A stretch of DNA of 35,819 nt. Origin: Burkholderiaceae bacterium. GTDB lineage: Bacteria > Pseudomonadota > Gammaproteobacteria > Burkholderiales > Burkholderiaceae. The notes below the pieces were generated by a model. The model did not search any database and had not been told where the DNA came from. It saw nothing but the letters and a program-made list of their open reading frames with translations. Positions 1 through 35,819 of the stretch are shown here, in pieces; the stretch's first letter is position 1, and every line of letters begins with the position of its first letter. Position numbers and translations under genes: made by a program. The stretch lies in contig CANFUO010000014.1 of the NCBI GenBank assembly GCA_947450225.1, forward strand, positions 1-35,819, in the 5' to 3' direction.

Positions 1-837
1 ATGAATGTAGAGCAACGCAGAAACTCTTATGAAGAAGTCGCATTAAAACGGGCTAATTTTTCTAAAGAAGTCGAAGTAGAGCCAGTTCAGCTTGGTCAAG
101 TTAGTGGTGAGTGGTTAATACCTCATCATCAGACAAGCGATGGCATCATCATCCATCTGCACGGTGGGGCTTTTGCTGTGGGGAATGCTTTAACGTACCG
201 CGCGATTGGATCACACTTAGCTCAGCATGCAAAGTGTAGGGTCTTAATGCTCAATTACCGTTTATGTCCAGAGCATCCTTTTCCGGCGGCTTTAATGGAC
301 GTGGTCAATACCTTCAAGTTTTTAAAAGAGCAACAAGGACAACAAAAAATAGCCCTCAGTGGCGATTCTGCTGGGGGTAATTTAGCGATCACAGCGACAC
401 TTTATTTACAGCAACACCAATTACCCATTCCTCATGCATTAGGTTTAATGTGCCCTTGGACTGACCTGACAATGTCCAATGAAACCCATCAAACCAAGGT
501 GCTTGTAGACCCCTATTTTCCAAATAGTGAGCGATTAATTGCATTTGCCAAAATATATGCTCAAGACAAGGATCTCAAGGACCCACTGATATCGCCACAA
601 TACGCATCGTTTAAAAATTTTCCACCAGTCATGACCCACGTTGGAGAATTTGAGGCATTACTTGATGATGCGGAAAAGTTTCATCAAAAAGCCATTGCAG
701 ATGGAGTTTCCTCGCAATTGGAAATTTATCCATCGATGTGGCATGTCTGGCAACATTTTGTCGGATTGATGCCTGAAGCCACTCAATCGATTCAAACGAT
801 GGGGCAGTTTTTAGCATTACACCTAGCAAACAAATAG
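1..837 (+). CDS. Alpha/beta hydrolase, HSL (hormone-sensitive lipase) family esterase
   Basis: A 278-residue cytoplasmic esterase-like protein, probably hydrolysing short-chain carboxylic esters. The oxyanion-hole motif HGGAF is at residues 54-58. The nucleophile elbow GDSAGGN is at 121-127, giving Ser123, and the catalytic histidine is His248 in WHVWQ. The acidic member of the triad lies in GEFEALLDD (215-223). The usual Asp of DPLRDE-type enzymes aligns with Glu218, so the acid may be Glu218 or a nearby Asp. The frame opens with ATG at the first base of the window, and HSL enzymes are usually 300-320 residues. The true start could therefore lie further upstream, outside the window. It is followed 21 bases later by hbd on the same strand, so the two may be co-transcribed. 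The substrate is unknown. Confidence 0.88.
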   Translation: MNVEQRRNSYEEVALKRANFSKEVEVEPVQLGQVSGEWLIPHHQTSDGIIIHLHGGAFAVGNALTYRAIGSHLAQHAKCRVLMLNYRLCPEHPFPAALMDVVNTFKFLKEQQGQQKIALSGDSAGGNLAITATLYLQQHQLPIPHALGLMCPWTDLTMSNETHQTKVLVDPYFPNSERLIAFAKIYAQDKDLKDPLISPQYASFKNFPPVMTHVGEFEALLDDAEKFHQKAIADGVSSQLEIYPSMWHVWQHFVGLMPEATQSIQTMGQFLALHLANK

Positions 838-858
838 ATATTATTTTAAGGAAATATT

Positions 859-1707
859 TTGGAAATTCAATCAGTCGGCATCATTGGTGCAGGAATTATG
901 GGGAGCGGTATTGCTCAGGCATGTGCTGCAGCGGGCCTCGATGTTGTGATGGTAGATGTTAATCAGGCGGCAATTGATAAGGGTATGGAAAGCATTAGTT
1001 CAAGTCTTGAGCGTTTAGTCAAAAAAGAAAAATTAACCACCGAGCAAAAAGTGGCAACGATGGCAAAAATTAAACCTTCACTCGCATATGCAGACCTAAA
1101 AGACTTGCAGTTGGTCATTGAAGCGGCAACAGAGAATCGTCCTATCAAGGAAAAAATTCTTAAGCAACTCGATGAAACCTGTTCACCATCAACCATTATC
1201 GCCACCAATACATCTTCACTGTCAGTTACGCAACTCGCAGCCAATGACTCTAATCCTGGGCGTGTGATTGGCATGCACTTTTTTAACCCAGTACCAATGA
1301 TGTCATTAGTTGAGATTATCCGCGGCTTACAAACAAACGACGCTACGCATCAAGCAATCTACGAGATGTCAAAGCGCTTGGGTAAAGAGCCGATTACTGT
1401 CAAGAACTCACCAGGTTTTGTCGTCAACCGAATTTTAGTACCGATGATTAATGAAGCATTCTTTGTATTAGCTGAAGGGCTTGCGACCGCAGAAGATATC
1501 GATGCGGGGATGAAGTTAGGATGCAATCAACCTATTGGTCCATTAGCTTTGGCAGACCTGATTGGTTTAGATACCTGTCTTGCAGTGATGGAAGTGTATT
1601 TCAATAACTTCAATGACTCTAAGTATCGTCCATGCCCATTGTTGCGTGAAATGGTGGCGGCGGGTCAATTAGGTCGTAAAACAGGTAAAGGTGTTTACCA
1701 GTACTAA
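859..1707 (+). CDS. hbd: 3-hydroxybutyryl-CoA dehydrogenase
   Basis: An NAD(P)-dependent enzyme interconverting 3-hydroxybutyryl-CoA and acetoacetyl-CoA, used in short-chain beta-oxidation or polyhydroxybutyrate-related metabolism. The 282-residue length is typical of the single-function family. The Rossmann motif GAGIMGSGIA starts at residue 10. The catalytic pair is His140 in GMHFFNP and Glu152 in LVEIIRG. The signature NSPGFVVNR covers 183-191, with Asn190 at the conserved position. The start is TTG at 859, chosen because AAGGA at 848-852 is well placed and the GAGIMG motif follows at the usual distance. A strong terminator follows the stop codon. Family assignment is firm; the physiological pathway is inferred. 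Confidence 0.93.
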   Translation: MEIQSVGIIGAGIMGSGIAQACAAAGLDVVMVDVNQAAIDKGMESISSSLERLVKKEKLTTEQKVATMAKIKPSLAYADLKDLQLVIEAATENRPIKEKILKQLDETCSPSTIIATNTSSLSVTQLAANDSNPGRVIGMHFFNPVPMMSLVEIIRGLQTNDATHQAIYEMSKRLGKEPITVKNSPGFVVNRILVPMINEAFFVLAEGLATAEDIDAGMKLGCNQPIGPLALADLIGLDTCLAVMEVYFNNFNDSKYRPCPLLREMVAAGQLGRKTGKGVYQY

Positions 1708-1727
1708 AAATCATATGTTTTCTATAT

Positions 1728-1752
1728 GACCGACAATGTCGGTCTTTTTTTT
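1728..1752 (+). terminator. Rho-independent terminator after hbd
   Basis: A perfect 7-bp stem, GACCGAC (1728-1734) with GTCGGTC (1738-1744), has a 3-base loop and is followed directly by eight T residues (1745-1752). It sits 20 bases after the hbd stop codon and separates the esterase/hbd unit from rarD. Confidence 0.92.
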
Positions 1753-1837
1753 AGTATCTTTTCCGGGGATTGGGAAGAGTTCTCAAGGTCTTGAGAATAA
1801 AAAGCATAAAATAGACTTTTGTCTATTGAGAATCTTT

Positions 1838-2746
1838 ATGTCCTCCACGAAGTTGGGTTATTGGAGTGTGGTTGCAAGTTACATCTGCTGGGGCTTTATG
1901 CCTTTGTATACGAGGCAATTTTCTGATGTATCCCTCTTAGAATTTTTCGTGCACCGGATTATTTGGTCAGCCGCCATCCTTGTCTTACTCATGTTGATGC
2001 AAGGAAAATTAATTGCTTTATTTACTAACTTAACCCTAAAACGAATTGGTCTGTATTTTGTGAGCGCTTTTTTAGTATCGGCTAATTGGTACTTATTTGT
2101 ATGGGGAATATTACGTGGCGATATCACTGAGGCTAGTTTAGGTTATTTTATTAATCCCCTTGTGAGTGTTTTACTGGGACTAGTGATACTGCATGAAAAA
2201 ATCCGACGTTTTCAATTAGTAGCCACAATCTTAGTAGTTTTAGGGGTAGGTATCTTAGGCTTTGCTTATGGAAAGTTTCCCTGGTTAGCCCTATCGCTAG
2301 GAGCTAGCTTTGGTTTATATGGATTAATTCGTAAGGTTGGAGATTTAAATGCCGTCGAAGGTTTAACTTTAGAAATGGTACTGTTATTGCCATTCATGTT
2401 CGTTTTAATTTATTACCTCAAAGGTCAGGATCAGTTCATATTTGGTACGCAAGGTGTATTGATTGATATGAAGTTAATGACCATTGGGATTATCACGGCC
2501 TTACCCATGTTGATTTTTATATTTGGAGTGCAGCGCATATCCATGACCACCTTAGGCTTTATACAATACCTGGGGCCAACATTACAATTTTTAAGTGGCG
2601 TCCTAATCTTTAATGAGATGATTGACCAAAATCGCTTAATGGGCTATGGAACAGTATGGCTTGGTTTATTGATATTTGCCCTAGAAGGTTTGTATCAATC
2701 GAGGAAAAATCAAGCTAATCAAACTTCACCGGTGATGATGGATTGA
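1838..2746 (+). CDS. rarD: RarD-type EamA transporter (DMT superfamily)
   Basis: A 302-residue inner-membrane protein of the EamA/RarD branch of the drug/metabolite transporter superfamily, with about ten hydrophobic segments. The N-terminus carries the family pattern SYICWGFMPLY, and the second EamA repeat begins near LGASFGLYGLIRK. RarD proteins are usually close to 300 residues. The start at 1838 (MSSTKLGYW) matches that length. The frame is open back to 1736, but that ATG lies inside the terminator hairpin and would add 34 unrelated residues. The 3' end overlaps the convergent panE by 32 bases. The transported substrate is not known for most RarD homologues. Confidence 0.88.
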   Translation: MSSTKLGYWSVVASYICWGFMPLYTRQFSDVSLLEFFVHRIIWSAAILVLLMLMQGKLIALFTNLTLKRIGLYFVSAFLVSANWYLFVWGILRGDITEASLGYFINPLVSVLLGLVILHEKIRRFQLVATILVVLGVGILGFAYGKFPWLALSLGASFGLYGLIRKVGDLNAVEGLTLEMVLLLPFMFVLIYYLKGQDQFIFGTQGVLIDMKLMTIGIITALPMLIFIFGVQRISMTTLGFIQYLGPTLQFLSGVLIFNEMIDQNRLMGYGTVWLGLLIFALEGLYQSRKNQANQTSPVMMD

Positions 2747-3677
2747 AGTTACCTTGGGTAAATTCACGCATTTTGATGAGGGTATACAGCATCTGATTGA
2801 TCGGTGTAGGAATGCCGTGTTGCTTACCTTTTTCGACAATAGCGCCATTGAGATAATCGATTTCAGTGGCTTTACCTTTTGCAAGATCTTGAGCTGTAGA
2901 AGAGTGCTGCTGGGACATGTGAATAGGAATTTGTGCAATCGCGTCGCTGATGTGTTGCTCATCCAAAATAACTCCCTCAAGCTTTGCAATCAAAAGACAT
3001 TCCAACTTGATTTGATCAGCAAGTTCAAGTATGCCTGGGCTTAGCATTAACTGGGAATAATTAATTTGAGCAATCGCGGATAGAGCGTTGAAAACGCAAT
3101 TAATAATCAATTTCTCCCACATTACTTCAAGCATTGTTTCAGATACCTTATTAGGAATCTTAGCTAAACGAAGCATCTCAGATAAAAAGTTCAGACGATC
3201 TTTGTTTTGTCCTGGGATGGTATTGCCAATAACCAAATGTCCAGCACCAAAGTGGGTCACCTCGTTGGGGGCGGACATAGCAATGGCAGCGTAAACCATG
3301 GCAGAAAAGCATGTTTGAGAAATATGGGTTTTTAATAAAGACGCATTATCTATACCATTTTGCAAACTTAGTAGGACTGCATTTGACTTAAGGTGCGGGG
3401 CAATGAGTTCAGCTGTGGGCAATGTGGATTGGGATTTAACTGCGATGAGCACATAAGCGGCGTCCGCAAGAGCACTATATTGTGTTGTAGCAATCACGGG
3501 AACGGTTTCATGACGATCTTCCCACACCATCTTAAGACCATCATCATTGAATGATGCAATTTGATGTTCACGCGCAATTAAAGTGACAGGGAATCCTGCT
3601 TTTGCAAATAGGCCACCAAAATAGCACCCGACTGCACCGGCCCCTACAACAGCAATTTTAGGTAAAGAGATACTCAT
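2715..3677 (-). CDS. panE: 2-dehydropantoate 2-reductase (ketopantoate reductase)
   Basis: Reduces ketopantoate to pantoate with NADPH in pantothenate and coenzyme A biosynthesis. At 320 residues it is near the family norm. The dinucleotide-binding motif VGAGAVGCYFGG is at residues 11-22. SLQNGID holds conserved Asn107. The catalytic lysine is in WEKLIINC (Lys189), and the C-terminal domain has TEIDYLNG with conserved Glu272. Its ATG abuts the stop codon of hemW with no gap, so it is the last gene of the rph-rdgB-hemW-panE operon. Paralogues with related 2-oxoacid substrates exist, so the exact substrate is a little less certain than the fold. Confidence 0.88.
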   Translation of the reverse strand: MSISLPKIAVVGAGAVGCYFGGLFAKAGFPVTLIAREHQIASFNDDGLKMVWEDRHETVPVIATTQYSALADAAYVLIAVKSQSTLPTAELIAPHLKSNAVLLSLQNGIDNASLLKTHISQTCFSAMVYAAIAMSAPNEVTHFGAGHLVIGNTIPGQNKDRLNFLSEMLRLAKIPNKVSETMLEVMWEKLIINCVFNALSAIAQINYSQLMLSPGILELADQIKLECLLIAKLEGVILDEQHISDAIAQIPIHMSQQHSSTAQDLAKGKATEIDYLNGAIVEKGKQHGIPTPINQMLYTLIKMREFTQGNFNPSSPVKFD

Positions 3678-4910
3678 TTACAGCTCCGAGACAACAGGTA
3701 GAAAGAGTTCTTGCAGATCACTGAGAAACAAAAAACCCAAAGGTGTTGCTTTGAGGTTCATCAGATCCTTTTCTAAAAGACCTTTTTCTACAGCAAGATC
3801 AAGATCAGACTGAATATTCATCTGCTGTAAGCCAGTACGTTGTTCAAACATACTCATTGGAGCGCCATTTTTTAAGCGCAAAGCACCCAACATAAACTCA
3901 AAAGCAAGCTCATCCTGAGCCACCACACGTTCCTCGATAAGGCCATGGCGGTTGCCAAAGACAGATTGCATATAGGTTTGAGGATGACGTTCTTTCACAG
4001 TACGAATGATTTTGTCTGGGAAAGAAATTTTTCCATGAGCACCAGCACCGATACCTAAATAATCGCCAAAACTCCAATAATTGATATTGTGAAAACACTC
4101 TGATTGAGGTTTGGCATAAGCAGAGATTTCATAACGATGTAAACCAGCATTCTCCAAAAGTTGTAGCAAAGATTCTTGCATTTGGGCGCTAAGATCCTCA
4201 TCTGGAATAGGCGGCGGGAATTTAGCGAACAGGGTATTGGGTTCAAGAGTAAGGTGATATAAAGACACATGATCTGTATCAAAACTCAGAGCAGTTTGTA
4301 AATCGGCAATCGCCTCATCAAGTGATTGATGAGGCAAGCCATACATCACATCAAGATTAACGCGTTTAAAGAATTGTTTTGCCACTCCAATAGCGGCAAC
4401 CGCTTCAGCGGCGCTATGGACACGGCCGAGATCTTTTAAGTGACGAGGGTTAAAGCTTTGGATGCCCAAAGAAATACGGGTAATACCACTTTTGGCATAG
4501 GCGGCAAATTTAGTAGCTTCAACCGAACCAGGATTAGCTTCTAACGTAATTTCAATATCACTATCCATGCCTATACGAGCCCGAACATCAGCCAACAATC
4601 GATCGAGACCTTCAGGAGATAAAAGACTAGGCGTACCACCACCAATAAAGATGGAGTGTACCCTACGGCCCCAGATCAGTGGTAAAGACTGCTCTAAATC
4701 ATGGCAAAGAGCGTCTAAATAGCTTTGTTCATCAAAACCTGTGCCTTGATCATTAATGGCATGTGAATTGAAATCGCAATAAGGACATTTCTTTTCGCAC
4801 CAAGGAAAATGAATATATAAAGATAATGGTGGCAAAGACTCCAAATGCGTTTGTTGGCTTGGATAGGATTTCTCTGCCAATTGAATAGGAATAATCGTGC
4901 GTTTACTCAT
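3678..4910 (-). CDS. hemW: HemW, radical SAM heme chaperone
   Basis: A radical SAM protein that binds heme and is thought to insert it into target proteins. It was long annotated as oxygen-independent coproporphyrinogen III oxidase. The [4Fe-4S] motif is Cys38-x3-Cys42-x2-Cys45 in WCEKKCPYCDFNSH. The residue two after the last cysteine is Phe rather than the fourth Cys of true HemN, which supports HemW. The GGGTPS SAM-binding motif and the family sequences SLGIQSF and YGLPHQS follow. It is 410 residues, a little longer than many HemW proteins because of about 25 extra N-terminal residues. It overlaps the end of rdgB by 8 bases, indicating translational coupling. Confidence 0.92.
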   Translation of the reverse strand: MSKRTIIPIQLAEKSYPSQQTHLESLPPLSLYIHFPWCEKKCPYCDFNSHAINDQGTGFDEQSYLDALCHDLEQSLPLIWGRRVHSIFIGGGTPSLLSPEGLDRLLADVRARIGMDSDIEITLEANPGSVEATKFAAYAKSGITRISLGIQSFNPRHLKDLGRVHSAAEAVAAIGVAKQFFKRVNLDVMYGLPHQSLDEAIADLQTALSFDTDHVSLYHLTLEPNTLFAKFPPPIPDEDLSAQMQESLLQLLENAGLHRYEISAYAKPQSECFHNINYWSFGDYLGIGAGAHGKISFPDKIIRTVKERHPQTYMQSVFGNRHGLIEERVVAQDELAFEFMLGALRLKNGAPMSMFEQRTGLQQMNIQSDLDLAVEKGLLEKDLMNLKATPLGFLFLSDLQELFLPVVSEL

Positions 4911-5502
4911 GGGATATTTTACGTATAAGTTCTTGCATTGCTAGCGCACGATGACTGATTTTGTTTTTCAACGCAGGGAGTAGTTCAGCTGCGGTTTGCC
5001 CAAGATCAGGCAGCAAAAAGAAAGGATCATACCCAAAGCCATAGGCGCCGCGAGGTGACTCGATAATCTCACCATTCCAAGAGCCAGAAGCAATGATGGG
5101 TTCTGGATCATTGGGATGGCGAATAAAAACAAGTGCGCAGACATACCGAGCACGTTTGTTCGTATGATTTTTCATGAGATGAAGCAAATGTTCATTATTT
5201 TGTGTATCCGTGGCATCTGGACCAGCAAATCTTGCCGAATGGATGCCTGGAGCCCCGTCAAGTGCTTCAACACAAATTCCGGAATCATCAGCCAAACTTG
5301 GCAGGCCACTGATGGTGCTGGCTTGGCGAGCTTTAGTTAAGGCATTTTCTACGAAAGTTAAGTATGGTTCAGGTGCAGGTGGAATACCAAGTGCTTGCTG
5401 AGAGATGAGCTCAATACCAAGAGGGCCAAAGAGCGCATTAAATTCCGCTAGCTTACCTAGATTTGAAGAAGCTAAAACAATCTTTTTAGCCATTACGCTC
5501 AT
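4903..5502 (-). CDS. rdgB: XTP/dITP diphosphatase (non-canonical purine NTP pyrophosphatase)
   Basis: House-cleaning enzyme that hydrolyses dITP, XTP and ITP to monophosphates and keeps deaminated purines out of nucleic acids. The 199-residue protein has the phosphate-binding N-terminus [13 protein letters not shown], the catalytic stretch [17 protein letters not shown], and the late family motif [11 protein letters not shown]. The start at 5502 forms an ATGA overlap with the rph stop codon. A second ATG at 5493 ([11 protein letters not shown]) would fit the family N-terminus slightly better, and neither has a strong ribosome-binding site. It is the second gene of the minus-strand operon and pairs with rph as in many proteobacteria. 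Confidence 0.93.
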
Positions 5503-6227
5503 TTTGCCAGGGCTTCTTTTTGTAAGGCAACTAATTGACGAATCGAATCTTGACCTAAATCGAGAAGTTGAACAAGTTCCTCGCGAGAGAAGCTAGCACC
5601 CTCAGCAGTTCCTTGAATTTCTACAATACCGCCTTTACCTGTCATCACAATATTCATATCCGTATCACAGTTCGAGTCTTCATCATAGTCGAGGTCAGCG
5701 ACCGCAAGACCTTTAAAAATACCCACTGAAATTGCGGCAACGTGATCAATAATCGGGTCACTCTTGAGAGCGCCACTTTTGAGTAAAAGGTTTACAGCAT
5801 CACGAGCCGCCACGAAAGCACCCGTAATGGCAGCAGTTCTTGTCCCGCCATCGGCCTGAATCACATCACAGTCCAAGTGAATGGTACGCTCACCTAAAAG
5901 CTTGAGATCAAAAATACTGCGCAAAGACCTACCGATTAAACGTTGAATCTCTTGGGTTCTGCCGGATTGTTTACCCCGAGCAGCTTCACGATCGCTGCGG
6001 GTATGGGTGGATCTTGGTAGCATGCCATATTCAGCAGTTACCCAGCCTTGCCCACTCCCTTTTTGGTGGGGAGGGACTTTTTCTAAAATACTTGCATTGC
6101 AAAGGACTTGAGTTGAGCCAAAGCTAATAAGAACAGAGCCTTCAGCATGCTTCGTAAAATGACGGGCGATAGTTACATCTCGGATTTGTGATAATTTACG
6201 CTGACTTGGACGAATCGATGCATTCAT
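5499..6227 (-). CDS. rph: Ribonuclease PH
   Basis: Phosphorolytic 3'-5' exoribonuclease that trims the 3' ends of tRNA precursors. The 242-residue length is standard. Recognisable blocks are [10 protein letters not shown] (37-46), [17 protein letters not shown] (61-77), the RQ-contacting stretch around [16 protein letters not shown], and the phosphate-site region [14 protein letters not shown] (119-132). It is the first gene of the operon and is divergent from yicC. GAAAGGT lies about 10 bases before the ATG. The -35 region of its promoter probably overlaps that of yicC. Confidence 0.95.
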
Positions 6228-6270
6228 TAATGATTACCTTTCAATTATTTTTTACTATTTTGCCTTTTAT

Positions 6271-6299
6271 TTGGCAATCGCACATCAACACTTTACAAT
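6271..6299 (+). promoter_or_regulatory. Sigma-70 promoter of yicC, predicting a leaderless transcript
   Basis: TTGGCA (6271-6276) and TACAAT (6294-6299) are separated by exactly 17 bases. The yicC ATG begins 6 bases after the -10 box, so transcription should start at or within a base of that A. On the minus strand TTGCCA (6272-6277) overlaps the same -35 and could serve rph. An inverted repeat TTGCC-N8-GGCAA (6260-6264/6273-6277) also covers it. Confidence 0.75.
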
Positions 6300-6305
6300 G
6301 TATCC

Positions 6306-7250
6306 ATGATATATAGCATGACAGGCTTTGGGGCACATCGTCAGCCCTTACTCAATCAGCAGCAAACAGTGGCTTTAGTTTACGTGGAACTAAGGTCGAT
6401 TAATTCACGTTTTCTCGATTTAGTGTTTAGAACCCCTGATGAAGCCCGATTTGCTGAATCCCAAATCAGGGAGCAAATTGCCAAGCGCGTGAGTCGCGGA
6501 AAAATTGAATGTCGGATTCATATTCAGCGAGGCGCTGACATTGAACAAGCACAAGAGACAGACAAGCATCAAGACATCGCGCAAAATTTTCATGTGGGCG
6601 TATTAAGTGAGTTAAAGCATTTTGAGGCGTATATACAAGCGCAATTCCCGGGCGCGGCTGCCTTAAGTGTCAAAGATGTCTTAAGTTGGCCTGGCGTCAT
6701 TCGGCAAGAAGACATAGGTTCAGAAGCGCTGCAAGAAGCCATCTTGCAGGCACTGCATGTCGCCTTAGACGCACTCCTTGCTAGTCGCCAAAGTGAAGGT
6801 GATTTGATGCGGCAAGTCATCATGAAAAATCTTGAGGCGATGGCTGCTATTGTTGCTCACATTGAAGTTAAATTACCAGAAATTATTCAGGCCTATCAAG
6901 ATAAACTTACTGAAAAATTACTTTCAGTATTAAATGGTATTGATCAACAAGGACGAGTGGTTTCTAAAGAAGAGACAGTTGAACGGATCAAACAAGAAGT
7001 GGTGATGTATGGCGTTAGAATCGATGTGGCTGAGGAGATCAATCGTCTCAAGGCCCATTTTGATGCCGTTCGAAGTGCTCTCGCCAAAGGCGGACCCGTT
7101 GGTAAGCGACTCGATTTTTTAATGCAAGAATTACAAAGAGAAAGCAATACCTTGGGAGCGAAGTCAGTTTCACAGGAAACCAGCGACGCCTCCATGGAGC
7201 TAAAGTTACTCGTTGAGCAGATTCGTGAACAAGTGCAAAATTTAGAATAG
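6306..7250 (+). CDS. yicC: YicC family endoribonuclease
   Basis: A 314-residue YicC/YloC family protein. E. coli YicC has been described as an endoribonuclease acting on small RNAs. The family N-terminus MIYSMTGFG is intact, ELRSINSRFLDLVFR follows, and the C-terminal DUF1732 block contains EINRLKAHFDAVR, GKRLDFLMQELQRESNTLGAK and LKLLVEQIREQVQN. It is slightly longer than the usual 285-295 residues because of an insertion near residues 75-90. There is no Shine-Dalgarno sequence before ATG 6306; the promoter places the RNA start at the AUG. gmk follows 17 bases downstream, a common pairing. Confidence 0.92.
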   Translation: MIYSMTGFGAHRQPLLNQQQTVALVYVELRSINSRFLDLVFRTPDEARFAESQIREQIAKRVSRGKIECRIHIQRGADIEQAQETDKHQDIAQNFHVGVLSELKHFEAYIQAQFPGAAALSVKDVLSWPGVIRQEDIGSEALQEAILQALHVALDALLASRQSEGDLMRQVIMKNLEAMAAIVAHIEVKLPEIIQAYQDKLTEKLLSVLNGIDQQGRVVSKEETVERIKQEVVMYGVRIDVAEEINRLKAHFDAVRSALAKGGPVGKRLDFLMQELQRESNTLGAKSVSQETSDASMELKLLVEQIREQVQNLE

Positions 7251-7267
7251 TACGCAAGGAAAAAAAG

Positions 7268-7894
7268 ATGACTTATAGTGGCAGCATGATTTTAGTTGTA
7301 GCACCTTCCGGTGCCGGAAAATCATCTTTGGTATCTGCGTTATTAAGCACAGACACAAGCCTATCCTTATCTGTTTCATACACCACGCGCAAACCCCGAC
7401 CTGGTGAAGAAGAAGGTATCAATTACCACTTTATTACTGAAGCAGAGTTTTTAACGCGTAAAGAGCAGGGGGATTTCTTAGAATGGGCTTTGGTGCATGG
7501 TAATTACTACGGAACATCCAGATCATGGATTATGGATAAAATGCAGCAAGGCCAAGATGTGATCCTGGAGATTGACTGGCAAGGAGCCAGACAAATCCAA
7601 CAACTAGTACCTAATTCGATATGGATTTTTATTTTGCCACCCTCATTACAGATCTTGGAAGAACGCTTGCGTTCTAGAGGTCAAGATGATGAACAAACCA
7701 TTCAACGACGGATTGCCGCGGCTCATGATGAGCTCTCGCATATTGGTGAGGCCAATTATTTGGTGATTAATGATCTATTTCAAGCGGCAGTGTTTGAACT
7801 CAGACAAATCATTTCCTCGAGCCGTTTAAGGACCTTGTCACAGATCGCCAGACATCCAAGCCTCATTGAGAATTTAACGAATTCAACGAAGTAA
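7268..7894 (+). CDS. gmk: Guanylate kinase
   Basis: Phosphorylates GMP to GDP with ATP, an essential step of guanine nucleotide synthesis and of (p)ppGpp supply. At 208 residues it is typical. The P-loop APSGAGKSS occupies residues 12-20, and the GMP-binding region holds SVSYTTRKPRPGE and GINYHFI. The lid region contains RLRSRGQDDEQTIQRR. AAGGAAAAAAAG immediately upstream is a clear ribosome-binding site. It lies between yicC and rpoZ, the order found in many beta- and gammaproteobacteria. Confidence 0.96.
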   Translation: MTYSGSMILVVAPSGAGKSSLVSALLSTDTSLSLSVSYTTRKPRPGEEEGINYHFITEAEFLTRKEQGDFLEWALVHGNYYGTSRSWIMDKMQQGQDVILEIDWQGARQIQQLVPNSIWIFILPPSLQILEERLRSRGQDDEQTIQRRIAAAHDELSHIGEANYLVINDLFQAAVFELRQIISSSRLRTLSQIARHPSLIENLTNSTK

Positions 7895-7908
7895 GAGCAT
7901 TTTTGAGT

Positions 7909-7914
7909 TAGAAT
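7909..7914 (+). promoter_or_regulatory. Putative -10 element for rpoZ
   Basis: TAGAATAGGG begins 15 bases after the gmk stop codon, about 55 bases before the rpoZ ATG. The same ten bases occur before the PHP-domain gene at 33298. No good -35 hexamer is visible, so this is weak evidence for an internal promoter. Confidence 0.3.
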
Positions 7915-7969
7915 AGGGCTATTAGCGATTGCATACCCTGCATTCACACCAGACCTGAAAGTAAACACC

Positions 7970-8173
7970 ATGGCACGAATTACCGTAGAAGATTGTTTAA
8001 AAACGATACCGAACCGTTTTGAAATGGTTCTTGCAGCAACCTACCGCGCACGTCAACTGGTTCAAGGACATACACCTCGTGTTGAGTCAAAAGATAAAGC
8101 TACAGTAACCGCCTTGCGCGAAATTGCTGAAGGCATGACTGACAGAGATATGTTGTCTAAAGTACCTTTATAA
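7970..8173 (+). CDS. rpoZ: RNA polymerase omega subunit
   Basis: A 67-residue omega subunit, which helps assemble RNA polymerase and forms part of a ppGpp-binding site in proteobacteria. The sequence [10 protein letters not shown]...[16 protein letters not shown] is the family signature, with the second conserved block [13 protein letters not shown]. It is shorter than the 91-residue E. coli protein, as is normal in Burkholderiales. It lies 10 bases before spoT, so the effector enzyme and a polymerase subunit that senses its product are co-transcribed. Confidence 0.95.
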
Positions 8174-8183
8174 GGTCTAGTTT

Positions 8184-10511
8184 ATGGTGGCCCGTTCACC
8201 ATCAACATCCAGTAACGATCTCATCCCTAGCAAATCTGATGCTACGGTCATCATTGCTGCGATGCTTGAAAAAACAAGTAGGCACTTATTTGGTCCCACT
8301 TCAGCTCCAGCATCCCCTCCTAAGCAGCAGGTTGTTAGTTTATCGGTACTGACCGAGAAATTAAGCTATCTCAATTCTTCCGAAATTAAACTAGTCAGGC
8401 GGGCATTTCATTTTGCAGATGAGGCGCATCTGGGCCAATACCGCCAAAGTGGCGAGCCGTATATTACGCATCCCCTGGCTGTTGCTGAACTATGTGCCGA
8501 TTGGCGCCTTGATGTTTACTCCATCATGTGCGCTTTATTACACGACGTCATTGAAGATACTGGCCATACCCATGCAGAGCTCATTGAAGCTTTCGGACCC
8601 AAGGTAGGGGAGTTAGTTGATGGACTCACCAAACTAGATAAATTAGAGTTTCAGAGTCATGCGCAGGCCCAAGCGGAGAGTTTTCGTAAGATGTTTATGG
8701 CGATGGCACGAGATATTCGTGTCATATTAGTTAAATTAGCTGATCGCACGCACAATATGCGCACCTTAGGTAGTGTGCGAGACGATAAGCGTAAACGCAT
8801 TGCTATTGAGACAAGTGAGATCTACGCACCGATTGCGCATCGTCTTGGCTTGAATATGATTTACCGTGAGCTAGAGGATTTGAGCTTCAAAAACACCTGG
8901 CCGATGCGTTACCGAGCATTAGATAAATCTGTTAAAAAAGTACGAGGCAATCGCAAAGAAATCGTTAATAAGATCTTAGATGATGTGCGCCGTCATTTTG
9001 CTAAAGTTGGTCTTGAGATTGATATTCGTGGTCGAGAAAAGACCTTATCTAGCATTTATCACAAGATGCGGACTAAGCATTTAAGTTTTAATGAAGTACT
9101 GGACGTATATGGATTTCGAGTCTTGGTCAAAAGCAATGATGAATGTTATCGCGCCTTAGGAATGTTGCATGCCATGTATAAGCCGATGCCTGGTAAGGTG
9201 AAGGACTATATCGCCATACCCAAACTGAATGGCTATCAATCACTCCATACAACCATGGTAGGCCCAGTTGGAATGCCTATCGAGTTTCAAATTAGAACCT
9301 TTGTAATGGATCAAGTTGCTGATGCTGGAGTTGCCGCGCATTGGGTCTATAAAGATGGTCAAGAAGAGATGAGCGAAGTCCAAAAGCGTGCGCATCAATG
9401 GCTACAGTCTTTAATTGATTTAGAAGATGCAAGTCATGACCCACAAGAATTTTTAGAGCACGTCAAGATTGACCTATTCCCCGACTCCGTTTATGTGTTT
9501 ACACCGAAGGGACATATACGTGCATTACCTAGAGGCGCCACCGCACTTGATTTTGCTTACTCAGTGCATAGTGATTTAGGTAATAGTTGCGTCGCAGTTC
9601 GGATCAATGGTAATCAATTACCCCTGCGCACTGAAATTAAAAATGGCGATATCGTTGAAGTGATCACGGCGCCGTACTCGAACCCCAACCCTACTTGGCT
9701 AACGTTTATTAAGACAGGAAGAGCTCGGGCGGCGATTCGGCACGCGTTAAAAACGAAAGGTTTAGATGAGTCTCTGCAGTTAGGTGAGCGTTTGTTATTG
9801 CAAGCCATTCGAAAGCAAGAAATAGACGTAGCTTTATTAACATCACAGGTTTGGGAAAAAATATTGCATTGGACTGGTTCAAAATCTCGACAAGAAATTA
9901 TGACGGACTTGGCCCTTGGGCGCAGGTCTGCACCCGTTTTAGCGAAGCGTATCGAACTCTTTGTGAGTGAAACGCATGGCCATGAGCAATTAAGACTAGA
10001 TCATCAAGAATGGCAAAATAAATCAGAACAAGAAATTAATGCTAAACATGCACGTCAAATATTAATCGTAGATGGCACCGAAGGTATGTCAATTATCTAT
10101 TCGACCTGTTGCCACCCGATTCCTGGCGATACCATTATTGGGTATTTAGGTAAAGGTGAAGGATTACAAATACATATCCATGACTGTGCACATGTGGTGC
10201 GCATTCACCGTAAAGATCCTGATAATTGGATTGAGGTCAACTGGGCAGAAGACATACATCGTGAATTTGAAATTCCACTGCGAGTGGATGTTAAGAACAC
10301 GAAAGGCGTTCTTGCTAAAGTAGCCAATAGCATCACATCCTCAGATGCAAACATTACACACGTAGGCATGGACGATAGCACATCAGAACTGGCGGCGACG
10401 ATTCGTTTTGGAGTGCAAGTTAAACATAGAGATCATTTAGCGCAAGTGATCCGAAGTCTAAGGGCTAATCATGATGTCGTGCGAGTAGTAAGAAGCAAGA
10501 CCCACCATTAA
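8184..10511 (+). CDS. spoT: Bifunctional (p)ppGpp synthetase/hydrolase, SpoT type
   Basis: A 775-residue Rel/SpoT enzyme that makes and degrades (p)ppGpp in response to starvation. The hydrolase domain looks active: His95 in ITHP, HD at 120-121, ED at 124-125, and LADRTHNMRTL from 185. The synthetase domain (about 280-400) has YGFRV, KVKDYIAIPK and GYQSLHTT. The TGS domain begins at LFPDSVYVFTPKG (432-444). A conserved Cys-containing region with CCHPIPGD and a C-terminal ACT domain (about 695-775, with NTKGVLAKVA) follow. The intact HD site separates it from monofunctional RelA. About 45 N-terminal residues are low-complexity, so a later start is possible. It ends 1 base before the convergent greB. 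Confidence 0.95.
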   Translation: MVARSPSTSSNDLIPSKSDATVIIAAMLEKTSRHLFGPTSAPASPPKQQVVSLSVLTEKLSYLNSSEIKLVRRAFHFADEAHLGQYRQSGEPYITHPLAVAELCADWRLDVYSIMCALLHDVIEDTGHTHAELIEAFGPKVGELVDGLTKLDKLEFQSHAQAQAESFRKMFMAMARDIRVILVKLADRTHNMRTLGSVRDDKRKRIAIETSEIYAPIAHRLGLNMIYRELEDLSFKNTWPMRYRALDKSVKKVRGNRKEIVNKILDDVRRHFAKVGLEIDIRGREKTLSSIYHKMRTKHLSFNEVLDVYGFRVLVKSNDECYRALGMLHAMYKPMPGKVKDYIAIPKLNGYQSLHTTMVGPVGMPIEFQIRTFVMDQVADAGVAAHWVYKDGQEEMSEVQKRAHQWLQSLIDLEDASHDPQEFLEHVKIDLFPDSVYVFTPKGHIRALPRGATALDFAYSVHSDLGNSCVAVRINGNQLPLRTEIKNGDIVEVITAPYSNPNPTWLTFIKTGRARAAIRHALKTKGLDESLQLGERLLLQAIRKQEIDVALLTSQVWEKILHWTGSKSRQEIMTDLALGRRSAPVLAKRIELFVSETHGHEQLRLDHQEWQNKSEQEINAKHARQILIVDGTEGMSIIYSTCCHPIPGDTIIGYLGKGEGLQIHIHDCAHVVRIHRKDPDNWIEVNWAEDIHREFEIPLRVDVKNTKGVLAKVANSITSSDANITHVGMDDSTSELAATIRFGVQVKHRDHLAQVIRSLRANHDVVRVVRSKTHH

Positions 10512-10512
10512 T

Positions 10513-10992
10513 CTACAGTGCTTTATATTCCACATCAATAATTTCTAGCATCTCGATGCCATTGGGAGTGTGTAACTCGATTTCATCGCCAATTTGTTTT
10601 TTGAGCATCGCTTTAGCAATCGGTGAAATCCAGCTTACATAATTATCACCTTGACTGATTTCATCAACACCAACGATACAAATCGTATGTTCACCAGTAC
10701 GATCGGCATAGGTCACTGTTGCCCCAAAAAAGATCTGTTCGGTACTTTCACGCGTTGCAGGATCGACAACCTCAGCAAACTCCAGGCGTTTATTTAAAAA
10801 GCGGATACGACGATCGATTTCACGCAACCTCTTTTTGCCATAAATATAATCACCATTCTCAGAACGATCACCATTACTAGCTGCCCAATGCACAATTTTG
10901 ACGATTTCTGGGCGTTCGATATCGAGCAGATGAAGTAGTTCATCCTTTATTCTTTGGTGTCCCGTAGGAGTAATATAGTTTTTTGAATTCAT
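10513..10992 (-). CDS. greB: Transcription elongation factor GreB
   Basis: Rescues backtracked RNA polymerase by stimulating transcript cleavage. The 159-residue protein has the GreA/GreB N-terminal coiled coil, with the acidic tip in SNGDRSENGDYIYGKKRLREIDRR and the GreB-like RIRFLNKRLEFAEVV. The C-terminal FKBP-like domain includes the conserved SPIAKAMLKKQIGDEI. No Shine-Dalgarno sequence precedes the ATG. On this strand TATTAT (11005-11000) lies 7 bases before the ATG, so this mRNA may also be leaderless. It is divergent from the tRNA-Arg gene. Confidence 0.94.
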   Translation of the reverse strand: MNSKNYITPTGHQRIKDELLHLLDIERPEIVKIVHWAASNGDRSENGDYIYGKKRLREIDRRIRFLNKRLEFAEVVDPATRESTEQIFFGATVTYADRTGEHTICIVGVDEISQGDNYVSWISPIAKAMLKKQIGDEIELHTPNGIEMLEIIDVEYKAL

Positions 10993-10997
10993 TTATG

Positions 10998-11011
10998 GCA
11001 TAATACTATGC
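10998..11011. promoter_or_regulatory. Shared greB / tRNA-Arg promoter region with short inverted repeat
   Basis: GCATA-N4-TATGC (10998-11011) contains CATAAT/TACTAT on the plus strand, just before the tRNA, and TATTAT on the minus strand, just before greB. The -35 elements on both sides are weak, so positions are approximate. Confidence 0.35.
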
Positions 11012-11014
11012 TAC

Positions 11015-11091
11015 GCGGCTGTAGCTCAGCTGGATAGAGTACTTGGCTACGAACCAAGGGGTCGTGGGTTCAATTCCTGCCAGCCGCACCA
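11015..11091 (+). tRNA. tRNA-Arg (anticodon ACG)
   Basis: A 77-base cloverleaf. The acceptor stem is GCGGCTG (11015-11021) with CAGCCGC (11081-11087), followed by discriminator A and an encoded CCA (11089-11091). The anticodon arm is CTTGG-CTACGAA-CCAAG, giving anticodon ACG, which becomes ICG and reads CGU/CGC/CGA. The T arm (11064-11080) has the expected TTCAATT loop and two wobble pairs in its stem. tRNA 3' ends are common integration sites, but I found no repeated copy of this 3' end downstream. Confidence 0.97.
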
Positions 11092-11111
11092 ACAATATGC
11101 ATCAGAATCAC

Positions 11112-11145
11112 GGGGTTACAGTGAAAATTGTAACCCCATTTTTTT
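11112..11145 (+). terminator. Rho-independent terminator after tRNA-Arg
   Basis: A perfect 9-bp stem, GGGGTTACA (11112-11120) with TGTAACCCC (11129-11137), has an 8-base loop, then A and seven T residues. It lies 20 bases past the CCA end. Confidence 0.93.
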
Positions 11146-11262
11146 ACCTTTTAGTTATTGAAATCACTTCTAATCTTCCCTTGGTAAAAACTACAGGCCT
11201 TTTTTAAAGAGGTGAATATAAAGATTTATTTATTTCAAACGATCATAAACATCAGTTAAGAA

Positions 11263-11781
11263 ATGAGCACTTTCCCTAATAAAAAATTTCGAGGTCACGT
11301 TTATAGCTTTGAACATCTGGAACACACATCTATCGAGATCTTATTTAATAACGGGGCAATAAAAGTTAAAATCTTCGTTACCTTTGGGTCCCACTGTTTT
11401 ACAGAGGAATTTAAGCCCGATACTCATAATCAAGAGTATGTATATAGACATAATGGTGAACTAAGGGCATTTGATATCGTTCGATATGAATGTTCAAAAA
11501 AATTACCCAACATTATTAATAATATGGCTAATGGGACAGTATATAAGTCTGATAAAAGTTATACATATGTTTCTCATATACAAATAGCCTCATTATTAGG
11601 AGAACAAGCATATTCGATATTTTTTAGCTTAAAAAAAAGAAATACTATTAATTCTGAATTGAGCGAGATTCATCTAGACATGTATATAAAAAGTGCTTAC
11701 CCCTGTTCATTGAAATCAAAAAAAAATGCCCAAAATTGGCGGTTTAAGGGGCTTGTTCGTCAAGTGGTCGGTGCTTTCTAA
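11263..11781 (+). CDS. Uncharacterised 172-residue protein downstream of tRNA-Arg
   Basis: No function can be assigned. The protein is soluble, with no signal peptide or membrane segment. Central blocks are VTFGSHCFTEEF (about 46-57) and FDIVRYECSKKLPNII, and the second half has YSIFFSLKK and DMYIKSAYP. From memory these resemble a widespread hypothetical family with a central VTFSxHCFT motif and a late SAY motif. The usual end of that family looks shortened or diverged here. The coding sequence is distinctly AT-rich, with a run of eight A's at 11631-11638, unlike the neighbouring core genes. TATAAA at 11217-11222 could be its -10 box. Position just after a tRNA and the composition suggest horizontal gain, but no integrase is present. 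Confidence 0.7.
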   Translation: MSTFPNKKFRGHVYSFEHLEHTSIEILFNNGAIKVKIFVTFGSHCFTEEFKPDTHNQEYVYRHNGELRAFDIVRYECSKKLPNIINNMANGTVYKSDKSYTYVSHIQIASLLGEQAYSIFFSLKKRNTINSELSEIHLDMYIKSAYPCSLKSKKNAQNWRFKGLVRQVVGAF

Positions 11782-11801
11782 GGGTGTTGATTTGAGAGAA
11801 G

Positions 11802-11829
11802 TTGACTTGGTAAAATTTTGGTGTACAAT
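11802..11829 (+). promoter_or_regulatory. Sigma-70 promoter of candidate small RNA
   Basis: TTGACT (11802-11807) and TACAAT (11824-11829) are 16 bases apart, among the best promoter matches in the window. The predicted RNA start is near 11836. No ribosome-binding site or plausible reading frame lies between it and the terminator at 11945-11970. Confidence 0.75.
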
Positions 11830-11835
11830 AGAAAC

Positions 11836-11970
11836 AGACAGTTCGAGAGCGAGTGAGTAAACGAACTAGCTGCCTAGAAATAGGTCTTACACGCCAGTAG
11901 GGGTAACAGAATCTCGCAGCGAAACCTCTCATGTGGTTTCAAGTAAAGGGCCTTAGGGCCCTTTTTCTTT
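11836..11970 (+). ncRNA. Candidate structured small RNA, about 135 nt
   Basis: The stretch is framed by a good promoter and a strong terminator and folds into successive hairpins. Stem 1 is AGTTCG (11840-11845) with CGAACT (11862-11867). Stem 2 is GCCTA (11872-11876) with TAGGT (11881-11885), capped by a GAAA tetraloop. Stem 3 is GAAACC (11921-11926) with GGTTTC (11935-11940). Stem 4 is the terminator. GCGAG in loop 1 (11849-11853) can also pair with CTCGC (11913-11917), which would make a long-range or pseudoknot contact. It lacks the signature sequences of tmRNA, 4.5S RNA and RNase P RNA. A 'Polynucleobacter-1' RNA motif with stable tetraloops has been published; whether this is a copy cannot be decided by eye. 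Confidence 0.65.
11945..11970 (+). terminator. Rho-independent terminator of candidate small RNA
   Basis: AAAGGGCC (11945-11952) pairs perfectly with GGCCCTTT (11957-11964) around a TTAG loop. The 3' arm runs into a T-rich tail (11962-11970, broken by one C). Confidence 0.9.
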
Positions 11971-12082
11971 ATCTGTGCACGAACAACCTAAATTTATGCA
12001 TATGGTTTGAATCGACTTTAGTGGCCACAAGAAAGCTGGAAACTCTTCTGATATTGGTTTTATCGAATGCATTTTTTATTTT

Positions 12083-12122
12083 TTTTAATGGATTGATTTT
12101 TAGGGGTTAATTTCCATTAAAA
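12083..12122. promoter_or_regulatory. Perfect 10-bp inverted repeat upstream of Bug receptor gene
   Basis: TTTTAATGGA (12083-12092) is repeated in inverted form as TCCATTAAAA (12113-12122), with a 20-base spacer. TTGATT at 12093-12098 lies inside and could be a -35 element. It is about 100 bases before the receptor start codon, so it may be an operator, or an mRNA hairpin if transcription starts upstream. The rest of the gap from the small-RNA terminator to 12224 is AT-rich and shows no gene. Confidence 0.45.
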
Positions 12123-12224
12123 GGTATCTTTGCTTTGGTTAGAGAAGAAGGCTTAGTCAATTTTCGTATATTCCATGGTTATAATTTCTTCATAAATAAT
12201 AAAAAATATACTCATGGGGGCAAC

Positions 12225-13199
12225 ATGATTAGAATTTCGTGGCGTTTTTTCCTGATTTTCATTGCAATTTTTCTGATTGCCATTTCAAATGCATCTGAAA
12301 TATATCCAAGCAGGACCATTAAATTAGTTGTGCCTTACCCTGCGGGTGGCGGTGCGGATTCTTTTTCTAGGCCCCTAGCGCAACAACTCTCTAATCGCCT
12401 CGGGCAGTCAGTCGTTGTTGAAAATCGAGGTGGTGCAGGAGGAAACATCAGTATGGAGTTCGTTGCAAGAGCCCCTAATGACGGCTATACCTTGATGTTG
12501 GCTTTAACCCCGCAATTAGCAATTAATGGAGCCTTATATGAAAAAATTCCTTTTGACCCAATTAAAAGCTTTACCCCTATTTCGTTAATTGCTGAAGGAC
12601 CCTATTTATTATTGGTTAACCCGACATTGCCTGTGAATAATCTAAAAGAGTTTTTGGCATTATCTAAGTCAGAGAGTGGTAAGTTAACGTATGCCTCTTC
12701 GGGAAGTGGAAGTGGTGGTCATATGGCAGCGGAATTGCTGATCAATATGACGAACATTCCCATGACGCATGTTCCTTATAAAGGAGGGGGACCAGCGATA
12801 TCGGATGTTTTAGGAGGGCATGTCAAAGTCATATTTGCCCCAGCAGTGAGTACGATTCAGTATATTCAAGCTGGGCGACTTCGTGCGATAGCGGTAACAG
12901 GTGAAAAGCGTTTGTCGAGTATCCCGCAAGTCCCAACGATGGCTGAGGCGGGAGTCCCTGGTTATGATTCAACCGTATGGTATGCCTTACTTGCACCGCC
13001 CAATACACCAAAAGAAATAGTGAACCGACTCAATGCCGAGTTATTGCAAATTTTAAAAGATTCCTCTTTCAAGGCGATGATGCACACCAATGGTATTGAG
13101 CCAATTGGCAGCACCCCAGAGGCATTAACTATGTATATTCAAAAGGAGATTATCAAATGGACCAAAGTCGTCAAGAGCGCGGGACTCAAAGCGGAATGA
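12225..13199 (+). CDS. Bug/TctC-family periplasmic substrate-binding receptor
   Basis: A secreted solute receptor of the Bug family, which binds small carboxylates and other organic ligands and normally feeds tripartite tricarboxylate transporters. Residues 1-24 form a signal peptide, with a hydrophobic core and probable cleavage after SNA. The mature protein shows family blocks IKLVVPYPAGGGADS, VVVENRGGAGGN and, later, HVPYKGGGPAISDVLGGHV. I start at 12225 (MIRIS...), since an upstream in-frame start at 12135 would bury the signal peptide 30 residues inside. GGGGG lies 4 bases before the ATG. No TctA/TctB genes are nearby. The stop overlaps the next start as ATGA, so translation of the two genes is coupled. 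Confidence 0.9.
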   Translation: MIRISWRFFLIFIAIFLIAISNASEIYPSRTIKLVVPYPAGGGADSFSRPLAQQLSNRLGQSVVVENRGGAGGNISMEFVARAPNDGYTLMLALTPQLAINGALYEKIPFDPIKSFTPISLIAEGPYLLLVNPTLPVNNLKEFLALSKSESGKLTYASSGSGSGGHMAAELLINMTNIPMTHVPYKGGGPAISDVLGGHVKVIFAPAVSTIQYIQAGRLRAIAVTGEKRLSSIPQVPTMAEAGVPGYDSTVWYALLAPPNTPKEIVNRLNAELLQILKDSSFKAMMHTNGIEPIGSTPEALTMYIQKEIIKWTKVVKSAGLKAE

Positions 13200-13951
13200 A
13201 TCCAATTGCACCTTGGTATCAATTAGGGTACATCATCCCACATCGTTACACTGATTTAGACGCCTATCAATTTTATCGGGTAGCACCAGAAGGAATGCTG
13301 TTGGTCACAACAGGGCTTAATTTAGCGGAGTACACCTTGGAGTCCGTTGAATCTCAAATGCCTGCGTTTTATTCTGCATTAGACCTATTAGCACACAAAC
13401 CTGTCGACAGAATTTCATTAAGTGGCGTTCCAGTAGCCGCCGCTTTAGGGCGTAAGCGAATGTTGGCACTATTAGAAGATGCCCGGTCTAGAACGGGATT
13501 GGAATGCGATACCGATGCAGAAGCACACATTGCGACGTTAAAACATTTAGGTGTCAGCAAAATTGCGATTGCATCGCGTTGGTCTGAAGCGGTGAATAAT
13601 GGCTTAATTGCCTATTTGGCAGATGCTGGTATTGAAGTATTGACTTGCAAATCACGCGGGCGAAACTTATCGCAGAATAAGTCAGCCAATCCATTGGCTG
13701 ACCATGAACTCGCGTTAGAACTCGGCAGAGAAGCATTAAGAGAAGCACCACAAGCACAAGCACTTTTAATGCCAGGAGGATTGTGGTTTGCAATCCACGC
13801 AGTTGCTACTTTGGAAGCTGAGTTTGGTAAACCTGTTCTTTTAAATATTTTAAGTACAACCTGCAGTGCTTTAAGGTCATATGCCCAAAATACAAATGTA
13901 ATACCTCGCAAAGCAGATCCAAAATGGGGTATGGTGTTAGCAAGCGTTTAA
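13196..13951 (+). CDS. Asp/Glu racemase / arylmalonate decarboxylase-like protein lacking catalytic cysteines
   Basis: A 251-residue protein resembling the maleate isomerase/arylmalonate decarboxylase branch of the Asp/Glu racemase superfamily. Matching features are an N-terminal GYIIPHRYTDLDAYQFYRVAP, the central DTDAEAHIATLKHLGVSKIAI, and ALLMPGGLWFAIHAVATLEAEFGKPVLLN split over 189-217. In active relatives the last block reads SCxxL with a catalytic Cys; here that position is Pro193. The first cysteine site, in SLSGVPVAAALG (74-85), also has no Cys. Cys104, Cys151 and Cys223 are elsewhere. Function is therefore uncertain: a different chemistry, ligand binding only, or a decayed enzyme. The frame is intact. 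The start at 13196 overlaps the receptor stop as ATGA; an ATG at 13157 would force a 43-base overlap. Confidence 0.8.
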   Translation: MNPIAPWYQLGYIIPHRYTDLDAYQFYRVAPEGMLLVTTGLNLAEYTLESVESQMPAFYSALDLLAHKPVDRISLSGVPVAAALGRKRMLALLEDARSRTGLECDTDAEAHIATLKHLGVSKIAIASRWSEAVNNGLIAYLADAGIEVLTCKSRGRNLSQNKSANPLADHELALELGREALREAPQAQALLMPGGLWFAIHAVATLEAEFGKPVLLNILSTTCSALRSYAQNTNVIPRKADPKWGMVLASV

Positions 13952-13953
13952 AT

Positions 13954-13999
13954 TGTCAGAAGACGATCTATCATACGGACTTTTCTGAAATTTCTGACA
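13954..13999. repeat. 8-bp inverted repeat after the racemase-like gene
   Basis: TGTCAGAA (13954-13961) and TTCTGACA (13992-13999) are perfect inverted copies 30 bases apart in the gap before the next gene. There is no T-run, so it is not a standard terminator. It may be an operator or chance. Confidence 0.3.
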
Positions 14000-14065
14000 G
14001 TCACTTCGCTTGCGGGTAGAGTACCTTCGATTGAAAATGAGGAGATTATTTTTAATCGGCCCAAT

Positions 14066-14350
14066 ATGAAACCAAGCTCTTCACTCAGATCAACTCAATC
14101 CTTCACAGATATAGATAATGCATCATGGCAGGTTCTTCGCTTTGAGCGAAAAAAACGACGATTACTGCGTAAGGTGATGGCTGTTCAACATGAAATACAA
14201 CTAGAACACGTGCAATTAAAAGCACAACAATCCGCTAGGCGTGATTGGATGCTATTTGGTATGACGTGTATCTTGATAGCTACTTGTATAGCTTGGATTG
14301 TGTTTAAGGCTTGGCTCGAGTTACGTTTTCTTGAAACTGTAATTGTTTAG
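14066..14350 (+). CDS. Small single-pass membrane protein, unknown function
   Basis: A 94-residue protein I cannot assign to a family. Residues 1-22 are polar, 24-60 are rich in Arg, Lys, Glu and Gln and likely helical or coiled-coil (FERKKRRLLRK, HEIQLEHVQLKAQQ). Residues 62-82 form one hydrophobic membrane segment (MLFGMTCILIATCIAWIVF). The charge pattern suggests a cytoplasmic N-terminal part. No clear ribosome-binding site precedes the ATG. The stop overlaps the stop of the convergent MFS gene by a few bases. It could be a real small gene or a weakly expressed frame; length, composition and membrane segment favour a real one. Confidence 0.55.
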   Translation: MKPSSSLRSTQSFTDIDNASWQVLRFERKKRRLLRKVMAVQHEIQLEHVQLKAQQSARRDWMLFGMTCILIATCIAWIVFKAWLELRFLETVIV

Positions 14351-15600
14351 GCTGGCAGAGGAACAGCTGTCGTGGGAGGTTGTGCATTTCGTATTCGAAG
14401 GATGAGAAAGACCACGATACCGACGTTCACGAGGTTCCAGACAACACCATTAATAAATGCGGCCTCATAGGAGCCTGTCAAGTCAAATACTTTCCCAGAT
14501 AACCAACCACCCAAAGCCATACCAATCATGGTGGACATAATACATAATCCAACTCTTTTGCTTAAATCTCTAATCGGAAAATATTCTCTAACAATAATGG
14601 CATAGGCAGGAATGATTCCACCTTGAAAAAGACCAAACAAAGCAGCGATGATATACAAAGAGATGAGACCATTAAACGGCAGGAACAACAGTAAAGCGAC
14701 ACCTTGCAAGACCGAGCCCAGTAAAAGGGTGCGTAAGCCACCAATACGATCACAAATCACCCCAGAAAGCAGACGACTTACAACACCGCAGGCCAGCATC
14801 AGAGATAGCATTTCGGCGCCACGGGCAGCGCTAAAGCCCAGATCAGTGCAATAGGCAACAATGTGGACTTGCGGCATTGACATCGCTACACAACAGCCAA
14901 CACCGGCAACACATAAAAGTACTTGTGCAAAAGGAATCGGTAAGTTAAAGGGTTTTTCACGATTGGCCATCCCGAGTTGAAGCGGACTTTGGACCTGGCT
15001 TTTTGGTGGGCGTTGACGCATTAAAAATGCCAAGAAAAACATACCGACGCCACAGACAATTCCCATGGCGATATATGTATTACGCCAACCCATATGTTCG
15101 ATTCCGTACTGGACAAGTGGTGGCCAAATAGTCCCAGCTACATAATTACCACTTGAACAAATACCCACAGCCAGACCTCGGTACTTGCTCCACCACATAG
15201 AAGTATCTGCCATCAAAGGTGCAAAAGTTGACGAGGCTCCAAAAAAGCCTAATAAAAGACCATGGAAAATACTAAAAATAATGATGTTGGGGGCAAAACC
15301 AGAGAGAATATAGCCTAAACCGACACACACAGCCCCTAATTGAAGCGCTGCTGAAACACCAAATCGATCGGCCAGCTTACCCATCAAAATACTCCCAAGC
15401 CCCAAGCCAAGCATCATATAAGTGTATGGAAGTGACACGTCTGAGCGAGATACCCCAAAATCCGCTTGAACAGCCGGTAAAAACACCGCCACAGCATACA
15501 TGGAGCTTGTGCCCAGGATCATGCACAAAACGGCGACAAAAAGTCGTTTTGCAGCTGCTTTAGAATCAATTACATCGTTGTGAGCGGGTTGTGACTTCAT
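14347..15600 (-). CDS. MFS transporter, monocarboxylate/OFA-like
   Basis: A 417-residue major facilitator superfamily carrier with about 12 membrane helices, probably moving an organic acid across the inner membrane. The loop between helices 2 and 3 has the MFS signature GKLADRFG. MWWSKYRGLAVGICSSGNYVAG matches the monocarboxylate/oxalate-formate antiporter-like branch (WF/W-x-x-RG-A-G). The central loop near residues 195-215 is Pro/Gln-rich (RQRPPKSQVQSP). It is transcribed alone, from a strong promoter only about 10 bases before the ATG. Proximity to a Bug receptor and a racemase-like gene fits carboxylate uptake, but the substrate is not known. Confidence 0.88.
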   Translation of the reverse strand: MKSQPAHNDVIDSKAAAKRLFVAVLCMILGTSSMYAVAVFLPAVQADFGVSRSDVSLPYTYMMLGLGLGSILMGKLADRFGVSAALQLGAVCVGLGYILSGFAPNIIIFSIFHGLLLGFFGASSTFAPLMADTSMWWSKYRGLAVGICSSGNYVAGTIWPPLVQYGIEHMGWRNTYIAMGIVCGVGMFFLAFLMRQRPPKSQVQSPLQLGMANREKPFNLPIPFAQVLLCVAGVGCCVAMSMPQVHIVAYCTDLGFSAARGAEMLSLMLACGVVSRLLSGVICDRIGGLRTLLLGSVLQGVALLLFLPFNGLISLYIIAALFGLFQGGIIPAYAIIVREYFPIRDLSKRVGLCIMSTMIGMALGGWLSGKVFDLTGSYEAAFINGVVWNLVNVGIVVFLILRIRNAQPPTTAVPLPA

Positions 15601-15610
15601 TATCTTTGTT

Positions 15611-15639
15611 TTTATAAGAATGGACTAAGGTTAGCACAA
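15611..15639 (-). promoter_or_regulatory. Sigma-70 promoter of the MFS gene at 14347-15600
   Basis: Read on the minus strand, TTGTGC (15639-15634) and TATAAA (15616-15611) are separated by 17 bases. The ATG is 10 bases after the -10 box, so the predicted 5' leader is only a few bases long. Confidence 0.6.
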
Positions 15640-15649
15640 CTCACATGAT

Positions 15650-15672
15650 CCTAATCACTTAAAATTATTAGG
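15650..15672. promoter_or_regulatory. Inverted repeat between divergent MFS and LprI-like genes
   Basis: CCTAAT (15650-15655) and ATTAGG (15667-15672) are perfect inverted copies 11 bases apart, just upstream of the MFS -35 box and about 50 bases before the divergent start codon. The position suits a shared operator. No regulator gene is adjacent. Confidence 0.35.
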
Positions 15673-15722
15673 TGAATACAATCGCTCAAATACAAGGACC
15701 TTTCAGGGACACAAAGAATGTC

Positions 15723-16757
15723 ATGATGAAGTTGCATCGTTATATTTTCCTCATCATCATTTTGGCAACTAGCATGCCCAATAAATCCATAGGGGCTAGC
15801 TTTGATTGCGCCGCAACATCACTTTCAACGGTAGATCAATGGATTTGTCAAAATCCCAAGATATCGGCATTAGATGAGCGCATGGCAATTCACTATCAAG
15901 AAAACTATAAAAAACTCTCTCCCTATAACCGCGTTACTTATCTCAATAGTCAACGGGAGTGGCTTCGATATTGGCCGCAGGCATGTGGGCGAACTGAAGA
16001 TGCTGATATGCAAACGCAGGAGTATTTAAGTTGTGCAGAAAACAGTTATGAAGAGCGTATTGAAACCTTAAGAGTTTTTATAACGAAAAAGCAATGGCCG
16101 GTATTTAATGTCGCGCAATACCATGTGACAACAGCGGATAAAAAAGTAGTACCTGATTGGGTCAACAAAGTAGAGCATCAGCTAACATATCCAAAGATTG
16201 ATGCAGCTTTTTTACCTGTTAAGGATCAGCAATTAGCGAACCAAGTTAATCTGTGGATACGATCAGTGATTAAAACACTTGGCGGTAAAAACCGCACGTC
16301 TTTAAATGAAAACCATATGGATACTTCATTAGATATTCAATTGGAAGAAGTGAGTCCAGACCTCATACGATTAAAAACAATCTACTACTTCAATGGATTT
16401 GGAGCGCATGGTAATAGTGTTTTTAATAACTATCACTACATCATATCCAAGGGGCGGGAGTTGAAGCCGCCAGATTTACTGCAAGGTAACTGGCAAGAGT
16501 TGGTTGCAAAAGATGTGTATAGACAATTGCATCTACAAGCACCAGGTATGGTTCTCATTGACTCGGCACAAGATGTAAAGAGTTCTATAGAAAGAGTGCA
16601 GACATGGATGTTCGACCGAGAGGGATTGAGATTTATTTTTAGCCCCTACGAATTAACTGCATACGCTGCTGGTGCGCCACAAATTAGTGTTGACTGGGAA
16701 TTGATAAAGCCTTACCTCACCGATTACACCAAAACACAGTTGCCCTTACTCTACTAA
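15723..16757 (+). CDS. Exported LprI-like (DUF1311) / DUF3298 protein
   Basis: A 344-residue exported protein with two domains. A signal peptide covers residues 1-25, with cleavage likely after SIGA. The mature part begins with SFDCAATSLSTVDQWIC...LDERMAIHYQENY, a lysozyme-inhibitor LprI/DUF1311-type module with paired cysteines and the late CAENSYEERI. The C-terminal half has a DUF3298 (RsiV-like) pattern: conversion of strand-rich sequence to DVYRQLHLQ, then REGLRFIFSPYELTAYAAGAP. RsiV binds lysozyme in Bacillus, so a role against host or predator muramidases is a reasonable inference only. I start at ATG 15723, which puts the signal peptide at the N-terminus; a GTG at 15672 would add 17 residues. 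It converges on the next gene with a 6-base gap. Confidence 0.78.
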   Translation: MMKLHRYIFLIIILATSMPNKSIGASFDCAATSLSTVDQWICQNPKISALDERMAIHYQENYKKLSPYNRVTYLNSQREWLRYWPQACGRTEDADMQTQEYLSCAENSYEERIETLRVFITKKQWPVFNVAQYHVTTADKKVVPDWVNKVEHQLTYPKIDAAFLPVKDQQLANQVNLWIRSVIKTLGGKNRTSLNENHMDTSLDIQLEEVSPDLIRLKTIYYFNGFGAHGNSVFNNYHYIISKGRELKPPDLLQGNWQELVAKDVYRQLHLQAPGMVLIDSAQDVKSSIERVQTWMFDREGLRFIFSPYELTAYAAGAPQISVDWELIKPYLTDYTKTQLPLLY

Positions 16758-16763
16758 AAATAC

Positions 16764-17981
16764 TTATGCAGTTTTAGGACTTAAGAATGCCACAGCTTTT
16801 TCTTTGATAGGTAAGTGTATGAGAGTCGCAAAGAGAGCAAGCATGATGTCCATGTACCAGACCCAGTCATAGTTGCCAAATTGTTGAAAAACCTGACCAC
16901 CTAAATAGGCGCCTAAAAATCCGCCGAGTTGATGGGTAAATAAAACAATCCCAAACAAGGTTCCCATGTAATTAGGACCAAACATTTTAGCCACTAGCCC
17001 AGCGGTAGGAGGAACAGTTGATAAATAAGTGAGGCCTAGAGTGGCAGCAAACAACAAGACAGTTAATTCGGTTTTAGGGCCAATGATAAATAAAAACACA
17101 ATCACGCCTCTTGCAGCGTAAATGTAGCTTAGGAGAAATTTCAGGGGCATTTTAGTCGTCAGCCAACCAGCACCTAAGCTACCAATAATATTAAATAAAC
17201 CGATGGTGGCTAAAGCCCAACCTGTGAAAGTAGGAGGAAGACCACATAAATCGATAATACCTGGCATATGCGTGGCAATAAAAGCCACATGAAAGCCGCA
17301 CACAAAAAATCCACAGTTGAGCATTAAGTAGCTAGGTGTTCTAAAAGAGAGCGCTAAGCTTTGCTTAAAATTTGGTTGTACAGGGGCATTAGGGTCAATG
17401 GGAGCAATTGTTTTTTTGCCACGCAAAATAAATGCAAGCGGAATCGTAATCAGACAAAAGAGTGCAATATACCTAAGACCATCCTCCCAGCCAGCATGCA
17501 CAATTAGCCAACCAGCGATGGGCGCCATTATAAATTGGCCAATGGAGCCACCTGCATTGACTAAACCCGCATAAAAGCCACCAGTTCCTTTTGGGACGAA
17601 GCGATTGACCGCTGACATTAAAACAGAATTACCAGCAAAACCAGCGCCACCAGCGGACAGAATACCGATCGTCACAATTAACCCAAACTGTGAAGTAGCA
17701 TAAGGAATGAGTAATGTACCTGTTAAGCACATTGCAATACCAATGAAAAGCGCTTTCTCGGTACCGAATTTATCTGAAATCGCCCCTGCAAACGGTTGAA
17801 AGACACCCCATGCTAATTGACCACAAGCGAATGCCAAGCTAACTGCAACGACGCCTAAGCCCGTATGGTTATTAATCGAACTAAAAAACATCGGCACTGA
17901 TTGTCTGATGCCAAAAATCAGCGCAAAAATTGCCACTGCTGCGGCAACTTTAATGAGATAAGGTTTTTCTTTAAATAGCAA
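16764..17981 (-). CDS. MFS transporter, second copy, paired with a Bug receptor
   Basis: A 405-residue, roughly 12-helix MFS carrier. The family loop appears as GAISDKFGTEKALF after helix 2, and the second half has a matching GWLTTKMPLKFLLS. The central cytoplasmic loop is short and polar (GKKTIAPIDPNAPVQ). The start is TTG at 17981 (MLFKEKPYLIK): the next ATG would remove the first membrane helix. It begins 5 bases after the stop of the Bug receptor gene and is presumably co-transcribed with it. A Bug receptor placed with an MFS carrier rather than with TctAB is unusual, and the two may simply respond to related substrates. Confidence 0.88.
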   Translation of the reverse strand: MLFKEKPYLIKVAAAVAIFALIFGIRQSVPMFFSSINNHTGLGVVAVSLAFACGQLAWGVFQPFAGAISDKFGTEKALFIGIAMCLTGTLLIPYATSQFGLIVTIGILSAGGAGFAGNSVLMSAVNRFVPKGTGGFYAGLVNAGGSIGQFIMAPIAGWLIVHAGWEDGLRYIALFCLITIPLAFILRGKKTIAPIDPNAPVQPNFKQSLALSFRTPSYLMLNCGFFVCGFHVAFIATHMPGIIDLCGLPPTFTGWALATIGLFNIIGSLGAGWLTTKMPLKFLLSYIYAARGVIVFLFIIGPKTELTVLLFAATLGLTYLSTVPPTAGLVAKMFGPNYMGTLFGIVLFTHQLGGFLGAYLGGQVFQQFGNYDWVWYMDIMLALFATLIHLPIKEKAVAFLSPKTA

Positions 17982-17986
17982 GGAGA

Positions 17987-18952
17987 TTACTCTTCTTTAA
18001 TTTTATTTTGAACAACAAATTGACCCCAAGTATTCATTTGCTTACGCAAAAACGGCGTAAAGACCTCAGGACCACCAGCGATAATATCAATGCCTTGATC
18101 ATTTAATTTTTTAGCAATATCATCCTGCTTTAAGACACTAATAATAGCTTGATTCATTTTAGCTACAACATCAGCAGGGGTGTTTGCTGGTGCAATGACT
18201 CCCCACCAAGCAGGTGCATCAAAGCCCGGAAAACCACTTTCTGCCACAGTGGGTACTTGAGGAAGATCCTTGCTGCGCTTTGGACTAGTAATCACCAAAG
18301 GTACAACACGACCAGCATCAATATGCGGTTTAATGAGATACACGGAGCCAATAGCTAATTGCACGTGGCCTGCTAAGGCATCAGCCATCAAAGGACCACC
18401 GCCACGATAAGGAATATGCGTCCACTCAAACTTTGATTTTTTTGCTAAAGAAGCAATTGCAAGATGGCCAAGGCTACCTGTGCCAATAGATCCGTAGTTA
18501 AAAGGAACACCAGATTTTGAGTCGATGGTTAATTGTTTAAAGCTGGTGATGCCAGATTTAGTACTAGCAGCCAGCACCATGGGCGAAGTACCAATCAGAG
18601 TGACTTGCGCGATATCTTTTAAGGTATCGTAAGGCATTTTATCTTTGAGGGCCTGATTCACACCGTGCGTATCAAACACCACGGCAAACGCATAACCATC
18701 TGGATCAGAACGCACAAGGGCGCTAGTGCCAATGACGCCGGAGGCACCACCAACATTTTCTACAATGACGGATTGTTTCAAGTGATTTTGTAGAGCTGGT
18801 GCAAGGACCCTTGCCACTGCATCGACTGAACCACCAGGGGGAAATACGGAAATAAGGCGAATCGGCTTACGGTTTGGCCAATCATCAGCGGCAAAGGAAT
18901 AGTTAACTCCAATAACTAACGTTACAAGCATCAAGAACAGCCTTTTGAACAT
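17987..18952 (-). CDS. Bug/TctC-family periplasmic substrate-binding receptor, second copy
   Basis: A 321-residue secreted receptor. The signal peptide ends at SFA (about residue 21) and the mature chain begins DDWPNRKPIRL. Family blocks are ISVFPPGGSVDAVARVLAP, VIVENVGGASGVIGT, DGYAFAVVFDTHG and HIPYRGGGPLMADALAGHV. AAGGGG lies 8 bases before the ATG. It differs clearly from the receptor at 12225 in its ligand-loop sequences (PPGGSVDAV against PAGGGADSF), so the two probably bind different ligands. It is followed by an MFS gene. The gap to the upstream DUF2878 gene is 40 bases, so read-through from that unit is possible. Confidence 0.9.
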   Translation of the reverse strand: MFKRLFLMLVTLVIGVNYSFAADDWPNRKPIRLISVFPPGGSVDAVARVLAPALQNHLKQSVIVENVGGASGVIGTSALVRSDPDGYAFAVVFDTHGVNQALKDKMPYDTLKDIAQVTLIGTSPMVLAASTKSGITSFKQLTIDSKSGVPFNYGSIGTGSLGHLAIASLAKKSKFEWTHIPYRGGGPLMADALAGHVQLAIGSVYLIKPHIDAGRVVPLVITSPKRSKDLPQVPTVAESGFPGFDAPAWWGVIAPANTPADVVAKMNQAIISVLKQDDIAKKLNDQGIDIIAGGPEVFTPFLRKQMNTWGQFVVQNKIKEE

Positions 18953-18992
18953 ATGAATTCCCCTTAAGTCAATTAAATCAATGCGAATACAC

Positions 18993-19511
18993 TTATTGTA
19001 TGTGAGAAGCTTGCAGGCGGATGAATCTTATTAAGATAAACATGGTGCAAGCCCAGCCAGCACTCAGCAAAACATACCCAAGCGTTTGAATCTGAAGAAT
19101 AGCCCCTAACTGAACGCCTGAGTAATAGGCAAGAGGGCCAGTCACCGCTCCCAAGAGTATCGCCACGGATTGGCGATTTTCTAACCAAGAAAACGACACT
19201 TTAGCACTAGCGGCAAAGCAAAGCCAAAGTAAGGAAAGCCACCAAGGTTGTAAGAATGTAAAAGGTTCAGGAAAAGCAGATGCAAAGGTAATCAGATTGA
19301 AAAAACCAAGTACGCTATCTAAGACAAATCCCAAAGCAAGCATCTTTAATAAAAAGAGATAGGCTTGTTTTTTTTGCACTTGTTTTGACATATACGTATT
19401 TAAGTAAGCTAGGCTTACGATAATCGGCAACAAAGGATAGTGATGACTAGCCCCCCATGCGCAAGCAAACCAAACTACTTGAAAGCCAAGAATCATGCCC
19501 CAAAAATACAT
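18993..19511 (-). CDS. DUF2878 family membrane protein
   Basis: A 172-residue polytopic inner-membrane protein with five or so hydrophobic segments. The arrangement (LGFQVVWFACAWGA at the start, LGFVLDSVLGFFNLITF in the middle, LGAVTGPLAYYSGVQLGAI near the end) matches the DUF2878 family. Its biochemical role is unknown. It starts 2 bases after the stop of the DUF3833 gene, so the two form one unit. From memory, these families often sit together with cyclopropane-fatty-acid synthase, DUF1365 and FAD-dependent oxidoreductase genes. None of those is here. Confidence 0.8.
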   Translation of the reverse strand: MYFWGMILGFQVVWFACAWGASHHYPLLPIIVSLAYLNTYMSKQVQKKQAYLFLLKMLALGFVLDSVLGFFNLITFASAFPEPFTFLQPWWLSLLWLCFAASAKVSFSWLENRQSVAILLGAVTGPLAYYSGVQLGAILQIQTLGYVLLSAGWACTMFILIRFIRLQASHIQ

Positions 19512-19513
19512 GA

Positions 19514-20071
19514 TTAATCTTTCGTGAAGGACAGAGTAACCTCACCCAAATAGATGCCAAACTTCGTCATTTGGGCGCGATTGAGCATCACTTTTGAGTT
19601 GACTAAATACATCCAGTCATTAAATTGAACCTCAATATTTTTACCGTCAACGGGGAGTAAAAGTGTGTAAGTCCAGTTGAGCGCATTACCCGAGGCTACG
19701 CCAGTTGCTTTGCCGACCACATCAGCAGCAGTTCCCTCGAATTGGTTCTTGGAGGTTTCTTTAATCGTCCAAATCCTTTTTTGGGTCGAGCCATCAGAAT
19801 ATACAAAAGACTCATCTAAGGTGCCAGTTTTCACCCCATCAACTACCGCCCATGTAGATTGAATATCTACAGTAAAGCGCTTAACAACCTTACCACTACG
19901 ATCCGTAAAAATACCATAGGCAAGAGTTTTGCCATTGAAATAATCTGACAATACTAGAGCGGGCGTCTCACTTGCATATTCTTCGACCTTCGTACTTGAG
20001 CACGAAGTTAAGCAAAAGATACCAAGCACAATAAAACAGCTGAAAAATAGTTTTTGAGTTATCCGTAACAT
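19514..20071 (-). CDS. DUF3833 family lipoprotein
   Basis: A 185-residue exported lipoprotein. The signal peptide ends in a lipobox LTSC, so Cys24 is the lipid-modified residue after cleavage. The body matches DUF3833: DYFNGKTLAYGIFTDRSGKVVKRFTVDI early and WTYTLLLPVDGKNIEVQFNDWMY late, a beta-rich fold of unknown role. The start at 20071 is supported by AAGGAG 7 bases upstream; an in-frame start 27 bases earlier lacks such a site. It is the first gene of the DUF3833-DUF2878 unit and is divergent from the HigA-like gene. Confidence 0.85.
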   Translation of the reverse strand: MLRITQKLFFSCFIVLGIFCLTSCSSTKVEEYASETPALVLSDYFNGKTLAYGIFTDRSGKVVKRFTVDIQSTWAVVDGVKTGTLDESFVYSDGSTQKRIWTIKETSKNQFEGTAADVVGKATGVASGNALNWTYTLLLPVDGKNIEVQFNDWMYLVNSKVMLNRAQMTKFGIYLGEVTLSFTKD

Positions 20072-20113
20072 AAACGCTCCTTGAATGAATACCACCATTA
20101 TGGCAAATGATTG

Positions 20114-20136
20114 CTTGCAAGGTTGAGAGTTGCAAG
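20114..20136. promoter_or_regulatory. Inverted repeat between DUF3833 and HigA-like genes
   Basis: CTTGCAA (20114-20120) and TTGCAAG (20130-20136) are perfect inverted copies 9 bases apart. TTGAGA (20123-20128) with TTATAA (20147-20152) at 18-base spacing could be the promoter of the HigA-like gene, so this repeat would overlap its -35 box, as expected for autoregulation. Confidence 0.4.
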
Positions 20137-20214
20137 ATTTCCCCTGTTATAAAACAATGATAAGAGTGTGGAATTAAAAAAATAGATATTAAATAGTTGA
20201 ATAAAATAACCCAT

Positions 20215-20493
20215 ATGAAAATATCAACATCTCTAAATTTCTTAGAATTACATCCCGGCGAATATATACGCGAAGAATTTTTACAAGCAGGTGGTCAGAC
20301 CATTTTTGAATTTGCGATGGCGATGCAAATCTCGGAAAAAGCTGCTTGTGAAATCATTGTTGGCAGACAGGCCATTACCCCGTTGATTGCAGAAGGTTTA
20401 GCGCGCATTTACGGCATCAAAAGTCAATATTGGTTAGATATGCAAGCGACTTATGATGCGAAAAAGAAACTAGACCGCACTTACAGCAATTAA
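20215..20493 (+). CDS. higA: HigA-like XRE-family antitoxin without a partner toxin
   Basis: A 92-residue helix-turn-helix protein of the HigA/VapI group. Family marks are LHPGEYIREEFLQAGG at the start, the helix-turn-helix around residues 30-60 (ISEKAACEIIVGRQAIT), and IYGIKSQYWLDMQATYD at the end. HigA normally neutralises and autoregulates with HigB, encoded just upstream. Here the upstream gap of under 150 bases to a divergent gene has no HigB-like frame, and downstream lies trhP, convergent with a 24-base overlap. The start at ATG 20215 suits the family better than TTG 20197. It may be an orphan antitoxin or a reused repressor. Confidence 0.85.
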   Translation: MKISTSLNFLELHPGEYIREEFLQAGGQTIFEFAMAMQISEKAACEIIVGRQAITPLIAEGLARIYGIKSQYWLDMQATYDAKKKLDRTYSN

Positions 20494-21768
20494 GTCCAGC
20501 GCCGAGGTTTTATTATGCTCAATATAACGAGCAATATAAGCGGCGCTTGAAGAGAGAGGAAGTTTAGCGTAGACGATATGACCAGATCCAGGAGCTACTT
20601 GAATGGACTTACCATCTTCACTCCAAAGTTCTTCAAGGATGATGTCGGTATTGCCATGAGGTTCAATCAGTTCAATTTTATCGCCAACGGCGAATCGGTT
20701 TTTTACATCAATCTTTGCGCCCCTCACAGGGTCAATTTCAAGGATGCTGCCGACATACATACTTCTACCTGAAATAGAGAAACCCTTGAGATAATTTTGA
20801 TAATCAGCATCATGGTGGCGCTGATAAAAACCATCGGTATAGCCCCGGTTCGCAAGTCCTTCGAGATGACCTAGGAGTTCCGGTTGAAATGGACGACCCG
20901 CAGCAGCGTCATCAATTGCAGTGCGATAGGACTGGCAAGTTCTAGCTACGTAGTAAGGGGACTTGGTACGGCCTTCGATCTTAAAAGAATCGATACCCAT
21001 TTCAGTCAAACGTTCAATATGTTCTATTGCGCGTAAGTCTTTCGAATTCAAAATATAGGTACCATGCATATCCTCTTCGATTGGCATGAGAGCATCTGTT
21101 TTGCCACCTTCCTCAAGAAGGTAAATATCACCAGTAGCATCTTCAGAGCCAGGATAAATTTTATAGTCCCAGCGACAGGAGTTCGTACAGGCCCCCTGAT
21201 TGGGATCGCGATGACTAAAGTAACCAGAAAGCAAGCAGCGCCCTGAATAGGCGATACATAAAGCGCCATGGACAAAAACCTCGAGTTCCATTTCAGGACA
21301 ATCTTGGCGCACAGCAGCGATTTCATCTAAAGAAAGTTCACGTGAAAGAATAATGCGACTAATGCCAACTTTTTGCCAGAATCTGGCGGCCGCACCATTG
21401 ACAGTATTTGCTTGGACAGATAAATGAATTGGCATATCAGGCCAATTCTCACGCACCATCATAATTAAACCAGGGTCGGACATAATCAGAGCATCTGGCT
21501 TGAGAGCTATAACGGGGCTCATATCTTGAATGAAGGTTCTTGTTTTACCTCCATGAGGCAAAATATTTGAAACTAAATAGAACTTTTTGCCTAAGGCGTG
21601 AGCATGGTTAATGCCGCCCGCTAATACATCTAAGTCTCCAAAATCATTGTTTCTGACACGTAAAGAATAACGGGGCTGTCCGGCATAAATTGCGTCAGCG
21701 CCAAAATTAAAAGCGGTGTCGAGCATTGCGCGACTACCTGCGGGGGCAAGAAGTTCAGGTTTTTTCAT
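20470..21768 (-). CDS. trhP: U32 family tRNA uridine hydroxylase TrhP (YegQ)
   Basis: Homologue of E. coli TrhP, which hydroxylates uridine 34 of certain tRNAs using prephenate-derived chemistry, the first step to cmo5U/mo5U. The N-terminus KPELLAPAGSRAMLDTAFNF leads into GADAIYAGQPRYSLRVRNN. The U32 signature FVHGALCIAYSGRCLLSGY continues to QGACTNSCRW, giving Cys171, Cys178, Cys194 and Cys198 as likely Fe-S ligands. I start at ATG 21768 (MKKPELL), matching the family N-terminus; other in-frame starts at 21777 and TTG 21795 are possible. At 432 residues it is near normal. It follows the Rieske gene and may share its transcript. Confidence 0.9.
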   Translation of the reverse strand: MKKPELLAPAGSRAMLDTAFNFGADAIYAGQPRYSLRVRNNDFGDLDVLAGGINHAHALGKKFYLVSNILPHGGKTRTFIQDMSPVIALKPDALIMSDPGLIMMVRENWPDMPIHLSVQANTVNGAAARFWQKVGISRIILSRELSLDEIAAVRQDCPEMELEVFVHGALCIAYSGRCLLSGYFSHRDPNQGACTNSCRWDYKIYPGSEDATGDIYLLEEGGKTDALMPIEEDMHGTYILNSKDLRAIEHIERLTEMGIDSFKIEGRTKSPYYVARTCQSYRTAIDDAAAGRPFQPELLGHLEGLANRGYTDGFYQRHHDADYQNYLKGFSISGRSMYVGSILEIDPVRGAKIDVKNRFAVGDKIELIEPHGNTDIILEELWSEDGKSIQVAPGSGHIVYAKLPLSSSAAYIARYIEHNKTSALDLIAVSAV

Positions 21769-21813
21769 GAAAGCCATTTTAAAAGGGTTTGCCAAGAAAA
21801 GCGAGCAATCGTT

Positions 21814-22134
21814 TTAAGCATCTAAATCGATGTGAACACGACCATCGGCCACCTTGATCGGGTAGGATTTTATTGCTTTTGTAGCCGGCTCACACGTTAC
21901 CCGGCCATCACGCACATCAAAACGTCCCTGATGAAATGGGCACTCGATCTCATGACCCTCTAAAAAACCATCGGATAACAAAGCATTGCCATGGGTACAC
22001 ACATTATCTGTGCAGTAGACAAGCCCATTCACATTATAAATAGCGAGGTTCTTATCACCATAATTAAAACGCACCACTTCACCTTCGAAGGTGTCATCCA
22101 TCGACATGACATCTGTCCAAGAGTTAGCCATCAT
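21814..22134 (-). CDS. Rieske [2Fe-2S] ferredoxin
   Basis: A 106-residue soluble Rieske protein of the dioxygenase-ferredoxin type. The cluster ligands are clear: Cys46-x-His48 in NVCTHGNALLSDG, and Cys65-x2-His68 in IECPFHQGRFDV. It would pass electrons to a partner oxygenase, but none is encoded nearby. AAGGAAAAA lies just before the ATG. It is divergent from yaeQ and upstream of trhP. TrhP has its own Fe-S cluster, so a link is conceivable but only a guess from position. Confidence 0.92.
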   Translation of the reverse strand: MMANSWTDVMSMDDTFEGEVVRFNYGDKNLAIYNVNGLVYCTDNVCTHGNALLSDGFLEGHEIECPFHQGRFDVRDGRVTCEPATKAIKSYPIKVADGRVHIDLDA

Positions 22135-22268
22135 TTTTTCCTTTTGCTTGAGTTGTCATTATTTTACTCAAAGCTTTCGATACGTTAACAAACCAAGACA
22201 AAAGATGCCTTGAATAACTCTACCGAGCATTCCCATTTGGGTGCATAATGCAAGCTTTTAGGCATCTT

Positions 22269-22829
22269 ATGGCCATTAAATCTACGATCTATAAAGCCAA
22301 TTTATCCATCGCCAATATCGATCAAGGATATTATGCTGAGCATGCCTTAACGCTTGCGCGTCACCCGAGTGAAACGGATGAACGTATGATGGTCCGTTTA
22401 GTGGCGCTGGCGATGCAAGCCCATCAATTACAGGTGCTGTGTAATGGTGACGGTGTCTTAGCCTTTGGTGCCGGGTTATCTGATACAAATGAACCGGATG
22501 TATGGATTAAAGATTTTACTGACCAGATTAAGGTTTGGATTGAAGTAGGACTTCCTGAGGAGCGTCCCATCTTAAAAGCTTGTGGTAAATCAGCAAAAGT
22601 ATTTATATATCCATATCACCACAACACACTCATTTGGTTTCGGGGTATTGAAAATAAGATATCTCGTTTGAGAAATTTAGAAATTCATCAAATACCAGCA
22701 GAGCAATCGCAGGCACTAGCACTGATGGCACAACGATCGATGCAACTGCAAGCGACGATTCAAGAAAGTTCTTGCTTAATGAGTAATGGCGAGCAGAGTG
22801 TTGAAATTACTTTTGAACGTCTTTTTTAA
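22269..22829 (+). CDS. yaeQ: YaeQ family protein
   Basis: A 186-residue YaeQ protein with a PD-(D/E)xK nuclease-like fold and no settled function. Markers are MAIKSTIYKANLSIANID at the start, LARHPSETDERMMVRLVALA (29-48), and the nuclease-like core EPDVWIKDFTDQIKVWIEVG followed by KVFIYPY. The length fits the roughly 180-residue family. The start at 22269 matches the family N-terminus; an in-frame ATG at 22248 would add seven residues. CATAAT at 22244-22249 could be its -10 box. It overlaps the convergent SemiSWEET gene by 23 bases. Confidence 0.92.
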   Translation: MAIKSTIYKANLSIANIDQGYYAEHALTLARHPSETDERMMVRLVALAMQAHQLQVLCNGDGVLAFGAGLSDTNEPDVWIKDFTDQIKVWIEVGLPEERPILKACGKSAKVFIYPYHHNTLIWFRGIENKISRLRNLEIHQIPAEQSQALALMAQRSMQLQATIQESSCLMSNGEQSVEITFERLF

Positions 22830-23076
22830 GAGACTGTAATTTTAAAAAGAGGATTGATCCAGAAGTGCCAAGTGTGATGATATTAGCCATCAAAACAGGC
22901 CAGTTGCGAATCATTGCGGCATAGATAATCCATAGGACCACACCTACTGTAAATAACGAGTACATCGATAAGGAAATACCTGACAAATCTCTTGTCTTCC
23001 ATGAATGAATCGTTTGAGGAAGAAATGCTAAGGTCGTTAGCGTAGCGGCTACAAAGCCAAGAACAGTAATATCCAT
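22807..23076 (-). CDS. SemiSWEET (MtN3/saliva, PQ-loop) small transporter
   Basis: An 89-residue protein with three membrane helices and the PQ-loop motif LAFLPQT (Pro20-Gln21), followed by IHSWKTRDLSGISLSMY and a third helix ILFLKL. Bacterial SemiSWEETs work as dimers that carry sugars or related small molecules through the inner membrane. The length is typical. It lies 39 bases upstream of fadD on the same strand. The actual solute is unknown. Confidence 0.92.
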   Translation of the reverse strand: MDITVLGFVAATLTTLAFLPQTIHSWKTRDLSGISLSMYSLFTVGVVLWIIYAAMIRNWPVLMANIITLGTSGSILFLKLQSLKKDVQK

Positions 23077-23115
23077 AGTTAATTTTTGACGGATTGTTGT
23101 GGAAGTACTGTAAGT

Positions 23116-24789
23116 TTAGCTGCGAAGTTCTTTACGCAGTATCTTGCCGACGTTTGATTTTGGTAAGGAGTCCACAAATTGAATATGTTTAGGTCTTTTG
23201 TAATTAGTCAGATTAAGGGCGCAATAGTCCATAACTTCTTGTTCGGTTAGGGCTGGATTTTTTTTCACGATAAATGCTTTTACGCTACTTCCAGAACGAT
23301 CATCATCGACACCAATCACCGCGCATTCCAAAACATTTGGAATTTGGGACAGCACTTCCTCGACCTCATTGGGATAGACATTAAATCCAGAGACAAGAAT
23401 CATATCTTTTTTGCGATCGATAATTTTTACAAAGCCTGCATTGTCCATAAAGCCAATATCACCACTTTTAAAATAACCATCAGCGGTCATGACTAATTGT
23501 GTTTCATCATCACGTTGCCAGTAGCCCCGCATCACTTGTGGCCCTTTAATACAAATTTCTCCTGCCTCAAGAAGATCAACTTCTTCGCCGAGGTCATTAC
23601 GAATCGAAATAGAGGTATTGGGTAAGGGTAGACCGATATGTCCTGTGAACTCAGAGGTAGTCGTTAAATTACAGCAAGCTACCGGTGAAGTTTCTGATAA
23701 TCCATAGCCCTCAACAATGGCACTACCAGTCATCGCTTGCCAGCGGTCCGCGACTGATTTTTGGACAGCCATCCCACCGCCAATCGTGGCGATCAAACTT
23801 GAAAAATCAAGTTTTGAAAACTGCGGGTTTTGCATAAGAGCATTGAATAGCGTATTTACTGCAGGAAAGATATGAAGGGCTTTTAGACCAGACAGTGTTT
23901 TAACAAAGCCTGGTATATCTTTCGGATTCGCAATTAAAATACTGATGCCCCCAGAGCGAATACTAAAAAGACAGCACGCAGTAAGCGCAAAAATATGGTA
24001 AAGGGGTAATGCGCAAACAAAAGTGAGTTGTTGGATCGATACTTTGTTCAACGCAGGAACCAACCAGGCTTCCACTTGCAAGACATTCGCTATCAAATTG
24101 CGGTGTTCAAGGACGGCGCCCTTTGAGACCCCGGTGGTGCCACCCGTATATTGCAAAAAAGCAGCATCATGACTTTGGATTTGCGGTTTTATAAAACTCA
24201 TCCTAGCGCCGATCTTAAGAGCTTCCTTAAACGTCGTGTAATGAGGTAACTGCCATTTAGGGACAAGCTTTTTGATATATTTGACTACGAAATCGATTAA
24301 AACCCCTTTGGCGCCGAGCAATTCACCCATCGAAGCTACGATGACATTTTCGACATGAACTTGGGGTAAGACGGCACTCAGGACATGGGCAAAATTTTCC
24401 AGAATGACGATCGTGTTGGCGCCGCTATCTTTTAACTGATGTTCGAGCTCACGGGGAGTGTACAAAGGATTGACATTGACCACAATCGCGCCACAGCGCA
24501 AAATCCCCGCAATCGCGATGGGATACTGTAAAACGTTGGGCATCATAATGGCGACACGGTCGCCCTTTTTTATCCCCAGAAATTGCAAAAATTGGGCAAA
24601 GTTAGCAGATTGAAGATCAAGATCTTTATAGGTGAGCGGTACACCGAAGGACTCAAAAGCGGGCAGGCTTGCATTGTTTTTAAAAGAGTCCTCAAACAAA
24701 TCAACCAGTGACTCATAGGCGCAGACATCGATGTTGGCTGGAATTTCTTGAGGGTAACTGTTTAACCAAATTGGTTTATGCATCATCAT
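23116..24789 (-). CDS. fadD: Long-chain fatty acid-CoA ligase
   Basis: A 557-residue ANL-superfamily enzyme activating fatty acids to acyl-CoA through an acyl-adenylate. The P-loop-like YTGGTTGVSKGA is at 214-225, the adenylate site GYGLSETSP at 362-370, Asp445 is in KSGDIGF, and Lys549 in VGKILRKELR is the catalytic lysine of the C-terminal domain. The length matches bacterial FadD. The start MMMH leaves three adjacent ATGs, so the exact one is uncertain by up to two codons. The enzyme would supply beta-oxidation, consistent with hbd elsewhere in the window. Confidence 0.93.
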   Translation of the reverse strand: MMMHKPIWLNSYPQEIPANIDVCAYESLVDLFEDSFKNNASLPAFESFGVPLTYKDLDLQSANFAQFLQFLGIKKGDRVAIMMPNVLQYPIAIAGILRCGAIVVNVNPLYTPRELEHQLKDSGANTIVILENFAHVLSAVLPQVHVENVIVASMGELLGAKGVLIDFVVKYIKKLVPKWQLPHYTTFKEALKIGARMSFIKPQIQSHDAAFLQYTGGTTGVSKGAVLEHRNLIANVLQVEAWLVPALNKVSIQQLTFVCALPLYHIFALTACCLFSIRSGGISILIANPKDIPGFVKTLSGLKALHIFPAVNTLFNALMQNPQFSKLDFSSLIATIGGGMAVQKSVADRWQAMTGSAIVEGYGLSETSPVACCNLTTTSEFTGHIGLPLPNTSISIRNDLGEEVDLLEAGEICIKGPQVMRGYWQRDDETQLVMTADGYFKSGDIGFMDNAGFVKIIDRKKDMILVSGFNVYPNEVEEVLSQIPNVLECAVIGVDDDRSGSSVKAFIVKKNPALTEQEVMDYCALNLTNYKRPKHIQFVDSLPKSNVGKILRKELRS

Positions 24790-25315
24790 TTACTTTCATG
24801 GGTTACAAAAGCATACACGAGCTATTTAACCCTATAATAATCATGCCTTTATTGACAAATAGCTATTCAATTCCAATTCTAATTAATTGTATAAAAATCT
24901 TGCATGGAAAGATATACGCATAATTACCTACAAAAAAGCATGATTTACTTCATAAAACCTAAAAGACTCAGGAATTGACTGAAATATGCTAAAAAAAATA
25001 CGAATTAATTGTAATTAAGGTAACTTAATGTATAAAAGCATTATTTTTATGATAGTTAACAACTTTTAGCTTAATTTAAGGGTATTTAAGGTGCCTTTAT
25101 CCTCTATAAAGCCTCTTATAATGGCAAAAAACCTTCTATTTAAACTAAGTAATGAGCTGGGTCAGCTCATTAGATATTTATTATTATTCATTAATATCAA
25201 TAGAATTAATAAAAATATTTATATTGATGTGATAATTAATTAGAATCAATCATTCATTAATGAATATAATCTTATGATGAAATCCATTTAAATATTACTT
25301 AATAACAGGCTATAT
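24790..25315. other. AT-rich 526-base gene-free gap before the H-NS gene
   Basis: I see no gene here on either strand. The DNA is strongly AT-rich with many TAAT and ATTAAT runs. It holds a perfect 10-bp hairpin with a 3-base loop (TAATGAGCTG at 25150-25159 pairing with CAGCTCATTA at 25163-25172) and a 14-bp palindrome ATTCATTAATGAAT (25252-25265) about 50 bases before the H-NS start. Composition is what H-NS family proteins bind, so autoregulation of the downstream gene is likely. Confidence 0.6.
25150..25172. repeat. Perfect 10-bp hairpin in the AT-rich gap
   Basis: TAATGAGCTG, loop GGT, CAGCTCATTA. It is the most GC-rich spot of the surrounding 500 bases. The following sequence is AT-rich but has no clean T-run, so it is at best a weak terminator; it could also be a protein-binding site. 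Confidence 0.5.
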
Positions 25316-25594
25316 ATGTCAAATTATGAAGATTTAATTAAACAGCGCGAAATCTTGGATCAGCAGATTCAAACGATTAAAGAAAATGAAAAAATAGCAG
25401 CTGTGCAAACCATTAAAGCCCTCATCGAAAAACATCACATCACTGCTAGTGATTTATTCTCAAAAAAACCTGGGAATACTTCAAAGAAGGTTCCCGCCAA
25501 ATACCGGAATCCTGCCAGCGGAGAAACTTGGACTGGACGAGGCAAGGCGCCTGTATGGATTGCCGGTAAACAGCGAGACTCATTTCTGATTTAA
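25316..25594 (+). CDS. H-NS family DNA-binding protein
   Basis: A 92-residue nucleoid protein. Residues 1-40 form the oligomerisation coiled coil (EDLIKQREILDQQIQTIKENEK), a flexible basic linker follows, and the C-terminal DNA-binding motif is YRNPASGETWTGRGKAPVWI (63-82), with the GRG core that enters AT-rich minor grooves. Such short H-NS homologues are common in Burkholderiales. It lies after an AT-rich gene-free stretch and is convergent with a regulator gene, with a terminator between them. Confidence 0.94.
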   Translation: MSNYEDLIKQREILDQQIQTIKENEKIAAVQTIKALIEKHHITASDLFSKKPGNTSKKVPAKYRNPASGETWTGRGKAPVWIAGKQRDSFLI

Positions 25595-25631
25595 ATGTCC
25601 CTTATAGAAGTTTTTCTAAAAGGGCATTTTT
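25593..25631 (+). terminator. Rho-independent terminator after the H-NS gene
   Basis: The H-NS stop region folds into a long imperfect hairpin: AAATG(T)CCCTT (25593-25603) pairs with AAGGGCATTT, an inner TAGAA/TTCTA adds five pairs, and TTTTT (25627-25631) follows. It covers the end of the convergent regulator gene. The A-rich other side could allow weak termination in that direction too. Confidence 0.7.
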
Positions 25632-26234
25632 AACAACGCTTTCTAAAAGCTCAATGGAATTCACGTATTTATAAATACGTCCTTTAAAAGAAGGACTTAA
25701 TACGTGTTGAGTATTTGCTTCAGAACTCAGATAATCAGTTCCATGTGGTAATTGATGGATGGAGTCTTGATGAATCATAATGGGTATTTGCTTAGTGACA
25801 GTATTTTTATCCAATTGATGAATGAGGTGATATTGATCTAAAGCACTTATTTTAGGATCAACAAATATAATCTCTGGCTTTAGTTCAACGGCCGCCATTA
25901 ATGCTTCGCTAATATCCAAAAAAGAGTGGCAGCGGATACCGGACTCCAGATCCTTGCAGTGATTCTCAAAAGTTAAGATATCCTCAGATTGAGAGAAAAC
26001 ACCTAAAATTGAATAGTTCTTACTGCAAAAATGGCGCAGTAAATCAAGTCTTTTGGACAATTGACGTTGAATGGACAAGTCCAAAATACGGCGATGTCCA
26101 CCGCGTGTTTTCCAAGCAATTAGTTCTCCCGTTTCCACCATTTTTTGAATGGTTCCAAGGGATACTTGGAGGATTTTGGCTGTTTCACGTGTACTTTTGC
26201 AACTAAGCTCTTCGGTTTGGGTTGTTTCTAACAT
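25602..26234 (-). CDS. Regulator with excisionase/MerR-type HTH and receiver-like domain
   Basis: A 210-residue protein with an N-terminal helix-turn-helix of the excisionase/MerR type (residues 12-51: STRETAKILQVSLGTIQKM, then GELIAWKTRGGHRRI). A second domain from about residue 74 resembles a response-regulator receiver: strand SILGVF, the strand-and-acid IIFVDPKIS with Asp126 at the phosphorylation position, and a late KYVNSIELLESVV like the KPF...LL end of receivers. The acidic pair normally after strand 1 is replaced by SQ (residues 81-82), so ordinary phosphorylation is doubtful. The start at 26234 has AAAGGAGAT 7 bases upstream; a start at 26267 is less likely. No histidine kinase is nearby. 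It lies upstream of, and divergent from, sucA. Confidence 0.82.
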   Translation of the reverse strand: MLETTQTEELSCKSTRETAKILQVSLGTIQKMVETGELIAWKTRGGHRRILDLSIQRQLSKRLDLLRHFCSKNYSILGVFSQSEDILTFENHCKDLESGIRCHSFLDISEALMAAVELKPEIIFVDPKISALDQYHLIHQLDKNTVTKQIPIMIHQDSIHQLPHGTDYLSSEANTQHVLSPSFKGRIYKYVNSIELLESVVKNALLEKLL

Positions 26235-26277
26235 TGATTTATCTCCTTTAAAAATGTCAAAATCCATCTTAAGAGTG

Positions 26278-26291
26278 TTAAATCGATTTAA
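26278..26291. promoter_or_regulatory. 14-bp perfect palindrome upstream of the HTH/receiver-like gene
   Basis: TTAAATCGATTTAA (26278-26291) is fully self-complementary and lies 44 bases upstream of that gene's start, in the divergent region to sucA. It is a plausible operator for the regulator itself, or for sucA. Confidence 0.45.
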
Positions 26292-26484
26292 ATATCAGAA
26301 CTATCTGAATTATTTGTAGGAAATGTCTTTAAACGAGGTGTTTATCTGCAATAACAACAACTTGAAACAGAAAAACAGGCAATAAGAGAGCAAATGTCAT
26401 AAAATTGTCTGACAAACCTACTTATTATGTAGATAAGACTATTTATAAATGAGTTGGTTTGGGAAACGTTTTAGGAATTTCGCA

Positions 26485-26550
26485 ATCTACTAATCGGTTA
26501 GGCCGTGTCGTAGATGGTTGACTAACCCACTTACATATCGGGAAACCCGA
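26485..26550 (+). ncRNA. Structured leader RNA of sucA, probable pseudoknot (SucA RNA motif candidate)
   Basis: Two stems interlock: ATCTAC (26485-26490) with GTAGAT (26510-26515), and GGTTAG (26496-26501) with CTAACC (26522-26527), which gives an H-type pseudoknot. A third hairpin TCGGG-AAA-CCCGA (26538-26550) ends just before the Shine-Dalgarno AAAAGG (26553-26558). A conserved 'SucA' RNA motif in Burkholderiales sucA 5' UTRs is known from published comparative work, and this fits its position. The ligand is unknown. The rest of the gap from 26292 is AT-rich leader or promoter sequence with no gene. Confidence 0.65.
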
Positions 26551-26566
26551 AGAAAAGGTGAGCATT

Positions 26567-29425
26567 ATGATGCAGTCTTATCAGGGTACATCGTACCTAT
26601 TTGGGGGCAATGCGCCCTATGTCGAAGAGCTATATGAAGCTTATTTAAATGACCCAGGCTCAGTACCTGACAACTGGCGACAATATTTTGATGGCGTACA
26701 AAACTTACCTGCGGTTGATGGCAGTGCTTCTAAAGACATTGCGCACGCACCAATCGTTGCATCATTTGCACAACGCGCTAGGGTTGCGCCGATCCGCCAT
26801 GTTGAGGACTCAGCTGACTCAAGCATGGGTCGTAAACGAGTCGCGGTTCAACAGTTAATCGCAACGTATCGAAATGTTGGAACAAGATGGGCTGATTTAG
26901 ATCCCCTAAAAAGAACAGAGCGCCCCAATATTCCTGAGTTAGATCCAGCTTACTATGGCTTTACTGACGCGGATATGGATATTGTCTTTAATACTAGCAA
27001 TACGTTTTTCGGCAAAGACAAAATGAAATTACGTGAGTTATTACAAAACTTACGTCAAACATATTGCGGCACGATTGGTGTCGAGTATATGTATATCACT
27101 GATCAAAATATCAAAAAGTGGTGGCAGGAAAAATTAGAGTCGATTCGTTCAACTCCAAACTTTACCGCAACGAAAAAAATCAATATCTTGAATCGATTAA
27201 CCGCTGCAGAGGGTCTTGAGCGATTCTTGCATACTAAGTATGTTGGTCAAAAAAGATTCTCACTTGAAGGTGGTGAAAGTTTCATCGCTTCGATGGATGA
27301 AATTTTAGACGCTGGTGGATTAGCTGGTGTTCAAGAAATGGTTATTGGGATGGCCCACCGAGGACGTTTAAATGTTCTAGTGAACACCTTAGGTAAGGTA
27401 CCAAAAGATTTGTTTGCGGAGTTTGACCATACAGCACCAGAAGATTTGCCATCTGGTGATGTTAAGTATCACCAAGGTTTCTCTAGCGATATTTCTACTG
27501 CAGGTGGCCCTGTGCATTTATCTTTAGCATTTAACCCATCCCATCTAGAAATTGTTAATCCAGTCGTAGAAGGATCTGTACGCGCACGTATGGATCGTCG
27601 TGGAGATAAAACAGGGGCACAAGTGTTGCCCATCTTAGTGCACGGTGATGCAGCAATTGCAGGTCAAGGTGTTGTCCAAGAAACATTAGCATTGGCAGAA
27701 GTGCGTGGCTATCACACAGGTGGCACACTCCACATTGTGATCAATAATCAAATTGGATTTACAACTTCAGATCCTCGTGACATGCGTTCGACCTTGTATT
27801 GCACTGACATCATGAAAACTATTGAAGCACCAATCTTGCACGTCAATGGAGATGATCCTGAGGCTGTCGTATTGGCTACACAGCTAGCAATTGAATACAG
27901 AATGAAGTTTAAGAAAGACGTCGGTATTGACATCATTTGTTTCCGCAAGCTTGGGCACAACGAGCAAGATACCCCATCGATGACGCAGCCTTTGATGTAC
28001 AAAACTATTTCACAACATCCAGGTACACGCAAGTTATATGCAGATAAGTTAGAGACTCAGGGCATTATTCCAGTAGGTGGTGGTGATGACATGGTCAAAA
28101 CTTATCGAGCTGAGTTGGATGCAGGGGATAAAAGAACTTCAGATCCCGTGATAACTAACTTTAAAGGTAAGTATGCGGTCGATTGGTCCCCTTTCTTGAA
28201 CAAAAAGTGGACCGATAATGCCGATACAGCGATTCCACTGACAGAGTGGAAGCGTTTAGCAGAAAAAATTACCAAAGCGCCCGAAGGCTTTAAAGTTCAT
28301 CCACTCGTTGAGACAGTCCTTAAAAATAGGGCTGCCATGGGTCGTGGAGATATCAATGTTGACTGGGGCATGGGTGAGCACATGGCATTTGCTTCGCTGG
28401 TTGCGAGTGGCTATCCTATCCGTTTATCAGGTGAGGATAGTGGTCGTGGAACATTTACTCACCGGCATTCAGTATTGCATGATCAAGATCGTGAAAAGTG
28501 GGACATTGGTACTTATATCCCATTGCAGCACGTTGCTCAAGGGCAAGCACCATTTGAAGTGATTGATTCCATTTTGTCAGAAGAGGCTGTTTTAGGTTTT
28601 GAATATGGATATTCCTCTGCAGAGCCTAATACATTAACGATTTGGGAAGCGCAGTTTGGCGATTTTGCCAATGGCGCGCAGGTGGTAATTGATCAATTTA
28701 TCGCCTCAGGTGAAGTGAAGTGGGGGCGTGTCAATGGTCTAGTGATGATGCTTCCACACGGTTATGAAGGTCAAGGCCCTGAGCACTCATCCGCAAGACT
28801 TGAGCGGTTTATGCAATTATGTGCAGATATCAATATGCAAGTTGTTCAGCCGACAACAGCGTCACAGATTTTCCATTTACTGCGTCGTCAAATGATTCGC
28901 TCGTTCCGTAAGCCATTGATCATCATGACACCAAAATCATTATTAAGAAATAAAGATGCTACTTCACCTATTTCAGAATTTACTAAAGGTGAGTTTCATA
29001 CTGTTCTTGGTGAGCAAGATGCCAATGTAGATGCGCAAAAAGTAACACGAATCATTATGTGTTCAGGTAAGGTTTACTATGATTTAGTCAAGGCAAGAGA
29101 GGCTAAAAAATCGAAAGACACGGCGATAGTTCGTATCGAGCAGTTGTATCCTTTCCCACATAAAGCCTTTGCAACAGAACTCAAAAAATATCCAAATGCT
29201 ACAGAACTTGTGTGGACCCAGGATGAGCCTCAGAATCAAGGTGCCTGGTTCTTTATTCAGCACAATATTCATGAGAACATGGTTGAAGGACAAAAGCTTG
29301 GCTACTCAGGTCGCCCAGCTTCTGCATCTCCGGCCTGCGGGTATTCACATCTTCATCAAGATCAACAAAAGTCATTAGTGGATGGCGCATTTGCAAAGTT
29401 AAAAGGTTTTGCACTTACTAAATAA
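26567..29425 (+). CDS. sucA: 2-oxoglutarate dehydrogenase E1 component
   Basis: Thiamine diphosphate-dependent decarboxylase of the 2-oxoglutarate dehydrogenase complex (TCA cycle), 952 residues. The N-terminal domain has the SYLFGGNAPYVEELYEAYL pattern that binds E2/E3. The ThDP region has MAHRGRLNVL, HGDAAIAGQG and INNQIGFTTS, and the later transketolase-like half has GYEGQGPEHSSARLERF. The start is ATG 26567: AAAAGGTGAG supplies a ribosome-binding site about 6 bases upstream, while GTG 26558 lies inside it. It is first in the sucA-sucB-lpdA-zapE unit, with a structured RNA leader. Confidence 0.97.
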   Translation: MMQSYQGTSYLFGGNAPYVEELYEAYLNDPGSVPDNWRQYFDGVQNLPAVDGSASKDIAHAPIVASFAQRARVAPIRHVEDSADSSMGRKRVAVQQLIATYRNVGTRWADLDPLKRTERPNIPELDPAYYGFTDADMDIVFNTSNTFFGKDKMKLRELLQNLRQTYCGTIGVEYMYITDQNIKKWWQEKLESIRSTPNFTATKKINILNRLTAAEGLERFLHTKYVGQKRFSLEGGESFIASMDEILDAGGLAGVQEMVIGMAHRGRLNVLVNTLGKVPKDLFAEFDHTAPEDLPSGDVKYHQGFSSDISTAGGPVHLSLAFNPSHLEIVNPVVEGSVRARMDRRGDKTGAQVLPILVHGDAAIAGQGVVQETLALAEVRGYHTGGTLHIVINNQIGFTTSDPRDMRSTLYCTDIMKTIEAPILHVNGDDPEAVVLATQLAIEYRMKFKKDVGIDIICFRKLGHNEQDTPSMTQPLMYKTISQHPGTRKLYADKLETQGIIPVGGGDDMVKTYRAELDAGDKRTSDPVITNFKGKYAVDWSPFLNKKWTDNADTAIPLTEWKRLAEKITKAPEGFKVHPLVETVLKNRAAMGRGDINVDWGMGEHMAFASLVASGYPIRLSGEDSGRGTFTHRHSVLHDQDREKWDIGTYIPLQHVAQGQAPFEVIDSILSEEAVLGFEYGYSSAEPNTLTIWEAQFGDFANGAQVVIDQFIASGEVKWGRVNGLVMMLPHGYEGQGPEHSSARLERFMQLCADINMQVVQPTTASQIFHLLRRQMIRSFRKPLIIMTPKSLLRNKDATSPISEFTKGEFHTVLGEQDANVDAQKVTRIIMCSGKVYYDLVKAREAKKSKDTAIVRIEQLYPFPHKAFATELKKYPNATELVWTQDEPQNQGAWFFIQHNIHENMVEGQKLGYSGRPASASPACGYSHLHQDQQKSLVDGAFAKLKGFALTK

Positions 29426-29465
29426 ATTAATAAAAAACTACAAACATCATATATAAGGATTTACC

Positions 29466-30683
29466 ATGGCGATTTTCGAAGTTAAGGTTCCTCAGTTATC
29501 TGAGTCAGTTGCTGAAGCAACTTTATTGCAGTGGAAGAAAAAAGCAGGCGATAGCGTTGCTCAAGATGAGATTCTCATTGAGATTGAAACAGATAAAGTG
29601 GTATTAGAAGTACCTGCACCATCTGCTGGTGTCATCGCTGAAATTGTGATTGCCGATGGTGGCACAGTTGGATCTGATCAGGTCATCGCTAGAATTGACA
29701 GCGATGGCAAAGGCGCTGCTCCGGTAGCAGTCCCAACTCCTGCAGCTAAGGCTCCAGCAGCAGCTGCGCCATCACCTAGCTCTAACAGTGCTGCCGGAAT
29801 TGCTATGCCAGCGGCCGCAAAAATATTGGCAGAGAAAAACATGTCAGCTGCTGATGTTGCTGGATCAGGTAAGGATGGACGCGTAACCAAGGCTGATGCT
29901 TTGACTGCAAGCCCTGCTCCTGCAGTAGTAAAAGTAAGCGCCCCTAAAATGCCTTCACTCCCAGTCAATATGCCACTCGGCGACCGTCCTGAAGAGCGCG
30001 TGCCGATGAGTCGACTGCGGGCCAGAATTGCTGAAAGGCTCTTAGAGTCTCAAGCAACGAATGCTATTTTGACAACCTTCAATGAAGTCAATATGGCACC
30101 AGTCATGAATATGCGCAATAAATACAAAGACATCTTTGAAAAAGAGCATGGCGTGAAATTAGGTTTTATGTCTTTCTTTGTTAAAGCAGCAGTTCATGCG
30201 TTAAAGAAATATCCAGTTTTAAATGCCTCAGTAGATGGTAATGACATTGTGTATCACGGTTATTTTGACATTGGGATTGCAGTGGGATCACCGCGCGGAT
30301 TAGTCGTACCGATTTTGCGTGATGTTGATCAAATGAATCTTGCGGAAATCGAAAAGAAAATTTCTGAGTTTGGTGTAAAGGCACGTGACGGAAAATTAAC
30401 ACTTGATGATTTAACTGGCGGAACCTTCTCGATATCGAATGGTGGTGTATTTGGATCGATGTTATCGACACCGATTATTAATCCTCCGCAATCTGCAATT
30501 TTAGGGATTCATGCAACGAAAGATCGGGCAGTAGTAGAAGATGGTCAGATTGTGATTCGACCGATGAATTATTTGGCGATGTCCTATGATCACCGCATTA
30601 TTGATGGACGTGAGGCTGTGCTTGGTTTAGTGGCAATGAAAGAAGCACTCGAAGATCCAGCAAGACTATTACTTGATATTTAA
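29466..30683 (+). CDS. sucB: Dihydrolipoyllysine succinyltransferase, E2 component of 2-oxoglutarate dehydrogenase
   Basis: Transfers the succinyl group from E1 to coenzyme A. Of 405 residues, 1-80 form one lipoyl domain with the modified lysine in [11 protein letters not shown] (Lys44). A flexible Ala/Pro-rich linker (about 82-112) leads to the peripheral-subunit-binding domain ([23 protein letters not shown]). The catalytic domain ends with [13 protein letters not shown], His376 and Asp380 being catalytic. TAAGGA lies just upstream of the ATG. A single lipoyl domain is typical of 2-oxoglutarate rather than pyruvate E2. Confidence 0.97.
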
Positions 30684-30692
30684 GGAAGAAGA

Positions 30693-32129
30693 ATGAGTCA
30701 AGAATTTGATGTGGTTGTCATTGGAGCCGGACCTGGCGGATATATTGCTGCAATTCGTGCGGCGCAGTTAGGTTTTACGGTGGCATGTGCAGAAGGCAAC
30801 GCTTACGATGACCCTAAAGCAGAGCCTCGCTTGGGAGGTACCTGTTTAAACGTAGGTTGTATCCCATCCAAGGCGTTGCTAGCTTCTTCAGAAGAGTTTG
30901 AGAATGTTGAAAAGCACATTGCAAGTCATGGTATTGAAGTCAAAGGTGCAAGTATCAATGTGCCAAAAATGATTGCACGTAAAGACGACATCGTGACCAA
31001 GATGACTGGTGGTATTGCGTATTTATTCAAAAAGAATAAAGTAACGCATCTCAAAGGATATGCATCGTTCCTTGGTCGTGAAAACAATCTTTATCAATTA
31101 TCGATAGATGGCAAAGACAAGCAGACCGTCAGCGCTAAGCATGTGATTATTGCCACAGGCTCAAAGGCAAGACACTTGCCAGGGATGGAAGTGGATAATA
31201 TGCTCATCTGTGATAACGAAGGTGGCTTAAAGTTTGAACAAACGCCTAAAAAATTAGGGGTGATTGGTGCCGGCGTGATTGGCTTAGAACTCGGTTCAGT
31301 ATGGCGTCGCCTTGGCTCAGAAGTTAGCATCTTAGAAGCCCTACCAACCTTTTTGGGGGCATGTGATCAAGGTATTGCAGCAGAGGCACAAAAATTATTT
31401 ACTAAGCAGGGACTGCAATTTAGTTTAGGCGTCAAGATTGGTGAAGTCAAAAAAGGCAAAAACAATGTAACCGTTAATTACACGGATGCTGCTGGGGCTA
31501 GTCATGCTTTGGTTGTCGATCGTTTAATTGTGTCTGTTGGTCGTGTGCCTAATACTGACCATTTGAATTTAGAAGCGATTGGTCTGAAGACTGATGAACG
31601 TGGATTTATTCCAGTCGATGATCACACTCTTGCCACAAGCGCCCCTGGAATCTATGCCATTGGGGATGTTGTGCGTGGACCGATGCTTGCGCATAAAGCA
31701 GAAGATGAAGGAGTATTGGTAGCGGAAATCCTTGCCGGACAAAAGCCACACATTGATTACAACTGTATCCCATGGGTCATTTACACATCTCCTGAAATTG
31801 CTTGGGTTGGTAAAACAGAGCAGCAACTCAAGGCGGAAGGTCGTGCGTATAAGCCTGGACAATTTCCATTTGCAGCCAATGGTCGTGCCTTAGGTATGGG
31901 CTCTGCGGATGGCTTTGTCAAAATCTTAGCGGACGAAAAAACCGATGAGATATTAGGGGTTCATATTATTGCCTCAGCAGCGTCTGATTTAATCGCCGAA
32001 GCTGTAGTTGCGATGGAGTTTAAAGCCTCTGCTGAAGATATCGCACGTATTTGTCACCCACATCCTAGTTTGTCTGAACCTATTCGTGAGGCAGCTTTAG
32101 CAACAGATCGTAGGGCTTTGAATTTCTGA
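30693..32129 (+). CDS. lpdA: Dihydrolipoyl dehydrogenase, E3 component
   Basis: Flavoenzyme that reoxidises the dihydrolipoyl groups of E2 with NAD+. Of 478 residues, the FAD motif GAGPGG begins at residue 11, the redox disulfide is Cys51-Cys56 in GGTCLNVGCIPSK, the NAD motif is IGAGVIGLELGSVW, a second FAD contact is GIYAIGDVVRGPMLAHKAEDEG, and the catalytic dyad is His457-Glu462 in HPHPSLSE. AAGGAAGAAG is a good ribosome-binding site 9 bases after sucB. It is probably shared between complexes. Confidence 0.97.
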   Translation: MSQEFDVVVIGAGPGGYIAAIRAAQLGFTVACAEGNAYDDPKAEPRLGGTCLNVGCIPSKALLASSEEFENVEKHIASHGIEVKGASINVPKMIARKDDIVTKMTGGIAYLFKKNKVTHLKGYASFLGRENNLYQLSIDGKDKQTVSAKHVIIATGSKARHLPGMEVDNMLICDNEGGLKFEQTPKKLGVIGAGVIGLELGSVWRRLGSEVSILEALPTFLGACDQGIAAEAQKLFTKQGLQFSLGVKIGEVKKGKNNVTVNYTDAAGASHALVVDRLIVSVGRVPNTDHLNLEAIGLKTDERGFIPVDDHTLATSAPGIYAIGDVVRGPMLAHKAEDEGVLVAEILAGQKPHIDYNCIPWVIYTSPEIAWVGKTEQQLKAEGRAYKPGQFPFAANGRALGMGSADGFVKILADEKTDEILGVHIIASAASDLIAEAVVAMEFKASAEDIARICHPHPSLSEPIREAALATDRRALNF

Positions 32130-32141
32130 CCATAGGTATGC

Positions 32142-33248
32142 ATGCGCGTTACTGAGTTATATCAAGCATCGCTTGAAAAAAAAGGCTATCAAAGTGATGC
32201 AGCCCAACAGGCTGCTATTCAACGCTTACAACAATGCCAGGATGAATGGGAGCAGCGATCAGTAAAATCTGGTGGACTTTTCTCAAAACTTCTGAGTAGT
32301 AAATCCCCGGAGGTGCCCAAGGGCGTTTATTTTTGGGGTGGAGTTGGACGTGGTAAATCCTTCATCATGGATTGTTTTTTTGAAGCAATCAATATCGAAA
32401 AAAAGACACGCCTGCATTTTCATGAATTCATGCGCGAAGTACATCGAGAGCTTCAAGACTTAAGAGGGCAAGCAGATCCATTAGATCATTTAGGAAAAAA
32501 AATTGGCCAACGATACGAACTCATTTGTTTTGATGAGTTTCATGTCAGTGACGTAGCAGATGCCATGATTTTGTATCGACTATTAGACGCATTATTTAAA
32601 AACAATGTCCAATTTATTATGACGTCGAACTATCGACCTGATTTATTGTATCCAGATGGATTACATCGTGATCGTGTTTTGCCAGCGATCCGATTACTAG
32701 AGCAAAAGCTCGATGTGATGAATATCGATGCGGGTGTTGATTATCGTAAAGTCGTGATGGATCAAGTGCGAGCGTATATTACTCCCATGGGGCCAGAAGT
32801 TGATCAAGAGGTAGAAACTGTTTTTAGGCAATTAGCTGGCGCTCATACAGACGAGTCACAAGAGTTGCTGATTGAAAATCGCGTGATTAAATGTATTCGC
32901 AGGGCAGGAGGTATTGCTTGGTTTGATTTTGAGGAATTATGTGTTGGCCCGCGCTCACAAAATGATTATTTAGAAATTGCATCAACATTTCATACGGTCA
33001 TCTTAACGGGCGTCCCTAAAATGAGCCCAAGAATGTCGAGCGAAGCGCGTCGCTTTACATGGTTAATTGACGTGTTTTACGACCACAAACTAAAACTCAT
33101 CATGACTGCAGAAGTGGAAGCTGACCTTTTATACGTTGAAGGACAAATGTCAGGGGAGTTTCATCGCACCGTTTCAAGAATCATTGAAATGCAGTCAAAA
33201 GAATACTTACATGCACCAAGAAGAGTGGTGGATACCTCTCTCACATAA
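32142..33248 (+). CDS. zapE: ZapE, AFG1-like ATPase
   Basis: AAA-type ATPase homologous to ZapE/AFG1, associated in E. coli with Z-ring stability under stress and in mitochondria with protein quality control. Of 368 residues, Walker A GGVGRGKS is at 66-73 and Walker B LICFDEFHV at 127-135. LHFHEFMREVH, MTSNYRPDLLYPDGLHRDRVLP and WFDFEELC are family landmarks. It lies 12 bases after lpdA, the usual position in Burkholderiales, and probably belongs to the same transcript. Confidence 0.95.
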   Translation: MRVTELYQASLEKKGYQSDAAQQAAIQRLQQCQDEWEQRSVKSGGLFSKLLSSKSPEVPKGVYFWGGVGRGKSFIMDCFFEAINIEKKTRLHFHEFMREVHRELQDLRGQADPLDHLGKKIGQRYELICFDEFHVSDVADAMILYRLLDALFKNNVQFIMTSNYRPDLLYPDGLHRDRVLPAIRLLEQKLDVMNIDAGVDYRKVVMDQVRAYITPMGPEVDQEVETVFRQLAGAHTDESQELLIENRVIKCIRRAGGIAWFDFEELCVGPRSQNDYLEIASTFHTVILTGVPKMSPRMSSEARRFTWLIDVFYDHKLKLIMTAEVEADLLYVEGQMSGEFHRTVSRIIEMQSKEYLHAPRRVVDTSLT

Positions 33249-33297
33249 GGGGTGGGGTACAAATGATTCTTTTATCGAAATTCTTTCGTGAAAACGG

Positions 33298-33303
33298 TAG
33301 AAT
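33298..33303 (+). promoter_or_regulatory. -10 element predicting a leaderless transcript for the PHP gene
   Basis: TAGAAT is followed 6 bases later by the start ATG at 33310, the same spacing as before yicC, so the RNA would begin at the AUG. The ten-base string TAGAATAGGG also occurs before rpoZ. The -35 side is poor, and no Shine-Dalgarno sequence is visible. Confidence 0.5.
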
Positions 33304-33309
33304 AGGGTT

Positions 33310-34146
33310 ATGAATTCTATAAACGCCGATTTACATTGCCACTCCATCATTTCTGATGGGACTCTGACACCAGAGGACTTGGCTTTGCGTGCGCATAAAA
33401 ACGGTGTTCAATTATGGTCTCTTACCGATCACGATGTGATTGGTGGTCAAAAAAGAGCCCAGCTTGCTGCTCAGAATTTAGGGATGAAATACCTTGGTGG
33501 TGTAGAGATCTCCGTCAGTTGGATGGGGCAGACGATTCATATCGTTGGGATAGGAATTGATTCCGAGAATCCGATATTGATTGAAGGTTTGCGTAAAACA
33601 CGAGATGGCAGAAGTGCCCGTGGTAAAGAAATCGCTCGTCAATTAGAAGTGATTGGAATACCTGGAGTGTATGAAGGGGCGTTAACCTACGCCGGTAATC
33701 CCGAGCTACTATCGAGAACTCATTTCGCCAGATATTTAGTTGAAAAGAAGGTATGTCAATCGATAGATGAGGTATTCAAAAATTATCTCGTTGAAGGTAA
33801 GCCTGGCTATATTGGACATGAATGGGCAAGTCTTGAAGAGTCCGTGCAGTGGATTACAGCGGCAGGCGGCATTGCTGTGATTGCGCATCCAGGGCGTTAC
33901 CGACTCAGTGATATGCAAAAACATGAGCTATATCAAGCTTTTAAAAATGCTGGTGGAAAAGGAATCGAAGTCATCACCGGTAGCCACACACCGAGTCAAT
34001 ATGAAGAATATGCAAAAATTGCACAACAATATGGCTTTTATGCTTCACGGGGATCTGATTTTCATGATCCAGATGAAAGTCGTATTGATTTAGGGCAACT
34101 GCCTCACCTACCATCCACCCTTCAACCAGTTTGGTCATTACTTTAA
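33310..34146 (+). CDS. rnm: PHP-domain phosphoesterase (RNase AM / YciV type)
   Basis: A 278-residue PHP protein. E. coli YciV (RNase AM) removes short 5' ends from RNA and DNA and acts on 3',5'-bisphosphonucleotides. Metal ligands are visible as His9 and His11 in ADLHCHSIISDG, Asp16, then DHD (40-42), Glu67 in GGVEISV, IAHPGRY, and GSDFHDP near the C-terminus. The length is normal. Its transcript may start at the AUG (-10 box just upstream). trpS follows after 12 bases. RNase AM activity is inferred from family. Confidence 0.9.
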   Translation: MNSINADLHCHSIISDGTLTPEDLALRAHKNGVQLWSLTDHDVIGGQKRAQLAAQNLGMKYLGGVEISVSWMGQTIHIVGIGIDSENPILIEGLRKTRDGRSARGKEIARQLEVIGIPGVYEGALTYAGNPELLSRTHFARYLVEKKVCQSIDEVFKNYLVEGKPGYIGHEWASLEESVQWITAAGGIAVIAHPGRYRLSDMQKHELYQAFKNAGGKGIEVITGSHTPSQYEEYAKIAQQYGFYASRGSDFHDPDESRIDLGQLPHLPSTLQPVWSLL

Positions 34147-34158
34147 GCACAACTCACT

Positions 34159-35361
34159 ATGTTTTCTGAACGCGTATTATCAGGAATGCGGCCCACCGGG
34201 GCGTTGCATTTAGGTCACTATCATGGCGTATTAAAAAATTGGATACGATTGCAATCCGAATACCCATGTTTTTTCTTTGTTGCCGATTGGCATGCATTAA
34301 CGACGCATTATGAGTCGCCAGAGATTATTCAATCCTCCGTATGGGAAATGGTCATTGACTGGTTAGCTGCGGGTGTTGACCCTAGCCAGGCCACCTTATT
34401 CATCCAAAGTAAAGTTCCTGAGCATGCCGAACTCTTTTTGTTGCTTGCCATGGGAACCCCTTTAGGCTGGTTAGAAAGAGTGCCGACCTATAAAGATCAG
34501 ATAGAAAAATTAAACGAAAAAGATTTACAAACCTATGGATTTTTAGGGTACCCACTATTGCAGGCAGCAGATATTTTGATTTATCGTGCGCAGCATGTGC
34601 CAGTGGGAGAAGATCAGATCCCGCACGTAGAAATGACACGTGAGGTCGCAAGGCGTTTTAATTACTTATATGGACGAGAAGCGGGATTTGAAGAAAAAGC
34701 CTTAGAAGCCGCAAAAAAATTAGGTGGTAAAAGAACAAAGCTCTATTTAGAAGCAAGAACCGCCTACCAAGAACAAGGTGATGACGAAGCCCTTGAGCAA
34801 GCGCAAGCGATTGTGCATGAAGCTCAAAGTTTATCGATGGGTGACCGAGAGCGCTTATTTGGATACCTTGAAGGGGCGAGGAAAATTATTCTTGTAGAGC
34901 CACAAGCACTCTTAACAACAGCGTCGAAGATGCCAGGCTTAGATGGTCAAAAAATGTCAAAGTCGTATGGCAATACGATTGCACTTCGTGAAGATGCAGA
35001 GTCGATATCGAAAAAAATAAAAACCATGCCTACTGATCCTGCCCGGATTCGAAGGACGGATAGAGGCGACCCAAAAAACTGCCCTGTATGGGAATTACAT
35101 CAAGTCTACTCAGATCAGACTACAAAAGATTGGGTACAACAAGGATGCACGACGGCTGGAATTGGTTGTTTAGAATGTAAAGAGCCACTGATACAGCATG
35201 TCATCAAGGAGCAGCAGCCGATGCTTGAGCGCGCGCAGAAATATTTGGATGACCCGAGTTTATTGCGGGCACTCATCGCCGATGGATGTGATAAGGCACG
35301 CAAAACAGCTCAGGAGACAATGCGTGATGTTCGTGAGGCAATGGGGCTTGATTACTCATAA
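34159..35361 (+). CDS. trpS: Tryptophan-tRNA ligase
   Basis: Class I aminoacyl-tRNA synthetase for tryptophan. Of 400 residues, the HIGH-type motif is HLGH (17-20), PVGEDQIPHVEMTREVARRFN is the Trp-binding region, and KMSKS is at 265-269. About 60 residues between 175 and 240 are extra relative to the roughly 334-residue E. coli enzyme; such insertions occur in betaproteobacterial TrpS. The C-terminal tail has GCLECKEPLIQHV. It lies 12 bases after the PHP gene. Its end is overlapped by the methyltransferase frame. Confidence 0.96.
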   Translation: MFSERVLSGMRPTGALHLGHYHGVLKNWIRLQSEYPCFFFVADWHALTTHYESPEIIQSSVWEMVIDWLAAGVDPSQATLFIQSKVPEHAELFLLLAMGTPLGWLERVPTYKDQIEKLNEKDLQTYGFLGYPLLQAADILIYRAQHVPVGEDQIPHVEMTREVARRFNYLYGREAGFEEKALEAAKKLGGKRTKLYLEARTAYQEQGDDEALEQAQAIVHEAQSLSMGDRERLFGYLEGARKIILVEPQALLTTASKMPGLDGQKMSKSYGNTIALREDAESISKKIKTMPTDPARIRRTDRGDPKNCPVWELHQVYSDQTTKDWVQQGCTTAGIGCLECKEPLIQHVIKEQQPMLERAQKYLDDPSLLRALIADGCDKARKTAQETMRDVREAMGLDYS

Positions 35362-35819
35362 GCTATCGCCACCATCCCCATGGGTGGAGCGTTTTCTGAG
35401 GTTGATTACGCCATCCCAGGCCGCACCGTCGAGAATTCTAGATTATGCATGTGGCACTGGTCGGCATACACGCTTATGTCAGCAGTTAGGACATAAGGTA
35501 TTAGCCATTGATCATGATCAAGCAAGCTTGCAGACAATTGCAGAATCATACGGTCAGTGTCAACCTAAAGAGATCGAATTACGTTGTACAGATTTAGAGC
35601 TTGAAGAGTTTGCTTTTGCTCACGATGCGGAGAAGTTTTCAGGCTTAATTGTTACCAATTACTTGTATCGACCGCATCTCAGTAGTTTGCTAGATATATT
35701 GACGGTTGGTGGAGTCTTTATTTATGAGACTTTTGCGCTTGGTAATGAACGGTTTGGTAAGCCTTCAAATCCTCATTTTTTATTAAAAGAAAATGAACTT
35801 TTGGAGGTGGTAATGGCGA
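35348..35819 (+). CDS. Class I SAM-dependent methyltransferase, 3' end cut by window
   Basis: An open frame with no ATG near its start, running past the window end with no stop. The translation has the SAM-binding motif RILDYACGTGRHTRLCQQLGH, then VLAIDHDQASL, a region FSGLIVTNYLYRPHLSSLLDIL, and GGVFIYETFALGNERFGKPSNP, which together identify a Rossmann methyltransferase of the kind often found before dapA in Burkholderiales. The best start is TTG 35348 (overlapping trpS by 14 bases, with GAGG 9 bases upstream); GTG 35384 is an alternative. At least 157 residues lie in the window. Substrate unknown. Confidence 0.85.
   Translation, partial: MITHKLSPPSPWVERFLRLITPSQAAPSRILDYACGTGRHTRLCQQLGHKVLAIDHDQASLQTIAESYGQCQPKEIELRCTDLELEEFAFAHDAEKFSGLIVTNYLYRPHLSSLLDILTVGGVFIYETFALGNERFGKPSNPHFLLKENELLEVVMA

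Follow-up and report, generated by a model that had tools for sequence, protein, structure and literature searches.

A rare and mobile structured small RNA common to phages, bacteria and a plasmid, with a YjaZ-like protein gene as a frequent neighbour

We find that positions 11835-11921 of the window, that is, of the whole 35,819-nucleotide stretch of Burkholderiaceae DNA analysed here, are, near certainly, the core of an independent structured small-RNA gene. The RNA is rare, patchy and mobile, common to phages and a plasmid, and is not a genus-wide conserved sRNA. It belongs to a family that has no model in Rfam 15; to call the family undescribed rests on Rfam 15 and on a limited literature search. 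As shown by association, a gene for a YjaZ-like protein is its neighbour throughout one protein group, either in tandem or in convergent orientation. The reading that we prefer, at a probability of roughly one in three, is that a trans-acting, protein-binding RNA would restrain the neighbouring protein in the manner of an antitoxin and would sometimes be carried alone. The features of the window on which the argument draws are the following.

11015..11091, + strand: upstream tRNA-Arg(ACG), close to one edge of the extra stretch described in the next line
11166..13847, no strand: stretch with the 172-aa ORF, the RNA and other genes, missing from genome G046, in which the equivalent of 11165 is joined directly to ~13848
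11263..11781, + strand: 172-aa YjaZ-like protein, candidate partner of the RNA; 47% identity to its Variovorax counterpart, NF007263 E = 8.5e-5
11802..11829, + strand: promoter from a sequence scan, -35 TTGACT at 11802-11807, 16-nt spacer, -10 TACAAT at 11824-11829
11835..11921, + strand: conserved RNA core, 87 nt, models R1/R2; five pairs of closer copies are 87-97% identical here and differ in their flanks
11840-11845 with 11862-11867, + strand: stem 1, AGTTCG/CGAACT, 16-nt loop, from the alignment; CTACG/CGTAG in L129
11849..11853, + strand: pseudoknot 5' strand GCGAG, inside the loop of stem 1; invariant in ten clear copies, GCGGG in L129
11873..11884, + strand: GNRA hairpin CCTA-GAAA-TAGG, GAAA tetraloop at 11877-11880; double-sided changes at 2 pairs
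11886-11890/11897-11901, + strand: third stem CTTAC/GTAGG (most relatives have CCTGC/GCAGG); 96% of cells pair, and one pair shows a double-sided change
11913..11917, + strand: pseudoknot 3' strand CTCGC; CCCGC in L129, compensatory to GCGGG
11921-11926/11935-11940, + strand: variable fourth hairpin GAAACC/GGTTTC, absent from the phage tRNA-array copy; in a set of 7 sequences 2 of its 6 pairs change on both sides
11945..11964, + strand: intrinsic terminator from a scan; equivalent stem and T-run in nine clear copies outside the tRNA array

Taken alone, the promoter, the terminator and the fold stability of the window RNA are weak evidence. Promoter-like sites in 11000-12300 number 4 against a shuffle mean of 5.0, terminator-like sites number 2 against 0.8 in shuffles, and the folding of the RNA region (z = -2.18) is equalled in stability by 5 of 200 shuffles. 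It is the comparison across copies that lifts the RNA far above chance. An earlier note, made from the letters of this DNA, had described a TTGACT-16-TACAAT promoter, four successive hairpins, a pairing of a GCGAG loop with a distal CTCGC, a strong terminator and a lack of coding potential. The promoter lies at 11802-11829, the hairpins are all in the sequence as stem 1, the GNRA hairpin, the third stem and the fourth hairpin, 11849-11853 is complementary to 11913-11917 with a compensatory change in a diverged copy, and the terminator is found at 11945-11964. Its 5-bp stem closed by a GAAA tetraloop needs amending, as the loop is there and the stem has 4 bp, or 5 bp only when an outer G-U is counted. 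As to coding potential, relatives carry 1-nt deletions and 2- or 4-nt insertions within the core, which would shift any reading frame, and the RNA is therefore noncoding.

How widely is this RNA distributed? Ten distinct clear copies were found (window, L063, L064, L065, L066, L067, L068, L079, L116 and L115), made up of the window, a Variovorax plasmid, four other bacterial copies and four phage lineages. Within the genus, 3 of 186 genomes carry it, namely the own genome (G000), G104 and G194, the last with two copies; some match at E <= 1 was reported in 48 of the 186, and all except these three have E >= 0.002 and are taken as chance. A single genome, the own one, was matched among 398 sampled from the family and again among 369 of the class, the latter with model R2. 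In the search of the order, covariance model R1 picked out 32 of 399 genomes at E <= 0.001, of which only G000 and G726 (78 bits) are clear. Re-searched with R2, the 28 weak loci fetched from it (L080-L107, with none for two weak genomes and for some second places) gave a best E of 0.31 and are treated as chance. A 196-nt DNA query against 101 genomes returned nothing beyond its own locus and 30 nt of G021 that match the terminator. The only match among plasmids (blastn, 196-base query) is a 2.48-Mb plasmid of Variovorax paradoxus, at 85% identity over 69% of the query, and blastn of a phage collection with the RNA gave no match. Five pattern scans of IMG/VR yielded five contigs with clear copies, L067, L068, L116, L113 and L115. 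The first three scans led to the same two phages, the two shorter ones to the same five clear contigs and to four without a clear copy; given this convergence, close relatives in IMG/VR are probably exhausted. L067 and L068 are related phages, L116 is the same contig as L110, and L113 and L115 are counted once, the 600-base stretch around the RNA being identical in the two. Scanning genome contigs with a pattern gave 9 stretches, of which two, both contigs of G194, hold clear copies. A strict structural descriptor missed both G194 copies and gave 3 hits in 84,890 shuffled bases; on 1.09 Mb of real sequence, both strands, from which 19 duplicate loci had been removed beforehand, it gave 10 hits without the GAGCGAG motif, the diverged copy L129 among them and two places listed twice. 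An Anaerococcus locus (L070, 1178-1250, - strand; 17.1 bits with R2, E 0.006) had been picked by a 17-letter pattern and is so probably a chance match.

The borders of the RNA can be read from copies in different surroundings. Five pairs of closer copies are 87-97% identical in the core and 41-57% identical in the 100 nt upstream and downstream, an uncalibrated level that we take as that of presumably unrelated flanks; L079, L116 and L115 are more diverged than these closer copies. In all ten copies tested, namely L129 and nine of the ten clear copies, with the tRNA-array copy left out, a -10-like hexamer (at least 5 of the 6 letters of TATAAT) ends 5-9 nt ahead of the core. Shuffled upstreams succeed in 0.75-10% of cases each, and the ten are not independent, since L067 and L068 are related, as are the two G194 copies. 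On contig L115, where 19 tRNAs were called, the core lies directly 3' of a tRNA-Val and has neither the usual fourth hairpin nor the terminator, and this bare core delimits the RNA to ~90 nt. Promoter-like and terminator sequences of its own accompany the core in the copies from bacteria and the plasmid and in three of the four phage lineages. The RNA in L115 is followed immediately by a tRNA-like element (6010-6069, + strand, with an equivalent in L113); it has a T-loop and an acceptor-like stem, GGGCGT/ACGTCC, and seems to lack a D-arm. This element is called by neither ARAGORN nor Rfam, and a tmRNA-like reading of the L115 3' end, which would build on its T-loop and acceptor-like stem, was rejected. 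In phage L067 the -35 box of the RNA promoter (6729-6734) overlaps the stop codon of the phage protein gene.

The fold is carried by changes on both sides of its stems. In the ten-row alignment A7, 98.6% of the pair cells are standard and 4 of 21 pairs have double-sided changes, two of these pairs being in the GNRA stem, one in the third stem and one the outer pair of stem 1. The covariation score was reached by 0 of 500 shuffles, a control that ignores relatedness, and when the partners were slid by 1-3 columns pairing fell to 31-42%, a test favoured by the structure having been read from these same sequences. The tetraloop is always GNRA, as GAAA, GTAA, GCAA or GCGA, and the pseudoknot does not vary across the ten clear copies. 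A diverged eleventh copy, L129, comes from a genome of the same family and another genus (G227) and reaches 20 bits under R2, with E 4e-5 when 17 kb were searched. This is little above the 17.1 of L070, and L129 rests on its place beside the protein gene, on the descriptor and on the compensated pseudoknot. It has CTACG/CGTAG in place of GTTCG/CGAAC in stem 1, a GNRA hairpin CCTGG-GAAA-CCAGG, an extra GCGA hairpin inserted ahead of the 3' pseudoknot strand, and GCGGG/CCCGC in place of GCGAG/CTCGC, a compensatory change; an energy model, from a program without pseudoknots, pairs its stem 1 region otherwise. The pseudoknot therefore has the support of a single compensatory change, seen in one lineage. 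These comparisons show a core in which a distal strand pairs with the stem 1 loop, forming a pseudoknot around the GNRA hairpin and a second hairpin. The loop letters GAGCGRGTG are kept in all eleven copies. The covariation of stems in relatives, which the earlier note had proposed to look for, is found both on A7 and in L129.

No model of Rfam 15 matches the RNA, whether the window is scanned at gathering score or 11700-12100 with E allowed up to 10, nor was such a family match obtained for the tRNA-array copy at E <= 10 or for L129, L079, L139, L116 and L066 at gathering score. Models of tmRNA, RNase P RNA, 6S RNA and 4.5S RNA are among those without a match, and the last three RNAs presumably have Rfam models; this agrees with the earlier note, which had excluded tmRNA, 4.5S RNA and RNase P RNA by signature. 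The same note had offered two identities, a copy of the Polynucleobacter-1 motif or a new sRNA, and had advised a scan with the Polynucleobacter-1 and 6S models. Neither model matches the window RNA, and RF01718 is unlisted both for the window at gathering score and for 11700-12100 at E up to 10, so that the first identity is rejected; a search of the whole genome with RF01718 gave no match either and carries little weight, as 14 control genomes were also silent. The second identity stands, in that no Rfam 15 model matches and the stems covary. Polynucleobacter-1 is entered in a motif table of PMC2864571 for Burkholderiales of fresh water or estuary; the RNA described here resembles it in its Burkholderiales setting and differs in that the RF01718 model has no match in it. 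Elsewhere in the window, 26480-26564 (+ strand) is a well-matched sucA RNA motif, a known family, at 72.9 bits.

Two known kinds of RNA come closest. GOLLD and ROOL, which we take to have Rfam models, are like the RNA described here in being structured noncoding RNAs of phages and prophages near tRNA islands. PMC12286853 describes them as often located near tRNA islands and of unknown function, with many GOLLD members above 800 nt and with both forming nanocages. They are far larger than the core reported here, which has ~90 nt, mostly has promoter-like and terminator-like sequences of its own and often has a protein neighbour. A tRNA-array setting as in GOLLD and ROOL is seen in 1 of 10 copies (L113/L115); the window copy lies near a single tRNA-Arg and the G104 copy near tmRNA. 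RNAs C and D of T4 (annotated as rnaC, 139 nt, and rnaD, 119 nt) are also small, stable noncoding RNAs within a phage tRNA cluster, with roles that are, to our knowledge, open. Model R2 found no match in the T4 tRNA cluster with rnaC and rnaD (L131) at E <= 10, nor in an E. coli rRNA operon. The other kind is the type III toxin-antitoxin system, of which TenpIN is a family beside ToxIN and CptIN. As described in PMC5086642, type III antitoxin RNAs are pseudoknotted and stand as tandem repeats upstream of the toxin gene, under one promoter and with a terminator between. The likeness is that of a noncoding RNA, pseudoknotted here as judged from sequence, beside a small protein gene. Unlike those antitoxins, the present RNA is a single unit, lies downstream of or convergent to the gene and has its own -10-like hexamer, and the protein has no Pfam or PADLOC match. 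The RNA thus extends two known kinds, the phage tRNA-array RNAs and the protein-RNA pairs, and is not categorically new.

The 172-aa protein is, as judged from profile scores, a distant relative of YjaZ outside the NF007263 equivalog. It scores 22.6 bits with NF007263 (YjaZ) against an equivalog cut-off of 324; the best YjaZ match, a Deinococcus relative, has E = 4e-17, and all matches are far below the 324-bit cut-off. Its identity to homologues is 47% for Variovorax, 53-54% for L067 and L068 and 45% for L110. Pfam and PADLOC gave no match for either the window or the Variovorax protein and PHROGs none that convinces, tblastn of the protein in a phage collection gave no match, and a PDB sequence search with it nothing relevant. 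NCBIfam and plasmid annotations of relatives read 'stationary phase growth adaptation protein' or 'heat-shock protein', not toxin. An AlphaFold2 model from 4 sequences is of moderate quality (pLDDT 67.8, pTM 0.65), and with it Foldseek found no match at E <= 0.001 in PDB or BFVD. VIA-align gave 19 entries at Z 2.0-3.4, every Z being below 5; five of them come from toxin or toxin-immunity/antitoxin complexes (7m5f, 9g12, 6cp8, 2kc8 and 5ja8). Compared with the BECR / RelE-like RNase toxin fold, the best Z is 3.4, with several toxin-complex entries and again every Z below 5, a weak hint from a predicted model that the protein may have a toxin-like fold. In L122 an HTH_36 helix-turn-helix gene directly precedes the protein gene, and this order of an HTH gene and then the protein gene is a common toxin-antitoxin layout; in L123 it comes after a RepL-annotated gene, and in L110 after an ORF whose matches, to regulators and replication proteins, all stay below threshold. 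Many relatives of the protein are found on small plasmids (about 4-5 kb) of Klebsiella and Enterobacter, for example L124, and no RNA of this family was recognised in the one fetched plasmid of this small Klebsiella/Enterobacter type.

A question remains, does the RNA travel with the protein gene? It adjoins the gene of ~170 aa in 5 of 5 close protein loci (window, L063, L067, L068 and L110), and a sixth firm adjacency is that of the diverged L129, which lies beside a distant relative of the protein. The RNA is just downstream and in tandem in the window, L063, L067 and L068, which were first met through the RNA, and convergent in L110 and L129. Approached from the protein, a scan of IMG/VR by protein alignment gave 3 loci, all 3 with the RNA and one of them new (L110), and a search of 300 genomes of the order gave two new loci, one of them (L129) with a diverged RNA. 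Altogether 16 protein loci were examined, with the RNA beside the 5 close ones and L129, probable in L138/L139 and recognised in none of 8; these 8, of 11 distant loci, are L122-L126, L128, L136 and L137, in which neither R2 nor the descriptor gave a recognisable RNA. The sample is small, 6 of 502 plasmid records having been fetched from one search and 4 of 29 from another. A protein relative is present in 502 plasmid records, and blastn of all plasmids with the RNA finds only Variovorax. On two nearly identical Agrobacterium plasmids (L138 and L139) a candidate RNA, at L138:3127-3043 (- strand), is convergent to the YjaZ-like gene. With R2, run on L138 only, it scores 12.7 bits at E 0.011 (3e-4 in a smaller search), and it has sequences that read as promoter-like and terminator-like. 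It is a probable alphaproteobacterial member of the RNA family, and is left out of the proven count since 11 of 1120 strands of shuffled flanks also yield a hit with the relaxed descriptor. The descriptor hit of Hydrogenophaga L137 has a long hairpin unlike the family, the protein there is a fragment, and the locus is not counted. By ORF lists, five of the ten clear copies have no such gene alongside (G104, G194 twice, G726 and L113/L115), and no match to the protein profile was found anywhere in the assemblies of G104, G194 and G726, that of G194 being 84% complete. Between the window and Variovorax the RNA is 87% identical and the protein 47%.

The stretch 11166-13847 is missing from G046, the closest of 61 genomes by GreB (88%), and a gain in the window is likelier than a loss in G046. 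The other genes of the stretch, named by reading their ORFs, are a Bug-type receptor and an isomerase-like gene. G+C is 0.32 for 11166-11781 and 0.30 for 11966-12200, and 0.44, like the flanks, for the two further genes. As only the left part of the extra stretch is AT-rich, the RNA and the ORF may have arrived separately from the rest. No direct repeats of at least 14 bases were found in 10900-13300, a range that stops short of the right end of the stretch. The G104 copy is convergent to tmRNA. L067 carries portal, scaffold, capsid and integrase genes, as read from its ORFs, and its RNA-protein pair sits between the scaffold-like and capsid-like genes. The two G194 copies (L064:1453-2607 and L065:7749-8357) have similar upstream sequence and adjoin a Fic-like ORF and a HicAB-like pair, genes of toxin type named by reading the ORFs.

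What might the RNA do? In the mechanism that we prefer, it would act in trans by its shape, not by antisense pairing, as suggested by the loop letters GAGCGRGTG being kept together with the fold in all eleven copies. Its main partner would be the neighbouring YjaZ-like protein, because six firm loci, with both orientations among them, have so rare an RNA next to this gene, and it would bind and restrain that protein as an antitoxin RNA does, by analogy with pseudoknotted antitoxins (PMC5086642) and with an antitoxin mimic that a phage carries alone (PMC3475682). Lone copies, namely that of the phage tRNA array and those of bacterial loci that lack the gene, might neutralise the same kind of protein arriving on a rival element; the model for this role is phage PhiTE, whose pseudo-ToxI RNA neutralises ToxN (PMC3475682). 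Restraint has against it the five copies that lack the gene, the eight distant genes beside which no RNA was detected, the plasmid count, the moderate fold model and the stress-protein annotations. The wider picture is rather unlikely, namely that of a new antagonistic pair in which a single ~90-nt pseudoknotted RNA with its own promoter, tandem or convergent, would control a YjaZ-like protein, possibly of RelE/CDI-toxin fold, on phages and plasmids from Burkholderiales probably to Alphaproteobacteria, with some phages keeping only the RNA, in a tRNA array, as an antidote.

The strongest rival is nearly as likely as the antitoxin-like mechanism. Here the RNA would be a phage RNA or host-directed structured RNA like GOLLD, ROOL or T4 RNAs C and D, of use to the phage while it infects and acting for instance on ribosomes or tRNAs or baiting a defence nuclease, and the protein gene would be fellow cargo. 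The bare core directly 3' of tRNA-Val in the L113/L115 array, lacking its usual terminator, fits such a role, as do the half of the clear copies that have no protein gene alongside and the far stronger conservation of the RNA than of the protein between window and Variovorax; yet adjacency in five close loci and L129, in both orientations, is hard to explain for a rare RNA without a functional link. This co-occurrence would also suit a small ribonucleoprotein, in which the RNA serves the YjaZ-like protein as a scaffold or activates it, for stress survival or for counter-defence, and no toxin-antitoxin pair is involved. Loop letters kept as well as the pairs in eleven copies, as expected of a protein-binding site, and relatives annotated as stress proteins point the same way, but RNA copies occur in assemblies without a match to the protein profile, and we hold this explanation to be distinctly improbable. 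An ordinary base-pairing sRNA carried on mobile elements is more improbable again: size, promoter and terminator are those of such an sRNA, and the variable 3' hairpin could hold a targeting sequence, whereas what is conserved is a folded core with no lone unpaired seed, and similar cores occur among unlike neighbours. That the RNA is merely the 3' UTR or terminator structure of the 172-aa ORF, as its place just downstream in the window, L063, L067 and L068 might suggest, is scarcely credible given the convergent order in L110 and L129, the five copies without the ORF and the -10-like hexamer in 10 of 10 copies tested.

The analysis adds an RNA family unmatched by Rfam 15, with a pseudoknot backed by a compensatory change and with a candidate protein partner that can be tested. 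Phage tRNA arrays hold structured RNAs of open role, such as GOLLD and ROOL, and a small RNA with a candidate partner makes the question of their role testable. If lone copies do act as antidotes, this would be an RNA-protein antagonism laid out unlike type III systems, and if RNA and protein form an antagonistic pair, the uncharacterised YjaZ of E. coli would belong to the same superfamily of RNA-controlled proteins.
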